Below, one piece after another: positions 1 to 64,000 of a DNA stretch of 64,000 bases. Location of the stretch: positions 1 through 64,000 of the forward strand of contig VGOW01000014.1 of the NCBI GenBank assembly GCA_016875735.1, read 5' to 3'. The notes below the pieces were generated by a model. That model was not told the DNA's origin and made no database searches. It saw nothing but the letters and a program-made list of their open reading frames with translations. Both the position numbers and the translations under genes were made by a program. Position 1 is the stretch's first letter, and each line of letters begins with the position of its first letter. Origin of the DNA: Chloroflexota bacterium. GTDB lineage: Bacteria; Chloroflexota; Anaerolineae; Anaerolineales; VGOW01.

Positions 1-67
1 CCTTGCGAGGGTCCTTCACCTTGCCAAAATATTCTTCAATCATTTCTATCGGCTTCTTGTTGTCCAT
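1..67 (-). CDS. ISAs1-like transposase, N-terminal fragment (cut by window edge)
   Basis: Reading the minus strand from the ATG at 67 gives a peptide beginning MDNKKPIEMIEEYFGKVKDP, which resembles the N-terminus of ISAs1/H-repeat family transposases (short helix, then a K/PDPR motif). A strong Shine-Dalgarno (AGGAG) lies 8 nt upstream. Only 22 codons are inside the window, so the catalytic DDE core cannot be seen. Family assignment is by resemblance and is tentative. Confidence 0.5.
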   Translation of the reverse strand, partial: MDNKKPIEMIEEYFGKVKDPRK

Positions 68-129
68 GGCTATCTCCTCTTTTCCTAGATAGCCTTGTTT
101 TACCCCACTTTTGATGCGATTGCCCTAGA
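68..129 (-). mobile_element. Left end of ISAs1-like insertion sequence
   Basis: The minus strand upstream of the transposase start ends in CTAGGGCAATCGCATCAAAA, which looks like a terminal inverted repeat of an ISAs1-type element; the outer boundary is near 126-129. The element lies within 20 bp of the stop codon of the MBL gene (146). The other end, and so the target duplication, is outside the window. Confidence 0.45.
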
Positions 130-145
130 TTCGCAGTCTGCAGTT

Positions 146-988
146 TTACTCGATCCCGCCTTTTTGGGCGTCGTACCAAGTTTCGATGTCGGCGCGCAGG
201 CGGCGGGCAACAGCCTCCCGATGGCGATCGTGCGCGGGGAACTGTTTGAGCAATTCGGCGGCGACGGCGGCGGCTTCCATCCGGGATCGGCTGCCTTTGA
301 GCAGGGCTTCCATTTTGCGCCGCGCCAATTTCAAATAGTCTTGAGTGTATTTCACTCCGGCCTTGTCGATGATCTTGCCCCGTCCCGGCACGATGGTTTT
401 GGCCGGAAACTTGGCTTTGCGCAGTTCGTCGAGGCCGGCCAGCCACGACTCGAAATCGGCGTCGGCGAGGCGAGGGTGCGCGCCGAGCACCACCGAGTCG
501 CCGGTGAACACCACGCCCGTCTCCGGCAACAGCACCCACGAAGCGCCCGGCGATACGCCCGGCATGTGCCGCACCACGATCTCCCGGTCGCCCTTCAGAA
601 TGGTGATCTCTTCCGCGAATGTGACTTGCGGCGGGACGATGCGCGCGCCCGACAACTCGCGCAGTAATTCGTAATCCATGCTGGTGTCGAAGCCGCCGCT
701 CCGAAACAAATCGGGGTACAGGCGCATTCGCTCGCCCACCCAATCGTGCGCGATCACGGGGGCATCGAACCATTGGTTGCCCAGCACGCGATCTCGATGA
801 TGATCGGTGTTGATCACAAACAAGATCGGTTTGGGCGAGAGCGCGCCGAGTTTTGCGCCCCACGCGCGCGCGTCGGTGGGGCGTGTGGGCGTGTCGATGC
901 ACACGATGCCCGCTTTGGTGACCACCGCGCCCACCGTGACGCCGGAGTACGAAGATTCGACGTAGGTGTTGCCAGCCAGTTTGTGCAT
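146..988 (-). CDS. MBL-fold metallo-hydrolase-like protein with degenerate metal motif
   Basis: A 280-aa protein with the fold signature of SoxH-like metallo-beta-lactamases: a strand, then NTDHHRDR (res 60-67) followed by VLGN and VIAH, a central HMPG, and FTGDSVVLGAHP. The usual HxHxDH is altered: the first His position is Asp62 and the last is Arg67. Full two-metal hydrolase activity is therefore doubtful, and it may bind one metal or have another role. The start gives the conserved beginning MHKLAGNTYV. It lies just upstream of an IS element and just downstream of the AlaX-like gene (stop 990 / start 988). Confidence 0.75.
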   Translation of the reverse strand: MHKLAGNTYVESSYSGVTVGAVVTKAGIVCIDTPTRPTDARAWGAKLGALSPKPILFVINTDHHRDRVLGNQWFDAPVIAHDWVGERMRLYPDLFRSGGFDTSMDYELLRELSGARIVPPQVTFAEEITILKGDREIVVRHMPGVSPGASWVLLPETGVVFTGDSVVLGAHPRLADADFESWLAGLDELRKAKFPAKTIVPGRGKIIDKAGVKYTQDYLKLARRKMEALLKGSRSRMEAAAVAAELLKQFPAHDRHREAVARRLRADIETWYDAQKGGIE

Positions 989-989
989 G

Positions 990-2195
990 TCAGTGATTCA
1001 ACAATTCTCTCTCTGCTTGCGAAAGCACGGCTTCGATCTGTTCTTTCGTCGCCCGCGCGCCGCCGCCCTGCGCCACGCTCGGCGACCCACCGCCGCGCCC
1101 GCCTTCGAGACTCCCGATCGCCGATTGGAATAACGCATTCATGTCTCGATCGCTGTCTGCCGCGCGAGCAAAAACGACGTTGGCCTTTTCGCCCGATGAG
1201 CCGAGCAGAGCCACCACGCCGGGGGAGGCCGCCAACCGATTCGCCAGCCCGCGCAGTTCCGATAGATCGCGGTCGGGCCATACACCGCGCACCACCTTCA
1301 GCCCGTTGCGCGCCGCCGCCGCTTCCGACAACCGCGCCGATTCGTAATCGAGCAATTCATCGCGCGCGGCGCGCAGTTCTTTTCGCAGTGATTGGGTCTC
1401 GCCGCGCAGCCGCGCCACCGAGTCGATCACTTCGGATTGGCCGCAGGTGAATTCGTTGGCGAGTTGATTCACGATGGCATGCTTGCGGGCATAATCGCTC
1501 ACTGCGCGAGCGCCGCAAACGAATTCTATCCGCGCGCCCTTTTTCTGTTTTTCGGTTTTCAGGATTTTGATCGGGCCCACTTCGGCAGTGTGGGCGACGT
1601 GCGTGCCGCCGCAAGCGTTGAAGTCGAACTCGCCGATGGCCACCACGCGCAGGGGGCCGTCCACATCGGGGGTTTTGCGCAGGGTGAGGCGAGAAAGTTC
1701 GTCGGCGGTGGGGAACCACGCCCGAACGGGGTAATTGGCGGCGACGGCTTCATTCGCGATCTGCTCCGCGCGCTCGATGGCCGAGGGCGCGATCTTTTCC
1801 GTGTCGAGATCAATCGTGGTCGTTTCCGCGCCGAGATGAAAGCCGACGGTGAGCGCTTCGGCGGAGCGGATGAACGCTTGCGAGAGGATGTGCTGGCCGG
1901 TGTGCTGCTGCATGAAATCGAAGCGGCGCGGCCAATCGATCTCGCCCTCAACTGAGTCAGTGTCGAGGGGGCGGGCGAGAAAATGGAGAACGGCTTTGTC
2001 GCTCTCGCGGACGACTGCCTCTTCCACCGCAACGCCGTTGAGCATGCCGAGATCGGACGGCTGGCCGCCGGAAGCGGGATAGAAAAATGTTCGGTCGAGG
2101 ATGACGGCGTGCCGGTCGGGGAGGGCGGCTCGTTCGCGCACGCGGGCGGCAAACTTCCGCGTGTACGAGTCCGAATAGTATAGGCGTTCGGTCAT
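990..2195 (-). CDS. Alanyl-tRNA editing protein (AlaX-like, with DHHA1 domain)
   Basis: 401 aa. The first ~240 residues form the AlaRS-type editing domain, with the zinc motifs HTGQH and CGGTH. The C-terminus is a DHHA1 domain ending in GGRGGG...AQGGG. Such trans-editing proteins remove Ser or Gly mischarged on tRNA-Ala. I chose the start MTERLYYSDS because upstream codons read through the kinase gene in another frame. The ATG overlaps the kinase stop as ATGA (2192-2195), so translational coupling is likely. Confidence 0.9.
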   Translation of the reverse strand: MTERLYYSDSYTRKFAARVRERAALPDRHAVILDRTFFYPASGGQPSDLGMLNGVAVEEAVVRESDKAVLHFLARPLDTDSVEGEIDWPRRFDFMQQHTGQHILSQAFIRSAEALTVGFHLGAETTTIDLDTEKIAPSAIERAEQIANEAVAANYPVRAWFPTADELSRLTLRKTPDVDGPLRVVAIGEFDFNACGGTHVAHTAEVGPIKILKTEKQKKGARIEFVCGARAVSDYARKHAIVNQLANEFTCGQSEVIDSVARLRGETQSLRKELRAARDELLDYESARLSEAAAARNGLKVVRGVWPDRDLSELRGLANRLAASPGVVALLGSSGEKANVVFARAADSDRDMNALFQSAIGSLEGGRGGGSPSVAQGGGARATKEQIEAVLSQAERELLNH

Positions 2196-4267
2196 TGACG
2201 CTGGATGGGCAGGGTGAAGTTGAACACCGAGCCCTGTTTGGGCGCCGGTTCCACCCAAATGCGCCCGCCGTGCGCTTCCACCGCGAGGCGGCAGAAGGCC
2301 AAGCCGAGCCCGAGCCCTTTGGGCGCGCCGATGCGTTGGATGCGGGCAAACTTGTCGAAGATGCGCGTGCGTTCCGATTCGGGGATGCCGGGTCCGGTGT
2401 CGGCGATGCTGACGACGGCTTCGTTGGAATCGCCTCGCGCGGTGACGGTGACGGTGCCCGATCCGGGCGTGTACTTCACGGCGTTCTCGATGAGGTTGAT
2501 GATCACGCGGCGGATCATGTCGGCATCCACGCGGACGGAGGGTAGCCACGCGGGGAGATCGTTTTTCAGGGCGATGCCTTTGCCCTGCGCGGTGGATTGA
2601 ACTTGCTGGATGGCGTCGTTGGCGAGTTGGGCGAGAAGGACGTCCTCTTTGTTCAGAACGGCCTTGCCGCCTTCCAGCCGTTTGAGGTCGAGCAGGGAAT
2701 CGACGAGGCGCGAGAGGTGCTGGCCCGAGCGCACGGCGATGCTCAACAGCGACTGCGACATTTCATCTTCGAGCGGGAGCGACTGCTGAAGCATGGCCAG
2801 GCTGGAGATCATGTTGCCCAGCGGCGAGCGCAGGTCGTGGAAGATCATGGCCGTGAGGTCTTCGCGCATTTCTTCCATTTGCACGCGCTCGGTGATGTCG
2901 CGCTCGATCCATTGAATGAATTCGAGATCGGGCGTGCGGATGCGCTTGGCGTGAACTTCGACGGGAATATCGACGTTGTCGCGGGTGGTGAGGCGGGTGA
3001 CAAACGCGCGCTCGATGCCGCTGACGAGATCGGGCATGGGGCTGGAGCCGAGCAGGCCGGTGGTGACTCGGTGAATCTGCCGCATGGACATGCCCACCAG
3101 TTCGGCGCGCGAATAGCCCAGCGTGACGGCGGCTTTGTGGTTGGCGTCGATGATCTTTCCGGCGAGGTCGGTGATGAAGATCGGGTCGATGCCGTCCTCG
3201 AACAATCCGGCGAAACGATCTTTCACCGCTTCGGTGAACGAGAATTGTTGGGCATGAGCAATGGCGTTTCCGGCGAGGCTCGAAATGCCGGAGAGCAGAG
3301 GCAGGGTGTTGCGGTCGAGCGTGCCCGGCGCGGGGTTGATGCCTTCGATGATGCCGAGAAGGTAGCCTTCGAATTGAATGGGGGCGCACAGCACACTGCG
3401 GGTGCGGAAGCCGGTGAGATTATCGAACTCGCCGAAGAAGCGCGGATCGTATCGCACGTCGGGGACGATGATGGGCTGTCGATTCTGCGCCACCCACCCG
3501 GCGATGCCCTGCCCCAACTTGAGCCGCATCCCCAACATTTTGTCTGCCGAGGTGCCGACCGCCATCTGAAAGACGAGTTCCTGCCGGCCGGTGTCCATGA
3601 GGGCGATGGAGGCGGCTTCTAAATGGAGGTGATCGAGGGCCTGCTCCAAAAGCAGTTGGAGCAGTTTGTTCGGGTCGAGGGTGGAGCCGAGCATTTGCGC
3701 CGTCTCCACAAGGCTGCGCATGGCCTGAGTCTGTCTTCGGCTTTCGCGGAGGAGGCGCGCGTTTTCGACGGAGACCGAAGCCTGCTCGGCGATGGCGCGC
3801 ACGAGGGCGACGTTGTCTTCGGTGAAATGTCTCGGCTGGGGGTGAACGAGGGTGAGCACGCCTTGCGGGCGGTCGGCGTAAATGAGAGGCGCGGCCAACG
3901 CCGATTTCGACTGGCCGAGTTTGGTCGTCGGCGTGGGCTGCCACCGAGGGTCGGCGGCGGTGTCGGGCACCACGGCGAGCTGCTTTTGCCTCAAGACCCA
4001 TCCGGCTAACCCACGATCAAGTTGAGGGCCTAATTGCGTTCCCGTGTCGGACACGAGCGAGCCGTTGATGAACAACGCGGCGTCATAAATTTGGAATGCC
4101 TCGTTGACCAAAATGAGGCTTCCAGTTTCTGCGCCGACGCTCTCGCAAGTGAGATTCAAAATGCGCTCGATGAGTTCGCGCAGATCGATGCGGTTGCTCA
4201 GTTCACGACTGATGTGATAGAGCAGTTCCAAGTGGTCACGATCCACTTGTGGGGTGTTGGAGGTCAT
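2192..4267 (-). CDS. Sensor histidine kinase, GAF-GAF-PAS-HisKA-HATPase
   Basis: 691 aa without membrane segments. Two GAF domains lie at about 20-185 and 190-345, a PAS domain at about 365-480, and HisKA with the phospho-acceptor in FHDLRSPLGN. The ATPase domain shows the N box (NLIENAVKYTPGSG), G1 box (DTGPGIP) and G2 box (GLGLAF). It is probably a cytoplasmic sensor; no response regulator is adjacent. The start at MTSNTP is preferred: GGAAGG lies about 16 nt upstream, and a TATAAT (about 4302-4307 on the minus strand) overlaps the alternative longer start. Its stop is coupled to the alanyl-tRNA editing gene. Confidence 0.88.
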   Translation of the reverse strand: MTSNTPQVDRDHLELLYHISRELSNRIDLRELIERILNLTCESVGAETGSLILVNEAFQIYDAALFINGSLVSDTGTQLGPQLDRGLAGWVLRQKQLAVVPDTAADPRWQPTPTTKLGQSKSALAAPLIYADRPQGVLTLVHPQPRHFTEDNVALVRAIAEQASVSVENARLLRESRRQTQAMRSLVETAQMLGSTLDPNKLLQLLLEQALDHLHLEAASIALMDTGRQELVFQMAVGTSADKMLGMRLKLGQGIAGWVAQNRQPIIVPDVRYDPRFFGEFDNLTGFRTRSVLCAPIQFEGYLLGIIEGINPAPGTLDRNTLPLLSGISSLAGNAIAHAQQFSFTEAVKDRFAGLFEDGIDPIFITDLAGKIIDANHKAAVTLGYSRAELVGMSMRQIHRVTTGLLGSSPMPDLVSGIERAFVTRLTTRDNVDIPVEVHAKRIRTPDLEFIQWIERDITERVQMEEMREDLTAMIFHDLRSPLGNMISSLAMLQQSLPLEDEMSQSLLSIAVRSGQHLSRLVDSLLDLKRLEGGKAVLNKEDVLLAQLANDAIQQVQSTAQGKGIALKNDLPAWLPSVRVDADMIRRVIINLIENAVKYTPGSGTVTVTARGDSNEAVVSIADTGPGIPESERTRIFDKFARIQRIGAPKGLGLGLAFCRLAVEAHGGRIWVEPAPKQGSVFNFTLPIQRQ

Positions 4268-4333
4268 TCGTGGGTTGGCTCTGCCTTCCTGCCGCTTTCG
4301 CGTGATTATAGCATCTATCAAAAACGGCGCTGG

Positions 4334-5356
4334 CTACAGTTCGACCGATTCGCGCTTCGCCCACTCGTTGAGGGTGGACTCGGCCAGCGAGGCGAGCCGT
4401 TCGGCATCCCGGATGCGTTCGGTGAATTGGGCGCCGGAGTCTTTGCAGGTGGCGGTCAAAAAGTTGCGCCACTCATCCGGCAGAGCGGCGGAGGCGCGGG
4501 CGCAGGCGGAGGCCGTATGCTCGAACAGCCATAGGGTGTTGAGCGCGTGACCTTCGGCAATGAGCGCGCGAAAGCCGCGCTCGTAATAGCCGCGTTTCGC
4601 CGGATGGGTGAGTGGATCGGGAGCGCTGCGCTGGCTGGCCGATTTGTAGAGGGCAAGCCAATCGGCCAGCATGGTTTCTATCGACGAGGGCTGAAGATCG
4701 GTTGCGCCGAGCGCGGCGAGGAACAGCGGATACAGTTCGGGCTGGTGCTGGCGGGCGGCGGCCTCGAAACGCACCATGAGTTTGCGCGCGCCGATGGCGT
4801 CGCCGGGCTGGCCGGAAAGAAGGATGATGGCATGCGCGGCGAGGCCAATACTGCGGCGGAGGTCATCGACGAGATCGAGGGAGGGCAGATCGGGAGTCGG
4901 GTCTTCGCGCCACAAGATCAACCGGTTGGTGAGGTTTTGGGCTTCGGCCAGCGCCGAACGCGCGCGAGCGTGAATGCTCTCGGGTTTGTTGTACGAGGCG
5001 CGGATGGAGGCCTGCAAAATATCGAAGTAATGGCGCGGGTCGTGAAGGATGAGAGCGTCGTTGAGGGCGGGCGCAGTGAAGTGATGGGCGCGGAGAGATT
5101 TTCGGTCGGCGTAATCGGCGGTGCGGACAAAGGCGGCGTCCACGAAGACGGTGTCGGAGAGTCGCGCAATCTCGAGCGGCGGATCGGGAATGGCATCGTC
5201 GATCAACAGAATATCAATATCCACTGCGTCGCCCAGCGGCGGCTCGTTGCGCGCCACCGAGCCAATGAGCACCGCCGCTTTCATCGTCGGACGCTCTTTC
5301 ACCTTTCGGTTGGCGTAGTCGCGGGCGAGCCGCAACAGCGTGGCTTGTTCGATCAT
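4334..5356 (-). CDS. Nucleotidyltransferase-domain protein
   Basis: 340 aa. The N-terminus has the polymerase-beta/MNT nucleotidyltransferase motif: GS at 32-33, then VDIDIL with Asp46 and Asp48 as metal ligands. The C-terminal ~230 residues are helical and resemble HEPN-like or KNTase C-terminal regions. The substrate is unknown. I chose the start MIEQATLLRL because the nucleotidyltransferase domain begins there; the longer reading runs into the divergent SpoU promoter. It sits 66 nt upstream of the histidine kinase on the same strand. Confidence 0.7.
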   Translation of the reverse strand: MIEQATLLRLARDYANRKVKERPTMKAAVLIGSVARNEPPLGDAVDIDILLIDDAIPDPPLEIARLSDTVFVDAAFVRTADYADRKSLRAHHFTAPALNDALILHDPRHYFDILQASIRASYNKPESIHARARSALAEAQNLTNRLILWREDPTPDLPSLDLVDDLRRSIGLAAHAIILLSGQPGDAIGARKLMVRFEAAARQHQPELYPLFLAALGATDLQPSSIETMLADWLALYKSASQRSAPDPLTHPAKRGYYERGFRALIAEGHALNTLWLFEHTASACARASAALPDEWRNFLTATCKDSGAQFTERIRDAERLASLAESTLNEWAKRESVEL

Positions 5357-5410
5357 CGAGGCAAGGATAACCGCATGGATAGGTTTGCGCAAGGCGCGTG
5401 CCCGCCATGC

Positions 5411-5416
5411 TACAAT
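5411..5416 (+). promoter_or_regulatory. -10 box of leaderless promoter for the SpoU gene
   Basis: TACAAT lies 6 nt before the GTG start at 5423, so transcription would begin at the start codon. No convincing -35 hexamer was seen. Confidence 0.5.
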
Positions 5417-5422
5417 CATCGC

Positions 5423-6217
5423 GTGATCATCACCAGCGCGCAGAACCCGCGAGTGAAACACGTCATTGCCTTGCGCGAGCGCAAACAGCGCAAGCGTGAT
5501 GGGTTGATGGTGGTGGAGGGCTTCGACGAACTATCGCTGGCGCTCGATTGCGGCGTGAAGTTGAAAGCACTTTTCTATTGCCCGGCGTTATTCGGCGCAG
5601 TGGACGCCGACGGTTTGCAGGAGCGCTTTCGCCAATCCCAAACCGAAATGATTGAAGTGGATGAGCGGGTGTTCGAGAAAATGGCGTATCGCGAAAATCC
5701 CGACGGCTGGCTCGCGCTCGCCCCCGCCCCTCAACGAACACTCGACGATCTACAACTCGGCCCACACCCTTTGCTGGTGATTGTGGAAGCGGTGGAAAAG
5801 CCGGGCAATCTCGGCGCGATACTGCGCTCTGCCGACGCGGCGGGCGCCGACGCGCTGATTCTTTGCGACCCGACGGCGGACATCGGCAACCCCAACGTCA
5901 TCCGTTCGAGTCGCGGAACGGTGTTCAGCGTGCTGGTGGCCGAAGCAACCAGCGATGAAACGCTGAAGTGGCTCCGCGCGCGCGCCATTCGAGTGGTGGC
6001 CGCCACACCAGAAGCGAGCGCTCTTTTCACGGAAGTTGATTTTCGGGGGGCAGTGGCGATTGCCGTCGGAGCCGAACGGCAGGGGTTGAGCCACATGTGG
6101 CGGCAATCTGCCGATGCCACCGCCAGAATTCCAATGGCCGGGCGAGTCAACTCACTCAACGTCGCTTCGGCCACAACGTTGTTTCTTTTTGAGGCAGTAC
6201 GCCAACGCAATGTATAG
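5423..6217 (+). CDS. TrmH/SpoU-family RNA 2'-O-ribose methyltransferase
   Basis: 264 aa. An N-terminal SpoU substrate-binding domain starts VIITSAQNPRVK. The knotted SPOUT domain follows, with NLGAILRSADAAGAD, the AVGAERQGLS segment and the C-terminal IPMAGRVNSLNVASAT motif. It should methylate a ribose in rRNA or tRNA using S-adenosylmethionine; the exact nucleotide cannot be told. The start codon is GTG; upstream codons in this frame are antisense to the nucleotidyltransferase gene. A second member of the family is at 22790-23563. Confidence 0.9.
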   Translation: MIITSAQNPRVKHVIALRERKQRKRDGLMVVEGFDELSLALDCGVKLKALFYCPALFGAVDADGLQERFRQSQTEMIEVDERVFEKMAYRENPDGWLALAPAPQRTLDDLQLGPHPLLVIVEAVEKPGNLGAILRSADAAGADALILCDPTADIGNPNVIRSSRGTVFSVLVAEATSDETLKWLRARAIRVVAATPEASALFTEVDFRGAVAIAVGAERQGLSHMWRQSADATARIPMAGRVNSLNVASATTLFLFEAVRQRNV

Positions 6218-6540
6218 AAACAAGTTGTTCACCTCTCTTTTTTGTATGTGAGTTTTAGTAACAGTAGTAGGGGCTGGGGAAAAGTGGAAGGGGTGCGGGG
6301 ATTGCTTTCATTGCGGCACATCTGGGAGATGCCGGCCCCGCGTTCCAACTATTGCTGTGATGTGCCACAAAGATTCTCCCCAAGTTTTCTGGGGATGGGT
6401 TGGGGGTGCTGTGGATTGCCAAAATAAGGAGCTCCCATATGTGTCCATATTTTGGCAAAAATGGCAAGCACCCCAAAATGTGGCAGTTTCTCGGAGAATC
6501 TGCGAGAATCTGACCAACGGCTATCCCCAAAAGGGTGTGT

Positions 6541-6570
6541 TTATCCACAGTTTTCCACTACTTATCCACA
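6541..6570. promoter_or_regulatory. Pair of DnaA boxes (part of oriC)
   Basis: TTATCCACA occurs at 6541-6549 and again at 6562-6570, both exact matches to the consensus and 21 nt apart (two helical turns). They lie about 80 bp downstream of dnaA. Confidence 0.85.
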
Positions 6571-6591
6571 CAGGGCGATTTACAGTAAAGC

Positions 6592-6627
6592 AAAAGGCGG
6601 CTTCCATGACTGGAAACCGCCTTTTTT
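6592..6627. terminator. Bidirectional rho-independent terminator after dnaA
   Basis: AAAGGCGG...TTCCA pairs with TGGAA...CCGCCTTT around a 4-nt loop. It is followed by T6 on the plus strand and by TTTT on the minus strand. It lies 22 bp beyond the dnaA stop. Confidence 0.8.
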
Positions 6628-6648
6628 CATCGGGTTTTGAGCCAACAC

Positions 6649-8007
6649 CTATGCCGGTAGGGCCACGTCAGAGTACAGTCTTTCCCGAATAGAAAGGAAT
6701 TGCCGCCGAAAACTGTCGTCGGTTTCGATGAGGTTGTCGATTTTATCGCAGCCGTGCATGATGGTCGTGTGGTCGCGCCCGCCGAGGAGTTGGCCGATTT
6801 CGGGGAGCGAGGCATCGGTTTCTTCTCGGACGATATACATTGCCATTTGGCGAGGCACAGTGATTTCTTTGCTCCGGTTCCGGCCAACGAGATCGTCCAC
6901 TTTGACAGCGTAAAAACTGGCGACGGTGTCGATGATGTGCGTTGGGCTGAGGGTGTGGCGGCGCGGCAGAAGGTCAGAGATGGCTTGGGCGGCGGTTTCG
7001 GGAGTGAGGGGCTGGCCGAGCACGTCGGTGTACGCGCACACGCGGTTGAGCGCGCCTTCGAGTTCGCGGATGTTGCTCTGCACGCGGCGGGCGATCACGT
7101 CGATCACTTCCGGCGGCACGGGGCGGCGCATGGGCTCGGCCTTCGAGCGCAAAATGGCGGCGCGGGTTTCGAAGTCTGGCGGCTGAACATCGGCGATGAG
7201 CCCCCATTCGAAACGGGAGCGAAGCCGCTCTTCGAGAGTCACGAGCGCTTTGGGCGAACGGTCGGACGAAATGACGATTTGTTTGCTCTGGCCGTGCAGG
7301 GCGTTGAAGGTGTGAAAGAATTCTTCCTGCGTGGCTTCTTTTCCGGCAATGAACTGGATGTCGTCAATGAGCAAAACATCGATCTCGCGATACTTGCCGC
7401 GGAAGGTTTCGGTGGTGTGCGAGCGGATGGAGTTGATGAGGTCGTTGGTGAACTGCTCGGCCGAGGCGTAGAGTACGGTGAGGCCTTTAGCCACACAGGC
7501 ATTGCCGACAGCTTGCAAAAGATGAGTCTTGCCCAACCCCACGCCGCCGTAGAGGAAGAGCGGGTTGTAGGCGCGAGCGGGATTCTCGGCGGCGGCCATT
7601 GCCGCGGCGTGCGCCAAGCGATTGCTGGGTCCGACAACGAAAGAATCGAAAGCGTACTTCGTGTTGAGTTTGAGTTGGGAGACGCCGGCCGAGGGCGTTT
7701 CGGCGCGTTCGGGCGATGGAACGGAGTCGGCGATTTCGGAGAGGGGTTTTGGATCCGCTGATTCGGCCCAAACGACAAAGCGCACTTCGGTCGCGCGGCC
7801 GGCGATGCCGGTGAGCGTGCGTTTGATAGTGGAGAGCAAACGATTCTCCAACCAATCTTTTGCGTAAGCATTTTCTACGCCGATGACAAATACGCCATCC
7901 TCGTAAGAAAGAAGAGATGTGTCACGCAACCACGTATCGAAGGTGGATTTGGTGAGTTGCAGTTGCAGTTCGCCCAACGCGGCTTGCCAAACTTGTTCGG
8001 GTCTCAT
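6649..8007 (-). CDS. dnaA: Chromosomal replication initiator DnaA
   Basis: 452 aa, full length. Domain I starts [15 protein letters not shown]. The AAA+ domain has Walker [10 protein letters not shown] and Walker [11 protein letters not shown]. Domain IV carries the DNA-binding signature [15 protein letters not shown]. It binds the boxes at 6541-6570 and 8518-8558 to open the origin. The ATG at 8007 has GGAG 8 nt upstream; a TTG 12 nt earlier is less likely. Upstream on the same strand is holB across a 600-bp gap, so dnaA is probably transcribed from inside that gap. Confidence 0.97.
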
Positions 8008-8610
8008 TAATTTCTCCAACAGCGGTTCTGCGCCAGCCTCGAGCGACGGGCAATGATTGTCGAATGCAGTTTTGGATTCGACCGCATATCCCCGTATATG
8101 AAAAGTTCAGTTCTCGATAGAGGCAAGTGGCCTTGAGAAGAAAAAAATTTCTCAACAGCGGTTGCATTCTAACAGGATCGACGGCGCGATTCAATAGTGG
8201 AGCGCTGAGAATCCCTAAAAAGATTGCATGTTTTAAGATAGAGTCACCTTAAACCGCAGGGCAACGCAACGAAGATCTTGCTCACACTTGGTGAGGTGAA
8301 TGAATTGACTTCTACCCCAATGCATATGCTTGCCGAAACGCGCCGTGCTATATCTTGGGCTATGCACGCAGAGCCGCGTCATGATCGACAGAATCTCAAC
8401 GCGAGCCTTAAGGAAAATAATGCGATGGTGAGCAGCTTAATGCTGTGATGGCGCGTGAGTGCGATGAAGAATCGCTTTTAATGTTTTTTGAGCGCCCACA
8501 GGCTGCGGGGATGTGGCTGTGGATAACACGGGTAATATCTGTGGATGGCTGTGGATGGCGAGGGGATAGCAAGTAGGCGCGGGAGTCGCTGCTTCAAAAA
8601 GCAACGGCCT
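8008..8610. other. oriC region upstream of dnaA
   Basis: A 603-bp stretch without a convincing gene. It has AT-rich pieces near 8140-8155 and 8215-8240 (ATCCCTAAAAAGATTGCATG) that could be unwinding elements, and a cluster of three DnaA boxes near the holB end. With the pair beyond dnaA this makes a bipartite origin flanking the gene. Confidence 0.75.
8518..8558. promoter_or_regulatory. Cluster of three DnaA boxes
   Basis: TGTGGATAA (8518-8526) is a perfect box on the minus strand. TGTGGATGG at 8540-8548 and at 8550-8558 are one-mismatch boxes spaced 10 nt apart. Confidence 0.8.
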
Positions 8611-9612
8611 CTATATGCGAGGCAGATCTAACAGCAACACTTCCAAAGCGAGGCGCGCATTGATGTTACGAGGAAGAAGAGAGATCGTTCGTTGAATAGA
8701 CTCCACCGTTTGCGCCGTTGCATCGAGCCCGATCTTTTCGGCGGCGGCTTGCACTGCGGCCCAATGATCGTTGTTGATCGGCGGGACTCCTCCGCCCGAT
8801 GCCGTGAGCATCACGTCGCGCCACCAACCCAGCCACAAGTCGAGCGTTTCGCGCATCGACTCGCGATCTCGCGCAAGCGCTTCGGCGTAGGCAAAACGCA
8901 CGGCGCGCGAACTGGATAGTAATTGCGCCAACTCCTCCAACCGCTGCTCTCGCCGCTCCAGCAAATGCCCGTCGTCGGACAGGGCATTCATAGCCCAGCC
9001 TACCCGTCCGCCCGAAAGACGAGCCAGCAGATCGCCGCGTTCGGTTGTCGCCCCTCGCCGTTGAACGAGCGTATCGCGAATGGCGGCGATGGGCAGTGGG
9101 CGCAGAAAGAATACTTCACAGCGCGAGCGGATGGTGGGCAAAAGAGATTCGGGATCGTTTGTGGTGAGCGCCAACAGCGCATAGTCGGGAGGCTCTTCGA
9201 GGGTTTTGAGAAAGGCGTTGGCCGCATTCTCATTGGCCGCCTCGAAGTTGGGGATGAAGCCGACTCTGTGCCGGCTTTCGACAGGCTTGCGAGTGATGGG
9301 AACGATCAACTCGTCACGGATGCGATCCACGAGAATCTTTTCCGTTTTGATTCGTTCGCCGCTCACGGCGGGTTTGACGATCAGAAGGTCGGGGTGATTC
9401 TGATGTTCGACGAGTTTGCACGGGCGGCATTCGCCGCAACCGGCGCGTTTCTCGCACAGCGCGGCTTTGATGAACGCCATCGCCAGAGTGCGCTTGCCGA
9501 TGCCCGCCGGCCCGGCGAGGAGATAGGCATGGTGAAGGCGATCATCGTGAATGTGCCGCTGAAGGGAAGCGACAGCCCATTCGTGCCCGACAATGCCCCA
9601 GTTGTCTTTCAT
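8611..9612 (-). CDS. holB: DNA polymerase III subunit delta'
   Basis: 333 aa clamp-loader subunit. The start MKDNWGIVGHEWAV leads into the AAA+ domain with Walker A GPAGIGKRT and the zinc module CEKRAGCGECRPC. Later come the sensor-region residues NAFLKTLEEPP and the arginine motif SRCEVF. The Walker A keeps GK, unlike E. coli delta'. It loads the sliding clamp together with HolA (25575-26588). It overlaps the upstream exonuclease-like gene by ATGA, so the two are probably one operon. Confidence 0.92.
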   Translation of the reverse strand: MKDNWGIVGHEWAVASLQRHIHDDRLHHAYLLAGPAGIGKRTLAMAFIKAALCEKRAGCGECRPCKLVEHQNHPDLLIVKPAVSGERIKTEKILVDRIRDELIVPITRKPVESRHRVGFIPNFEAANENAANAFLKTLEEPPDYALLALTTNDPESLLPTIRSRCEVFFLRPLPIAAIRDTLVQRRGATTERGDLLARLSGGRVGWAMNALSDDGHLLERREQRLEELAQLLSSSRAVRFAYAEALARDRESMRETLDLWLGWWRDVMLTASGGGVPPINNDHWAAVQAAAEKIGLDATAQTVESIQRTISLLPRNINARLALEVLLLDLPRI

Positions 9613-10847
9613 TCTTTCCTCGCCAATCTTTCCAATCGGTGTTGTATCTCGCTCCACGCTTCGTCCCGCTCCCAGCCTTTGCGCCAATGAGTGACACAAA
9701 TGAGCGCGCGGCTCGCCCACTCTTTGGCTTGGGCAATGCGGCCCGCCTCCCACTCGTAATACTTCGCCAACTCGATGCACGGAGTCGGATCGTCGTCGGC
9801 GAGATCGGCCCACTTTTGCCACAGCGGCGCGGCTTCGGCGCGTCGCCCGGCGTGTTTGAGGAAGGCGGCGTATCGAGAATACAGCGCGGGCTTGTGATCG
9901 GCGGGCAGGCTTCGCGCGCGCGCGAGCGCCGCTCGGTATGCCGCTTCGGCCTCGTCGGCCTCCCCGTTGTCGTCGTGCCACATCGCCAGCCGCAAGCAGT
10001 CGAGTCCCGTTCGAGTCTCGCTCACCGGGTCGGCGAACATTTCGAGGATGTGCGCGGCGAGTGTCACCATCGAAAGAATGTCTTCGGCGTTGTGATAGAT
10101 CACGCGCCGCATCTCGCGGGCGTCGCCAGTGCGCAAATAGTCAACGTACATTTGCGGGATGAGGCTGCCCGGCACATCGGCGTCGGTGCGATGGTGGTTG
10201 AGCACGGCGCTTTCGAGCGTGCCGAGCGAACAGTTTTCGTATCGCCCGCGCCACAGCCGCCGCGCGGCGGGCAGCAGATCGAGATTGGGGAATGAAGAAA
10301 GATCGAACGGACGGCGGGCGAGATCGAATCGCGTCTGCGCGATGGGGACATCGAATCCGCGCCCGTTGTAAGTGACCAACCCAACCCGATCGCGCAGGGA
10401 CTCCGCCACGCCGTTGAGCATGAACGCTTCCTCCGACGGATCGCGCATGAAGAATTGGCGCAGGGTGAACTGCCCCGACTCGAAAACGCCGACGCCGATG
10501 AGAAAGGCGAACGTGCCCGCGCCGCCCGCGAGGCCGGTCGTTTCGATGTCGAAAAAGGCGAGGCCGGAGAGATCGCTGGCGGCCAGAGAGTCGTGTTGGC
10601 CGAGCCGGGCGGCAAGGCGCGAGTCGCTGTTGAGCACATCGGCGAGGGGGCGCGAACCGTGCCGGTGATCCGGCGGGTACGAAGTTTCGGCGACAAAGTA
10701 TGCGCCGCCGTTCTCCGTGACCTCTCGCCCATCCACAAGCGACTCGATGTTGAATGCAGATCGGGCGGGGCGCGGCGCGTGTTTGAGTCCCTCGCGTCCC
10801 GGCTTCACGCCGAGTCGGCGCAAGCGTTCGTGCAGGTTGCTATTCAT
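9609..10847 (-). CDS. YprB-like RNase H-fold exonuclease with TPR tail
   Basis: 412 aa. A DEDD-type 3'-5' exonuclease domain is visible: FFDIETTG with acidic residues near position 100, TYNGRGFDVPI in the middle, and a late YHNAEDILSM giving the final Asp. The C-terminal ~130 residues have TPR-like helices (AEAAYRAALARARSLP). Such proteins are predicted nucleases with RNase H-like fold. Its position ahead of holB and dnaA suggests a DNA-maintenance role, which is inference. Confidence 0.8.
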   Translation of the reverse strand: MNSNLHERLRRLGVKPGREGLKHAPRPARSAFNIESLVDGREVTENGGAYFVAETSYPPDHRHGSRPLADVLNSDSRLAARLGQHDSLAASDLSGLAFFDIETTGLAGGAGTFAFLIGVGVFESGQFTLRQFFMRDPSEEAFMLNGVAESLRDRVGLVTYNGRGFDVPIAQTRFDLARRPFDLSSFPNLDLLPAARRLWRGRYENCSLGTLESAVLNHHRTDADVPGSLIPQMYVDYLRTGDAREMRRVIYHNAEDILSMVTLAAHILEMFADPVSETRTGLDCLRLAMWHDDNGEADEAEAAYRAALARARSLPADHKPALYSRYAAFLKHAGRRAEAAPLWQKWADLADDDPTPCIELAKYYEWEAGRIAQAKEWASRALICVTHWRKGWERDEAWSEIQHRLERLARKE

Positions 10848-10866
10848 GTCGGCAAGAGCGCCTGTG

Positions 10867-11430
10867 TTACGGGGGGCACTTGATCGGCGAGAGGTAATAC
10901 TTTTTGGTTACGCTCTGCCCGTCGCCGGAGGTGAGGCGGATGGTGTGGACGATCGTTCCGTCGCACAGGGTGAGCACTTTGAAAGGATTCTCGGGCTGCT
11001 CTGTGTCGTCGTGATAGATGCGATAGGGGGCGCGGCCCCCGCTGTAAACCACTTGCAGAGAGGCAATCGCTCCGCCATCGCGAGTGGGGTCCCGCTCAAC
11101 GCCGATGAGCAAAACGTTGGTGATGTCGAGCGGTTGAGGCGTGGGGCGAGGGATCAGCGCTCTCGTGGTGGGTGTGGGCGCTATCCCTGTGGGTGTATTG
11201 ACATTGGTGAGGATGGTTTGGGTTGGGCCACTGACGGCTTCCAGCGGAGTGGGGGTGGCCGCCACCGTGGTGGGCGCGGCGGCAGTATCGGTGCTGGCGG
11301 GGGCGGGGGCGGCGGTGGAGGTGATGGTGGGACGTGGTGTCCGGGTGGGAGTCGAATCAATCTCCGATGAAGTGCAGGCGGCCAGCAATGAGGCGGCGAC
11401 TGCGAGAGTCAGGAGTCGGCGAACGCGCAT
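10867..11430 (-). CDS. Secreted lipoprotein with Thr/Pro linker
   Basis: 187 aa. The signal peptide ends in lipobox LLAAC, so it is probably lipid-anchored outside the cell. A ~75-residue Thr/Pro/Ala linker follows, then a small domain with two cysteines (VLTLCDGTIVHT... SPIKCPP), perhaps a disulfide. No function is recognised. A TATAAT sits 6 nt before the ATG (11437-11442 on the minus strand), so its mRNA is probably leaderless. Confidence 0.75.
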   Translation of the reverse strand: MRVRRLLTLAVAASLLAACTSSEIDSTPTRTPRPTITSTAAPAPASTDTAAAPTTVAATPTPLEAVSGPTQTILTNVNTPTGIAPTPTTRALIPRPTPQPLDITNVLLIGVERDPTRDGGAIASLQVVYSGGRAPYRIYHDDTEQPENPFKVLTLCDGTIVHTIRLTSGDGQSVTKKYYLSPIKCPP

Positions 11431-11436
11431 GAGCGA

Positions 11437-11442
11437 ATTATA
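11437..11442 (-). promoter_or_regulatory. -10 box of leaderless promoter (lipoprotein)
   Basis: TATAAT on the minus strand, 6 nt before the start codon at 11430. Confidence 0.55.
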
Positions 11443-12610
11443 TATCGCCTCTGAGACTGGCGCTTGGCGAAATCAGGCTTTGGTGATAGCGGCGCTCTGT
11501 CAATGAGGCGATGGCGGCGAGGAGGTCGCCGATGGAGGCGAAGCGATCGGCGGGGTCGCGGGCAAGAATGCAAAGGAGGAATCTTTCAATCTCGTCGGGG
11601 ATGCCGGGGAGGAAGACGCGCGGCGAAAGGGGAGCGCCCTGCAATTGCTGGGCAATGATCAGTTCTTCCAGTTCGGCGGTGAATGGGTGCGTGCCGATGA
11701 TGGCTTCGTAGAGGAGCACGCCGAGCGAAAATTGATCGGAGCGAGGTGTGGGCGGCTCGCCGCGCAGTTGTTCGGGGGAGCGATAGGCCGACGGCAGGGC
11801 ATTGCCCGGTGGGAAGAGCGGCGCACGGGCGACTCGAGGGAGATCGTCGTTGAAGACGAAGCACTCCGGGCGCAGCTCGCCGTGAACGACTCCGCGCTGA
11901 TGAGCATGTTCGATGGCCGCGGCCATTTCACTCATCCAGCGCAAGCCCTCTTCGACGGAGACCCGGCCTCCGTGCGTTCCCAGCCATGCGCCCCACGTTT
12001 GTCCCGATGGCCGTTCGCCCACAAAGGCGATGAGATCGCCGTCGTCGATCACTTCGACGCCGGGCACAATTCGCGGGTGCGTGAGTTCGCACCAGGCTTT
12101 GGCCGATTTGGCGAACGCCAGCCGCTGTTGAGCGTTGGCCTCATTGCTGAGAACCTGCACCAATAGCGGGGCCGGGTTGTCGTGCCTCGCGGCGGCGTAG
12201 ATCGCGCCCAAATCGTTGGCGGTGATGGTGTTGCCCAAGCGAAATTTGGCGAGAGTCTTTTCGCGCAGTTGAAGGTGCGCCGAGCCGGCCATTGCGGCGA
12301 TGGCATGTGGCCGGCTGAGATAGATCGGCCCCACCTCGCGCGCGCCCGACTGTTCGAGACTGCGGCGAACGAAGGCGGCGGGGGCGACATAGGCTAATTG
12401 CGAATAGGGCACGGCGCGCGCGGCGTTGATGATTGCTTTGACGCCGATGGGATCGACAATAGCCAGCAGGGTGAGATCGAGAATGGCGCGGCGGGCGGGG
12501 GCCGCCTCGAGGAATGCGGTGAGCCGCGCCTGCGCCTCGTCGGCGGTCTCGGCGGCGAGTTTTCCGGCGAACACCATTTGCCGCACTTCGGCCTCGCGGT
12601 CTTCGATCAC
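11438..12610 (-). CDS. STAS-like/pseudokinase fusion protein
   Basis: 390 aa. Residues ~8-115 resemble a STAS (anti-sigma-factor antagonist) fold. Residues ~120-375 align with bacterial Ser/Thr kinases: a lobe ending in LLVQVL, then HGELRPE (243-249), a YRSPEQLRG activation-segment end and DQFSLGVLLYEAIIGTHPF. The VAIK lysine is Gln152, HRD is HGE, and no DFG is present, so it should be catalytically dead. It starts at a GTG overlapping the MBL stop as GTGA (12607-12610), which fixes the start and couples the pair. The role is probably a signalling scaffold (inference). Confidence 0.72.
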   Translation of the reverse strand: MIEDREAEVRQMVFAGKLAAETADEAQARLTAFLEAAPARRAILDLTLLAIVDPIGVKAIINAARAVPYSQLAYVAPAAFVRRSLEQSGAREVGPIYLSRPHAIAAMAGSAHLQLREKTLAKFRLGNTITANDLGAIYAAARHDNPAPLLVQVLSNEANAQQRLAFAKSAKAWCELTHPRIVPGVEVIDDGDLIAFVGERPSGQTWGAWLGTHGGRVSVEEGLRWMSEMAAAIEHAHQRGVVHGELRPECFVFNDDLPRVARAPLFPPGNALPSAYRSPEQLRGEPPTPRSDQFSLGVLLYEAIIGTHPFTAELEELIIAQQLQGAPLSPRVFLPGIPDEIERFLLCILARDPADRFASIGDLLAAIASLTERRYHQSLISPSASLRGDI

Positions 12611-13572
12611 TTCGAGCCGAGAAAGAGTTCGAGCCCCTCGCGCCCCACGATCACTTCGATGGCGCCGGGGGTGGGCGTGAGTTGAGCATAGCGGCGGGCC
12701 GATTCGGCCACGTTGTAGATCTGAACGTCGGTGTCGGCGGCATCGTAATGAGTGGTGATGAGTTTCTTCGCGTGGGCCCGTTCGGCGAGCTCCACTCCGA
12801 TCATGGCCGACGAATGTCCCCAATCGGCTTTGGAGAGGAGCACGTCGCGCAGAGAGTATTGACAGTCGAAGGCGAGCGCGTCGGCGTTGCGGAAGAAATC
12901 CACGAAGCGGCGCAGGCCGTCGTCGTCGAGCGTTTTGTATTCGCCGTCGGAGGCGAATACGAACACGCTCTCCCCGTCGTCGAATCGATAGGCATACGCC
13001 GTGCCAGGATGATAGAGGGCGAGGCTGGTCACCGCACATCGCCCGATCTGCACCATCTCTCCCTCCAACAATTTCACGAACGAGATGTCGGCGGCCAATT
13101 GCGATACGCGGATGGGAAAGAAGACCGGGGCGACTTGTTGATGCTCGATGTATTCGCGCGGGTTGTGGTTGACGGCGTAAAAGATGAGTTTGTTGCCGGG
13201 CACGTAGGCAGGGGCAAAGAAAGGCAACCCCTGAAGATGATCCCAGTGAGCATGGGTGAGGAAGATGTGCGCCACCCCCTGCCCTCGCCCGAAATCGCCA
13301 GCCATGAGCGAGTAGCCCAACTGGCGAATGCCGGTGCCGCAGTCGATGATGATGGTATCGTCGCCGCTGGCGATCTCGGCGCAAGTGGTGTTGCCGCCCA
13401 CCACGCCCTGCACCGCCGGAGGCAGCGAGGCAATGAAGGCGCGCACCTCTGCCGGGTCGCTTGTGTTCAATCCTTTGGCGGCAGTGAGGGCGTGAAAAAG
13501 CTTTTCTTGCAACTGCTCGGTCGAGAGCGGGGTGGGGATCGAACCACGCACCCCCCAGAATTTCACTCTCAC
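12607..13572 (-). CDS. MBL-fold metallo-hydrolase (HAHWDH type)
   Basis: 321 aa. It begins with the typical VKFWGVRGSIP and carries the complete metal motif THAHWDH, plus later His/Asp ligands in FASDGEY and ITTHYDA. This subfamily includes PhnP-like and cyclic-nucleotide phosphodiesterase-like enzymes; the substrate is unknown. The start is GTG with GAGGAG 12 nt upstream. Coupling to the STAS/pseudokinase gene suggests a signalling pair in which the hydrolase may cleave a nucleotide or phospho-ligand (inference). Confidence 0.85.
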   Translation of the reverse strand: MRVKFWGVRGSIPTPLSTEQLQEKLFHALTAAKGLNTSDPAEVRAFIASLPPAVQGVVGGNTTCAEIASGDDTIIIDCGTGIRQLGYSLMAGDFGRGQGVAHIFLTHAHWDHLQGLPFFAPAYVPGNKLIFYAVNHNPREYIEHQQVAPVFFPIRVSQLAADISFVKLLEGEMVQIGRCAVTSLALYHPGTAYAYRFDDGESVFVFASDGEYKTLDDDGLRRFVDFFRNADALAFDCQYSLRDVLLSKADWGHSSAMIGVELAERAHAKKLITTHYDAADTDVQIYNVAESARRYAQLTPTPGAIEVIVGREGLELFLGSK

Positions 13573-13671
13573 AGTTGATCGAATCTCCTCGAATGAGGGC
13601 GCAGGCTTCGGCTTGCGCCAGTCTCACCGAGTGTAGCACGAAGCCCAAAACGGGGGGAGAGGCAGAGGGTG

Positions 13672-14298
13672 TTAGATGCGTTGCGAAAGCGTTTCACGCC
13701 AAGCGATGGAAAGTTCGGGAACGGCTAAAACGCGATACAAACTATGCGGATCGGTTCGATGCCTGTACATCACTTGATTCGCGAAAGCGACCGTCACCTT
13801 GTCGGGATGCCGACTCGCCCACTCGAACGAGTCTCCAACCCTCACCATCCCTTCCCTCAACACCCGAAGATAGAACCCGCTGAAACCGTTTTCGTGGATG
13901 GCCTGCGGTAAATCCTTGCGCCCGCGCTTGCCCGCCAGTTTGGAGCACGGTTGGCGCGGCTGGCTGATCTGTAGCAACGCCTCGCCGACTCGAAAAACGT
14001 CGCCGATGCACACGTCGGTCTCATGCAAACCGCTGATGGTGAGATTCTCGCTGAACGCGCCGGGCGAGAGTTTTTCGCCCAACCATTCTTCCCAAAAAGG
14101 GTAATGCTCGAACGAGTAGGCGCACACCGCCTTCTCGGCCCCGCCGTGATTTTTGAGATCGGCCTGCCAATCGCCCTCGAAATTCGTGAGGCTCAGCCTG
14201 GCCGATTCGACGGGGGCCTTGTGCCCGGCAGTGAGCACCAATTTGCCGCCATAGGTTTGGGTTTGCGGTGTGCCAACGGTGAGGGAGATGACTTGCAT
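13672..14298 (-). CDS. MOSC domain protein (YiiM-like)
   Basis: 208 aa with the MOSC beta-barrel: KNHGGAEKAVCAYSFEHYPFWEEWL near the middle and the conserved cysteine in PRQPCSKL. YiiM-type MOSC proteins use the molybdenum cofactor to reduce N-hydroxylated compounds; whether this one holds Moco is not shown by the sequence. The start MQVISLTVG is preferred because upstream codons lie in a hairpin repeat (14321-14366). Confidence 0.85.
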   Translation of the reverse strand: MQVISLTVGTPQTQTYGGKLVLTAGHKAPVESARLSLTNFEGDWQADLKNHGGAEKAVCAYSFEHYPFWEEWLGEKLSPGAFSENLTISGLHETDVCIGDVFRVGEALLQISQPRQPCSKLAGKRGRKDLPQAIHENGFSGFYLRVLREGMVRVGDSFEWASRHPDKVTVAFANQVMYRHRTDPHSLYRVLAVPELSIAWRETLSQRI

Positions 14299-14320
14299 GA
14301 TGAGTTGAGTTTGGATGGCG

Positions 14321-14366
14321 TAGGGGCAACCACCTGCCCCGCCTTTGGCGGGGTTGCGGTTGCCCT
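14321..14366. repeat. Intergenic palindromic repeat
   Basis: AGGGGCAACC pairs with GGTTGCCCT, and inside it CCCCGCC-ttt-GGCGGGG. It is a nested hairpin 20 bp before the MOSC start and of the same style as other dispersed repeats in this window. Confidence 0.6.
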
Positions 14367-14424
14367 CAGCGGATGGCAAATAGATTCTACCGCGTATCGG
14401 CGCGAGCGAATGGAATGTTCGCGA

Positions 14425-15933
14425 TCAAGGGATGCGATTTGTCTCTGTAGCGCAGGCGCAGGCAACGATCTCGCGCCCGGTCAATCGGTTGATGAGAACG
14501 CCTCTGTACGATTGCGACGCCGTTTGCGCCACCCAATCGCTCAACACAAAAGGCGTCGTATCGCTGACCGGAATCCATTCACCGTTGAACTTGCGCGCAA
14601 CGTGAATGTGAGTGCCGGTGGCATATTGGCTCCCCGCGCACGACGGCTTCCCCAGCGGCTCTCCACCGCGCACCCGCTGCCCGACAGCCACCGTGCTATC
14701 GGTGAGCAAATGGATGTACACGATGTTCCAGCCGGTCTGTTCGAGTCCGTCGCCATCGAGATCCAAAACCAGCACACCCTCTTCGATACGGGATACGACT
14801 CCGTCGGCCATCGCCGTCACCCATTCACTCGATTCCGCGCAGCCGCTCCCGGCGAGCGGCGGCGCAAAATCGAGCGCGGCCAACGGCTCCGAATTCCACC
14901 ACGCCGGGTGGGGGCCGCCGGTGAATGACCACGAGGCCTCGCGGTCGAAAGGCAGAGAGAGCGGCGGCTGGCGGAGATTGCCCGGTATCACCGCGCTCTC
15001 TCTGGCAAAGGGATCGCCGAAGAGCGTTTGGAACGTGGAAGCAAAACCGCGGGGGCCGATAGCGCGATCAAAGTCGTCGGCGGAGAGAAATTGGGCGAAG
15101 AGAACGTGCAGGGCCGCGGTGGCGGCGTTGAGGCGAGGATCGAGAGGCCGCAGGGCTCCATCGGCCAAAGTCACCGAAGAGAGCGAGCCTGCGCGCCAAC
15201 CGTAGTATCCTCCGTTGAGTTTTTCTGCGACCCAGATCAGCTGCCGCTCCAATCGCGAATAGCGAAAGTCGATCAGTCCAAAGGGATACTCGGCCAGCGT
15301 TTCGTCGGCGAGCGGGCCGCGGAGGACTCCGGCGCGATATTCGAGCAGGGCGAGCAATAGCCGAGGACTGATCGAGTAGTGTTGCGCACTGGCGAGGATG
15401 ATCCGCCACGCAGGCTCGTAAGAGATGATTGTATTGATGGTGAGCGTGTCGGTTCGAGTGGAGAGCCAGCCGCCGAATTGTTCGACGGCGGCGCGCGTGT
15501 CGAAGGAGGCTGACTCCGGGCCGCGCACGAATTCGCTATCGGGGATGATTCGGAACGGCGTGAGTTGACCCAGCGCGATGCCGGGAATGAACAGCGCCGC
15601 GCCGGGCGACAAAAATTCGGCGGGGGGTTGTGTTGGGTTGGCCGACACGATCTGCGTGAGGGTGACGCCGAATCGGGCCGCTACAGCGGGAAGAGTGTCG
15701 CCCGATTGTGCGAGGTAGGAGTAGCCCGATGGATCGTCGCGGGCGAGGTTGGGTTGGGCGGCGGCAGAGACGGCTTCCAGCGGAGTCGTTTGGGCGAGTG
15801 TGATGGAGTGCCCCGCGGCGAGAAGAATCGAATGAGATGAGTTCGTGTTTGGCGAGGCGGGTGTGTTGGCCGCGCACGCCGAAAGAGCTATTCCCAATGC
15901 GATGCGCGCCGCAATCGTGAGATACCGTTCCAT
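14425..15933 (-). CDS. LysM-M23 peptidase lipoprotein
   Basis: 502 aa. A signal peptide with lipobox LSAC near residue 20 predicts an outer lipid anchor. A LysM domain (SYLAQSGDTLPAVAARFGV...) follows the linker. The C-terminal ~140 residues resemble M23 endopeptidases: AMADGVVSRIEEGVLVLDLDGDG and GTHIHVARKFNGEW. The normal first zinc ligand (HxxxD) is not clearly seen, so activity is uncertain. It probably acts in or near cell-wall material. Confidence 0.8.
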   Translation of the reverse strand: MERYLTIAARIALGIALSACAANTPASPNTNSSHSILLAAGHSITLAQTTPLEAVSAAAQPNLARDDPSGYSYLAQSGDTLPAVAARFGVTLTQIVSANPTQPPAEFLSPGAALFIPGIALGQLTPFRIIPDSEFVRGPESASFDTRAAVEQFGGWLSTRTDTLTINTIISYEPAWRIILASAQHYSISPRLLLALLEYRAGVLRGPLADETLAEYPFGLIDFRYSRLERQLIWVAEKLNGGYYGWRAGSLSSVTLADGALRPLDPRLNAATAALHVLFAQFLSADDFDRAIGPRGFASTFQTLFGDPFARESAVIPGNLRQPPLSLPFDREASWSFTGGPHPAWWNSEPLAALDFAPPLAGSGCAESSEWVTAMADGVVSRIEEGVLVLDLDGDGLEQTGWNIVYIHLLTDSTVAVGQRVRGGEPLGKPSCAGSQYATGTHIHVARKFNGEWIPVSDTTPFVLSDWVAQTASQSYRGVLINRLTGREIVACACATETNRIP

Positions 15934-16056
15934 ATCCAATGACAACTGCTTGTCTAGCAATCGTTGTCGGTATGGAAGGGCGGTTTCTCAATAAAGGGTC
16001 TGTGAAATTGGCGGGAACGATCCGAGAAGTTGCCGGAAAATTGGGGGGCGGCCTCG

Positions 16057-16498
16057 CTACTTCTTTTTTCGTTTCACTTTGGGTTTGGTTTGTTTGGGCT
16101 TCGGCGTTCGTTTCTTTCGCTCGGGCGGCTTCGGGCGATCGTCGTCATCTTTCTTCGACTCGGCCAGCTCTTGGCACAGTTTTTTTTGACCGGCAGTGGC
16201 AACGGCTTGCACGGCCACTGCGGCGACGACGGCCGCCACTGCGGGCGCCAGCGCAAACTGAGTGATGAGCAATGGAGCCAGTATCGCCGTCGCCGACGAC
16301 GCGCCGCCCTTCAGCGCTTTGTCCACTGTTGCGCGAGTGGAACTTTTTTTGTCGCACAGCAACGCATACAGCGCCGGCTCCACTTCTGCCCCAAACTTTT
16401 TGAGCAGAGCGCGCGCCTTGAATCGCTTCCAGCCCGCTTTCGAGCGGTTTGGTGATCTCGTTTCGCGGGAGTCGAATGACTAATTTGGGTTTGGGCAT
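16057..16498 (-). pseudogene. Small Lys-rich-tail protein, split by a frameshift
   Basis: Two minus-strand frames look like halves of one gene. From 16498 the first frame reads MPKPKLVIRLPRNEITKPL and then a helical stretch to about 16424. The continuation KARALLKKFGAEVEPALYAL is in the next frame and runs to the stop at 16057, with an Ala-rich hydrophobic segment and a strongly basic end (KKRTPKPKQTKPKVKRKKK). A one-base deletion near 16418-16424 would restore one ~145-aa protein. If it is not a frameshift, the second frame lacks a good start codon. No function is recognised. Confidence 0.5.
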
Positions 16499-16508
16499 AG
16501 GGCACGAT

Positions 16509-16529
16509 GGACGGAAGACGAAGGACGAA
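16509..16529. repeat. Short heptamer array
   Basis: Three phased 7-mers (GGACGGA, AGACGAA, GGACGAA) lie between the aquaporin stop and the split small gene. This is the weakest member of the heptamer family in this window. Confidence 0.4.
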
Positions 16530-16535
16530 TGTGCG

Positions 16536-17201
16536 TTAGTCTTTCAGGAAGGCGCGATCATAGAGAAAGGCGGCAACCGCCCCGCCGACGACCGGCCCGA
16601 CAATGTACATCCACCAGTATTCGAGATGCCCCGTCGCCAGCGCTGGCCCAAAGGTGCGCGCCGGATTCATGCTCGCGCCGGTGAGCGCGCCGCCCATCAA
16701 AATATCCATGAGGAGCACGAAGCCAATGGCGACCCCGGCCATGTTTCCGTTTTTATTCGCCACGCCCGAAGCGAATACGGCGGTGACGAGGAAGAAAGTG
16801 AGAACGGCTTCGACCACCATCGTTTTCACCGGATCGGAAGTGGTGAGCCCGCCGACCGTCGCGCCGAGTCCGCCCACATCGCCGCTGGCGCCGACAACGT
16901 AGGCCAACAAAAATGCGGCGATGACCGCCCCGAGGAGTTGGGCAACAATGTAAGCGGCGGCGCGGGCCCAGTCGATTTTGCCGGTGAGGGCGAGGCTGGT
17001 GGTCACTGCCGGATTCACGTGCGCGCCGGAGATCGACCCGAAGGCGTAAATGATCACCATGAGAGCCACGCCGTGTGCGAGGGCCACGGCAACGATGCCG
17101 CCGCCGTTGACGCCGGCCAACGCGCCTGCGCCCGCGCCGATGAAGGTGAGCAAAAACGTGCCGATGAGTTCGGCCAATGCTGGTTTGAGAAGTTTGTCCA
17201 T
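16536..17201 (-). CDS. Aquaporin / MIP-family channel
   Basis: 221 aa with six membrane segments and the two channel NPA motifs: NPAVTTS in loop B and NPARTFGPA in loop E. Length and the AELIGTFLLTFIGAGAGAL start are typical of bacterial aquaporins. It sits in the inner membrane and should pass water or small neutral solutes; the selectivity residues were not modelled. No operon partner is evident. Confidence 0.93.
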   Translation of the reverse strand: MDKLLKPALAELIGTFLLTFIGAGAGALAGVNGGGIVAVALAHGVALMVIIYAFGSISGAHVNPAVTTSLALTGKIDWARAAAYIVAQLLGAVIAAFLLAYVVGASGDVGGLGATVGGLTTSDPVKTMVVEAVLTFFLVTAVFASGVANKNGNMAGVAIGFVLLMDILMGGALTGASMNPARTFGPALATGHLEYWWMYIVGPVVGGAVAAFLYDRAFLKD

Positions 17202-17300
17202 GTGCGCTCTCCTGTGGTCGTGTTGGTGAGGGGATTATACGCGCAATGCCGAACGCTCGCAGAAGGAGCATTTGCGATGCATGATGCATTGTGGATGCAT

Positions 17301-17351
17301 TCCCTCCCCTGTTCGGTGTTCTTCCGAACGGGGGAGGGCCGGGGTGGGGGC
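17301..17351. repeat. Palindromic repeat flanking the DUF559 gene (left copy)
   Basis: CCCTCCCCTGTTCGG pairs with CCGAACGGGGGAGGG around loop TGTTCTT, then GCCGGGGTGGGGGC follows. The right half matches the copy at 17738; the outer left arm is missing. Confidence 0.8.
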
Positions 17352-17369
17352 AGAGAATCGTAAACTATC

Positions 17370-17735
17370 ATGCCTCCTCACCCCCGCTGGCGAGCCTCCA
17401 AAGAAATGCAAGATCGCGCGCGGCAATTGCGCCGCGAAATGACTCCGGCGGAGAAAAAACTGTGGGCGCGGCTCCGGTATAACCAAGTGGACGGGTTTCA
17501 GTTTCGCCGCCAGCACGCTGTCGGGCGCTTCATCCTCGACTTCTTCTGCGCCAAAGCAAAGTTGGCCATCGAAGTGGACGGCGACACACACGCCGCGCAA
17601 ACAGAGTATGATGAGGAGCGCACGGCGTGGCTGAATGCGCAGAAGCAATACCGCGTCATCCGATTCGCAAACCGTGATGTGCTTCGGAATCTCGATGTGG
17701 TGGTGGAGAAGATCAGAGAAGAGTTGAAGAAGTGA
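17370..17735 (+). CDS. DUF559 (VSR-like) endonuclease-domain protein
   Basis: 121 aa, the whole DUF559 domain: RRQHAVGRFILDFFCAKAKLAIEVDGDTHA contains the D-ExD core of the PD-(D/E)xK-type VSR-like nuclease fold. The N-terminus is basic (RARQLRREMTPAEKKLWARLR). Its biological role is unknown. It is bracketed by two copies of one palindrome (17301-17351 and 17738-17802), which suggests it moves or spreads with that repeat. Confidence 0.85.
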   Translation: MPPHPRWRASKEMQDRARQLRREMTPAEKKLWARLRYNQVDGFQFRRQHAVGRFILDFFCAKAKLAIEVDGDTHAAQTEYDEERTAWLNAQKQYRVIRFANRDVLRNLDVVVEKIREELKK

Positions 17736-17737
17736 AG

Positions 17738-17802
17738 GCCCCCACCCCGGCCCTCCCCCGTTCGGTGTTCTTCCGAACGGGGGAGGGGCCGGGGGTGGGG
17801 GC
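17738..17802. repeat. Palindromic repeat flanking the DUF559 gene (right copy)
   Basis: A 65-nt near-perfect palindrome: CCCACCCCGGCCCTCCCCC and GTTCGG on the left, loop TGTTCTT, then CCGAAC and GGGGGAGGGGCC on the right. It begins 3 nt after the DUF559 stop. Confidence 0.85.
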
Positions 17803-17821
17803 AAAGCGACACACCCAAACA

Positions 17822-18499
17822 ATGCCCGGCCTCATCGCCCTCATCGGCGGATACGAATTTCGCGCCAACTGCCGCGAGATGGATCGCGCTCTGCTCGCCC
17901 GAGTCGGCACCAGCGCGCGCGTGCTCGTCGCGCCCACCGCGGCCGCGTTCGAATCGCCGCGGCAGGCGGCCAACAACGGTGTTCAACACCTCAAGCGACT
18001 CGGCGCGCGGCCCGAAGCCCTCAATGTCCTCAACCACAGTGACGCCGACTCCGACAATTACGCCGCGATGGTGGACAAAGCGCAGGGTGTTTATTTCACT
18101 GGCGGCGACCCGGTGCATTTGCTCGAGACCCTGCGCGGATCGAAAGTGTGGAGCGCAGTGGTGAGCCTGTGCGAGCGCGGCGGCCTCATCGCCGGATCGA
18201 GCGCGGGGGCGATGGCCTTCGGCGGAAAGATGTGGGTGCCCGGTGAAGGTTGGCGCGACGGGTTGGGACTCGTTCCGCGTGTGGCCGTCGTTCCTCATCA
18301 CGCCACCGTCTCCCATCGGTGGGATGCGCCGCAGATGGCCGCGACGCTTCCCCCCAATGTCACCCTCCTCGGCGTGGACGAGGCCACCGCGCTCCTCCTG
18401 CCCGATCATCTCGTGTTGGGCGAAGGCGAAGTGACGGTGTACACGCCGGAGCCGATGGCCTACGCGCCCGGCTCAATCGTTTCGCAAAAGTTGGATTGA
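17822..18499 (+). CDS. Cyanophycinase-like S51 peptidase
   Basis: 225 aa. It shows the class I glutaminase-like fold of peptidase S51: LIALIGGYEF at the start, GVYFTGGDPVHLL, and the nucleophile elbow in AGSSAGAMAF (catalytic Ser). S51 members include cyanophycinase and dipeptidase E; the real substrate is unknown. I start it at MPGLIALIGG because codons before it fall in the palindromic repeat. Confidence 0.82.
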   Translation: MPGLIALIGGYEFRANCREMDRALLARVGTSARVLVAPTAAAFESPRQAANNGVQHLKRLGARPEALNVLNHSDADSDNYAAMVDKAQGVYFTGGDPVHLLETLRGSKVWSAVVSLCERGGLIAGSSAGAMAFGGKMWVPGEGWRDGLGLVPRVAVVPHHATVSHRWDAPQMAATLPPNVTLLGVDEATALLLPDHLVLGEGEVTVYTPEPMAYAPGSIVSQKLD

Positions 18500-18527
18500 T
18501 CGCTTCCCCACAAAACGAAATTTGGAA

Positions 18528-18533
18528 TATACT
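18528..18533 (+). promoter_or_regulatory. -10 box of leaderless promoter (histidine kinase remnant)
   Basis: TATACT lies 8 nt before the ATG at 18542. Confidence 0.45.
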
Positions 18534-18541
18534 TTCCTCCG

Positions 18542-19614
18542 ATGCCCTCCGCCGATTTGGCCCGTGAAAACTCAGAATTGAGAAGCCAGATCACAATGCT
18601 GGCGCGATTGGTCGAAGTGAGCGTCGCATTGAGTTCCACGCTCGATCTGCGCCAACTGCTCACCTACATCATCCACGCCGCCGCCAAACTGCTCAACACC
18701 GAGACGGCCTCCATCATGCTGTACGACGAAAAACTGAACGAACTGCACTTCACCGCCTCCACCGGCTCCGATCCGCACGAGTTGGCGAAAATCCCTGTGC
18801 CGCTCGAAGGCAGTATCGCCGGATCGATCTTCCTCGAAAACAAGCCGAGCATATTCAGCAGGCCTATTCCGAACTCGGCAAGTTGGACAAGATGAAGAGC
18901 GACTTCATCGCCTCGCACGAACTGCGCACGCCGCTCGGAGTGATTTTGGGCTACGCCACTTTTTTGCGCGAAGAGGCCAAAGGCGAAGCCAGCGAATACG
19001 CCAAAGCCGTGCTCGATTCGGCAGTGCATATGCGCCGCCTCATCGAAGATATGACCAACCTGCGCTTCATGGAAGTGGGGCAGATGTCGTTACAGCGCGA
19101 GCCGATGGATGTTCGCGACTCGCTGGCCGACGCCCGAAAAGAATTCGTGCCGCTGGCCGACGCCAAAGCGCAGAAGATCACCATCGCCCTCCCCAATCAG
19201 CCGCTCATCGTCATCGCCGATCGCGGCAAGATAGCCCTCATCCTTTCCAACCTGATCACCAACGCCATCCGTTACACGCAGGATGGCGGCCTCATCGAGT
19301 TGTCGTGCTTCTCCAAAGGCGGCGAGGCGTGGGTGCAGGTGAAAGACAACGGGCGCGGCATTTCTCAACGCGACATCGAAAACGTCTTTCAGGGATTCTT
19401 TCAGGTTGAAGATCACATGGTGCGCAAAACGGGCGGGCTGGGCATCGGCCTTTCCATTGTGCGCGGCACGGTGAAACTGCACGGCGGGCGGGTGTGGGCC
19501 GAGAGCGATGGCGAGGGCAAAGGCACGACGTTTACTTTCACGCTTCCGCTGGCGCGGCCCGGCACCAGCAGCCTCGCCCCCAAACCGAAGACCGGGCCGT
19601 TCATTGGGCAATAG
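18542..19614 (+). pseudogene. GAF histidine kinase with internal deletion and frameshift
   Basis: The first frame (18542-18895) is the start of a GAF domain up to GSIAGSIFLENKP near 18845 and then turns to nonsense. The second frame picks up as HIQQAYSELGKLDKMKSDFI and carries HisKA (SHELRTPLG), N box NLITNAIRYTQ, DNGRGIS and GLGIGLSIV. About 70 GAF residues are missing compared with the other GAF kinases in this window. The downstream half (18883-19614, 243 aa) could still be made as a GAF-less kinase. It may be a true decay or an assembly deletion. Confidence 0.75.
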
Positions 19615-19633
19615 ACGTTTGACGGAGGCGGCC

Positions 19634-20860
19634 TCACCTCAGCCGCGCAATATCGAACGACTCGTTTCCGCCGAGCGCGCCCCCCAACGGGCGCGTTTTG
19701 TTTTTCACTTCCAGCACCCGCCCGCTGGCGAGATACGGAAAATCGAATCTGATCTCGTCGCCGCCTTTTTTGCCCGGCATGGGCATGAGCCGCGCGGTGA
19801 GCGGTTTGTTGTGCCGCATTGCCAGCGCGGCCACGTCGAGTAGTATCGCCGAAAGCTCGGCGGCAGTTATATCGCCGGGCAGAGGCACGGTATCCAGCCC
19901 GGTGCCGCACACGGTGGAATACAACAGCAGATCGTTGAGGGTGAGCAACCCTTCGGATGCGCGCGCGGCCAGCACCGAATCTTCGAGCACCGGCAGGAAT
20001 AAGCCTGAGAAGCCGACTCGGGGGAAGCGCGCTTGGTTGATCGCGTCGGTGATGAACGCCGCCGCCGCCACTGTGCCCGCCGCCCCCACCGCCGGGACTC
20101 CGAGGGCTTCCATCGCCGCGCCCACAGATCGATCCGCCGACGGAAACGGGGCAAGTGAAAAATCGATTCCGGCGAAGCGCACACTGCGCGCGCCGCTCGC
20201 CTTCTTTGCCGCGCCGCTGATCTTCTTTCCGTGATCTTCGATGTTTGCCACCAGCCGCGAATGGGCTTCGGCCAGCGATGACGACTCGGCAAAAGCCGAC
20301 ACCGCTAAATCGGCGGACTCGGTGGCAATGGCAAACGACGGCTGTCCCCCTTCGTGAAAGGCCGCCGGGAGGAACGGCACGCCCGGCTCCACGTTTGCCA
20401 GCGCGGCGAATCGAAAGTTGGAGAATCCGTCGGGAGTGAGCGATGCGCAGCGGTGAATGATCTCGCCCGCGCGCTGGATGGCCGGCAGGCTGATGCCGCC
20501 GAGCGGCGAGGCGATGACCGCGCCCACCGACACATTCTGCGTGCCGCCGATAACTTCGGGGATGATCTCGAAATAACTTTGCGGGTCGGCGGGGCGGGCC
20601 ACGCCGAGCGAGGCGTAATCGATGCTGTGCACGAAACACAGCGCCTCGATGTCCTGCGCGTACTTCACCGCCGAGTCGATCAAATCATCCCCGAAGGTTT
20701 TCTCCAGCGGCGGCAGAGCCAGCCGAGTCGTTTGCACGTCATAGCCTGTGTCTTTGAGCGCCTCGCGCGCGTGCGCGAGCAGTTTCCCGGCGGAGACCAG
20801 CCGCGATTCTTCGATGGGGTTGCCCGGCTCGCAAAAGTAGGTGATGGAGCGGATTTTCAT
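19634..20860 (-). CDS. UPF0210 / DUF711 family protein
   Basis: 408 aa with the family's features: MKIRSITYFCEPG start, SLGGISLPAIQRAGEIIH-like segment, and the C-terminal GLDTVPLPGDITAAELSAILLDVAALA. The family is widely conserved and structurally related to pyruvate-formate-lyase-like folds, but its reaction is not established. Only 70 nt separate it from the S9 peptidase, and that gap is a heptamer array. Confidence 0.88.
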   Translation of the reverse strand: MKIRSITYFCEPGNPIEESRLVSAGKLLAHAREALKDTGYDVQTTRLALPPLEKTFGDDLIDSAVKYAQDIEALCFVHSIDYASLGVARPADPQSYFEIIPEVIGGTQNVSVGAVIASPLGGISLPAIQRAGEIIHRCASLTPDGFSNFRFAALANVEPGVPFLPAAFHEGGQPSFAIATESADLAVSAFAESSSLAEAHSRLVANIEDHGKKISGAAKKASGARSVRFAGIDFSLAPFPSADRSVGAAMEALGVPAVGAAGTVAAAAFITDAINQARFPRVGFSGLFLPVLEDSVLAARASEGLLTLNDLLLYSTVCGTGLDTVPLPGDITAAELSAILLDVAALAMRHNKPLTARLMPMPGKKGGDEIRFDFPYLASGRVLEVKNKTRPLGGALGGNESFDIARLR

Positions 20861-20867
20861 GGAGAGC

Positions 20868-20935
20868 GGTCAGCGGTCAGCATTCAGCGATCAGCCAATC
20901 GACAAGGGCTGATTGCTGAACACTGACTGCTACAA
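20868..20935. repeat. Heptamer array
   Basis: Four tandem 7-mers (GGTCAGC, GGTCAGC, ATTCAGC, GATCAGC), a 12-nt spacer, then inverted 7-mers GCTGATT, GCTGAAC and ACTGACT. They form a hairpin between the S9 peptidase stop and the UPF0210 start and overlap the last codon of the peptidase gene. Confidence 0.8.
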
Positions 20936-22720
20936 ATGCTTCTTCAGAAACTTCAATTGCCGCTGATAGGCCGTGAGGCGATTCTTCATTTTCATGAACC
21001 CGTGCCCTTCGTCGGGGAAGATGAGGGTGTCGTGTGTTTTGCCCATGCGCGTCAATTCGTCGGCGGCGTGTTGAGTTTCGGCGGCGGGACAGCGCGGGTC
21101 GTGCGCCCCGGCCAGCATTTGCACGGGCGCGGCGATGCGGTCGAGGAAGAACATGGGCGAGGCCTCGCGGAATCGATCCGGCGCTTCCTTCGGATCGCCC
21201 ATGTTTTGCAAATCCCAGTAACGCAAATCGTCGCGCTCGCTCTCGAACTCGGTGAACCAATCCATGAATGGCACAACGGCCGAGCCGACGGCGAACGTTT
21301 CGGGGTAGCGGGTGAGTCCGACCATCGTCATGTACCCGCCGTAACTTGCGCCGGTGATGCCGATGCGCTTCGGGTCGGCGATGCCTTTGCGGATCATGGC
21401 CTGCGCTCCGGCGACGATGTCGGCGATGTCGGCCTGCCCCATTACGTAACGATTGGCCTCCTGAAATTTTTTGCCGTAGCCCGTCGAGCCGCGATAGTTG
21501 GGGCAGAGCACGGCCCAGCCTTCGGCCAGCCACAGTTGAGTCAGCGGGTCCCAGCAGTTCATGTATTGCCACGACGGGCCGCCGTGCACGTTGATCAGCA
21601 AGGGCCGCCGCTTGGCCTTCCCTTTGGGAACGAATAGCAAGCCGGAGATCGCCAACCCATCGGGCGCTTTCCATCGAACGACGGCGGGCTGAATGAAATG
21701 ACTCGGCTTCATCTCGCCCGGCAAGGAGCGCGTGAGCCGAGTCCATTTGCCGGAAGCGAGATCGAGTTTCCATAGATCGGCGGGGCGACGCGCGTTGTGA
21801 AAAACGCAGACAATGGATTTTCCGTCGGGGGTGAATTGAGGCTCCACGTGATAGCCGGGCTCGACTGCGAATCGGCGGCGGCGGCCCAAGCGGAGATCGA
21901 TCACCACCAGCGACACGTCTCCTTCGCGGTTGACCGTGTGTGCCAGCTGCGCGCCGTCGGGCGACCACGATGGGGAATCGTTTTCCCGTTTCTCGACCCC
22001 AACCCAATCGATCTCGCCAGACTCGAGATCGAACACGCCGATGTTGGCGGTGTCGGCGGCATAGCCGACGAAGGCAAGGCGTTTGCCGTCGGGCGACCAG
22101 CGCGGCGAGTGGGCGTCGAGCAGGCCGTTGTCGTCGGAGAGTGCGCGAGTCTCTTTTGAGTTTTCGGCATCGGCGATGAAGAGGCCGAACGACTGCCCGC
22201 GCGTTTGCGCGGTGAAAGCGATGTGTTTGCCGTCGGGCGACCACACGGCTTCGTAATCGGAATACGAGTGTTCGCTGATGCGGCGCATCGCCCCGCTGGC
22301 GAGGTCGAGAACGTGCGCGGCCATGCGCCCGCCGCGATTGCTCACGATGGCAACGCGGCAGCCATCCGGCGCCCATGAGAACGTGTCGTTCAGTGTGTCG
22401 TCGGTGTTGGGCATGAGGTTGCGCGTTTGCCCGGAGTCGAGGTTGTACGTAAACAGATCGTACTTTTCGTCGCCGTCGTAATCCTGAAGGAATCCGACCC
22501 GGCTTCCTTCGGGCGAGAAGCGCGGGGCGCTTTTGGTATGCGGCTGGCTCGTGAGTCGTTGGGGCTTGCCGCCGTCGAGAGGCACGAGCCAGATCTCCCA
22601 CGAGCCGGATCTGTTCCACGAGATGGCGGCGTAATCGCCTTTGGGCGAGAGGCTGAGGCCACCCGGCCACGGATGGACTTGCGGGATGCGGAGCAGTTTG
22701 GAAATCGGGTGTTTGGGCAT
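20930..22720 (-). CDS. S9 family acylaminoacyl/prolyl oligopeptidase
   Basis: 596 aa. The N-terminal ~330 residues form a beta-propeller of repeated SPDGK motifs (TolB/WD40-like). The C-terminal alpha/beta hydrolase has nucleophile GASYGGYM, Asp in AGAHDPRCP and His in DEGHGF. No signal peptide is seen, so it is probably a cytoplasmic peptidase that trims oligopeptides. Heptamer arrays flank both its 5' and 3' ends. Confidence 0.92.
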   Translation of the reverse strand: MPKHPISKLLRIPQVHPWPGGLSLSPKGDYAAISWNRSGSWEIWLVPLDGGKPQRLTSQPHTKSAPRFSPEGSRVGFLQDYDGDEKYDLFTYNLDSGQTRNLMPNTDDTLNDTFSWAPDGCRVAIVSNRGGRMAAHVLDLASGAMRRISEHSYSDYEAVWSPDGKHIAFTAQTRGQSFGLFIADAENSKETRALSDDNGLLDAHSPRWSPDGKRLAFVGYAADTANIGVFDLESGEIDWVGVEKRENDSPSWSPDGAQLAHTVNREGDVSLVVIDLRLGRRRRFAVEPGYHVEPQFTPDGKSIVCVFHNARRPADLWKLDLASGKWTRLTRSLPGEMKPSHFIQPAVVRWKAPDGLAISGLLFVPKGKAKRRPLLINVHGGPSWQYMNCWDPLTQLWLAEGWAVLCPNYRGSTGYGKKFQEANRYVMGQADIADIVAGAQAMIRKGIADPKRIGITGASYGGYMTMVGLTRYPETFAVGSAVVPFMDWFTEFESERDDLRYWDLQNMGDPKEAPDRFREASPMFFLDRIAAPVQMLAGAHDPRCPAAETQHAADELTRMGKTHDTLIFPDEGHGFMKMKNRLTAYQRQLKFLKKHL

Positions 22721-22721
22721 T

Positions 22722-22798
22722 GTTGGCTGTCAGCCGTCAGTGGTCAGCCGCCAGCGTGACGTTGAAGGCTAACCGTTGATCGCTGATTGTTATTGGGA
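22722..22798. repeat. Heptamer array
   Basis: Eleven phased 7-mers, including GTCAGCC twice and GTCAGTG, then inverted-type units GATCGCT and GATTGTT. It fills the gap between the TrmH-family gene and the start codon of the S9 peptidase. Confidence 0.8.
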
Positions 22799-23563
22799 CA
22801 GCAATTGCCTCACGGCTTCGAAGAGAATGACGCTCCCGGCGACGGCGGCGTTGAGCGATTCGGAGCCGCCGGGCATGGGAATGAACACGGCTCCCTCGGC
22901 GAGGGCGCGGCCTTCGTCGCTGGGGCCCTCGGCTTCGCCGCCAATGATGATCGCCGAGGGCCGAGTCCAGTTCACTTCGTCGTATCGTGCCGCGCCCTGT
23001 GTTTCGGTGTCGGCCAGCCACACGTTCAATCCCTGCGTTCGCATTCGAATCTCGTTCCATTCGAGAGTCTCGATGGGAATGCGAAAGTGCGCGCCCATGC
23101 TGGAGCGCACCACTTTTGGGTTGAATGGCTCCACCGTGCCGGGGGCGAGGATGGCGGAGTCCACGCGGGCGGCGGCGGCGGTGCGGAGGAGCGTGCCGAG
23201 GTTGCCGGGATCGGTGATGCGGTCACAGATCAACAGAAGCGAGTTGGCGTTCGGAGTCAGTGCTGGAAACGGAAGAACGGCGAGGAGCGGCTGTGGGTGT
23301 TCGGTGTCGGCGCAGGCTTGCATCACTTGCGGCGAGACTTCGATGCGGGCGATGCTTTGCTTCTCCATTTTGTCGAGCAGGGCCTGGGCGCGGTGATCGG
23401 GGTTGCAATAGAAAACGAAATCGAACGGCGAGCCGGAGAGCAAAGCCTCCTCCACCAACCGAGTGCCTTCGACAACGAAACGACCTTCTTTCTCGCGGGT
23501 CTTGCGCTGGCTTTGCAGTGAGCGAATGAGTTTGACGCGCTCGTTGGCCGTGCTGGTCAACAT
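22790..23563 (-). CDS. TrmH/SpoU-family RNA 2'-O-methyltransferase
   Basis: 257 aa. It starts MLTSTANERVKLIRSLQ, then has an N-terminal substrate-binding domain, DRITDPGNLGTLLRTAAAARVD, the AIIIGGEAEGPSDE loop and the C-terminal IPMPGGSESLNAAVAGSVILFEA. It is an SAM-dependent ribose methyltransferase of rRNA/tRNA, paralogous to 5423-6217. A TACAAT lies 6 nt before the ATG (23570-23575 minus), supporting this start and a leaderless message. Confidence 0.9.
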   Translation of the reverse strand: MLTSTANERVKLIRSLQSQRKTREKEGRFVVEGTRLVEEALLSGSPFDFVFYCNPDHRAQALLDKMEKQSIARIEVSPQVMQACADTEHPQPLLAVLPFPALTPNANSLLLICDRITDPGNLGTLLRTAAAARVDSAILAPGTVEPFNPKVVRSSMGAHFRIPIETLEWNEIRMRTQGLNVWLADTETQGAARYDEVNWTRPSAIIIGGEAEGPSDEGRALAEGAVFIPMPGGSESLNAAVAGSVILFEAVRQLLSQ

Positions 23564-23569
23564 GCGACG

Positions 23570-23575
23570 ATTGTA
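23570..23575 (-). promoter_or_regulatory. -10 box of leaderless promoter (TrmH family)
   Basis: TACAAT on the minus strand, 6 nt before the ATG at 23563. Confidence 0.55.
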
Positions 23576-23643
23576 TAGCATGGCTGAGGAATCTCAAAAC
23601 AGAATAGGAGTTATGCCGTTGCCGGAAAACGGCCCGCGAATTT

Positions 23644-23688
23644 CACGAATGGCACGAAGTTTGGGACGAGAAATTCGTGCCATTCGTG
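23644..23688. repeat. Long inverted repeat
   Basis: CACGAATGGCACGAA pairs perfectly with TTCGTGCCATTCGTG over a 15-nt loop, in the intergenic region before the FtsK-like cassette. Confidence 0.75.
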
Positions 23689-23779
23689 GGCAGGAAAGAG
23701 TTGAACTGAGTAAGCCATAACAGAGAAGAAGTGAAGCGCGACTTGGGATAACTTTGGGATAAGTTTGGGTTATCTGCCA

Positions 23780-23827
23780 TTGACACGTTACAGCCCGAAG
23801 GTGTATATTATAGAACGAGTGTTCTAT
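23780..23827 (+). promoter_or_regulatory. Promoter with LexA-type operator
   Basis: TTGACA (23780-23785) and TATATT (23804-23809) are spaced 18 bp. Directly after lies the perfect palindrome ATAGAACGAGTGTTCTAT (23810-23827), with core GAAC-N4-GTTC, the same form as LexA boxes of Gram-positive bacteria. It overlaps the predicted transcription start and the ATG at 23826, so bound repressor would block initiation. LexA itself is not in this window. Confidence 0.7.
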
Positions 23828-24860
23828 GACGGTGATTCCGACACGCGACTATTTGAACTTTCAGGCTGACCGCATCGAAGCGGTGCTGGCCTCCCATCGT
23901 GTACCCGTTCGGGTTCACAGTGGAATGCTCTCGCCGCGATGGATGCGTTTTTTTGTGGCGGCGGCCCCGGGCGCTCGCCTCAGCGTGGTGCGCAACTTGA
24001 GTGAGGAGATCGCCATGGCGCTCGGCGCGGACAACGTCCGCATTGCCCGCGAAGGGCACAGTGTGGCGGTGGAAGTGCCCCGCTCCGATCCGGAGCCGGT
24101 GCTTCTCCTGCCCATGCTTCGCGGCCTGCCCGACCTTCCGCCGCACACCGCCTGCCTCGGCCTCGCCGACGATGGGCGGCCCCTGCTTTTGCGATTGCCC
24201 TCGCCCAATGTCACTCACGTGCTCGTCGCCGGAGCAACCGGATCGGGCAAGACGGAGTTGATGCGGGCGATTGCCATCAGCCTCGCCCTCACCAATCGCC
24301 AGCGGCATTTGCAGTTCGCGCTCATCGACACGAAATCGCGCGGCTTCAGCCCGTTGGTCAACCTTCCGCATCTCATGACCCCGCCCGCCTTTGACGCGCA
24401 TTCGGCGGCGGAACTGCTCGAATGGCTCAACGATGAAATGGATCGCCGCGACGCGCAGGGCGTGGCCTTGCCGCGCATCGTGATCATGGTTGATGAAGTT
24501 GTCGATCTGTTGATGGTGGGCGGCAAGCCGGTGGAAACGTCGCTCATTCGGCTCGCCCAGCGCGGGCGCGAGGCCGGGCTTCATCTCATCGTCGGCGCGC
24601 AGAAACCCTCGGCAGGCGTGCTCGGCGCAGTGAAAGCGAATCTGCCGGTGCGGCTGGTGGGCCGCGTGTCCAGCGCCGACGATGCGCGGGTGGCTTCGGG
24701 CGTGTCGGCTTCCGGCGCGGAGAAGTTGAGCGGCGGCGGCGACTTCATCGCCGTGGCCGGAGGCCAAGTCACGCGCTTTCAAGCCGCCTATCTCGCCGCG
24801 CACGATTGGGCGCAGCTGCCTCGCCTCGCCCGCGAGGGCCGCAAATGGATGGCAAGGTGA
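23826..24860 (+). CDS. FtsK/SpoIIIE-like DNA translocase ATPase, soluble
   Basis: 344 aa with no membrane segments and no gamma domain. Residues ~15-90 resemble the FtsK alpha domain (RNLSEEIAMALGADNVRIAREG). The RecA-like motor has Walker A AGATGSGKTE and Walker B IVIMVDEVVDL, then the RLAQRGREAGLHLIVGAQKP sensor region. It is a minimal motor that could pump or remodel duplex DNA. A LexA-type operator at its start and its downstream partners suggest a DNA-damage function (inference). Confidence 0.85.
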   Translation: MTVIPTRDYLNFQADRIEAVLASHRVPVRVHSGMLSPRWMRFFVAAAPGARLSVVRNLSEEIAMALGADNVRIAREGHSVAVEVPRSDPEPVLLLPMLRGLPDLPPHTACLGLADDGRPLLLRLPSPNVTHVLVAGATGSGKTELMRAIAISLALTNRQRHLQFALIDTKSRGFSPLVNLPHLMTPPAFDAHSAAELLEWLNDEMDRRDAQGVALPRIVIMVDEVVDLLMVGGKPVETSLIRLAQRGREAGLHLIVGAQKPSAGVLGAVKANLPVRLVGRVSSADDARVASGVSASGAEKLSGGGDFIAVAGGQVTRFQAAYLAAHDWAQLPRLAREGRKWMAR

Positions 24861-24863
24861 CTC

Positions 24864-25297
24864 ATGAAACAGATGACTCTTCGACTCATGATCTTGCTTG
24901 GCATGATCGCTTTCGGCATCACGCTCGCTATCATCGTCGGCCAGCGGCTTACCACCGAAGCGATGGCTGTATTGATGGGCGTGGTGGCCGGAGTGACGGC
25001 CAGCATCCCACAAGTTTGATCGTGGTGTGGATTGCGATGCAAACGATGGTGAAGCGCGATCCCGAACCCCGCCCCATTCCTCGCGCGGAGCCGCCTCAAC
25101 CCGAAGCGCCGCGCATCGTCGTCATGCAGCAGCCCCAGCCCGTTCCCGCGCAAGCCTACGGCTTCCCCCAAGCGGCGTGGAGCCCTTCACCGTACCCGGC
25201 CATGCCTGCGCCGCCGCCGCCGCGCAAGTTCACCGTCATCGGCGGCGCGGGAGAGGCGGACGAATTGACGACTCTGCCTTTGCCCGAGTCCGACTGA
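24864..25297 (+). pseudogene. Two-TM protein with Pro-rich tail, single-base frameshift
   Basis: The first frame (24864-25019) encodes 51 aa with a hydrophobic segment (MILLGMIAFGITLAIIVG) and ends ASIPQV-stop. The next frame starts at TTG 25016 and reads LIVVWIAMQTM and then a Pro-rich tail to 25297. Adding one A near 25009-25012 would turn the junction into ASIPTSLIVVW, joining two membrane helices in one ~144-aa protein. I read it as one gene broken by a 1-bp deletion; two overlapping genes (TTGA) are the alternative. The role is unknown. Confidence 0.55.
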
Positions 25298-25315
25298 GTC
25301 ATCTTGGGAGGCCTC

Positions 25316-25564
25316 ATGACCATTCACGAGCCGGTTGACATCACTGCCAAAGATCACGGCTACTTCCCCAAATCGTTTTTGTGGCGCGGCCACCGCTACA
25401 ACGTGGACGCCGTCGAACAATGCTGGACGGTGGCCCGCCGCCACTGGATGGGACGCATCGAGAGGCACGGTTTTCGAGTCCGCACCCGCCATGCCACGTA
25501 CACCCTTTATCACGACATCTCGCGCAACGCATGGTACATGGAGCGCAATATCGGAAAACGGTGA
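25316..25564 (+). CDS. DUF6504-like small protein
   Basis: 82 aa. The pattern FLWRGHRYNVDAVEQCWTVARRHW...RHATYTLYHDISRNAWYMERN matches the look of DUF6504 proteins, which in actinobacteria are often near translesion-polymerase genes. The ATG has GGAGG 7 nt upstream. It closes the putative damage-inducible cassette begun by the FtsK-like motor. The assignment is by motif resemblance only. Confidence 0.6.
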   Translation: MTIHEPVDITAKDHGYFPKSFLWRGHRYNVDAVEQCWTVARRHWMGRIERHGFRVRTRHATYTLYHDISRNAWYMERNIGKR

Positions 25565-25574
25565 AGGTCGGAAG

Positions 25575-26588
25575 TCAAGCAGTCAACCCGGCGATGAAAG
25601 AGTCAATCGCCGTTGTGTCGCTTCCCCCGCCAGTCTTCAACGCCAGATCGAGTTCGAGCAATTGGTGATAAACGGATTCGAGTTGCGCCAGCGTGAAGTT
25701 GCGGCACTGCTTCACATATTTCTCGGCGGGGAATGATGATTTGATGTCGAGAGTCCGCATCACTTCAGCCACGTTGCCGCCGTTCTCCAAAATCTCTTTG
25801 GTCTGCAACAGCATACGGAACTGCCGCACGATCATGCCGAAGATGGCGAATTGATCTTGCGAGGGCATAGCCAACAGCGTGTGGAACTTGCCGATGGCGA
25901 GTTGGGCGTTGCGCGCGCCGAGCGCATCCACCAAATCCCAAATGATGGCTTCGCCCGCCGCCGGAGTGAGCTGCTCAACGTCTCTCGGCTCTACAGGGCG
26001 GCTCCAATTGACAAAGGCCAACAGTTTCTCGATCTCGGTCGATAACGATCGCGGCTCATCGCCGATGGCCGCCGCCAGCGCCTCGGCCCCCGCCGGAGTG
26101 AACTCACCGCCCGATGCTTTGGCCCGCCGCCCGATCCATTTGATCAATTCGCCGCCCTTCGGCGCATCGGCGCGCGCCACCTCTGCGCCCGGCGCTTTGC
26201 TCGCCGCTTTGAGGATGCGGCTCTTCTCGTTGATCGTTTTGGATTCGACGAACACGAGCGACGTGGTTTCGGGAAGCGACTCGAAGTATTCGATCAGCCC
26301 ATCGATAAAATCTTGAGCCGATACTGTCGGGGAGTCGTCACCCTCTTCGGCTTTGCCAGTGAGACGCGCGAGCAAACCGCGCACGATGACCAGCCTCTGC
26401 GCGGCGAGGAATGGCAGGGCGTCGCACACACCGCGCAGATCGGGAAGGGACATCGCCTTGCCGTCGAGTTCGGCGATGTTGAGCGAGGCCGTCGAGGGAT
26501 CGCCCATCTCGGCTTTGAGAGCGGCGACTCGTTCGGCAATGGCGAAATCATCTTCGCCGTGGAGTATTACGAGTGAAGGAAGGGGCAT
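25575..26588 (-). CDS. holA: DNA polymerase III subunit delta
   Basis: 337 aa clamp-loader delta. It begins PSLVILHGEDDFAIAERV (degenerate Walker A), followed by the AAA+ middle (DALPFLAAQRLVIVRGLL) and the C-terminal collar domain (QFRMLLQTKEILENG...). It opens the beta clamp with HolB (8611-9612). It runs convergent to the FtsK-like cassette with only a 10-bp gap. Confidence 0.93.
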   Translation of the reverse strand: MPLPSLVILHGEDDFAIAERVAALKAEMGDPSTASLNIAELDGKAMSLPDLRGVCDALPFLAAQRLVIVRGLLARLTGKAEEGDDSPTVSAQDFIDGLIEYFESLPETTSLVFVESKTINEKSRILKAASKAPGAEVARADAPKGGELIKWIGRRAKASGGEFTPAGAEALAAAIGDEPRSLSTEIEKLLAFVNWSRPVEPRDVEQLTPAAGEAIIWDLVDALGARNAQLAIGKFHTLLAMPSQDQFAIFGMIVRQFRMLLQTKEILENGGNVAEVMRTLDIKSSFPAEKYVKQCRNFTLAQLESVYHQLLELDLALKTGGGSDTTAIDSFIAGLTA

Positions 26589-26595
26589 TTGATTT

Positions 26596-26636
26596 ACCGC
26601 AGAGAGCGCAGAGATGTAATGATGATTCTCTGCGGT
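26596..26636. repeat. Inverted repeat hairpin
   Basis: ACCGCAGAGA pairs with TCTCTGCGGT around a 21-nt loop, between holA and the DUF6391 gene. Confidence 0.6.
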
Positions 26637-26643
26637 GAAACCT

Positions 26644-27156
26644 TCACCCGCGCGTTTCGATGCGATGCATGACGAGAGGCGAGTCGCTCACCTTTTTCAC
26701 CGACGCCACTTCGAGATCGCGCACGTGGCCGTCGGTGGTGATCTCGGCTTGCAGTTTCATGCCCACCGGCTGAGAGAAGATGATGGCGCCGGTGATGAGC
26801 GCCATGGCCAGCGGCAGGCGTTCGAGTTTCTCGCGCCAAGTCTTCGCGCCGAAGAAGGCAAGGAAGGCGGCCAGCGCGGCAAACGCTCCGGCGGTGACGT
26901 AATTGGTGCCGCATCCCGGATGCACGGCCAGTTCCGGCTCGCCGTTTTTCATGCGCGCCAGCGCGTCGCTCACACCAGCGGCCACATCCTCGGTGTTGAG
27001 ATCGCCCACCAGCCAAAAACCTTTGGTGTCGGAATATCCGGCCATTGTTTTGCGTTTGCTCGACGACAGAACGTGAATGGTGGCGTGTTCGAGTCCGTGA
27101 TTGCGGCGAATGCGATCAATGGGAGGCGAGGAGAGGATGGGGCGAAGTGAGGGCAT
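26644..27156 (-). CDS. DUF6391 family membrane protein
   Basis: 170 aa. It has the family motifs RIRRNHGLEHATIHVLS, SDTKGFWLVGD and AVHPGCGTNYVT, then two hydrophobic segments (GAFAALAAFLAFFGAK, LAMALITGAIIFSQPVG). The function is unknown; the His/Glu residues of HGLEHATIH and the HPGCGTN loop could bind metal. The start is the ATG at 27156 because codons before it fall in the upstream terminator. Confidence 0.78.
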   Translation of the reverse strand: MPSLRPILSSPPIDRIRRNHGLEHATIHVLSSSKRKTMAGYSDTKGFWLVGDLNTEDVAAGVSDALARMKNGEPELAVHPGCGTNYVTAGAFAALAAFLAFFGAKTWREKLERLPLAMALITGAIIFSQPVGMKLQAEITTDGHVRDLEVASVKKVSDSPLVMHRIETRG

Positions 27157-27170
27157 GAGCGACCTGTGCG

Positions 27171-27207
27171 AAAAAAGTGGGAGCGAGCCCAGCGGACTCG
27201 CTCCCAC
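27171..27207 (-). terminator. Rho-independent terminator
   Basis: A perfect 11-bp stem GTGGGAGCGAG/CTCGCTCCCAC with 9-nt loop, followed on the minus strand by T6. It serves the gene ending at 27231. Confidence 0.88.
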
Positions 27208-27230
27208 AGTATACAACACGCGGCGCGCGC

Positions 27231-27941
27231 TCAGGCGGTGGCGGCGGGTTGAGACGACGCGGCGGCTTGCGGCGCAGTGGAGGCCACAAACCCGGCGAAC
27301 ATGATCGCCGCGCCGAGCAGTTCGCTCAAATACAGCCAGTCGCCGAAGCCGATTCGAATCAGAGTCCCGGCGCTGGCGGGCATGAGCGCGCCGATGGCAA
27401 TAAGCACGTTGCCGATTACGCGGTGCGGCAGAATCTGCTTTCGCGCGAAGAGATACGCCGACCAGATCGCCCCGCCCACCAGCCACACCGTGCCATAGAT
27501 GTTGAGCAGAATGGTGAGCAGGATAGTGAGGCCGTTGCGCTCCATCATCGTTTTATATTGCGTGGAAATGGCGATGTGAGAATCGAAGCTCGCCCCATTC
27601 ACGCTCGCTGTGAATACGCCGACGACGGACAGAAGTGAGGCGAGGGCCAGAGCCGCAGTGAGGGCAAGGGCAACCCCGCGCCGCCGCACAAGGAAATGCA
27701 CCGAGCCTTGCCCGAGCCATGCGGCAGTGAGCATGGCTCCGGTGAGATACCACACGCGCAGCATGAGATCGCTCCACCCCAGCGACAGGTACGCTTCGGA
27801 GAATGTGCCCAACCCGTAGAGGGCGAGGCCGATGCCCCACAGAAGCAAATGCGCGCCCTTGCGGCTCCGATAGCGGTTGAACACCGCAACGGCAAACGCA
27901 AAAGTGATCAGGGTGGAGAGAAACGGAAGATAGTTGGTCAT
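27231..27941 (-). CDS. Seven-helix membrane protein of unknown function
   Basis: 236 aa, almost wholly hydrophobic with about seven membrane segments. Short basic loops (NRYRSRKG, LVRRRGV) fit the positive-inside rule. No family is recognised; it resembles small sensor or 7TM modules without an attached output domain. A clear terminator follows. It lies downstream of the HTH gene on the same strand. Confidence 0.7.
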   Translation of the reverse strand: MTNYLPFLSTLITFAFAVAVFNRYRSRKGAHLLLWGIGLALYGLGTFSEAYLSLGWSDLMLRVWYLTGAMLTAAWLGQGSVHFLVRRRGVALALTAALALASLLSVVGVFTASVNGASFDSHIAISTQYKTMMERNGLTILLTILLNIYGTVWLVGGAIWSAYLFARKQILPHRVIGNVLIAIGALMPASAGTLIRIGFGDWLYLSELLGAAIMFAGFVASTAPQAAASSQPAATA

Positions 27942-27987
27942 GGGTGGAGCCTTTCGGTGGGAGATGGGGAGGCGGCGCCCGCGCCGC

Positions 27988-28614
27988 TCAGCCCGATGTT
28001 TCGTGCGCCGTGATCATGGCGATCAGAATCTCGTTGGTGAATTGCAGTGTGAGTTGATTGAGTTCGGCGATGGATTGGCTGGGCGCTGGCCCGGCGGCCT
28101 CGACGATGTGCATCACGCTTTCGGTGAGAAAGTCGCGGAAGTGGAGGAAGGCGCGGACGCTCTCGGAAAGCGAGAGGCGGCTAGCCTTGCCGAGCCGGTA
28201 GTAGTCGCCGCCGAGCCGCCGCGCTTCGGGCAATAGAGTCTCGCGCTCATTCGTGGTGAGATAAGTTTTGAGCAGAGACAGCAATCGCTGGCTGGCCTCC
28301 CGGTATGCGCTCCGCGCCGGCTCCGACAGTTTGGCGTACCAACTCATCCGCGCCAATTGCCCCTCGCTCACCTCCATACGCGCTCTGCCCAACGCCGACT
28401 GCACAACCAGCGCCGCGCCGGGGGCGGCTCCCCGCCGGTGATGGATCGCCCACGCGTCGATATCCGAACGTCGAAACCGGCGATGCCCGCCGCTCGTGCG
28501 TTGAGAGGGCAGTTCGCCTTTATCTGCCCACAATCGAATAGTGGAGGGATGCACACCGAGAAGGCGAGCCGTCTCCGATAGATTCAGCCATTCCCGGCCA
28601 TTGCGCTCGGTCAT
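27988..28614 (-). CDS. HTH regulator with RsbR-like sensory C-terminus
   Basis: 208 aa. The N-terminus is a MerR/excisionase-type helix-turn-helix (LNLSETARLLGVHPSTIRLWADKGELPSQRTSGGHRRF). The C-terminal ~130 residues are helical (LLPEARRLGGDYYRLGKASRLSLSESVRAFLHFRDFL) and resemble RsbRD-type sensor domains. It is likely a DNA-binding regulator of unknown signal. It may control the downstream membrane protein gene. Confidence 0.78.
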   Translation of the reverse strand: MTERNGREWLNLSETARLLGVHPSTIRLWADKGELPSQRTSGGHRRFRRSDIDAWAIHHRRGAAPGAALVVQSALGRARMEVSEGQLARMSWYAKLSEPARSAYREASQRLLSLLKTYLTTNERETLLPEARRLGGDYYRLGKASRLSLSESVRAFLHFRDFLTESVMHIVEAAGPAPSQSIAELNQLTLQFTNEILIAMITAHETSG

Positions 28615-28666
28615 AAACTTGCGCGAATCTAACAGGGAAGCGAAGTTTCGTCAATTTCGGGGTTGG

Positions 28667-31612
28667 CTACAGCAGGCTCAGCGGATCGACTTCGACGCGC
28701 CAATCTTTGAGCGCGAGGCCTCGCAGAAGTTCGGCGGGGTCGGGGCCGCGCAGAATGATGTGCCAGCGATACTCTCCGGCGGTGCGCTCGAAGAAGCACG
28801 GCGCCGGGCCGATGAGCGCGGTGGTTCGCGCGCCTGCCTTCTTGATTTGCCCACGAACGATCTCGGCCACGCGCTGTGCTTCCACTTCGGCCACATCGGC
28901 TTTGCGATGGCGGTAGAGGAGTCGGGCGATTCGGCCAAACGGTGGGTAGCCAAGTTTTTTTCGCCGGGATGTTTCCTTCTCAAAGAAATCATCGTAATCG
29001 TGGCGGGAGGCCGCCTCCACCGCATCATGATCCGGCTGATAGGATTGGACGACGACTCGGCCACCCAACGCCGACCGCCCCGCCCGGCCGGCCACTTGCG
29101 TCAGAATCTGAAACACGCGCTCGGCGGCGCGATAGTCGGGCAGATTCAAACCCACGTCCGCCGAGACGACGCCCACCAGAGTCACCAACGGCAGATCGAG
29201 TCCTTTGGCGATCATCTGCGTGCCGATGAGCACATCGGCCTGATGATCGCGGAAGTGGCGCAGGAGGATCTCGTGCGCGCCTTTGCCGCGCGCCGTGTCG
29301 CGATCCCAGCGCAGGGTTTGCGCTTCGGGAAAGAGTCGCTTGAATTCATTCTCCACCAATTCGGTGCCCGCGCCGAAGTATTTGATGCGCTTGCCTTTGC
29401 ACTGCGGGCACGTTTGCGGTTGGCGGCGCGTTGCCCCGCAGTGATGGCACTGCAAATTCGATTCGTTGCCGTGATAGATGAGGGGTGTGCCGCACCGGGA
29501 ACAGGCAAGCACGTAACCGCAGTCGCGGCAAAAAACAAAGGTGGATTGCCCGCGCCGGTTGAGGAAGAGAATGGCTTGTTCATTGCGGCCCAGCGTTTCG
29601 GACAGCGCGGTTTGCAGTGCGCGGCTGAAGATGGAGCGGTTCCCGGCTCGCAGTTCGTTGCGCATGTCAATGATCGAAACGGCGGGCAGGTCGGCGTAGA
29701 GGGCGGAGAGGTTGGAAGGATCGAGCAATCGAAAACTGCGGATCGCTGATTGCTGATTGCTGATTTGGAGTTGCGCAATGTATTCGCCGTGGGCCATGAT
29801 GCGCTGGGGGAGTTCGAGCAGACGATAGTCGCCGCGCTTGGCTTTGGCGAAGGTGACGACATCGGGCGTGGCCGTGCCGAGGATGCACACGGCGTTGAGG
29901 CGGCGGGCGTACTCAACGGCGACTTCGCGGGCATGATAATGCGGCGCGAACGGCGGGTCCTGCTGATACGCTTCGTCATGCTCTTCGTCGAGAATGATCA
30001 GGCCCAGATCGGGGAGCGGGGCGAAGAGCGCCGAGCGCGCGCCGATGATCACATCCACCGCGCCAGAGCGGCACCGCCGCCACGTGTCGTATCGCTCGCC
30101 CTCGCTCAGTTCGGAATGAATGACGGCGACCCGCCCGGCGAAGCGCGAGGCGAATCGTTGAACAGTTTGCGGGGTGAGGGCGATTTCGGGCACGAGGGCG
30201 ATGGCGCGGCGATTCAGTTCGAGCGCGCGGGCGACGGCGCGGAGATAGATTTCGGTTTTGCCGGAGCCGGTGACGCCGTGGAGGAGGAAGGGAGGATTAG
30301 GGATTGGAGATTGAGCGGCGGCGAGGGCAAAGGCAGAGTCGATGGCCTCCCATGCTCCCCGCTGATCAGGGGTGAGGGTGGGCGGCTCGGTCGGCGTAAA
30401 TATCTTTCCGGCTAGCGGGTCGCGCATGATCTCTTCGCCGCCCAGATCGATCAGCCCTTGATCGGCTATCTCCTTCAGTGTTGCTAATGTAGTGCTGGTT
30501 TCTGCATACACCCAACTCACCGGGACGGGTTTGTCATACTGAGCCAGGTAGTCGAGAACGGCAACATGCCGGGGGCGGCGAAGTTTTTCTACGCACCACG
30601 CTACTTGCGCCCCGGTTAGATTAAGGATGACACGCGGGGGGTTAACTGAATAACGGATCAAGTCTCGCTTATTGAGGTCATCAATTACCCGGTCCCGCAG
30701 CGCAGGCGTGATTGGCAGTTGAACAACGGCGACCACAGATGAGTCGCAAAGAGCGCGGAGGATGGCGGTTTCTTGAGGTTGGTCATGCTCATGTTTGGCG
30801 ATCCACTTTTGCATTATCTCGACAGGATAAGTGGCGGCGATGACGGGTTCGGGAGATGTGACTTCAATCCATTTGTAGTAGACGAGCGGCTCGAGATCGC
30901 CTTCTGAACATTTGAGGACACGCACAAGATCGGCAACAGCAGGTTGACCCGGATATAGGCTAAGAAGGTATTCAAGGATATCTGCATGAAGAGGACTATA
31001 ACCAATACGAAGTTTGGCTTCAGAGAGTCTTGTCGGCGGTATGAGCAATCGGACAGTGCGAATGCGTTTGGGGGTTGCGGACGGCGGTTTTAGGATAGGC
31101 CGCTTCTTTACGACACCAAGCTTCACAAGTTTATCAAGGGTGTATCGCCAGTTCCGGTTCTTAAAGTCGCGCTCTAGCTGAGAAGCGCGCAAAGGGCCTC
31201 GTTGGTCGAGTGCCCGAAAGATACGATACTGGAGATCGGTTTCAGCGTCAAAGGTGACGTCGAGCAATTCGTATTCCATATCGCCCTGTCTGGCGAGGCC
31301 GGGCGGGAGCATGAGGAAGAGGCAATCGGCCAGAGGGGCCAGCCAACGGTGGGAGATGTAATAAGCGAGGTCGAGTTGATGGCGGGTGAGGACGGGCTGG
31401 GAATCGATGAGCGCATCGATGGGTTTGAGGGCAGGCTCGTCGAGGCCTTCGGGTAGTTCGTCGGTGAGGCCGACGACGATGCCTTGCAGGAGTTGATTGT
31501 TGAAATTGATTTGGACGAGATGACCGGCGGAGAGATGGCCTTCGAGTTCGGGCGGGATGCGATAGGTGAAGGCCGAAGCAACGGGGGCGTGGGGAACAAC
31601 TTCGGCGAACAT
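28667..31612 (-). CDS. priA: Primosomal replication helicase PriA
   Basis: 981 aa, longer than the usual ~730-830. It has an N-terminal 3'BD domain (MFAEVVPHAPVASAFTYRIP), Walker A GVTGSGKTE, DEEH box LDEEHDEAY, and the zinc module CRDCGYVLACSRCG...CHHCG...CPQCKG. It restarts stalled replication forks. Two in-frame heptamer insertions are visible: one just before Walker A (AQSPIPNPPF, 30294-30314) and one giving QISNQQSAIRS (29741-29768). Part of the extra length lies in the N-terminal third. Confidence 0.95.
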   Translation of the reverse strand: MFAEVVPHAPVASAFTYRIPPELEGHLSAGHLVQINFNNQLLQGIVVGLTDELPEGLDEPALKPIDALIDSQPVLTRHQLDLAYYISHRWLAPLADCLFLMLPPGLARQGDMEYELLDVTFDAETDLQYRIFRALDQRGPLRASQLERDFKNRNWRYTLDKLVKLGVVKKRPILKPPSATPKRIRTVRLLIPPTRLSEAKLRIGYSPLHADILEYLLSLYPGQPAVADLVRVLKCSEGDLEPLVYYKWIEVTSPEPVIAATYPVEIMQKWIAKHEHDQPQETAILRALCDSSVVAVVQLPITPALRDRVIDDLNKRDLIRYSVNPPRVILNLTGAQVAWCVEKLRRPRHVAVLDYLAQYDKPVPVSWVYAETSTTLATLKEIADQGLIDLGGEEIMRDPLAGKIFTPTEPPTLTPDQRGAWEAIDSAFALAAAQSPIPNPPFLLHGVTGSGKTEIYLRAVARALELNRRAIALVPEIALTPQTVQRFASRFAGRVAVIHSELSEGERYDTWRRCRSGAVDVIIGARSALFAPLPDLGLIILDEEHDEAYQQDPPFAPHYHAREVAVEYARRLNAVCILGTATPDVVTFAKAKRGDYRLLELPQRIMAHGEYIAQLQISNQQSAIRSFRLLDPSNLSALYADLPAVSIIDMRNELRAGNRSIFSRALQTALSETLGRNEQAILFLNRRGQSTFVFCRDCGYVLACSRCGTPLIYHGNESNLQCHHCGATRRQPQTCPQCKGKRIKYFGAGTELVENEFKRLFPEAQTLRWDRDTARGKGAHEILLRHFRDHQADVLIGTQMIAKGLDLPLVTLVGVVSADVGLNLPDYRAAERVFQILTQVAGRAGRSALGGRVVVQSYQPDHDAVEAASRHDYDDFFEKETSRRKKLGYPPFGRIARLLYRHRKADVAEVEAQRVAEIVRGQIKKAGARTTALIGPAPCFFERTAGEYRWHIILRGPDPAELLRGLALKDWRVEVDPLSLL
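29741..29768. repeat. Heptamer array inside priA
   Basis: GATCGCT, GATTGCT, GATTGCT, GATTTGG in perfect 7-nt phase, in frame with priA and encoding SNQQSAIR. Confidence 0.75.
30294..30314. repeat. Heptamer array inside priA
   Basis: GGATTAG, GGATTGG, AGATTGA in phase, in frame with priA, encoding QSPIPNP just before the Walker A loop. Confidence 0.6.
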
Positions 31613-31620
31613 TCAGGGGC

Positions 31621-31726
31621 AGTAGCCAGTAATCAGTAGCCAGTAGTCAGTGATCGGAGTCGTTGCGTGTCTGACTACTGACATCTGACTTTTGGCTGCT
31701 CACTTCTGTCTTCTGACTACTGAACA
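31621..31726. repeat. Heptamer array
   Basis: Five direct 7-mers (AGTAGCC, AGTAATC, AGTAGCC, AGTAGTC, AGTGATC), a spacer, then eight inverted-type 7-mers (CTGACTA, CTGACAT, CTGACTT ... CTGACTA, CTGAACA). It lies between the CorC-like gene and priA and overlaps the 3' end of the former. Confidence 0.85.
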
Positions 31727-33020
31727 ACGACACCCTCGCAATCCTCAGCCCGTCCATCGCTTCCACTTTCAATTTTGCGCCGTCGGTTTCCACTGTGTCG
31801 CCCACTTTGGCCATGCGCTCCAGTTTACCCAGCATGAATCCGGCGATGGTGTCGTAATTCTCGTCGGCGAGGCGGAGGCCAAAGTAGTCGTTGACGACTT
31901 CGATGAGAGTCATGCCTTCGATGAGAGCCGAGCCGTCGGGCAGGCGTTGGATTTCGGGAGTGGATTTGTCGAAGGCGTCGCTGACCGGCCCCATGATTTG
32001 CGAAATGAGATCGTCGAGGGTGACCAAACCCGCCGTGCCGCCGTATTCGTCGAGCACGATAGCCATGTGCTGGCGTTTGCTCCGGAATTCGTGCAGGAGG
32101 GCGTCGAGTTTGATCGTATCGGGCACGAAGAGGGCTTCGCGCATGAAGCCGCGAATGGTGGCCTCGCGCCGCTCGCCGTGTTGAATCCGCACCAGGTCTT
32201 TGGTGTGGGCGATGCCGATGATGTGATCGATGTCGCCTTCGTACACGGGAAATTTCGAGAGAGGGTGCTGGATGGCGAGGTGGATGAGTTCGTGAACCGG
32301 CGCGTCGGCGTCGATGGCGCGCATTTCGGTGCGGGGCACCATCACCTCGTGGGCGGTGAGGTCGCCGAAATCGAACACGGCATGCAGCATTTCGCGCTCG
32401 ATGTTTTCGATAACTCCGATCTTCTCCGAGGCCTCGACCATCAGCTTCAGTTCCTGCACCGAGTAGCCGGGCCCGTGTTCCCCTGCCGGTGGAACGCCAA
32501 TGAGCCGCAGAACGAGGCTGGCCGTGCTATCCAGCGCCCAAATGAACGGGCGGAACAATGCGCCGGTAACGACGGTGATTCGGCCAACGGCGAGCGCCAC
32601 CTGCTCGGTATATTTGAGGGCAATGGATTTAGGAACCAGCTCGCTCAACACGACGGTGGCAAAGGTGACCACAGCAAATGAGATGGTGACAGAGATGACG
32701 CGGCGCAAATACGGATCCAGCCATTGCAACGGCAGTCCCAACCCTAAAACAAGCAAAGCGGTCAATGTCGGTTCGCCCACCCAACCAAGCCCGATGCCCG
32801 CCATCGTAATGCACAGCTGTGTGGTAGCGATATAACGGTCGAGATTGTTGAGCGCGCCGCGGACAAACTTGGCTTCTTTGATGCCCTGATTGATCAGTTC
32901 ATCAATGCGGGTGCGCCGCACACTCACCAGCGCGTATTCGGCGGCCACGAAGAAAGCATTAACGCCGAGCAGAGCGATCAGGGCTAACAGTCCCCATGGA
33001 CTGAAAGGCTCAGTGTCCAT
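31647..33020 (-). CDS. HlyC/CorC (CNNM)-family transporter-like protein
   Basis: 457 aa. A DUF21/CNNM membrane domain (WGLLALIALLGVNAFFVAAEYALV... four helices) is followed by a CBS pair (MVPRTEMRAID... HMAIVLDEYGGTAGLVTLDDLI) and a CorC_HlyC domain (ADENYDTIAGFMLGKL). Members are linked to Mg/Co efflux. The last ~24 residues (SSQKTEVSSQKSDVSSQ...) are encoded by a heptamer array and are not part of the family. ATG 33020 with GGAAG upstream is preferred over a TTG at 33038. Confidence 0.88.
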   Translation of the reverse strand: MDTEPFSPWGLLALIALLGVNAFFVAAEYALVSVRRTRIDELINQGIKEAKFVRGALNNLDRYIATTQLCITMAGIGLGWVGEPTLTALLVLGLGLPLQWLDPYLRRVISVTISFAVVTFATVVLSELVPKSIALKYTEQVALAVGRITVVTGALFRPFIWALDSTASLVLRLIGVPPAGEHGPGYSVQELKLMVEASEKIGVIENIEREMLHAVFDFGDLTAHEVMVPRTEMRAIDADAPVHELIHLAIQHPLSKFPVYEGDIDHIIGIAHTKDLVRIQHGERREATIRGFMREALFVPDTIKLDALLHEFRSKRQHMAIVLDEYGGTAGLVTLDDLISQIMGPVSDAFDKSTPEIQRLPDGSALIEGMTLIEVVNDYFGLRLADENYDTIAGFMLGKLERMAKVGDTVETDGAKLKVEAMDGLRIARVSLFSSQKTEVSSQKSDVSSQTRNDSDH

Positions 33021-33028
33021 CGAAGCGG

Positions 33029-33847
33029 CTACTTCCAAATGATCGCCGCGCCGTAGCCGACGACGGAGCTATAGTCGCCGGTGACATCGCCGCTGGTGGC
33101 GTGTTTGACGACGCGGACGCCTTTGGCCCCCAGCAATTTGGCGGCCATGAGCACGGCGACGATGGCGCCTTTGCCGCAGGCGAATCCTTTTTCCTCTTCT
33201 TCCGCTTTGAGCACGCCGAGCGGATCGAAGGCTTCGACTTGCGCCAGCATATACGAGTCGAGTTTGTCGGCGACGCCCTGCGGGTAGAAGTGTGAAAGAT
33301 CGGAGCTGGCGACAAGCAGACAGCGGCGCCCCTGCAATACGGCGGCGAGGGCTTGAGCCAACGCTTCGCACACGGAGGCGGAGTCATTCCGAATCATGAT
33401 CGGGATCAATTTGAAAGAGGGAAGCGCTCGTTGGAGAAATGGAAGTTCGATTTCCAATGAGTGTTCGGGATCCTCGTTGACGGGCGTGATCGGAGTCTCG
33501 CATGCGGCTTGGATGGCGGCGAGGGCTTCGCCGTCGACGGGGATTTCGCCGAGCGGAGTCCAATAGGCGTCGTGCCCGGTGGTGAGCAGGGGCGCAGAAT
33601 AGGGATAGTGCATCGGCGAGATGACGGCGACCGTATCCACCTTGAGGCCGATGACGGCGCGGAAGGCGTGGGCGGCCACTGCGCCCGAATAGCGATGCCC
33701 GGCATGGGGGGCGACGACTCCAATGAGCATTCCCGGCACTTCGGGGGCGGCGGCATTTTCTAAAAACGCATCCACTGTTTTTTTGAGCTGCTCGGGCCGG
33801 CCGGGATACCACTGCCCGGCGATGGGGGAGGGACGAACGTGAAGCAT
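33029..33847 (-). CDS. AmmeMemoRadiSam system protein B (MEMO1 family)
   Basis: 272 aa. Family signature from the start: VRPSPIAGQWYPG, then VVAPHAGHRYSGAVAAHAF, ISPMHYPYS, EHSLEIELPFLQ and SSDLSHFYP, with conserved His and Cys typical of the MEMO fold. In many bacteria this gene accompanies an AMMECR1 protein and a radical SAM enzyme; neither is adjacent here. Function in bacteria is unclear. The start MLHVRPSP is preferred because residues before it are low-complexity Arg/Ser. Confidence 0.88.
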   Translation of the reverse strand: MLHVRPSPIAGQWYPGRPEQLKKTVDAFLENAAAPEVPGMLIGVVAPHAGHRYSGAVAAHAFRAVIGLKVDTVAVISPMHYPYSAPLLTTGHDAYWTPLGEIPVDGEALAAIQAACETPITPVNEDPEHSLEIELPFLQRALPSFKLIPIMIRNDSASVCEALAQALAAVLQGRRCLLVASSDLSHFYPQGVADKLDSYMLAQVEAFDPLGVLKAEEEEKGFACGKGAIVAVLMAAKLLGAKGVRVVKHATSGDVTGDYSSVVGYGAAIIWK

Positions 33848-33923
33848 AGCCACCAGCCTTCGGCGACGAGAGCGACGCGAATCGCTGATCGCCTGCAATG
33901 ATTGTAGCACGAGCGCGCAAGCG

Positions 33924-34670
33924 CTATTGCTGAAGGGACACCGTCACCGCAGTGGCGGCGATGAGGGCGAGGGCCACGGCGAACACGGCCAACCAACGTT
34001 GGAGGTTGAAGGGGTTGGCGTCGGCGGCGAAGGCGCTGCCGGTGACGGGCTCGAGGCGGATGACAAAGATGGGGCCGATGAGCCAGGCGAGCATCGCGCC
34101 GCCGATGAGCCCGCCGATGTGCCCCCAGTTATCGACGCCCGGCCTCATGCCAATGAGCAGATTCAATCCAGCCACCACGGCCACATCGATGAGCCGCCGC
34201 CGCCCCATTTCGCCGAACAGTTTGCGGTGGCGGTAAAAATAGATCAACTGCGCGCCCACCAGCCCGAAGATCGCGCCCGACGCGCCGACCGATGCGCCGG
34301 GACTGAAAATGAAACTGAACACCGAGCCAGAGATGCCGGATAGAAGATAGATGAGAATGAAACGACGGTAGCCGAACAGCGCTTCCACCTGCGGGCCGAA
34401 AATGTAGAGGGCGTACGAGTTGAAGGCGATGTGCAAAATATCGGCGTGCAGGAACATGGGCGTGATCAGCCGCCACCACTCTCCGGCAATAATGAATTCG
34501 TTGACCTTCGCGCCGAGATAGAACCATAGATCGGGGCCGGTGGCCGATTGGGCGAGGAAGACGAGAATGTTGATCGCCAACAGCAGGAAGGTGAGGCGCG
34601 GTTTGACGACGGGGAGCGGGAGGTAGCGTCGCGGCGGCGCGGGAGGCGCTTCGGGCGGAGGCGTGTTCAC
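33924..34670 (-). CDS. Rhomboid-family intramembrane serine protease
   Basis: 248 aa with six or more membrane helices. The rhomboid features are: WWRLITPMFLHADILHIAFNSYALYIFG, the catalytic serine in VGASGAIFGL (GxSG), and the catalytic histidine in WGHIGGLIGG. It cleaves membrane proteins inside the bilayer; its substrate is unknown. It starts at a GTG overlapping the gmk stop (GTGA, 34667-34670), so it is in one operon with gmk. Confidence 0.93.
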   Translation of the reverse strand: MNTPPPEAPPAPPRRYLPLPVVKPRLTFLLLAINILVFLAQSATGPDLWFYLGAKVNEFIIAGEWWRLITPMFLHADILHIAFNSYALYIFGPQVEALFGYRRFILIYLLSGISGSVFSFIFSPGASVGASGAIFGLVGAQLIYFYRHRKLFGEMGRRRLIDVAVVAGLNLLIGMRPGVDNWGHIGGLIGGAMLAWLIGPIFVIRLEPVTGSAFAADANPFNLQRWLAVFAVALALIAATAVTVSLQQ

Positions 34671-35284
34671 AACGAAACCACCCGAGGGGTGACGCGGTTG
34701 TGTTCGGCCTCGATGATGGAGAGCACCGCATCCACGGCGGTGTCGAGGTGCATTTCGGGGTTGAACACGCAGTAGTCGAATTCGTCGATGCGCTTCATTT
34801 CTTTGCGCGCAGTGGCAATCCGCAGTTTGATGCCTTCGGGCGTTTCGGTTTTGCGGTCGGTGAGTCTCTGCACCAGTTCTTCTTCGGTGCCAGCGGTGAG
34901 AAAGATGAGCAACGCATCGGGGCACAGTTTGCGGATGGTGGCCGCGCCCTGCACGTCGATGCGCATGATCACATCTTTGCCGCTGGCCATCGCGTCGCGC
35001 ACCTGCTGTTTGGGGATGCCTTTGTAGTCGCCATAGACGATGGCGTGCTCCAGCAGTTCGTTCTCCTCGATCATCTCGGCAAACTCGTCGTTGGAGACGA
35101 AGATGTAATCCACGCCATTCACTTCGCCGGGGCGCGCGGCGCGGGTGGTGGCCGTCACCACGAAGTGCATGGGCACCTCGCGCTCTTTCATGCGCTGGAG
35201 CACAGTGTCTTTGCCCACGCCCGACGGGCCGGAGATGACGATGAGCAGGGGATGGCGCTGGCGCTTGTACAGGGGTTCGCTCAT
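34667..35284 (-). CDS. gmk: Guanylate kinase
   Basis: 205 aa. The P-loop SGPSGVGKDT, the GMP-binding TTRAARPGEVNGVDY and the lid region (RTR-type AERRR here as TARKEMKR) are typical. It converts GMP to GDP with ATP. The TATAAT at 35292-35297 (minus) lies 7 nt before the ATG, so the mRNA is probably leaderless. It is coupled to the rhomboid gene downstream. Confidence 0.96.
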   Translation of the reverse strand: MSEPLYKRQRHPLLIVISGPSGVGKDTVLQRMKEREVPMHFVVTATTRAARPGEVNGVDYIFVSNDEFAEMIEENELLEHAIVYGDYKGIPKQQVRDAMASGKDVIMRIDVQGAATIRKLCPDALLIFLTAGTEEELVQRLTDRKTETPEGIKLRIATARKEMKRIDEFDYCVFNPEMHLDTAVDAVLSIIEAEHNRVTPRVVSL

Positions 35285-35291
35285 GCGCCGA

Positions 35292-35297
35292 ATTATA
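35292..35297 (-). promoter_or_regulatory. -10 box of leaderless promoter (gmk)
   Basis: TATAAT on the minus strand, 7 nt before the gmk ATG at 35284. Confidence 0.6.
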
Positions 35298-35334
35298 ACA
35301 GGACGATGTGCTAAAATCTTGCTCAATGATGAGC

Positions 35335-35380
35335 GACGAATGACGAATGATAAATGACGAATGACGAAGCGCATTCGTCT
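35335..35380. repeat. Heptamer array
   Basis: GACGAAT, GACGAAT, GATAAAT, GACGAAT, GACGAAG in phase, then the inverted CGCATTCGTC. It lies 7 nt before the FmdB-type gene. Confidence 0.8.
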
Positions 35381-35386
35381 CTTCCC

Positions 35387-35782
35387 ATGCCTCTCTACGA
35401 CTACCGCTGTCTCAACTGCCAACAAAAAGTCACTGTTCGCCTTTCGTACGCCGAATACGACACGGCCAAACCCAAATGCCCGCTGTGCGGCAGCGACAAA
35501 CTTCAGCGAGCCATCGGGCGCGTGCGCATCGCCAAATCGGAAGATGCGCGAATGGAGTCTTTGGCCGACCCGTCGAACTTCGGCGACGTGGACGAGAATG
35601 ATCCCAAGTCCGTCGCCAAGTTCATGCGCAAGATGGGATCGGAGATGGGCGAAGACCTCGGCCCCGAGTTCGGCGAAGTGGTGGACCGACTCGAGTCGGG
35701 CGAGTCGCCGGAGTCCATCGAACAATCCATGCCCGATCTCGGCGGGAGCGCCGGGCCGGGCGCGGGCTTGGACGATTTCTAA
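35387..35782 (+). CDS. FmdB-family zinc ribbon protein
   Basis: 131 aa. It begins MPLYDYRCLNCQQKVTVRLS and has the second zinc pair CPLCGS, the FmdB/CxxC putative regulatory zinc ribbon. The C-terminal ~70 residues are acidic (ESIEQSMPDLGGSAG...). The role is not known; the family is often called a putative regulator. Heptamer arrays lie at both its 5' and 3' sides. Confidence 0.85.
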   Translation: MPLYDYRCLNCQQKVTVRLSYAEYDTAKPKCPLCGSDKLQRAIGRVRIAKSEDARMESLADPSNFGDVDENDPKSVAKFMRKMGSEMGEDLGPEFGEVVDRLESGESPESIEQSMPDLGGSAGPGAGLDDF

Positions 35783-35783
35783 C

Positions 35784-35838
35784 GACGAATGACGAATGAC
35801 GAATGAGAATCTCGCTCGTCATTCGTCGGTCGCCATTC
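35784..35838. repeat. Heptamer array
   Basis: GACGAAT x3, GAGAATC, then inverted GTCATTC, GTCGGTC, GCCATTC. A hairpin fills the gap between the FmdB-type gene and the metalloprotease gene; it uses the same unit as the array at 35335. Confidence 0.8.
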
Positions 35839-35850
35839 GCTCACAACCCT

Positions 35851-37857
35851 GTGAACCGTAACGCTACGACTGCCATTGTCACCCTTGTTGTTCTCGGATT
35901 GTGCTGTGTGTGCGCCGTTGCCGCGCTCGGCGTGGGCGCGTGGGGATATCGAGCCATCGCCGACGCTTCGACTCAGATCGCGCCCAACATCACCGAAATC
36001 TTCACCCCCCCAACCGACACGCCCGCCCCCGACATCGTTCTCACCCCGCCGCCGACCCCGGCCCCCGGCTCCACCGAAACGCTGAAGGCGCTCGAAGAGG
36101 AAACGATTCCGATCAACGACCTGCGCGAATTGGCTATGCGGCTCAAAGGCATCCCCGATATTCCGGAGACGGTGGGCGACACCAACAACGATTGGCCCAT
36201 TGGCAAAGAGCTGGAGTTCATTGCCAGCAACACCGACACCAACGAAAACTTCACCGTCACGGCGCGGCTGATTTATAAAACCGAGAACGTCTATCTGTTC
36301 GTGGATAACGATGTGTCGGTGGATGAGGCCGAAGCCAAAGAGGCCATGGAGGATTTCCAGCAAAACATTTACCCCACCAATCGCGAGTTTTTTGGCGATG
36401 AGTGGAACCCCGGCATCGACGGCGACCCCCACCTTTACATCCTCTATCTTCGCGGCATCGGTTTCGGAATCGGCGGCTACGATTCTTCCGCCGATGGCTA
36501 TTCGCGCCTCGCCCACGAAGCCTCCAACGAAAAGGAAATCTTCTTCATCAACGCCGACACCGCCTCGCTCAGCGAGCGCTACACGCTGGCGCATGAGTTT
36601 CAGCACCTCATTCTCGGCAACCACGACAAGAACGAAGAAACGTTCATGAACGAAGGCGCGAGCGTCCTCTCGCAATATCTCAACGGCGACCGAAATATCG
36701 GCTACGATTACGCCTTCCTCAGCGATCCCGATGTGCAGCTCAACTCCAACGATCAATCGGTGGAAATGTACGGCGCGGGCTTCATGTGGATTGCTTATTT
36801 CCTCGACCGCTTTGGCCGAGACGCATCACAGGAACTCATCGCCAACAAAGATAACGGACTGCGCTCTGTCGAAAGCACGTTGGCCGAACTGAATCAAATC
36901 GATCCGATCACCGGCCAGCCCATCACCCTCGCCGACTTTTTTGCCGATTGGGTCATCGCCAATTATCTCGGCGATCCATCTGCCAGCGATGGCCGCTACC
37001 ACTATCAAACCTATGCCGAAGCGCCCATAGTGTCGGCCCCCACCGGCTCGATCTTCGATTGTCCGTTTCAACAATCGGATACCGTGCATCAGTTCGCCGC
37101 CGACTATTACGAGATCAACTGCTCCGGCCAAGTCACCATCACTTTCACCGGCTCACAGCAAGTGCGCGTGGTGCCCGCCGAGCCGCACAGCGGGCGCTAT
37201 GCCTTTTGGGGGCATCGCGGCGACAAAAGCGACACGACCCTCACCCGCGAGTTCGATCTTAGCGGCGTGTCATCGGCCACGCTGACGTATTGGGTGTGGT
37301 ATGCGCTCGAAGAAGATTACGATTACGCCTACCTCGAAGTCTCTGCCGACGGCGGCCAAACGTACACCATTCTCGACACGCCCTCCTGCACCACCGCCAA
37401 CCCATCGGGCAACAGTTACGGCTGTGCCTTCAACGGCAACTCCGGCGGCGGCTTCGAGCCGGAGTGGATCGAAGAGTCGGTTGACCTTTCGGAGTATGCC
37501 GGGCAAACGATCCTCGTTCGCTTCGAGTACATCACCGATGACGCTGTGAACCGTGAAGGCATCTTCATTGACGACCTCTCCATCCCCGAACTGAACTACG
37601 CCGAAGATTTCGAATCGGGCGAGGGCGGATGGGACGGGCAGGGCTTCGTGCTGATGGACAACATTCTGCCGCAGGAGTTTGTGGCGCAAGTGATCCATCA
37701 CGGTTCGGAGACGACGGTGGAGCGCTTCCCATTAGACGCCGCCAACTACGGAACCCTCACCTTCGACATCCCCAGCGGCGACAAAGCCACGCTGGTTGTT
37801 TCCGGCTTCACCCAATTCACCACCGAAGTGGCGAGTTATCAGTTTGAAGTGAAATAA
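35851..37857 (+). CDS. Membrane-anchored zinc metalloprotease (immune inhibitor A-like)
   Basis: 668 aa. One N-terminal membrane anchor (TAIVTLVVLGLCCVCAVAALG) and a Thr/Pro linker precede the catalytic domain with zinc motif LAHEFQHLIL and downstream glutamate FMNEGASVLSQYL (HExxH...E). The C-terminal half holds beta-sandwich domains (AEPHSGRYAFWGHRGD, FIDDLSI) like M6 peptidases. It probably digests protein outside the cell. The GTG at 35851 is preferred; the earlier ATG (35803) is inside the heptamer array. Confidence 0.8.
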   Translation: MNRNATTAIVTLVVLGLCCVCAVAALGVGAWGYRAIADASTQIAPNITEIFTPPTDTPAPDIVLTPPPTPAPGSTETLKALEEETIPINDLRELAMRLKGIPDIPETVGDTNNDWPIGKELEFIASNTDTNENFTVTARLIYKTENVYLFVDNDVSVDEAEAKEAMEDFQQNIYPTNREFFGDEWNPGIDGDPHLYILYLRGIGFGIGGYDSSADGYSRLAHEASNEKEIFFINADTASLSERYTLAHEFQHLILGNHDKNEETFMNEGASVLSQYLNGDRNIGYDYAFLSDPDVQLNSNDQSVEMYGAGFMWIAYFLDRFGRDASQELIANKDNGLRSVESTLAELNQIDPITGQPITLADFFADWVIANYLGDPSASDGRYHYQTYAEAPIVSAPTGSIFDCPFQQSDTVHQFAADYYEINCSGQVTITFTGSQQVRVVPAEPHSGRYAFWGHRGDKSDTTLTREFDLSGVSSATLTYWVWYALEEDYDYAYLEVSADGGQTYTILDTPSCTTANPSGNSYGCAFNGNSGGGFEPEWIEESVDLSEYAGQTILVRFEYITDDAVNREGIFIDDLSIPELNYAEDFESGEGGWDGQGFVLMDNILPQEFVAQVIHHGSETTVERFPLDAANYGTLTFDIPSGDKATLVVSGFTQFTTEVASYQFEVK

Positions 37858-37869
37858 CAGGAGAGAAAA

Positions 37870-40350
37870 ATGACACGCCGTCCACTGTCCATCTTTGCGT
37901 TCGCCGTTACGCTCGCGCTTGCGGCTTGCAACACTGCCGCCCCCACCGCCACTCCGCCTCCCACACAAGCGCCCGAACCCACCGCCACTCCCGCGCCCGC
38001 CCCCGATCAGCCGGTGCAGATCACTGGCACGGTGGAAGTCACTTCCGATCTGATCATTGAAGTCTATTTCTTCGAGAAGTATGTTTTGCTCGAAGACCTC
38101 ACCGGCTTTGTGACTCGCGATTACGAATACGAACAGCCGTTGGACGGGCAGATCATCGGCCCGGTGTCGGTGGATGATGAGGGCAACTACACCTTCACCC
38201 TCAACCTTCCCGCCGAGCCGATCAGCCCTCTGAACGATGTGGACAACGATGGCTCGAGCGATCCCGGCGTGCAAGTGTGGCAGATCACCATGAGCGCCAA
38301 TTACATCGACGATCCGTTTTTGGGCAAAGAGGAAACGGCGGGCTGGAGTTCGACGTACACTTCGGCCAAGATCGATTCCGAAAACAAAAACGAACTGAGT
38401 GGCGGCGTCCTTCTCATTTGGTCGCCCGACGACGCCCAGCAATTCCCCACCGGCTTCGGCGATGACGACCTCCTTTTCACCGCCGATGACCCCGTTGGCT
38501 CCGCGCCCGCCGGGTATTCGCTGATCGATCTCGATGCCGAGCCGTTCGAGATCATCCGCGAGACTCACCCCGCTGTCACCCTGTACGAAGGCGATGTGGC
38601 TGTCAACGATTACAGCGAGATGACGTGGACGGAGGCCTTCGAGGCATTGCACAGCAAAGCCTCGCGCGAATATCCGTTCACCGAAGAGAAGGGCATCGAT
38701 TGGGATGCGCTGCACGATGAGTTCGCTCCACGCATCGCCGACGCCGAAAAGAGCAACGACACGCAAGCATACTATCTCGCCCTGCGCGATTACTCGTGGT
38801 CAATCCCCGATGGGCACGTGGGGCTGAGCGGCGACGACTTCGGCCTCTTCGCCGAAGCGACGGCGGGCGGCTACGGCTTCGCCATCATACGCCTCACCGA
38901 CGGGCGCACCATTGCACACATCGTGCTCGATAGCGGCCCCGCCGCCGAAGCCGGAATGTTGCGCGGCGCGGAAGTGATCGAGTGGAACGGCAAGCCCGTG
39001 GGGGAAGCGGCGGCGGACGTGATCCCGTGGTCGTCGCCGTTCTCGAATGACGAGGTGAAGCAGTTACAGCAGTATCGCTATTTGCTTCGCGCCCCGCTGG
39101 ACACTGAAGCCGAAGTCACCTTCAAGAATCCCGGCGAGGCCGACTCTATCACCGCCACCCTCACCTCGGTGGCCGAGAACACAAGCTTCCGACAAACCAG
39201 CTTTTTCTTCGGCTTCGATTCGCTTGGCCTGCCGGTGCAATACGACATCCTGCCCAGCGGCTTCGGTTACATCAAAATCACTTCGCTGAGCGAGGACATC
39301 AATCTCATCATCCGCTTGTGGGAGCGCGCGGTGAAGGTGATGATCGAAAACGGAGCGCCGGGCATTATTGTGGATATGCGCCAAAACGGCGGCGGCAGCC
39401 CATTGGGAAGTTTCTTCGCCAGTTACTTCGTCACCGAACGGATCGATCTCTCGCGCAGTTACTATTACAGCGAGGCCACCGGCCAACTCGAAACATTTGG
39501 CCCGCCCGATTACATCGAGCCCGATCCCGATCTGTATTACGATGGCAAGCTGGCCGTGCTGGTGGGCCCGGCGTGCGCCAGCGCCTGCGAAGATGTGTCG
39601 TGGGTGTTGGGGCAGCTGCCGCAAACGACGGTGGTCGGTTTCTATTCCACCCACGGCATCTACGGCGAAGTGGCGCGCGGGCAATATGAATTGCCCGAGG
39701 GATACAGTTTCCAAATTCCCACCGGCCTCACCCGCGACCTGCAGGGCAATCTCATCATCGAAGGGCCCGGCGTCGCGCCCGACCTTCGCGTGCCGCTCAA
39801 CGAATCCACTGTCTTCTCCGATGGCGATGTGATTCTGCGCGCCGCCGAAACATCGCTGCTCGGCATCGGCCCCGACGACACACAGCTCGACAGCGGGCTG
39901 GTGCTGGGCGCGGCCGGCCCCACCAAAAAGGCGCTCAACGCCGCCGAGCCGCTCTTCCTCGAATCATTGGCCGAAGAGAGCTACAGCGCCAACGACCTCT
40001 CCCAAATGGATCGCGCCTTCCCGTACACCATCGCCCTCGAAGGAGATGAACGGCTGATCTGGGGTTGGGGCTGGTGCGCCACCTCGCAGTCGATTCTCAA
40101 CGACAACTACAAGCACATTCAACTGGCGTTCTCGGTGGATGGCGAGGCGGTTGACTCATCGAAGTTCACCGAGGTTTCGCAATCGGGCGGAGGGCTGTTC
40201 TGCAAATCGTATTACACCCTCGTCTTCAATTGGCCGGGCGGCGACACCGCACTGCAAACCGTTGTCACCTTCGATGCGCCGATCAACGATGGGCAATCCG
40301 ACTATCCCGCTGGCGCGCAGACGTTTGATTACACCGTGACCGCGCCGTGA
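37870..40350 (+). CDS. S41-family peptidase lipoprotein
   Basis: 826 aa. Lipobox LALAAC gives a lipid-anchored protein; a Pro/Thr linker follows. A PDZ-like segment (SGPAAEAGMLRGAEVIEWNGKPVGEA) precedes the S41 core, with GIIVDMRQNGGGSP and the catalytic-serine region CASACED. The last ~135 residues form a separate domain with two cysteines (WGWCATSQSILNDN, GLFCKSYYTLVFNWP) that recurs in the next gene. It follows the metalloprotease by 12 nt. Confidence 0.87.
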   Translation: MTRRPLSIFAFAVTLALAACNTAAPTATPPPTQAPEPTATPAPAPDQPVQITGTVEVTSDLIIEVYFFEKYVLLEDLTGFVTRDYEYEQPLDGQIIGPVSVDDEGNYTFTLNLPAEPISPLNDVDNDGSSDPGVQVWQITMSANYIDDPFLGKEETAGWSSTYTSAKIDSENKNELSGGVLLIWSPDDAQQFPTGFGDDDLLFTADDPVGSAPAGYSLIDLDAEPFEIIRETHPAVTLYEGDVAVNDYSEMTWTEAFEALHSKASREYPFTEEKGIDWDALHDEFAPRIADAEKSNDTQAYYLALRDYSWSIPDGHVGLSGDDFGLFAEATAGGYGFAIIRLTDGRTIAHIVLDSGPAAEAGMLRGAEVIEWNGKPVGEAAADVIPWSSPFSNDEVKQLQQYRYLLRAPLDTEAEVTFKNPGEADSITATLTSVAENTSFRQTSFFFGFDSLGLPVQYDILPSGFGYIKITSLSEDINLIIRLWERAVKVMIENGAPGIIVDMRQNGGGSPLGSFFASYFVTERIDLSRSYYYSEATGQLETFGPPDYIEPDPDLYYDGKLAVLVGPACASACEDVSWVLGQLPQTTVVGFYSTHGIYGEVARGQYELPEGYSFQIPTGLTRDLQGNLIIEGPGVAPDLRVPLNESTVFSDGDVILRAAETSLLGIGPDDTQLDSGLVLGAAGPTKKALNAAEPLFLESLAEESYSANDLSQMDRAFPYTIALEGDERLIWGWGWCATSQSILNDNYKHIQLAFSVDGEAVDSSKFTEVSQSGGGLFCKSYYTLVFNWPGGDTALQTVVTFDAPINDGQSDYPAGAQTFDYTVTAP

Positions 40351-40362
40351 GCGAATAATGCG

Positions 40363-40980
40363 ATGAAGACTTCGCGCGTTCTCCTCGTCGTCATTCTGAT
40401 CGCCGCGCTCGCCGCGCTGGCCTGCGCCAGCCTGCCCAACTTCACTATCCCCTCGTTGGCGACCGCCACCGCGCGCGCGGCGCTCACGGTCACCGTGCAA
40501 GCGGGCGGCCCGATGACGTTCGAAGACGGCCCCACCGTCGGCGCGTTGGACGAGTTGGAAACGGCGCTGAATAGCGATACTGCCTTTCTCGACTCCCTGT
40601 CCAAAGAGCAATACGACAGCGCCGAACTTTCGCAGGCCGGAGAAACGTACACGCACACCATCGATTTGCCCGAGGAGCAGCCGCTGATCTGGCAGACGAA
40701 TTGGTGCACCACCACCGAGGATATTCTCAATCAGAATCTCGAGCGCATGGGCATCGAGTTCGTCGTCAACGGGCAAACGCTCGACCCCTCGCACATCGCC
40801 GCCTTCACAACGCGCGGCGGCGATTTGTATTGCGCGTACTTCATGGCCCTCGTTTACGATTGGCCGTCGGGCACGACCACCCTCGAAATCCACGTCACTT
40901 TTGAGGAGAAGATCAACGACGGCATGGCCGATTACCCCAAGGGGACGCACACCTATCAATACAACGTGACTCTGCCGTGA
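40363..40980 (+). CDS. Lipoprotein made of the S41 peptidase's C-terminal domain
   Basis: 205 aa. Lipobox LAALAC predicts an anchored protein. The mature part matches the C-terminal domain of the preceding S41 peptidase: DSLSKEQYDSAELSQ, NWCTTTEDILNQN, DLYCAYFMALVYDWP and EKINDGMADYPKG, including both cysteines. It therefore looks like a duplicated accessory domain, possibly substrate- or wall-binding. It lies 12 nt after the peptidase gene, so the three are probably one operon. Confidence 0.75.
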   Translation: MKTSRVLLVVILIAALAALACASLPNFTIPSLATATARAALTVTVQAGGPMTFEDGPTVGALDELETALNSDTAFLDSLSKEQYDSAELSQAGETYTHTIDLPEEQPLIWQTNWCTTTEDILNQNLERMGIEFVVNGQTLDPSHIAAFTTRGGDLYCAYFMALVYDWPSGTTTLEIHVTFEEKINDGMADYPKGTHTYQYNVTLP

Positions 40981-40983
40981 CGC

Positions 40984-41078
40984 CCCCTCACCCCTAACCC
41001 CTCTCCCAAAGGGAGAGGGGCAACGCCCATTCTTACGAGACCACTCCTTCTCCCCTCGGGAGAGGGTCGGGGTGAGGA
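40984..41078. repeat. Dispersed CCCCTCTCCC palindromic repeat
   Basis: CCTCACCCC (outer left) pairs with GGGGTGAGG (outer right), and CCCCTCTCCC-aaa-GGGAGAGGGG and CTCCC-ctc-GGGAG form inner hairpins. It resembles the cccctaacccctctccc repeats found in many bacterial genomes. Confidence 0.75.
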
Positions 41079-41088
41079 AAGAGAATCA

Positions 41089-41129
41089 AAACGCCCTCCC
41101 GGACTCTCCGGCGAGGGCGTTTCTTTTTT
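41089..41129. terminator. Bidirectional terminator
   Basis: AAACGCCCTC pairs with GAGGGCGTTT. A plus-strand CTTTTTT follows, and on the minus strand TTTT follows. It separates the plus-strand lipoprotein from the minus-strand YtxH gene. Confidence 0.8.
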
Positions 41130-41145
41130 GGCAGAGGCGAGAGGA

Positions 41146-41367
41146 TCAGTCCACGAGTCTCGGCGCTTTGAGCGCTTCGAGCTGGGCTTTGAGTTCGGCC
41201 TGCTTATCCTCGTACGCCTTGCGCACTTCGGCGGCGATCTGTTCGGCGCGCGCGTGGCTCTGCTCCTGCAAATCGCGCCCCGACATTGGCGCAAGCAATA
41301 GCGCCGCTACCGCCCCCAGCGCCGCGCCGCACATCGCCCCGGCCACAAAACTGAAGAAGCGTTGCAT
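41146..41367 (-). CDS. YtxH-type small membrane protein
   Basis: 73 aa. One N-terminal helix with GAMCGAALGAVAALLLAPMSGRDL, then a charged helical tail (EQIAAEVRKAYEDKQAELKAQLEAL), as in YtxH-domain proteins. Its cellular role is unknown. It is followed by a terminator and preceded by a heptamer array. Confidence 0.8.
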   Translation of the reverse strand: MQRFFSFVAGAMCGAALGAVAALLLAPMSGRDLQEQSHARAEQIAAEVRKAYEDKQAELKAQLEALKAPRLVD

Positions 41368-41386
41368 GGGAAAACCTCCGGATTAG

Positions 41387-41461
41387 AGAAGTCAGAAGTT
41401 GGAAATCGGAAGTCAGAATGGAGCAGACTGCGCCTTCCGGCTTCTATTTTCTGACTACTGC
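41387..41461. repeat. Heptamer array
   Basis: AGAAGTC, AGAAGTT, GGAAATC, GGAAGTC, then an inverted set CTTCCGG, CTTCTAT, TTTCTGA. It lies between the YtxH gene and the restriction-like gene. Confidence 0.75.
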
Positions 41462-41462
41462 A

Positions 41463-42455
41463 TTATACCCGCTGATGTTTGCGGGCGATCTCGGCCAACT
41501 CGGCCATGGGCCTCAACTCGCCGATGGGCAGGGCGCGGTTGGCGGTGGCCGTGTGTCGGTATTGCTTCACCGGGCTGTGAGCCGGAAGGCGGCGGCTGTT
41601 CGCCCGAAAGTCGTGCTTGTTCATCCAGCCGCACAAATACACTCGCTGGCCGTACACCCAAATGTTGGCCCAGTCCGTCGGCTCCACAACATGAGTCTTC
41701 TCCAGCGCCGGGCTATGCAAGGCGATTGTCGCGCACGGCAACTGCGATGCGCTGAGATACAGCACGGAGTAGTAATCATGCTTTGCCGATACGCGCGTGC
41801 GCGGCGCGAGCCTCAGCCGTTCGCGGATCGCGCCGCGATTCGCCGCTTGCCCGCCGATCTCGATGGCGATGGGCGCATCGGCGTTGCTTTTGAACGCAAC
41901 ACCGCCGAGCGAGCGCCACTGGACGATGTTGCACCACACCTCGCGCGTCGGCGTGTGCACCATGCAAACCGGCAAGTTTTTGGCGAGAGCCTTCTCCGTG
42001 TCGGTCGAATGGCGGGCCTCCAGCCCGGCCACGAACCCGAACACATAAATATCGTGCTCCCCCATCCGCTCCGACTCGAACTGATCTTCTGGCACCAATG
42101 CTTCGGCGTCCATCACCCAAGCGGGGTCGGCGCGCAGGTCGATGATTTTGCGTTTGTCGTAGATCAGACTGCTTTTGAGATCACAACGCCGCCCGCCGAT
42201 GGCGAGATCGAAACGATCGGAGTCGGTGAAGGCCGTCGCCCCCAGCCGATCATACCGGATGGACTCCGACTCCAACCAGCGGCGGGTCGCCATCTCGAAC
42301 GCGATCCCGGCGACGATCTTCCGTAACCGCTCGCCGGTGTTCAACTGCATTCGGTTGAAAGTGAAGTGAAGCGAGTCGCGAGCATACTGCACCCCCGCGC
42401 GCGAGAACTGTGAGTCGTAGGGGAGGATGATGATGTCGGAGGAAGAAAGTGGCAT
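41463..42455 (-). CDS. Putative type II restriction endonuclease (PD-(D/E)xK)
   Basis: 330 aa. No named family was recognised, but the arrangement D83...D92-L-K94 (RFDLAIGGRRCDLKSS) fits a PD-(D/E)xK nuclease core, with an upstream acidic helix (AFEMATRRWLE). It lies directly downstream of a DNA methyltransferase gene, 16 nt apart, so a restriction partner is likely. No homologue of known specificity can be named. If it were not a nuclease the pair would be an orphan methyltransferase with an unknown gene. Confidence 0.6.
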   Translation of the reverse strand: MPLSSSDIIILPYDSQFSRAGVQYARDSLHFTFNRMQLNTGERLRKIVAGIAFEMATRRWLESESIRYDRLGATAFTDSDRFDLAIGGRRCDLKSSLIYDKRKIIDLRADPAWVMDAEALVPEDQFESERMGEHDIYVFGFVAGLEARHSTDTEKALAKNLPVCMVHTPTREVWCNIVQWRSLGGVAFKSNADAPIAIEIGGQAANRGAIRERLRLAPRTRVSAKHDYYSVLYLSASQLPCATIALHSPALEKTHVVEPTDWANIWVYGQRVYLCGWMNKHDFRANSRRLPAHSPVKQYRHTATANRALPIGELRPMAELAEIARKHQRV

Positions 42456-42458
42456 GGC

Positions 42459-42493
42459 ATCCGTCCTTCGTCTATCGTCCTTCGTCCTCTTTC
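42459..42493. repeat. Heptamer array
   Basis: ATCCGTC, CTTCGTC, TATCGTC, CTTCGTC, CTCTTTC in phase. It spans the methyltransferase stop (42472) and encodes its last residues (EDEGR). Confidence 0.75.
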
Positions 42494-43293
42494 CTAAACT
42501 GCAAACAATAATGATGAAACGTGTTGCTCACCCACGCGCTGCCGAGACCGTAGGGAGCGAGCGGCTGGTTGTCTTGGCACCAAATCTTTTCATCCTTCAA
42601 CGTGTACGTTTGGCTCAGCCGCTTTCCAATGTCCCACGCCAGCGGAAAAATCTTGCCGCCCTTCTTTACGTTTTTGACGATGATGGTGAGATAGGCTCTG
42701 TCTTTGAGAAGCGGATGCAGCGACTCGTAGATGCGGCACAGCGAATCGAGGAACTGCTCGTAATCGCTCGTGTTGCCGAGATCGCGCGGATCGTCGGAAT
42801 AAAACACGTCCAGGCCGGAGGCCTTGCGTTTCTTCTGCGTCTCCGCCCCGCGCATCCTCAGCATATCCCAATACGGCGGTGAGGTGAGCACATAATCGAC
42901 GGCGGGCAATCGGAGCGTTGGAGCATCGGCGGCGTCGGCGTTGAAAAGGTGCGGGTGATATTTTTTCGGAAAGCGCTTGCCATGCAGGGTGATCTCAGCG
43001 TCGATCATCTCGCGGGCGATGGCCGCATATTTTGGGTTGAGCTCGATGCCCACACTGCGCCGCCGCGCGCGAATAGCGGCAATGAGCGTGCTCCCCGTTC
43101 CGGCCATTGGGTCGAGCACCACCCCACCCTCTTTGGTGAAGAAGCGAATGAACCCCTCGGCCAGCGTCTCCGGAAATTTGGCCGGGTGCTGAAGCACGCC
43201 CTTTTTGCGCGGCGGCGGGTTGTGGGTGAACCACGATTTTTGGAACTTGAGCCACTCGCGCGGTTCGAGGTCGTTGAGGGTGTTGCGCGGCAT
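42472..43293 (-). CDS. Type II DNA amino-methyltransferase (TSPPY)
   Basis: 273 aa. SAM-binding motif I DPMAGTGS (61-68) comes before the catalytic TSPPY (137-141), and HPAKFPETLAEGFI sits ahead of motif I. It should methylate N4-cytosine or N6-adenine. The recognition sequence is unknown. The start MPRNTLNDLE is chosen because the codons before it are heptamer sequence. It forms a putative restriction-modification pair with the 41463-42455 gene. Confidence 0.85.
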   Translation of the reverse strand: MPRNTLNDLEPREWLKFQKSWFTHNPPPRKKGVLQHPAKFPETLAEGFIRFFTKEGGVVLDPMAGTGSTLIAAIRARRRSVGIELNPKYAAIAREMIDAEITLHGKRFPKKYHPHLFNADAADAPTLRLPAVDYVLTSPPYWDMLRMRGAETQKKRKASGLDVFYSDDPRDLGNTSDYEQFLDSLCRIYESLHPLLKDRAYLTIIVKNVKKGGKIFPLAWDIGKRLSQTYTLKDEKIWCQDNQPLAPYGLGSAWVSNTFHHYCLQFRKEDEGR

Positions 43294-43304
43294 TGTCGGA
43301 TGAA

Positions 43305-43346
43305 AGAGTTTGAGTTGGGAGTTTGAGTTTCCCTTCCAACTCAAAC
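43305..43346. repeat. Heptamer array
   Basis: AGAGTTT, GAGTTGG, GAGTTTG, AGTTTCC, CTTCCAA, CTCAAAC in phase, forming a hairpin between the lipoprotein stop and the methyltransferase start. Confidence 0.65.
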
Positions 43347-44188
43347 TACGGAACCTTGCTCACTCTCAAATCATCGAAGATCACGGTGAAGTTCTTGGTC
43401 ACGTTGGAGCCGACCATGAGGCCGAAGCCTCCTTTGGCAAACGAGGTGTCTCCGGCAGTGGCGACCGGCGTGCCGTTGATGGCGAAGGTGAACGCGCCGC
43501 CGACGGCGGTGACGCCGAGCGTGTTGGCCGATTGCGCGCCGCGCTCGATGGCTGGTGTCGGCGTCCAGTCGATGATGGCCGCGCCCGCGCCGCTCACGTA
43601 TCGCACGAATCGATAACGCCCCTCACAGTCGATCTGAAAGGCGTAGTAGCTGTTCGGGTCCTGCGTGCGGAACATGAGTCCGTAACGGTCGCCGCTGCCG
43701 CAGTTGTTGGCGAGCGCCGCCTGCACTTCGGCGTGGAAGTCACTGCCCTGCCGACCGATGATGCGAAACGAAAATGCGCCGGGCGTTTTTTGAGTGAATG
43801 ACAGGACACCGCCGCTGACGGTGACGGCGTTATCGGCGAAGTCGCCCGGCGCCCATGCCCCGGCGCTGTCGAACGTGTCGGCGAAGATCAATTCGCCCAC
43901 GACGGCGGCGGGCAGTGTTGCGGTTGAGGTGACAACGGGATTCTCGGTGGGGGCGTCGGTGGGAACAAGTGTCGGCTCAAGGGCGGGCGGTTCGGTGGGC
44001 GGAGGGGTGACGGTGGGCAGGGCGAGGGTGGGAACGGCGGTGCTGGTGAGCCGGTCGGGCGGCAGCACGGAGGTGGGAACCATGGCGGTGAGGGTGCGGC
44101 TCACGCCGGTGGCGATGAGGGTTTGGCGCGGAGCGCACGCGGCGGCGAGGACGGCGATGATGACGGCGATGATGATGGCGGGTTTCAT
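43346..44188 (-). CDS. Lipoprotein with LamG/DUF1080-like domain
   Basis: 280 aa. Signal peptide and lipobox LAAAC, a Thr/Pro linker of ~75 residues, then a concanavalin-like beta sandwich (IFADTFDSAGAWAPGDF ... GGFGLMVGSNVTKNFTVIFDDLRV). It probably binds carbohydrate or a surface polymer; the ligand is unknown. A TATAAT lies 8 nt before the ATG, right after the terminator of the upstream gene. It is related in design to the protein at 44297-45178. Confidence 0.78.
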   Translation of the reverse strand: MKPAIIIAVIIAVLAAACAPRQTLIATGVSRTLTAMVPTSVLPPDRLTSTAVPTLALPTVTPPPTEPPALEPTLVPTDAPTENPVVTSTATLPAAVVGELIFADTFDSAGAWAPGDFADNAVTVSGGVLSFTQKTPGAFSFRIIGRQGSDFHAEVQAALANNCGSGDRYGLMFRTQDPNSYYAFQIDCEGRYRFVRYVSGAGAAIIDWTPTPAIERGAQSANTLGVTAVGGAFTFAINGTPVATAGDTSFAKGGFGLMVGSNVTKNFTVIFDDLRVSKVP

Positions 44189-44196
44189 GAGGGGTG

Positions 44197-44202
44197 ATTA
44201 TA
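44197..44202 (-). promoter_or_regulatory. -10 box of leaderless promoter (lipoprotein)
   Basis: TATAAT on the minus strand, 8 nt before the ATG at 44188. Confidence 0.6.
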
Positions 44203-44205
44203 CAG

Positions 44206-44241
44206 AAAAAAACGGCGCACCCGATCTATCGAGTGCGCCGT
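44206..44241 (-). terminator. Rho-independent terminator
   Basis: ACGGCGCAC/GTGCGCCGT stem with 12-nt loop, followed on the minus strand by T7. It ends the gene at 44297 and sits only a few nt before the next gene's -10 box. Confidence 0.85.
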
Positions 44242-44261
44242 TGTGCATGTGCGAATGCGGA

Positions 44262-44298
44262 GGGCAGACGCAAGGGGGCAGACGCAAGGTCTGCCCCT
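44262..44298. repeat. Tandem 14-mer (two heptamers) plus inverted unit
   Basis: GGGCAGACGCAAGG occurs twice in tandem and is followed by the inverse TCTGCCCC. It overlaps the stop of the 44297-45178 gene. Confidence 0.7.
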
Positions 44299-45178
44299 AC
44301 TGATTCACGATGTAGGCGGTGATGTCGTCGAAGTGCACGGTGAGATCGGGCGTGAGCAGGGCGCGGACGTACATGCCGATCAGCCCTTCACTGAAGGTGT
44401 TATCGGCGACGGTGATGAGGAATCGATCGTTGGCGTAAAAACTGAGCTGGTTGCTTACGGCGCGCACGCCGATCACATTCGTCTGCCCCAGTTTCTTAAT
44501 GGCGGGCGACAGCGTGGGCTGCAGAACGGTCTCGAAGATTCCATCCTGCCGCTTCATCAAAGTGTACGTGCCGTCGCAAGACACGCCGAACATGTAGAAG
44601 TTCGCGTTGTCTTTGTAGCGGAAGATCAGTCCCCAGTGATCGCCGATCTTGCATTGGCCGTCGGGCATGACGGTTTCGGCGCTCACATAAAAGTTGGTGA
44701 GCTTCTTGCCGTCGAATGTCCATTCATAGTTCTCGGTCTGATGGCTGATCATCACATAGACTTCATCTTCAATCATGCCTTCGCCCGACGACGACACTTC
44801 GGGGCCGAACAGCCACCAATAATATTTGTTGGGGAAGTCGAATCGCTCGTCGATGATCGGGGTGACGTTGGCTCCGGCCAGCGGGTCGGGGCCGACGTTG
44901 GAGGTGACGGGCGCGGTGGTGGGCGCGGCGGCGGGAGGGTTGGTGGGCGCGGCCGGCACCGGCACGGTCACTTGCACCACGACGGTCACCGGCACTTGCA
45001 CCGGCACTTCCTGAGTCATGATCACCGGCACAGTCACCGGAACTTGTTCAGGCGGCATGGCGGCCACAGTGGCGTTCACTTGGGCGATGACGGTGGCTTG
45101 CGTGTCGGCGGCGGCCAACCCGCAGCCGGCCAGAGCGATGCTGACGATGGCGAGGAGGATCAGAAAGCGTTTGGTCAT
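44297..45178 (-). CDS. Lipoprotein with LamG/DUF1080-like domain
   Basis: 293 aa. Lipobox IALAGC, then a linker with repeated VPVTV/VPVQV units, then a beta-sandwich domain (IIDERFDFPNKYYWWLFG ... SEGLIGMYVRALLTPDLTVHFDDI) like that of the 43346 lipoprotein. Surface-bound; the ligand is unknown. GAGG sits 9 nt before the ATG. The shared design suggests these two genes arose by duplication and diverged strongly. Confidence 0.78.
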   Translation of the reverse strand: MTKRFLILLAIVSIALAGCGLAAADTQATVIAQVNATVAAMPPEQVPVTVPVIMTQEVPVQVPVTVVVQVTVPVPAAPTNPPAAAPTTAPVTSNVGPDPLAGANVTPIIDERFDFPNKYYWWLFGPEVSSSGEGMIEDEVYVMISHQTENYEWTFDGKKLTNFYVSAETVMPDGQCKIGDHWGLIFRYKDNANFYMFGVSCDGTYTLMKRQDGIFETVLQPTLSPAIKKLGQTNVIGVRAVSNQLSFYANDRFLITVADNTFSEGLIGMYVRALLTPDLTVHFDDITAYIVNQ

Positions 45179-45193
45179 GGTGTCCCTCTTTGC

Positions 45194-45256
45194 AACGAAT
45201 GACGAGTGACGAATGACGAAAACAGAAAGTTTCTTTCGTCTATCGTCCATCGTCAA
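45194..45256. repeat. Heptamer array
   Basis: Nine phased 7-mers: AACGAAT, GACGAGT, GACGAAT, GACGAAA, ACAGAAA, GTTTCTT, TCGTCTA, TCGTCCA, TCGTCAA. The second half is the inverse of the first. It lies between the epimerase stop and the lipoprotein start. Confidence 0.85.
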
Positions 45257-45280
45257 GATTTGCCGGATTGTACCATCACT

Positions 45281-46294
45281 CTATGCGCCGCGATACCGAC
45301 GGGCGATGTTGGGGATGAGGTAGTCGCGGAAAGATCGTTCGGCGTCGTGCTCCGGCTTCCATCCCCAGTCGCGGCGCGCGGCGCTGTCGTCGAGATCAAT
45401 CGGCCACGTGTCCACAATGCCCTGCCGTTTGAGGTGCGGCTCGAAGGTGATCTGCGTGTTGGGGAAGGCTTGCAGAGTCAATTGACGAATCTGTTCGGCG
45501 GAGAGGCTGAAGGAGGTGACGTTATAGACCAAACGGGACAGCGACTCTCGTGGGGCGGCGGCCAACTGGAGAAGCGCGGTGATGGCATCGGGCATGGCCA
45601 TGAACGGGATCGCCGTGTCGGGGCGGACGAAGCAGGCATACGGTTCGCCTTTGGCGGCGGCGTGCAGCATTTCGGGGCCGTAATCGCTGGTGCCGCCGCT
45701 GGGCACGGTGAAGGCGCTGATGAGCCCGGGGAAGCGCACGCAACGAAAGTCGAGCATCACCGGATGCTCTTCGGAGAGTTGGCGGTAGCGGCGGCTGTAA
45801 TATCCGCCGAGCATTTCGCAATACAGTTTGTTGCACCCATACATCGTGCCGGGCGTGTTCCATTCGTGTTCTTTGACTGTTGGGTATTTTGCTTTCGTTT
45901 CGAGATCGGGCAGGCCGTAGGCGGCGATGGAACTGGGGAAGATGAATTTGACCGGCTGGCCGCGCCACTCGGATTGATCGGCGGCGAGGTGCAGAAGTTT
46001 GAGCGTGCCCTCCACGTTCACTTTGTGGGCGGCTTCGGGGGTGAACTCGCTTCGGGTGGAAAGCAGGGCGGCGAGATGATAGATGGCCTCCACTTCGTAT
46101 TCGCTGATGATGCGCGACAACAAACCCGAGTCGAGAATGTCGCCTTTGAGGTGAGTGACGGCGGGGTGGGTGGTGTCGGCGTCGCGGATGTCGAGGGTGA
46201 GGATGCGAGTCGAGATGTCTTGAGTGAGCGCTTCGATGAGCGCCTGCCCAATCTCGCCCAACGCGCCGGTGATGAGTGTGACTTTCTTTCGCAC
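45281..46294 (-). CDS. NAD-dependent epimerase/dehydratase (L-threonine dehydrogenase-like SDR)
   Basis: 337 aa extended SDR. Rossmann motif TGALGEIG, DIRDAD for NAD ribose, catalytic YxxxK (YGCNK) with upstream SSIAAYG. The C-terminus SFRDYLIPNI fits the L-threonine 3-dehydrogenase-type UDP-galactose-4-epimerase family, so L-threonine oxidation is likely but not proven. The start is GTG 46294 with GAAAGG 9 nt upstream. It is divergent from endonuclease III. Confidence 0.82.
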   Translation of the reverse strand: MRKKVTLITGALGEIGQALIEALTQDISTRILTLDIRDADTTHPAVTHLKGDILDSGLLSRIISEYEVEAIYHLAALLSTRSEFTPEAAHKVNVEGTLKLLHLAADQSEWRGQPVKFIFPSSIAAYGLPDLETKAKYPTVKEHEWNTPGTMYGCNKLYCEMLGGYYSRRYRQLSEEHPVMLDFRCVRFPGLISAFTVPSGGTSDYGPEMLHAAAKGEPYACFVRPDTAIPFMAMPDAITALLQLAAAPRESLSRLVYNVTSFSLSAEQIRQLTLQAFPNTQITFEPHLKRQGIVDTWPIDLDDSAARRDWGWKPEHDAERSFRDYLIPNIARRYRGA

Positions 46295-46365
46295 AGTGTG
46301 GCCTTTCGTTTGCGGGAGTGTTGCGGCGCTACTATAGCACAACCGCAATGGCGAAGAGATGCGGT

Positions 46366-46371
46366 TATAAT
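46366..46371 (+). promoter_or_regulatory. -10 box of leaderless promoter (nth)
   Basis: TATAAT lies 6 nt before the ATG at 46378. A second -10-like TATAGT on the minus strand (46331-46336) points the other way to the epimerase gene. Confidence 0.6.
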
Positions 46372-46377
46372 CTCCCC

Positions 46378-47100
46378 ATGCCCTCCGCCGCGCTCGCCCG
46401 CCGTGCTCTCCGCATCCATCACCGTCTCCTCGAACACTACGGCGAGCCGACGTGGCGCAACCCGCTTCCGGCGGTGGATGAATTGGTTTCGACTATCCTT
46501 TCCCAAAACACAAACGACACCAATCGTGACCGCGCCTTCGGCCTCCTCCGCGACGCCCTGCCCACGTGGGAGGCGGTGCGCGACGCGCCGCCCGATGCGG
46601 TGATCAACGCCATCCGCCCCGCCGGGCTGGCCAACCAAAAAGGCCCGCGCATTCAGCAAACCCTGCGCGCCATCACCGCCGAGCGCGGCTCGCTCGATCT
46701 CGAATTCCTGCGCGCCCTGCCCAAAGAGGAAGCGCGGGCGTGGCTCACTAAGTTCAACGGCGTGGGCCCGAAAACGGCGGCCATTGTTTTGCAGTTCTCG
46801 CTTGGCCTCTCCGCCTTTCCGGTGGATACGCACATCTATCGCGTCACTGGGCGGCTCGGCCTGCGCCCGGACAAGATGACAGTGGAAGAGGCGCACCCGC
46901 ACTTCGAGTCGCTCCTCCCGCCGGAGACATTTTATGCCGCACACCTTAACCTCATCCGGCATGGCCGCGAGGTGTGCCGCGCCCAAAAGCCGAATTGCCA
47001 AAACTGCTTCTTGCGCCGAAACTGCGATTACTATAAAAATAGAACGGAATCAACACAAAGGCACGAAGGCACGAAGCCTCAAAGGAAAAAGGAAAAATAG
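46378..47100 (+). CDS. nth: Endonuclease III (DNA glycosylase/AP lyase)
   Basis: 240 aa. Helix-hairpin-helix NGVGPKTAAIVL, catalytic Asp in FPVDTHIYRV, and the iron-sulfur loop CRAQKPNCQNCFLRRNC (C-x6-C-x2-C-x5-C). The Lys of the bifunctional enzyme is not plain at its usual place, where QNTNDTN stands, so glycosylase-only activity is possible. It removes oxidised or mismatched bases. The C-terminal tail (TESTQRHEGTKPQRKKEK) is encoded by an intergenic repeat. Confidence 0.85.
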   Translation: MPSAALARRALRIHHRLLEHYGEPTWRNPLPAVDELVSTILSQNTNDTNRDRAFGLLRDALPTWEAVRDAPPDAVINAIRPAGLANQKGPRIQQTLRAITAERGSLDLEFLRALPKEEARAWLTKFNGVGPKTAAIVLQFSLGLSAFPVDTHIYRVTGRLGLRPDKMTVEEAHPHFESLLPPETFYAAHLNLIRHGREVCRAQKPNCQNCFLRRNCDYYKNRTESTQRHEGTKPQRKKEK

Positions 47101-47126
47101 ACTTCGTGTCTTGCAGTCTTTGTGTT
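47052..47126. repeat. Inverted repeat
   Basis: AACACAAAG and CACGAAG on the left pair with CTTCGTG and CTTTGTGTT on the right. The endonuclease stop (47098) lies within the loop. Confidence 0.7.
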
Positions 47127-47132
47127 TCATCT

Positions 47133-48227
47133 ATGACCAACCTCTCTCGCCTTGCCTCTCTCAACGAGGCTATCAACGGCCTCGCCGCCTCCGCCGATTT
47201 CTCGTCCGCCGTGAGCAGTGTTCTGCGCCTCGCCGCAAAATTGGTGAGCGCCGATCATTCTCTGATCGTCCTCTTCAACAAAAACATCAAAGAGTGGGCG
47301 CTTCATTCCTCCTACGGCATCCAGCTCGACGCTGTCGGCAGCCGGGGCGGGCCCGCACTGCAAACGGCGCACACGGGAGAACCGACTGCCACCGCCTCAT
47401 CCGTGTCACTGCCGCTGAGAGCGCGGGGGCAGATGGTGGGCGCGTTGCAGGTGGAGCGCGGAGGCGGCCTCACCGACGAAGATCGACTCGCCCTCGAAAC
47501 CTTTGCCGCCGCCGCCGCCATCGCCATCGACTCCACCCTCTCCAAAACCGATTTCGTCTCCACCGTCACGCACGAGCTGCGCTTGCCCATGACCTCCATC
47601 AAAGGCTACGCCGATCTATTGCGCGGCGGCATGGTCGGGCCAATCACCGACACACAGAAGCAGCTGCTCGATACCGTGCACAACAACGTCAATTGGATGA
47701 ACGCGCTGGTCTCCGACCTCTCGGACATTGCCAAGATAGAAACCGGGCGGCTGAAGATAGACCTCGAGCCAGTGGCCGCCGCCGCCTGTGTGCGGGACGC
47801 CGTCACCGCGTTGCATCCCCAATTCGAAACCAAGACTCAATCCGTCGCCGTCAACGTGGGCGCTCTCCCGCGCGTGCGCGCCGACCGCCGGCGGCTCACG
47901 CAAGTGTTCAACTATATGCTCACGAATGCCACTCACTACACCCCCGCCAATGGAAAAATCACCGTCGCCGCCGAAGCGCAAGATTCCATCGTGCGCTTCA
48001 CCGTCGCCGACACCGGCGTGGGCATGACGCCCGAAGACAAAGCCAAACTCTTCTCGCAATTCTTTCGCTCCGAAGACTCCGTCGTGCGCGATTACAAAGG
48101 CTGGGGGCTGGGGCTTCACCTCGTCAAGCGGCTCATCGAAAGTTTCGGCGGCCAAATCGGCGCGGAGAGTGAGTATGGAAAGGGAACCGAGTTCTGGTTT
48201 ACGTTGCCAGTTGCCAGTAATCAGTGA
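47133..48227 (+). CDS. GAF sensor histidine kinase
   Basis: 364 aa, soluble. An N-terminal GAF domain (~15-140) is followed by HisKA with THELRLPMTSIKGY and the ATPase domain: NYMLTNATHYTPANG, DTGVGMT and GLGLHLVKRLI. It is the intact counterpart of the broken kinase at 18542. The last residues (VASNQ) and the stop come from a heptamer array. Confidence 0.87.
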   Translation: MTNLSRLASLNEAINGLAASADFSSAVSSVLRLAAKLVSADHSLIVLFNKNIKEWALHSSYGIQLDAVGSRGGPALQTAHTGEPTATASSVSLPLRARGQMVGALQVERGGGLTDEDRLALETFAAAAAIAIDSTLSKTDFVSTVTHELRLPMTSIKGYADLLRGGMVGPITDTQKQLLDTVHNNVNWMNALVSDLSDIAKIETGRLKIDLEPVAAAACVRDAVTALHPQFETKTQSVAVNVGALPRVRADRRRLTQVFNYMLTNATHYTPANGKITVAAEAQDSIVRFTVADTGVGMTPEDKAKLFSQFFRSEDSVVRDYKGWGLGLHLVKRLIESFGGQIGAESEYGKGTEFWFTLPVASNQ

Positions 48228-48287
48228 GTAGTAATTGATAATTGGTGAGCGATGATCAATTACCAATTACTGATCACCAATTACCAT
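48204..48287. repeat. Heptamer array, 12 units
   Basis: Twelve unbroken 7-mers: TTGCCAG x2, TAATCAG, TGAGTAG, TAATTGA, TAATTGG, TGAGCGA, TGATCAA, TTACCAA, TTACTGA, TCACCAA, TTACCAT. The second half is the inverse of the first. It spans the kinase stop and reaches the TTG start of the next gene. Confidence 0.9.
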
Positions 48288-48288
48288 C

Positions 48289-48945
48289 TTGAAGAAACCT
48301 CGCCCCGGACGCAAATACCGCCTTCGCCTCTACGAGCGACTCTTCGAGATGCTCGTCTGGCCGTCATTCTTCTTGCCTATCGCTTTTTTCGTGCTGTGGT
48401 GGATCTCTTTCGACACGCCGGTTCCCATTGCCGGGCGCAATTTGATTCTCATTGCCGCCGTCGTTTCATGGCTTCTCTACATTGGCAGTCTCGCCGCCCC
48501 GCGGCGGTGTTACGTGCAGTGCCACGCCGATTACGTTCTCATCAGCACCGCCACCTATCGGCTCAGCATTTCCTATTCGCGCGTGGGCAACATTGTGCCG
48601 GTGCATTTCGGCGGCAAGTATCCGTTGAGCCGGCAGGGATGGAGCCAGCGCACCTTCCTCGAGCCGCTGTTCCGCGAGCAAGCCACCGGCCAACTCACTG
48701 TCGTCGCCATGCAGTTGAAAAAATATCCACTGCCGCTCCCATGGCTCAAACTGTGGTTCAATGACTATATGTTTTTCCTTCGGCAGGATGGGGCGGGCTT
48801 TCTCTTTATGGTTCGCGATTGGATGGCTTTGAGCCACGAACTCGAAGACTACCGTGAAAACTGGCGCGCGCGCCGCTCGGCCAGAGGCGCCAAGGGCGTG
48901 TCCGTCGCCAGCCGAGTTCTATCGAAAGGAGATCGCAGACGATGA
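48289..48945 (+). CDS. Two-helix membrane protein, PH-like domain, unknown function
   Basis: 218 aa. Two N-terminal membrane helices (VWPSFFLPIAFFVLWWI, LILIAAVVSWLLYIGSLA) and a C-terminal cytoplasmic region that may be a bacterial PH-like fold (YVLISTATYRLSISYSRVGNI). The only start near the array is TTG 48289, and the next ATG would remove part of helix 1. It overlaps the UPF0173 gene by ATGA, so the two are coupled. No known role. Confidence 0.65.
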   Translation: MKKPRPGRKYRLRLYERLFEMLVWPSFFLPIAFFVLWWISFDTPVPIAGRNLILIAAVVSWLLYIGSLAAPRRCYVQCHADYVLISTATYRLSISYSRVGNIVPVHFGGKYPLSRQGWSQRTFLEPLFREQATGQLTVVAMQLKKYPLPLPWLKLWFNDYMFFLRQDGAGFLFMVRDWMALSHELEDYRENWRARRSARGAKGVSVASRVLSKGDRRR

Positions 48946-49625
48946 CCGACAAATACACTTGGTATGGGCACGGCGCGGGCGGACTCGAACTGGGCGGCCA
49001 CCACATTTTGGTGGACCCGTTCCTCACCGATAACCCGGCCGCCTCCATCACCGCCGACAAAGTTCCCGCCGACTTCATTCTCATCTCGCACGGGCACGGC
49101 GATCACGTGGCGGACGCCGTCTCCGTTGCCAAACGCACCGGCGCAACGGTGATCTCCAATTTCGAGATTGCCAATTGGTGCGGCGCGCAGGGAGCGAAGA
49201 CGCACGCCCAACATCTCGGCGGCGGACACCAGCACCCGTTTGGCTACGTCAAACTCACGCTGGCCCTGCACGGCTCAGCCTTCCCCGATGGATCGTACGG
49301 CGGCAACCCGTGCGGTTTTCTCATCACTCCGGCTTCCGGCAAAAAGGTTTACCTTGCCTGCGACACGGGCCTCTTCGGCGATATGAGTTTGCTCGGCGAC
49401 GAAGGGATCGAGCTGGCCGTTCTGCCCATCGGCGACAACTTCACCATGGGCCCCGCCGATGCACTGCGCGCAGTAAAATTGCTCCGGCCCAAGCATGTCA
49501 TCCCCGTTCACTACAACACATGGGGACTCATTGCGCAGGACGCCGGGGCGTGGGCTAAAAAAGTGCAAGCCGAGACCGGCGCGCAGGCGCACGTGCTCAA
49601 ACCGGGCGAGAGCGTCACGATTTAA
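48942..49625 (+). CDS. UPF0173 metal-dependent hydrolase
   Basis: 227 aa MBL-fold protein. Starts TWYGHGAGGLELGGHHILVDPFL and has the metal motif SHGHGDHVAD, later His/Asp residues in ACDTGLFGDM and IPVHYNTWG. UPF0173 proteins are conserved enzymes without an agreed substrate. It is coupled by ATGA to the upstream membrane protein gene. Confidence 0.9.
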   Translation: MTDKYTWYGHGAGGLELGGHHILVDPFLTDNPAASITADKVPADFILISHGHGDHVADAVSVAKRTGATVISNFEIANWCGAQGAKTHAQHLGGGHQHPFGYVKLTLALHGSAFPDGSYGGNPCGFLITPASGKKVYLACDTGLFGDMSLLGDEGIELAVLPIGDNFTMGPADALRAVKLLRPKHVIPVHYNTWGLIAQDAGAWAKKVQAETGAQAHVLKPGESVTI

Positions 49626-49631
49626 TTCCTC

Positions 49632-49699
49632 ACCGCGAAGGCGCAAAGGTCGCAAAGATTCTTGAAAAAATTTCTCCGCGTTCTTTGCGGCTTCGCGGT
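49632..49699. repeat. Inverted repeat in 5' region
   Basis: ACCGCGAAG and CGCAAAG on the left pair with CTTTGCG and CTTCGCGGT on the right; the centre is AT-rich. It sits 10 nt before the small ORF start (49709). Confidence 0.7.
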
Positions 49700-49708
49700 T
49701 TTCTCTTT

Positions 49709-49942
49709 ATGAACGAAACCGTCAACGAAGTCACGCTGATTCTTCGCCGCTGGGATCAAGAGTCCGGCCTCACCGAGCACACGCGGGTGTATCCTTCGCT
49801 GGAGTCGCTGTACAGCGCCTGCCTCAACGTCGGCGACACCGATTTGATCGACCGCATCATCATTCGCGGGCAAGATGAGGCGGGCAAAGAGCGCGTGCTC
49901 ACGTTTGTGTTCCAGTCGGTGACGGTGGATTCGGGATCATAA
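49709..49942 (+). CDS. Small protein of unknown function
   Basis: 77 aa, begins MNETVNEVTLILRRWD, contains a helix SLESLYSACLNVGDTDLIDRI and an end strand VLTFVFQSVTV. No family is recognised. It has the codon use of its neighbours and is bordered upstream by a hairpin repeat. It is 20 nt ahead of the HD-domain gene and may share its transcript. Confidence 0.65.
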   Translation: MNETVNEVTLILRRWDQESGLTEHTRVYPSLESLYSACLNVGDTDLIDRIIIRGQDEAGKERVLTFVFQSVTVDSGS

Positions 49943-49961
49943 ACCGCCGAGGATTTTTTCC

Positions 49962-50804
49962 ATGCTCGATGTTCAGAAAATCGTGATTGAGCACTTCGTT
50001 CAAGAATTGAGGGACGCTTATCAGCAAACCTATAATTTGCTGGAGGCCGAGTACGGCAATATCTGCGCGTGGACGGGACGCCTCGCCCTCGAAAACATCG
50101 CCAACTCCGACGCGCTGTATCACAATGTCGAGCATACCGTTTTGGTGACGATGGTGGGGCAGTCGATTCTCAAAGGCAAACAGTTGCTCGAAGGCGGCGT
50201 GACGCCGAAGGATTGGATGCTGTACACTATTGCCCTGCTCTGCCACGACATCGGATACGTGAAGGGCATCTGCCGCGCGGACAGCGGCGAACGAATGGCG
50301 ACGGGACGCAACGGAGAGACGGTCTCCCTTCCACCCGCAGGCACCGATGCCGCGCTCCAGCCCTATCATGTCGATCGCAGCAAATTATTCGTGCGGGAGC
50401 GTTTCGCCAACAGCGCCCTCACCGAAGGCGATGTCAACACCATTTGCGATTACATTGAGATGACTCGCTTCCCGATCCCCGATAACGAGTTTCACCGGAA
50501 CACGGCCGGCTTTCGCGGGCTGGCGCGCGCGGCCGATTTCATCGGCCAACTCGGCGACCCGAAGTATCTGCGAAAAATTCCGGCGTTGTTTTATGAGTTC
50601 GAGGAGACGGGCGCGAACGCTATTTTCGGCTACAAAGCGCCCGGCGATTTGCGCGAGGGCTACGACGAGTTTTACTGGAAGGTTGTGAGCGGAAAAATTC
50701 AAGAAGCCCTGCGTTACTTGCGCGTGACCACCGAAGGCAAACTGTGGATCGCCAACCTGCATTCGCACGTGTTCGACTCGGAACACAACAAAAGATTGCT
50801 GTGA
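49962..50804 (+). CDS. HD-domain phosphohydrolase-like protein
   Basis: 280 aa. An HD-like domain with YHNVEHTVLVT and CHDIGYVKG gives the metal-binding histidines and aspartates. Downstream EMTRFPIPDNEF and ARAADFIGQLGD complete a phosphodiesterase-type fold (PDEase-like). It probably hydrolyses a cyclic or phospho-ester; the substrate is unknown. It ends just upstream of the pheS promoter. Confidence 0.82.
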   Translation: MLDVQKIVIEHFVQELRDAYQQTYNLLEAEYGNICAWTGRLALENIANSDALYHNVEHTVLVTMVGQSILKGKQLLEGGVTPKDWMLYTIALLCHDIGYVKGICRADSGERMATGRNGETVSLPPAGTDAALQPYHVDRSKLFVRERFANSALTEGDVNTICDYIEMTRFPIPDNEFHRNTAGFRGLARAADFIGQLGDPKYLRKIPALFYEFEETGANAIFGYKAPGDLREGYDEFYWKVVSGKIQEALRYLRVTTEGKLWIANLHSHVFDSEHNKRLL

Positions 50805-50808
50805 GGCC

Positions 50809-50836
50809 TTGACACAAATCCTCTTCTGCGGATAAT
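50809..50836 (+). promoter_or_regulatory. Promoter of the pheST T-box operon
   Basis: TTGACA (50809-50814), 16-bp spacer, GATAAT (50831-50836). It overlaps the end of the HD gene. Confidence 0.75.
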
Positions 50837-50842
50837 TCGGTT

Positions 50843-51166
50843 CAATCGAACATCAAAGGCTGTGACGGAGAAAAGTAAACCGGCGAAAGCGTCAGAGAGA
50901 CGGAACCCGCGCAACATCGGGCTGAGAGTTCCGTTCGGGGAAACCGGTTGAAGTTCGCTCCCGAGCCGCGCGGGTGAATGTGTGGCGATGATTTGCAGGG
51001 GCGACTCTTGCAGTCGCCCGAAGTAGCCTGCGCCGGAAGCCCACCGTTACACGGGCAGCCGATGTTGGTCGGCGCACGAGTGGATCGCCGCGAGGCGATC
51101 AACGAGGGTGGTACCGCGAGAGCGTGAGTAACGCTCCCGTCCCTTTGTGGATGGGAGCGTTTTTGT
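50843..51166 (+). promoter_or_regulatory. T-box riboswitch leader of pheS
   Basis: The T-box AACGAGGGTGGTACCGCG (51101-51118) is a near-exact consensus and is followed by the terminator ACGCTCCC...GGGAGCGT-T5 (51131-51165). A specifier-like GAAG-TTC-GCTCCCGAGC (TTC at 50954-50956) reads the Phe codon, fitting pheS. A stem GATCGCC-gcga-GGCGATC (51083-51100) precedes the T-box. Uncharged tRNA-Phe should favour antitermination. A hairpin GGGCGACT-cttgc-AGTCGCCC (50999-51019) lies in the linker and shares 13 nt with a dispersed repeat at 54924. Confidence 0.93.
51131..51165 (+). terminator. T-box-controlled terminator
   Basis: ACGCTCCC pairs with GGGAGCGT over a loop of 14 nt, followed by TTTTT. 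It is the attenuator of the pheST leader. Confidence 0.9.
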
Positions 51167-51231
51167 TGTGACGAGTTGACCGCGAGCACCCAAAGATTTC
51201 TTTGTGCCTTCGTGTTAAATAAGGAGCGATC

Positions 51232-52257
51232 ATGATCGATGAACTGAATCAATTCGAGAAAGAGGCGTTGGGCAAATTGGCCGGGCTGAACGACTCGGCT
51301 TCCCTGCAAGCGTGGAAGAGTGAGGCCTTCGGCAAGCAGAGCCTCCTTTCCACTGCGCTCACGGCGCTGGGCACGTTGCCGAAAGACGAGCGCCCGCTTG
51401 TGGGCAAGCGCACCAATGAGATCAAACAGGCGCTCACCAAAGCGTTCGATGAAAAGGAAGCCGCCCTTCGCGCCGCCGAGCTCGAACACTCGCTTCGCGC
51501 CGAAGCCCTCGATGTGACTCTGCCGGGGCGGCCGGCTCGGCGCGGGCGACTCCACATCGCCACCCAAACCCTGCGGCAGATTTGCGCCATTTGGGCCGAT
51601 ATGGGATTCCAAGTGTACCGCTCGCGCGAAGTGGAGTCCGACGAATACAACTTCGAACTGCTCAACATCCCCAAGCACCACCCGGCGCGCGACATGCAGG
51701 ACACGTTTTACACCACCCTCCCCGATGTGATTCTGCGCACGCACACCTCGCCGGGGCAAATTCATGCCATGCGTGAGTTTTGCCCGCACCCCATTCGCGT
51801 GGTCCTGCCCGGCATGGTGTATCGCTATGAGCAGATCACCACGCGGTCCGAGATTCAGTTCGATCAAATCGAAGGCCTGGCGGTGGGCAAAGGAATCCGC
51901 ATGACCGATCTCAAGGGCACGCTCACCGACTTTGCCCGCCGCATGTTCGGGGCCAGCGTGCGCACCCGCTTCCGCGCCGATCACTTCCCCTTCACCGAGC
52001 CGAGCGCCGAGATGGATGTGGAATGCTTCGTGTGCGGCGGCAAGGGCTGTTCGGTGTGCAAGCGAAGCGGCTGGCTGGAAATACTCGGCTGCGGAATGGT
52101 GCATCCCGCCGTCCTCAAAAACGGCGGCTACGATCCCAAAACCTATTCCGGCTTTGCCTTCGGCATGGGCCCGGAGCGGATTGCCATGCTGAAATACAAG
52201 ATCGAAGACATCCGCTACTTTTGGGGGAATGATTTGAGATTCTTGGAGCAATTCTAA
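51232..52257 (+). CDS. pheS: Phenylalanyl-tRNA synthetase alpha subunit
   Basis: 341 aa. N-terminal coiled-coil helices bind tRNA. The class II catalytic core has motif 2 (HPIRVVLPGMVYRYE) and motif 3 (GFAFGMGPERIAML). A zinc-like CxxC cluster (CFVCGGKGCSVC) is an extra feature seen in some bacterial PheS. It charges tRNA-Phe together with PheT. It is controlled by the T-box upstream. Confidence 0.96.
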   Translation: MIDELNQFEKEALGKLAGLNDSASLQAWKSEAFGKQSLLSTALTALGTLPKDERPLVGKRTNEIKQALTKAFDEKEAALRAAELEHSLRAEALDVTLPGRPARRGRLHIATQTLRQICAIWADMGFQVYRSREVESDEYNFELLNIPKHHPARDMQDTFYTTLPDVILRTHTSPGQIHAMREFCPHPIRVVLPGMVYRYEQITTRSEIQFDQIEGLAVGKGIRMTDLKGTLTDFARRMFGASVRTRFRADHFPFTEPSAEMDVECFVCGGKGCSVCKRSGWLEILGCGMVHPAVLKNGGYDPKTYSGFAFGMGPERIAMLKYKIEDIRYFWGNDLRFLEQF

Positions 52258-52265
52258 AAGATTCA

Positions 52266-52333
52266 TCAACGGATTGAACGGACGCAACGGATTATTCTCA
52301 ACGCCAATCCGTTCAATCCGCTGAATCCGTTGA
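52266..52333. repeat. Inverted repeat between pheS and pheT
   Basis: TCAACGGATT pairs with AATCCGTTGA, and GGATTGAACGGA with TCCGTTCAATCC. The repeat fills most of the 94-nt pheS-pheT gap. Confidence 0.75.
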
Positions 52334-52351
52334 CGAGGTTTGGAGCGAACT

Positions 52352-54919
52352 ATGCGTGTGCCGTTGAGTTGGATCAAAGACTTCGTGAAGATTACCCTCT
52401 CGCCCGAAGAGCTGGCGCGAAAGTTGACGTTCGGCGGGTTGGAGGTGGAAGAGATTGAATACGTGGGGTTGCCGATGCCCACACCCGAACCGGGCGCGAC
52501 ACAGGAATTCAAGACCTCCGGAATCGCGTGGGACGCCGAGAAGATCGTCGTCGCCCAGATTCTCGAAGTGATGCCGCACCCCAACGCCGACCGGCTCACC
52601 CTTTTGCGCCTCGACTGGGGCGGGCCGAAAGAAGAAACGGTGCTCACCGGGGCGCCGAATCTCTTTCCCCTCAAAGGGCAGGGGCCGTTGCCCAAGCCGA
52701 TCAAAGTTGCCTATGCCAAAGAGGGCGCAACGCTCTACGACGGCCACAAGCCCGGCCAAGAGTTGATGACCCTCAAACGAGCAATCATTCGCGGCGTCGA
52801 GTCGTACTCGATGGTCTGCTCGGAAAAAGAATTGGGCATCAGCGAAGATCATGAGGGCATCATCATTCTCGATGACGACGCGCCGGTGGGTATGCCGCTG
52901 GCCGATTACATGGGCGATGTGGTGTTCACAGTGAAGATCAACCCGAACATGGCGCGCAATGCCAACGTCGTCGGCCTCGCCCGCGAAGTGGCCGCGCTCA
53001 CCGGGCAAAAACTCAAGCCGCCGTCGTTCGATGTTCTGCAAACCGGCGCGACGGTGAAAGGCAAAGTGGAGATCGAGATTCGCGAGCCGGAACTCAACCC
53101 GCGTTTCACCGCCATGCTGATCAGCGATGTGACCATCGGCCCGTCGCCGTATTGGATACAGAGGCGGCTGAGGCTGGCCGCGATGCGCCCCATCAGCAAC
53201 ATCGTCGACATCACCAATTACGTGATGCTCGAAGTGGGACAGCCGCTCCATGCCTTCGATTACGATGTGCTGGTGAAACGCGCGGGCGGCCAAGCGCCCA
53301 CCCTCATCACCCGCCTGCCCCAAGAGGGCGAGCGCCTGCTCACCCTCGACGGCGTGGATCGCAAGCTCGATCCGTTCACCATCCTTGTCACCGACACGGC
53401 GGGCGCGCTCTCGCTGGGCGGCATCATGGGCGGCGGCGACTCCGAAGTGTCCGACTCGTCGAAGAACATTTTGCTCGAAGCCGCGTCGTGGAATTTCATC
53501 AACATCCGGCGCACGGTGAAATCGCAAAGCCTCGACTCATCGCAGGCGGGCTATCGCTTCAGCCGCGGTGTGCATCCGGCGATGGCCGAGCGCGGCTGTA
53601 AGCGCGCCGTCGAATTGATGCGCCGCTTTGCGGGCGGCGCAGTGGCCAAGGGCATCGTGGATGTGTGGGCGCGCAAGCCGAAGCCGGTGACGGTTGACCT
53701 CAACGAGAGTGATGTCGAACGCATTCTCGGCATCCGCATTCCGTTGAAGAAGATCGCCAAGATTCTGGAATCGCTGGAGTTCGATTGCCAGCCGCTTTCC
53801 AACAAGCGTGAGCCGACTCTCCGCGTGACTGCGCCCGATCATCGAATGGACATCGGCGCCGGAGTGGTGGGGCAAGCCGATCTCATCGAGGAGATCGCCC
53901 GCGTGCACGGATACGAGCTGATCCCGGAAACGCAGATCACCGACACGACCCCGCCTCAACGCGCCAACCAATCGCTCGAACTCGAAGAGCGCGCGCGCGA
54001 CATTTTGGCCGGCATCGGTTTGCAGGAAGTGATCACGTACCGTCTCACGACGCCGGAGCGCGAAGCGATGTTGATCACGCCGGGCGCGTTGGCTTCGCGG
54101 GATGATCGCCCATACGTCACGCTGGCGAACCCGATTGCGACCGACCGTGTGGCGATGCGCCATGCGCTGTTGTCGTCGGTGATGGAAGCGGCGGCGAACA
54201 ATCTTCGATTTCATGATCGGATCGCGCTGTTCGAGATCGGCTCGGTGTATTTGATGGGTGAAGAGGGCGCACTGCCCGACGAGCCGCGGCGATTGGCGAT
54301 AGTGATGAGCGGCCCGCGCGAGCCGGAGGGCTGGCAAGCCTCCGATCGTTCGCCGATGGATTTTTACGATCTCAAAGGCGTGATTGAAACGATGCTCGAC
54401 GGCCTGCATGTGCCCGAGGCGAAGACGCAGACTTGGGAGCACCCCACGTATAGGCCGGGCCGCACGGCGGCGCTGGCGATTGGGGACAAGATTGTTGGGT
54501 GGTTTGGGGAGCTGCACCCGCTGGTGGCCGAAGCGTATGCGGGGACTCATGCCGCGCCGGTGCTGGCGGCAGAGTTCGATTTCGAGGCAATCGTTGCGTC
54601 GGTGCCGGCGCGGCACACGATTGCCGGAGTGCCTCGCTTCCCGCCAGTGGTGGAAGACATCGCGCTGATCGTTGACGAGGGGCTGGCGGCGTCCCGCGTG
54701 GAGTCGGTTATTCGCCAATCGGGCGGTGAGTTGTTGTCGGATGCCCGGTTGTTCGATCTCTATCGCGGCGAGCAGATCGGCGCGGGCAAGAAGAGTCTCG
54801 CCTATCGGCTCACCTGTCAAGCCGAAGATCGCACGCTGACCGATGCCGAGGCGGCGAAGGTGCGCGAGAGGATTGTGCGGCGCGCGAAGGATGAATTGGG
54901 CGCGGTGCTGCGAGGATGA
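52352..54919 (+). CDS. pheT: Phenylalanyl-tRNA synthetase beta subunit
   Basis: 855 aa. Domains in order: N-terminal cap (RVPLSWIKDFV), tRNA-binding OB fold, B3/B4 editing domain (HAFDYDVL, GGIMGGGDSEVS), B5, the catalytic-like core, and a C-terminal FDX-ACB anticodon domain (RFPPVVEDIALIVDEGL). It edits and helps bind tRNA-Phe. The ATG at 52352 has GGAG 8 nt upstream. Confidence 0.96.
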   Translation: MRVPLSWIKDFVKITLSPEELARKLTFGGLEVEEIEYVGLPMPTPEPGATQEFKTSGIAWDAEKIVVAQILEVMPHPNADRLTLLRLDWGGPKEETVLTGAPNLFPLKGQGPLPKPIKVAYAKEGATLYDGHKPGQELMTLKRAIIRGVESYSMVCSEKELGISEDHEGIIILDDDAPVGMPLADYMGDVVFTVKINPNMARNANVVGLAREVAALTGQKLKPPSFDVLQTGATVKGKVEIEIREPELNPRFTAMLISDVTIGPSPYWIQRRLRLAAMRPISNIVDITNYVMLEVGQPLHAFDYDVLVKRAGGQAPTLITRLPQEGERLLTLDGVDRKLDPFTILVTDTAGALSLGGIMGGGDSEVSDSSKNILLEAASWNFINIRRTVKSQSLDSSQAGYRFSRGVHPAMAERGCKRAVELMRRFAGGAVAKGIVDVWARKPKPVTVDLNESDVERILGIRIPLKKIAKILESLEFDCQPLSNKREPTLRVTAPDHRMDIGAGVVGQADLIEEIARVHGYELIPETQITDTTPPQRANQSLELEERARDILAGIGLQEVITYRLTTPEREAMLITPGALASRDDRPYVTLANPIATDRVAMRHALLSSVMEAAANNLRFHDRIALFEIGSVYLMGEEGALPDEPRRLAIVMSGPREPEGWQASDRSPMDFYDLKGVIETMLDGLHVPEAKTQTWEHPTYRPGRTAALAIGDKIVGWFGELHPLVAEAYAGTHAAPVLAAEFDFEAIVASVPARHTIAGVPRFPPVVEDIALIVDEGLAASRVESVIRQSGGELLSDARLFDLYRGEQIGAGKKSLAYRLTCQAEDRTLTDAEAAKVRERIVRRAKDELGAVLRG

Positions 54920-54923
54920 ATGG

Positions 54924-54949
54924 CAGGGGCGACTCGCGAGTCGCCCTTA
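54924..54949. repeat. Perfect palindrome shared with the T-box leader
   Basis: GGGCGACTCGCGAGTCGCCC (54927-54946) is a perfect palindrome; GCAGGGGCGACTC matches the T-box hairpin at 50995. It touches the stop of the GAF gene. Confidence 0.7.
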
Positions 54950-55561
54950 CGAGTCGGCGGCGCCCGCTACCTCGGCGCGTTCCATTGCGGTGGCGGCGAG
55001 TTGGGCGACGACGGCGAGGAGCGACAGATCGGCGGTGGTAAATTCTTTGCCGTCGTCTTTGTTGAGGGCGGTGAGCACACCCATCACTTTGCGGGTGGTG
55101 GCGATGGGCACGCACATGAGCGTGCGCGTTTCGAAGTCGAATAGATCATCCACCAGCGGAGAGAAGCGCGGGTCGAGGCGAGCATCGGGGATGATGACCG
55201 GCTCGATGTGTTGAGCGACCCAGCCGACGATGCCCGTGCCGGGCGGCAGGCGATAGTTGAGCAGCGGTTCGCGCGCCGGGCCGTGCACTACCGTGAAAAC
55301 GAGATCGCCGTTTTCGTCGAGGAGAAGAAGCGAGCCGGATGTGGCGTTAATAGTGCTGAGCGCCGATTGAAGGATGCGGTCGAGCAGGCCCATCACGTTG
55401 GTGTCGGCGGTGACGGAGGCCGACACATCCTGCAGGGTGCGCAGAGCGTCGAGCACCTGCCGCAGAGTCTGATTCTCTTCGCGCAGTTCGCGGTTCTCCT
55501 CTCGAAAGCGCGCATTCTCTGCTTGCAAGAAACGCAAGGTGTCTCTCATGGGCCCGGTCAT
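54947..55561 (-). CDS. Coiled-coil/GAF domain protein
   Basis: 204 aa. A leucine-zipper-like coiled coil at the start (LRFLQAENARFREENRELRE) is followed by one GAF domain (TLQDVSASVTADTNVMGLLDRI ... LLAVVAQLAATAMERAEVA). It has no output domain, so it may bind a ligand and associate with a partner kinase. The TACAAT at 55569-55574 (minus) is 7 nt before the ATG, so the message may be leaderless. It is divergent from the nucleotide hydrolase gene. Confidence 0.78.
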   Translation of the reverse strand: MTGPMRDTLRFLQAENARFREENRELREENQTLRQVLDALRTLQDVSASVTADTNVMGLLDRILQSALSTINATSGSLLLLDENGDLVFTVVHGPAREPLLNYRLPPGTGIVGWVAQHIEPVIIPDARLDPRFSPLVDDLFDFETRTLMCVPIATTRKVMGVLTALNKDDGKEFTTADLSLLAVVAQLAATAMERAEVAGAADS

Positions 55562-55568
55562 GCCGAAC

Positions 55569-55574
55569 ATTGTA
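55569..55574 (-). promoter_or_regulatory. -10 box of leaderless promoter (GAF protein)
   Basis: TACAAT on the minus strand, 7 nt before the ATG at 55561. Confidence 0.55.
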
Positions 55575-55609
55575 GCATTAACTTGCGCGCAAGCAACCGG
55601 AGAAAAGAC

Positions 55610-56029
55610 TTGAACATCTATTTTTCTTGCTCGCTCACGGGGGGGCGAAACGACCAGCCCGTATATTCGGCGATTGTGGATTGGCTGTTGGCGCAGGGGC
55701 ACACCGTGCCCACCGCGCATTTGGCCGCCCCCAATGTGATGATTGAAGAAACTGAGATCGCGGCGGAGGCCGTTTACGCCCGTGACATTGCCTGGCTGGA
55801 CGCCGCCGATTCGGTGGTGGCCGATGTGACCACTCCCTCGCACGGCGTGGGGTATGAGATCGCGCATGCGGTGATTGCCGGAAAGCCCGTGCTGTGTTTG
55901 GCGCGCGAGGGCGTGAAGGTGTCGAAGATGATCGCTGGCAACCCGAAATTGACCTTTGCCCGATATGCCGATGCGGAGGAGGCGGTGAGGCGGATTGCGG
56001 AATTCCTCTTCGAAGAAGACAGAAGATAG
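55610..56029 (+). CDS. Nucleoside 2-deoxyribosyltransferase-like (DNPH1-type) hydrolase
   Basis: 139 aa. It starts MNIYFSCSLTGGR; the sugar-nucleotide pocket shows DIAWLDAADSVVADVTTPSHGVGYEI, with the catalytic glutamate of the GxGxE motif. DNPH1-like enzymes cleave deoxynucleotide glycosidic bonds, for example to remove modified dUMP. The start is TTG 55610 with CGGAG upstream. Its last residues (EEDRR) lie in a heptamer array shared with tmk. Confidence 0.82.
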   Translation: MNIYFSCSLTGGRNDQPVYSAIVDWLLAQGHTVPTAHLAAPNVMIEETEIAAEAVYARDIAWLDAADSVVADVTTPSHGVGYEIAHAVIAGKPVLCLAREGVKVSKMIAGNPKLTFARYADAEEAVRRIAEFLFEEDRR

Positions 56030-56055
56030 AAGTCAGGAGTCTGACTTCTGACTCC
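56014..56055. repeat. Heptamer array between convergent genes
   Basis: AGAAGAC, AGAAGAT, AGAAGTC, AGGAGTC, TGACTTC, TGACTCC in phase; AGAAGTCAG-gagt-CTGACTTCT is a perfect hairpin. It supplies the C-terminal codons of both the nucleotide hydrolase (EDRR) and tmk (RSQKSDS). Confidence 0.85.
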
Positions 56056-56671
56056 TACCCGCCATGAAAGCCGCCACGACTTCCCTCACTTCCTCCTGCA
56101 ATATATCCACCGGCTGATCTGCGTTCAGCACCCGCCACCGGGCCGGTTCCGCTTTCACCATTTCCATGTATCCCTGCCGCACGCGCTGGTGGAAAGCGAG
56201 AGTGTAATCGTCGAGCCGGTTCCACTCGGCGCCGTTGCTTTGCCGCCGCCGCAGGCCGCGCTCGGCGTCGATGTCGAGCAAAAGAGTGAGGTCGGGAATG
56301 AGCGAGTCGGTGGCGAGCGCGGTGACGGCGCGGATCGAGTTGAGCGGGAGGCCGTGCCCGTACCCCTGATAGGCCAGCGACGAATCGAAATAGCGATCTG
56401 AAATCACAACGCCGCCCCCGGCGAGGTGCGGTTTGATTTTTTCGCGCACCAACTGCGCGCGCGCCGACGAGAACAACAAAAACTCGGTGGCCGGAAACAT
56501 GGACTTGTTTTTCATGTCCATGAGAATCTGCCGCACCTGATTGCTGATCTCGGTGCCGCCCGGCTCGCGAGTGAGCAACACGTTGTGGCCGAGCGACTGC
56601 AAATGCTCGGCCAACAATCGGCACTGCGTGGACTTGCCGGAGCCGTCCGGGCCCTCAAAAGTGATGAACAA
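56033..56671 (-). CDS. tmk: Thymidylate kinase
   Basis: 212 aa. P-loop FEGPDGSGKST, DR motif ISDRYFDSSLAYQG and LID region (AERGLRRRQ). It phosphorylates dTMP to dTDP. The start is TTG (56671). The final residues RSQKSDS come from the repeat at 56014. It is convergent with the nucleotide hydrolase. Confidence 0.95.
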   Translation of the reverse strand: MFITFEGPDGSGKSTQCRLLAEHLQSLGHNVLLTREPGGTEISNQVRQILMDMKNKSMFPATEFLLFSSARAQLVREKIKPHLAGGGVVISDRYFDSSLAYQGYGHGLPLNSIRAVTALATDSLIPDLTLLLDIDAERGLRRRQSNGAEWNRLDDYTLAFHQRVRQGYMEMVKAEPARWRVLNADQPVDILQEEVREVVAAFMAGRSQKSDS

Positions 56672-56674
56672 AGG

Positions 56675-56750
56675 GGAACTGCAAACTACAAACTACAAAC
56701 CTCAAACTCCAAAATTCGAAGTTTGAGATTTGAAGTTTAAAGTTCGAGAT

Positions 56751-56758
<8 letters not shown>
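56675..56758. repeat. Heptamer array, 12 units
   Basis: GGAACTG, CAAACTA x2, CAAACCT, CAAACTC, CAAAATT then inverted CGAAGTT, TGAGATT, TGAAGTT, TAAAGTT, CGAGATT, CATTCTC. It lies between the R3H ATPase stop and tmk start and overlaps the last codons of the ATPase. Confidence 0.85.
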
Positions 56759-58355
<1,597 letters not shown>

Positions 58356-58461
58356 GGCGGCTGATCGCAAGAGGGCGCAACGGGCGCGGAGGCTTTGGCG
58401 ATGCTCGGCGTTCTCGGCGCTCTCTGAGAGAGGAGTTGCTGGAGGTCAGGCAAGGCGGGTG

Positions 58462-59427
58462 TTACGGCAGTGAGGCGGCGGGGTTGGAAGCGGATGTCGG
58501 CTGTAATTCTACCATTTGTGTGGTGACTTTGCCCCCGGCGATGACGGGCAGGGCTTTGAATTCCGGCTCGCCGATGCGCACGGCGAGGCGTTTGACCATG
58601 ACGGCCTGCTCGGCCCACGCCGAGAATTCGAGATCGCACAGCGAGGTGCGCAGCCAATCTTGGTGCGAACGAACGCACACATTGATGGGCACCGACTCGC
58701 GGTCGGTGAAGCGGCAGAGGAGATCGGCGAAGAGCACGGTGCTGTGATCGAAGACGCTGGGGTGCAGATACGGTTGTATCCAGATTCCCAGCGGGCCGCG
58801 GCTCACGTCGAAGAAGGCGACGATTTCGCCATTCTCTTCGAGAATGTATCCGTGTCCGTATCGGACGGGTGGCGGCTCCACTTGTTGAACGAGTCGGGGA
58901 ACGATGTTGGCGTACAGCGATTGAATGCCGATGTTGTCGGCGGTTTGTTGAGGGCGCAGGCGCGGCTGGACGATGGCCGTGACCGGCGGGTTGGGCCTCT
59001 CGCGCCGCCAAATGTGCTGGCGGGCGTAAATGGCAAACCCGAATTGGCGCAGGGTTTCGAACTCGGGGCTGTGTTCGTCCACTTCGGCCACGAGGTTGTG
59101 CGCGCCGCGCGAGGCGGCTTCGGCGCAGAGGTGTTCGAGCAGCGATCCCCACGCGCCGTCGGCGGTGTAATTGGGAGCGATAAAGGTGAGGTGCGCCGAT
59201 TCGTCTCCGGCGCGGAACCGAAGTTGGCCGAAGGCTTCGAGGGCGTGATTGTCAGCGTTGCGCCAAATGTAGGTGGGCAGTCCGACTCCGGGAGCGAGAA
59301 ACGCCAGCACCGCCGATTGAAGGGGATGGGCGCCGCGAGTGAGCGCCGATTCGGAGTCGAAGCACACGCCCCGCTCCGAGAGTCGGCGCACCAGTCCGAA
59401 GTCGCGCCAGTCGAATGTGCGAATCAT
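58462..59427 (-). CDS. GNAT-like acetyltransferase-domain protein
   Basis: 321 aa. The N-terminal half has a GNAT-like pattern (HLTFIAPNYTADGAWGSLLEHLCAEAASRGAHNLVAEVDEHSPEFETLRQFGF). The C-terminal half is a second GNAT-like or degenerate domain (GPLGIWIQPYLHPSVFDHSTVLFADLLCRF). No substrate can be named. It lies between the R3H ATPase and pdxT on the same strand. Confidence 0.65.
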   Translation of the reverse strand: MIRTFDWRDFGLVRRLSERGVCFDSESALTRGAHPLQSAVLAFLAPGVGLPTYIWRNADNHALEAFGQLRFRAGDESAHLTFIAPNYTADGAWGSLLEHLCAEAASRGAHNLVAEVDEHSPEFETLRQFGFAIYARQHIWRRERPNPPVTAIVQPRLRPQQTADNIGIQSLYANIVPRLVQQVEPPPVRYGHGYILEENGEIVAFFDVSRGPLGIWIQPYLHPSVFDHSTVLFADLLCRFTDRESVPINVCVRSHQDWLRTSLCDLEFSAWAEQAVMVKRLAVRIGEPEFKALPVIAGGKVTTQMVELQPTSASNPAASLP

Positions 59428-59463
59428 TGTGACGGTTGACGGCGGTCGCCTGTCGTTCGTCGT

Positions 59464-60051
59464 TTACTTCCCGCCGACGATGCCCAAAAAGTATTGATGG
59501 ACTCGATCGTCGCGGGTGAGTTCCGGATGGAAAGATGTTGCCAAAAAGCGCCCCTGCCGCGCCGCCACGATGGAACCGTTTTCAAGCCGGGCCAACACCT
59601 CTACGCCCGGCCCCACGCTTTCGATGATCGGCGCGCGGATGAAGACGGCGTGGAAAGGGCGCGCGCGCCCGTTGCCTTCGCGGGCCAGCGCGGGGATGTC
59701 GAGATCGATCTCAAAGCTCTCGGCTTGCCGCCCGAATGCGTTGCGCTGAACGGTGATGTCCATCAGTCCCAGCAAGGGTTGGTGGCGGCGAACGTCTTTG
59801 GAAAGAAAGATCGCTCCGGCGCACGTGCCCCAAATGGCGCGCGTCTTGCCGAAGTCGTGCAGGGCTTCGATCAATCCGTATTGCACGGCCAGTTTGCCAA
59901 TGGTGGTCGATTCGCCGCCGGGGACGATGAGGCCGTTGAGTCCGGCAAGGTCACGGGGAAGCCGCACCTCTGAGGCCTCGCCGCCGGTGCGCCGGATGGA
60001 TTGAATGTGTTCGCTGAAATCGCCCTGAAGAGCAAGGACGCCGATGTTCAT
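59464..60051 (-). CDS. pdxT: Glutaminase subunit of pyridoxal 5'-phosphate synthase
   Basis: 195 aa. It has the class I glutaminase triad: Cys in WGTCAGAIFL, and His/Glu in ATSFHPELT, with the family start MNIGVLALQGDFSEH and oxyanion segment VPGGESTTIGKL. It gives ammonia to PdxS. It overlaps the unknown gene 60048-60818 by ATGA, so that gene and pdxT are translationally coupled. Confidence 0.95.
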   Translation of the reverse strand: MNIGVLALQGDFSEHIQSIRRTGGEASEVRLPRDLAGLNGLIVPGGESTTIGKLAVQYGLIEALHDFGKTRAIWGTCAGAIFLSKDVRRHQPLLGLMDITVQRNAFGRQAESFEIDLDIPALAREGNGRARPFHAVFIRAPIIESVGPGVEVLARLENGSIVAARQGRFLATSFHPELTRDDRVHQYFLGIVGGK

Positions 60052-60818
60052 GGCTTCTTGAGTTGATCCGTCTTGGGCTTGAAGAGGCTGCTGAGATTTT
60101 CTTTGAGCGAGCCGGTCGTCGGCTTTTTGAGTTCGTCGGTTTTCGGTTTCGGCGGCTCGTTCGGCGGAGTCAGTTCGGCGGTCTTCGGCTTCAATTCGCC
60201 CGTCTTGCGGAGCGCCTCTTCGGGAAGAACCGCAGTGCGCGCGCGATTGACCAATCCCACGAAGGCGTTCTTGAGTTTGTCCACTTCTTCGGCGCTGCCA
60301 ACCCGCCAAGCCGCACCATTTTCATCGCGCTCGGCAGTGATCAACCGGCGCGGGCCGTATTCGTCGCGGATGCTGATGATGACCTGCCCCTCGTGTTCGT
60401 TGAGGCGATGCTGATGCGCGAGGGTGTTGCCGCGCGTTTCGATCTGCACCATATCATCGCAGGCGTCGAACCACCACGGCGTATCGGAGGCGATGTCGAT
60501 GAGGCCGAACACTTCCACCGGATCGGTGCTGACATCGGGAGCAACCGTGAACGCGCAATAGGCCGCGTCGCCGCCGACGGTGCGCCGCCACCATTTAAGG
60601 CCCTGCGGCTCGGCAATGACCTCCCATTCGTAATCGCCCTGCTCTGCGCCGAAGCGCCCGGCGAGGTGCACCGCCTCGAAGTGGGGCACATATTGCCGCG
60701 TGTGATTCCAAAGCACACGCGGCACTTGCATGAGCAACTGCGACTCGGGCCATTTGCCGAGATGCTTGAATTTGTGCTGAGGAGCGAGATTGATAACGGC
60801 TCGTTGTGGCGGGGCCAT
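60048..60818 (-). CDS. Unknown protein between pdxS and pdxT
   Basis: 256 aa. The first ~200 residues form an unrecognised domain rich in Trp and Asp (YEWEVIAEPQGLKWWRRTVGG, SDTPWWFDACDDMVQIE). The tail has three similar units with KPKT(A/D)(E/Q)L (LKPKTAEL, PKPKTDELKKP, FKPKTDQLKKP). It is coupled to pdxT by ATGA and lies 89 nt downstream of pdxS, so a role in vitamin B6 metabolism is possible (inference only). Confidence 0.7.
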   Translation of the reverse strand: MAPPQRAVINLAPQHKFKHLGKWPESQLLMQVPRVLWNHTRQYVPHFEAVHLAGRFGAEQGDYEWEVIAEPQGLKWWRRTVGGDAAYCAFTVAPDVSTDPVEVFGLIDIASDTPWWFDACDDMVQIETRGNTLAHQHRLNEHEGQVIISIRDEYGPRRLITAERDENGAAWRVGSAEEVDKLKNAFVGLVNRARTAVLPEEALRKTGELKPKTAELTPPNEPPKPKTDELKKPTTGSLKENLSSLFKPKTDQLKKP

Positions 60819-60907
60819 TGTGATCTTTCCTCATTTCTCATCCGCAGACGGCGCGGATGTTCGCAGAGTCTTTCGATCTGCGCCACTCAATGAAATTGGC
60901 GGAGGCG

Positions 60908-61795
60908 CTACCAGCCGCGCTGGGCGAGCAGTTCGGCGCTGGGGATGTCGTTCACCTGCCGGCCAACCATCGGCTCGCCGAGATTGCGGCTCACGTCGGC
61001 GATGATCTTTGCGTCTCGGAAATGAGTGGTGGCCTCGACGATGGCTTTGGCTCGCTTGGCCGGATCGCCGCTCTTGAAGATGCCGGAACCGACGAACACG
61101 CCATCCACTCCGAGCTGCATCATCAGCGCCGCATCGGCGGGGGTGGCGATGCCCCCGGCGGCGAAGTTCACCACCGGCAGTCGGCCTAACTCTTTCGTTT
61201 CTTTCACCAACTCGTACGGCGCGTCAATCTCTTTCGCGAAAGTAAACAACTCCTCCTCGGCCATCGTCTGCAAGCGGCGGATGTCGCCGAGCACGGCGCG
61301 GGCATGGCGCACGGCCTCCACCACATCGCCCGTTCCGGCCTCGCCTTTCGTTCGGATCATCGCCGCGCCTTCGGCAATGCGGCGCAGAGCTTCGCCCAAG
61401 TTGCGACAGCCGCACACAAACGGCACTTTGAAGTTGTGCTTGTTCACGTGGTGCGCTTCGTCGGCGGGCGTCAGCACTTCCGATTCGTCGATGTAATCGA
61501 TGCCCAATGCTTCCAGCACTTGCGCTTCCACGAAATGCCCGATGCGGCACTTGGCCATCACCGGAATAGTGACGGCGTCCATGATTCTGAGGATGATCTC
61601 AGGGTCGCTCATGCGGGCCACGCCGCCGTGGGCGCGAATGTCGGCCGGCACTCGTTCGAGGGCCATCACCGCGCAGGCCCCGGCGTCTTCGGCAATCTTC
61701 GCGTGTTCGGGGGTGACGACGTCCATGATCACCCCGCCTTTGAGCATTTGAGCGAGGCCGCGTTTGACGGCCACTGTTCCGGTTTGCGTTTCCAT
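60908..61795 (-). CDS. pdxS: Pyridoxal 5'-phosphate synthase subunit PdxS
   Basis: 295 aa TIM barrel. Motifs [38 protein letters not shown], and the Lys in [12 protein letters not shown] are as in the family. It makes PLP from ribose 5-phosphate, glyceraldehyde 3-phosphate and ammonia with PdxT. A TAGAAT and a GGAGAG site are upstream, so it has an ordinary leader. Confidence 0.97.
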
Positions 61796-61863
61796 AGGTC
61801 TCTCCAAACTTGCCCCTTGGCTGTTCTTTTTCATTCTACCACGCAGAGGAAGCGGAGGCAAAA

Positions 61864-63084
61864 TTACAGCAATGCCAACAGCACGGCGGCGACTATCGTG
61901 AGCGCCGACCCGAACACGAATGGCGCCGACGGCCCGAACCCGGCGAATGCGCCCATCCCCTGCCAAAGAATCCCGGCGATAAAACTGGCGGGCAGTGCGG
62001 TGAGACCGACGGCGGCGTTGTACAGCCCATAGGCCGTGCCGCGTTTTTCTTTGGGCACGAGATCGGCAACAAACGCCTTTCCGACTCCTTCCGCCATTCC
62101 GTAGTAAAGCCCGTACACGGCATAAAGCGCGAAGAGTTGCCACACCGTTCCGGCGAAGGCAAAGCCGAGATACACCAGCCCGTAAATGATCCAGCCGGTG
62201 ATCATCACTCGCCGCCGCCCGATCCGATCGGAGAGGCGGCCCGCCGGGCCCGAAACAACGGCGTAGGTGATGTTGAAGACGAGGATCATCGCCATGATGG
62301 TCGCCACATTTGCGCCGACGCTTTGAGCACGCAAAACGAGAAACGCGTCCGATGAATTGCCGAGTGTGAACAGCACGATGATGACGAGAAAGAATTTGAA
62401 TCGCCTATCGAAACCGACCAGCGAAAGGGTGGGGAGTTTGCCGTCAATCTTCTTTGGCGTCTCTTGCGCAACGACGAGCAACACGGCGACGGCCAGGATT
62501 GCGGGGATGATGCTGATGCCGACAAGCAGCCGGAACGTGCCCTGCGACAGTGCGACTCCGGCGCGTTGAGTGAGCGCGACGATAACGAGCGCGACGAGCA
62601 AACCCAACGCCGCGCCGAGCGTGTCTCCGGCGCGATGAATGCCGAAGGCCGCGCCGCGCTGAGACTCATGCACGGAGTCGGCCACCAATGCATCGCGCGG
62701 CGCGGTGCGGATGCCCTTGCCCGCGCGGTCGGCCAATCGAATCGCCAGCACTGCGCCCCACGAATTGGCGATGAGCAGAAACGGCTTGGCGATGGTCGAG
62801 AGCGAGTATCCGGCAACCGTGAGCCATTTGCGGCTCTGCAATTTGTCGGAGAGCCAGCCCGAGGCAAGCTTGAGCAGGCTGGCGGTCATTTCGGCCAGCC
62901 CATCGATGAGGCCGATGATGTTGGCCCTCGCGCCGAGCACATTGGCGAGGTAGAGAGGGAAGAGATGCACGATCATCTCGCTGGAGATGTCGGTGAGCAG
63001 GCTGGTGAGCGTGACTGCCCACACGTTGCGGGGCAGATTGCGAAGCGAGAGGCGGGGGTGTTCGTTGTCGGGTGAGGTTTGCAT
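61864..63084 (-). CDS. MFS transporter
   Basis: 406 aa, 12 predicted membrane segments. Loop motif [13 protein letters not shown] after TM2, the intracellular [19 protein letters not shown], and the repeat motif after TM8 ([13 protein letters not shown]) are typical of drug/metabolite MFS. The substrate is unknown. It is divergent from the GntR gene at 63216, which may regulate it (inference). Confidence 0.88.
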
Positions 63085-63173
63085 GGGCGTTTTTCCGCTT
63101 GAGCAAGCAAGGATTGTATGGCCGCATGATACCCCTTTTTTTGCCTCTTGACCCCGCCCTCCAAAATGAATAC

Positions 63174-63197
63174 AATTCAGTCAATTGGTACAATTGA
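63174..63197. promoter_or_regulatory. Putative operator of GntR/MFS intergenic region
   Basis: The sequence has repeated TACAAT boxes (ATACAATT, GTACAATT, ATACAATC) within about 30 bp, with CAATTG motifs in dyad around GTA. It lies between divergent genes and could be the target of the adjacent GntR protein. One of the TACAAT copies may also serve as the -10. Confidence 0.45.
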
Positions 63198-63215
63198 TAC
63201 AATCTGGAACACGAC

Positions 63216-63614
63216 ATGATTCGACTCAACCCTCGCGGCGGCGCGCCAATCTATCGGCAAGTAGTGGAGCAGATCAAGCATCTCATTGCCGCAGGGCAGC
63301 TCAAGCCCGATGATCAACTTCCCACCGTGCGCCAACTTGCCGCTGACCTGCGAGTGAACCCGAACACGATTGCGCGCGCCTATGCCCAGCTTGCCGAAGA
63401 AGGCGTGATCTCGACTCAACAGGGGCGCGGAACGTACGTGCTCGACGTGCCGCCGCCTGCCGATCAACGAAAGATACGGCGGGAGAAACTCATCGCAGTG
63501 ATGGACCAAGCTCTGCAAGATATTGAGCGGCTGAGTTACACCCCGGGCGAAGTCGAAAAAACGTGGAGGGATCGGTTCGCCGTTTGGCGCAAGTCTCAAT
63601 CGCGAAAACACTGA
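63216..63614 (+). CDS. GntR-family regulator (YtrA-type, short)
   Basis: 132 aa. An N-terminal winged helix (GGAPIYRQVVEQIKHLIAAG...LPTVRQLAADLRVNPNTIARAYAQLAEEGVISTQQGRGTYV) and a short helical C-terminus, as in YtrA-type regulators. Such proteins usually control nearby transport genes. It is divergent to the MFS gene and 15 nt upstream of the YhfC-like gene. Confidence 0.88.
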   Translation: MIRLNPRGGAPIYRQVVEQIKHLIAAGQLKPDDQLPTVRQLAADLRVNPNTIARAYAQLAEEGVISTQQGRGTYVLDVPPPADQRKIRREKLIAVMDQALQDIERLSYTPGEVEKTWRDRFAVWRKSQSRKH

Positions 63615-63629
63615 CCCCGAAAGACGCAC

Positions 63630-64000
63630 ATGCTCTACATCACTTACACTCTCAACTTTCTTTTGATGATCGCCATTCCGATCATCGTTGCCGTCGTCAT
63701 CCATCGGCGGCTCGGCGGGCGATGGGCGCTCATGGCATGGGGCGCGGCGGCGTTCATCGGCTCGCAAGTGGTGCGTATCCCATTGCTCTACGGCCTCACT
63801 GCGCTCTTTCAATCCGGCGCGTTGCCGCGCATCCCGGCGAACATTGTCACGCCATTCAACATCGCCGTGCTCAGCATCAGCGCCGGTCTGTTCGAAGAGA
63901 CTGCCCGCTACATTGTCTATCGCCGTTTCATTCCCGCCGCCCGAACTTGGAATGATGGCATCGCGCTCGGCATTGGGCACGGCGGCATCGAGGCGATTCT
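63630..64000 (+). CDS. YhfC-family intramembrane metalloprotease (partial)
   Basis: The window ends inside this gene; 123 codons are visible. Multiple membrane helices with the glutamic-type protease motif FEETARYIVYRRF and the GIGHGGIEAI loop fit the YhfC/YhfC-like (M79-type) family. It probably cleaves or processes membrane proteins. It starts 15 nt after the GntR gene and is likely in the same operon. Confidence 0.72.
   Translation, partial: MLYITYTLNFLLMIAIPIIVAVVIHRRLGGRWALMAWGAAAFIGSQVVRIPLLYGLTALFQSGALPRIPANIVTPFNIAVLSISAGLFEETARYIVYRRFIPAARTWNDGIALGIGHGGIEAI

Follow-up and report, generated by a model that had tools for sequence, protein, structure and literature searches.

Two overlapping reading frames in a Chloroflexota bacterium are the halves of an ancestral MBL hydrolase-STAS-pseudokinase gene

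What kind of system is encoded by two overlapping reading frames, one for an MBL-fold hydrolase and the other for a STAS-like domain joined to a protein-kinase fold that lacks its catalytic residues? The window, by which we mean the whole stretch of 64,000 nucleotides that was analysed (positions 1 to 64,000 of contig VGOW01000014.1, from a Chloroflexota bacterium), carries both frames on its minus strand. The MBL-fold reading frame (P0002) lies at 12607-13572, begins with GTG and encodes 321 amino acids. The second (P0001) lies at 11438-12610 and encodes 390 amino acids. Its GTG start codon (12608-12610) overlaps the MBL stop, which gives the sequence GTGA at 12607-12610, and its own stop is at 11438. 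A sequence-only reading had located both frames correctly. It took the GTGA for the coupling of two genes in an operon and guessed that they might form an unusual partner-switching system.

Two halves of one gene

Each of the two reading frames is one half of an ancestral Chloroflexota gene that encoded an MBL hydrolase, a STAS domain and a pseudokinase. In eight relatives the three parts form one uninterrupted reading frame of approximately 694-722 amino acids. Four of these relatives belong to the same genus (G001-G004), three to another family of the order (G026, G050, G069) and one to the wider class (G102). Wherever a relative has a match that covers both parts, they are fused, and P0002 shares 76-78% identity with the corresponding N-terminal stretch of the proteins from G001-G004. 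Because the relatives carry one continuous gene, the split in the window is secondary.

The cause of the split can be read from a DNA alignment (A5). Exactly 13 nucleotides that are present in seven fused relatives are missing from the window at the junction (12605-12620). Their absence shifts the frame and thereby creates the stop codon together with the overlapping GTG. Hence the overlap exists, but it marks a frame-shifted fusion and not the coupling of an operon. The physical link between MBL, STAS and kinase is nevertheless conserved when neighbourhoods are compared; the relatives keep it as a fusion.

Two other ways of reading the junction were rejected. A 736-aa reading frame (11438-13648) was not counted as a protein: it arises because the STAS-kinase frame stays open across the MBL gene, which is read in a different frame. 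A programmed frameshift that restores the fusion would need a slippery site, and the junction, GGC TCG AAG TGA, is without the usual slippery heptamer.

The split gene is possibly decaying. The full version of this explanation holds that the deletion ended the production of the STAS-pseudokinase and that the cell now makes and uses the MBL alone, which we consider rather unlikely. The deletion is unique to the window among the compared relatives, and the GTG is not preceded by an obvious ribosome-binding site. Both parts of the intact gene evolve under purifying selection, with a dN/dS between G001 and G004 of 0.017 for the MBL and 0.064 for the STAS-pseudokinase. For the window branch we used codon-position counts instead of dN/dS. 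In the STAS-pseudokinase half, 27 of 57 window-specific changes fall on the second codon position, compared to 28 of 93 in two sister branches (positions 2 and 3 counted, Fisher p = 0.04). The MBL half has no such excess. The excess is a weak sign of relaxed constraint in the downstream half and fits decay. However, the same half has kept 390 codons without stops or further shifts, and its GTG is placed exactly at the new stop. Furthermore, the glutamate of its HGE motif (see below) is also found in the intact gene of G002.

Alternatively, the split could be an assembly or sequencing error, the true gene being fused. The genome is a draft of 150 contigs, and the consistent fusion among the relatives is what such an error would predict. 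Yet a clean loss of 13 nucleotides is atypical of short-read errors, and the codons to either side of the junction are well aligned. We therefore regard an error as improbable.

The gene is a few kb from dnaA, and the genes beside it (6649-11430 of the window) encode a probable lipoprotein, a YprB-like protein and DnaA. G002 and G003 share the order of gene, lipoprotein and YprB-like protein, and in G003 dnaA comes next. In the other family and in G102, no match to any of these flanking genes was seen next to the fusion, and we therefore do not infer a functional operon partner. Elsewhere in the window a 49-nt repeat occurs twice (17302-17350 and 17738-17799). The copies are 90% identical and 449 nt apart, and the second has an inverted arm. 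They flank a 121-aa reading frame (17370-17735, plus strand), which we take to be DUF559/Vsr-like, and together they may form a small mobile or repeated unit.

A STAS domain without its serine and a kinase without catalytic residues

The N-terminal domain of P0001 (residues 1-112, 12275-12610) had been described as STAS-like, and this description holds. Its match to the Pfam STAS family (PF01740; E = 1.7e-4) scores 21.8 bits, 0.8 below the cut-off of 22.6, and in a six-frame search of the genome the same domain reaches 25.1 bits, over the cut-off. It also aligns to SpoIIAA (1th8_B, E = 0.006). An AlphaFold2 model of P0001 built with eight sequences (mean pLDDT 82) contains a STAS-like alpha/beta domain, with a pLDDT of about 90 over most of its length, followed by a kinase fold. 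Structure searches were filled by kinases; the assignment of the STAS and MBL folds rests on sequence profiles and secondary structure.

In SpoIIAA the STAS domain is phosphorylated on Ser58. The window protein has a proline at this position (Pro54, 12449-12451). None of the 14 Chloroflexota fusions has a serine at the acceptor position of the DSSG loop: we find Pro, Ala, Gly, Ile, Met and Val, and Thr in G734. The phosphoserine is kept in all 15 free STAS proteins that are encoded beside related MBLs, and the one MBL-STAS fusion from the Desulfobacterota class (L141) has kept it as well. Judged by its residues, P0001 cannot carry out phosphoserine partner switching because the acceptor serine is lost.

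Could the STAS domain still be active in a live switch with proteins encoded elsewhere in the genome? The window species has a classical HATPase_c_2 and STAS (RsbW-RsbV) pair (G000:C28:9939-10669), in which the HATPase_c_2 match beside the STAS is strong, and strong SpoIIE matches on contigs C85 and C20. But no HATPase or SpoIIE genes adjoin the locus, and the acceptor serine is missing from every Chloroflexota fusion. Without a serine the fused STAS domain is not a likely client of these switch parts, and we give a live switch very little weight.

The remainder of P0001 is a kinase fold (residues 119-376, 11483-12256). It matches the Pfam protein kinase family (PF00069, E = 7.1e-17), and the model superposes on the kinase PknA (4ow8) with a Z of 29.2 and an rmsd of 2.8 over 258 aligned residues (VIA-align). 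The residues that define an active Hanks-type Ser/Thr kinase are replaced, just as the sequence-only reading had described: Gln152 (12155-12157) stands in place of the beta3 lysine of VAIK, His243-Gly-Glu245 (243-245, 11876-11884) in place of HRD, and R-A-P-L-F-P, beginning with Arg262 (11810-11827), in place of the DFG region. The domain is thus a pseudokinase.

These replacements can be followed through eight close members, which are the window protein, G001-G004, G026, G050 and G069. Both the beta3 lysine and DFG are lost in all eight. At the lysine position there is a glutamine in all five members of family f1 and an arginine in all three of family f10. The HG of the second motif is invariant, and its third residue is Glu in the window and G002 and Asp in the other six. 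The motif that replaces DFG can be written as R-x-P/L-L-F/Y-P: Arg262, Leu265 and Pro267 are invariant, position 264 is Pro in seven members and Leu in G003, and positions 263 and 266 vary. The alphaC glutamate is not kept either. The structural motifs of the C-lobe are kept, namely PEQLRG (with Ser for Pro in G002), DxxxLG and a late Arg, and the best conserved parts of the pseudokinase are the activation segment and alphaF-alphaG.

More distant fusions have retained more. L037 still has VAIK and DFG, with HGN as the second motif. In G734 the three motifs read Arg, HGN and GFG, and in G102 the lysine is retained together with HRY and NFG. By these motifs they are intermediates in motif loss. 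Since the catalytic residues are replaced in all eight close members and intermediates occur in distant fusions, the loss is common to the family and not a local accident. The kinase-like domain is most unlikely to be more than a plain scaffold with some other enzymatic activity, as in SelO and SidJ (precedents named in PMC12599244): a conserved motif stands in the place of DFG and six of the eight members retain the HRD aspartate, but the beta3 lysine, the alphaC glutamate and the DFG aspartate are replaced, and in the window the HRD aspartate as well.

Other bacterial pseudokinase families, ActPs1-3, GLW, CP1, DLHK and DYD, share the Hanks-type fold and degraded VAIK, HRD and DFG motifs (PMC12599244). 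They belong to a different phylum, whereas the group described here combines Gln or Arg, HGD or HGE and R-x-P/L-L-F/Y-P and is joined to MBL-STAS. Compared by description, it has neither the GLW in place of HRD nor the Leu or Trp in place of the beta3 lysine that mark the GLW family. Likewise by description, ActPs2 proteins have Arg for the beta3 lysine, Asn for the HRD aspartate and a long insert in the activation loop, and the window protein has Gln, Glu and a short loop. The CP1 family, defined by its own residue patterns in a classification of 42 families, is diverse, and the window protein could conceivably belong to it. The review of these families does not mention STAS, lactamase or Chloroflexi (PMC12599244).

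The hydrolase and its neighbours in other lineages

P0002 matches Lactamase_B_2 (Pfam, E = 1.1e-14). Its metal motif HAHWDH (His107, His109, Asp111, His112) lies at 13237-13254, a position obtained by an ungapped match to L010, and the further ligand positions His188, Asp209 and His275 are kept. All metal-ligand positions are invariant in one alignment (A2) and conserved to at least 90% in another (A4). P0002 thus has the HxHxDH and the downstream His, Asp and His of an MBL superfamily hydrolase, and we infer that it is a working hydrolase, probably a phosphodiesterase by superfamily. It is the only likely enzyme of the ancestral protein. The genome of the window species has no paralogue of this MBL, and viral contigs scanned with it yielded no relatives.

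Lactamase_B_2, HxHxDH and the downstream ligands are shared with known MBL phosphodiesterases (RNase Z, YhfI-type 6kns, Rv1339-type). In contrast to these, the window MBL has an insert of approximately 45 amino acids between GSIPTP and GGNT. It also falls far below the cut-offs of the established families, with at best 47.2 bits against a curated NCBIfam cut-off of 252 for RNase Z and 32 bits against 400 for the cyclic-nucleotide-degrading phosphodiesterase (NF041851).

A scan of GTDB genomes found free-standing relatives of about 315 amino acids in Spirochaetota, Neomarinimicrobiota, Nitrospinota, Desulfobacterota and others. Within Chloroflexota, L038, L039 and L044 are MBL-STAS fusions without the kinase. 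With them the forms make up a graded series, from MBL through MBL-STAS to MBL-STAS-kinase. Longer versions of the fusion with AAA/TPR regions occur in G734 and L037. L033, the chain from G734, joins MBL, STAS and pseudokinase with apparent AAA-ATPase and TPR regions (the last two recognised by eye) in 1576 amino acids. At L038 a histidine kinase with a cNMP_binding-HisKA-HATPase arrangement (L038:3744-4907) lies directly upstream of the MBL-STAS fusion, a single case that hints at cyclic nucleotides.

Of 80 neighbours of free MBLs that were scanned, 14 are HDOD proteins, which rank among the commonest, and 5 are STAS proteins. HDOD genes lie upstream of the MBL at L082, L086, L090, L099, L101, L102, L107, L110-L113 and others. 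The HDOD-linked MBLs form a tree branch apart from the STAS-linked ones, with the carrier loci judged partly by size of the reading frame and similarity.

Several free MBLs lie among partner-switch genes. In two Desulfobacterales loci (L059 and L061) the gene order is MBL-STAS-HATPase_c_2-HAMP-SpoIIE and in two Armatimonadota loci (L040 and L041) it is HATPase_c_2-STAS-MBL. A partner-switch module, defined as HATPase_c_2 and PP2C/SpoIIE beside STAS, is therefore found in whole or in part at these four loci. L063 has the order STAS-MBL-CHASE2-SpoIIE, with the SpoIIE part spread over two frames, and further free MBLs near STAS, HATPase_c_2 or SpoIIE genes are found at L125-L127, L137, L142 and L148.

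The association is frequent in a sample from the class of L059. Twelve of the 28 MBL loci in this sample have a STAS in the locus (11 as neighbours, 1 fused in L141), compared to 0.14 expected from a genome density of 1.26 STAS per Mb, a density taken from genomes picked among the positives. The 28 loci are not independent and two of the 12 positives were already known, so a Poisson value for this comparison is not a probability. In an MBL tree built by a quick method the partner-switch label requires at least 6 changes, and the Armatimonadota pair and all Chloroflexota fusions fall into one group of 24 rows (SH-aLRT 98).

The guess of a partner-switching system thus suits the wider family, where free MBLs lie beside STAS, HATPase_c_2 and SpoIIE genes. 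It does not suit the window protein as a working phospho-switch, since this protein has Pro54 and a dead kinase, and no RsbW or RsbU homologue lies beside the window locus.

A possible history of the fused protein

We propose a history for the locus that we hold to be somewhat better than an even bet: an MBL hydrolase came from a partner-switching module, the STAS domain was fused to it and frozen, a dead kinase joined them as a module for docking or regulation, and in the window the gene was split. The STAS part would derive from a free RsbV/SpoIIAA-type protein, which elsewhere is encoded beside the MBL together with an RsbW-like HATPase kinase and a SpoIIE phosphatase. In such free-standing clusters gene adjacency suggests that phosphorylation of the STAS protein switches the MBL, either via direct STAS-MBL binding or via HATPase-MBL binding. 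In Chloroflexota the STAS would have been fused to the MBL and would have lost its phosphoserine, ending switching by phosphorylation. Afterwards a Hanks-type kinase domain would have been added and would have lost catalysis, leaving a scaffold. The conservation of its C-lobe from the activation segment to alphaG suggests that this scaffold probably serves to dock a partner or to regulate the MBL. Finally, a 13-nt deletion would have split the gene in the window species, where translation of the second half may start by termination-reinitiation at the GTG that overlaps the new stop.

A broader interpretation, which we put forward tentatively and at somewhat less than even confidence, is that this MBL family is a recurrent, unrecognised output enzyme of Rsb-type switches in several phyla. 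Chloroflexota would have collapsed the switch into one polypeptide, discarded the phospho-site and put a pseudokinase in control.

The known switches RsbU/RsbV/RsbW and SpoIIE/SpoIIAA/SpoIIAB resemble these proteins in their SpoIIAA-type STAS, and the free MBLs of other lineages stand in STAS-HATPase-SpoIIE clusters. They differ from the window protein, whose STAS has no phosphoserine, which carries a dead Hanks-type kinase domain, and whose candidate output is an MBL hydrolase instead of a sigma factor. There is a precedent for a partner-switch antagonist that acts on a signalling enzyme: in the HsbR-HsbA-HsbD system of Pseudomonas aeruginosa the anti-sigma antagonist binds a diguanylate cyclase (PMC6482189). 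That antagonist undergoes phosphorylation, whereas here the enzyme is an MBL hydrolase and the STAS fused to it cannot be phosphorylated.

Within the openly accessible literature that our search covered, we found no paper linking partner switching or a STAS/anti-sigma antagonist to this type of MBL. Partner switches are mostly described in the control of sigma factors, with a few enzymes among their known outputs. With a hydrolase that recurs next to STAS, HATPase and SpoIIE genes in several lineages, the outputs of these switches would come to include an additional class of enzyme. In the Chloroflexota proteins one can see steps on a possible route by which such a switch was fused and frozen and acquired a pseudokinase. 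They also define a bacterial pseudokinase group with a conserved motif of its own, in a field in which few such groups have an assigned role.
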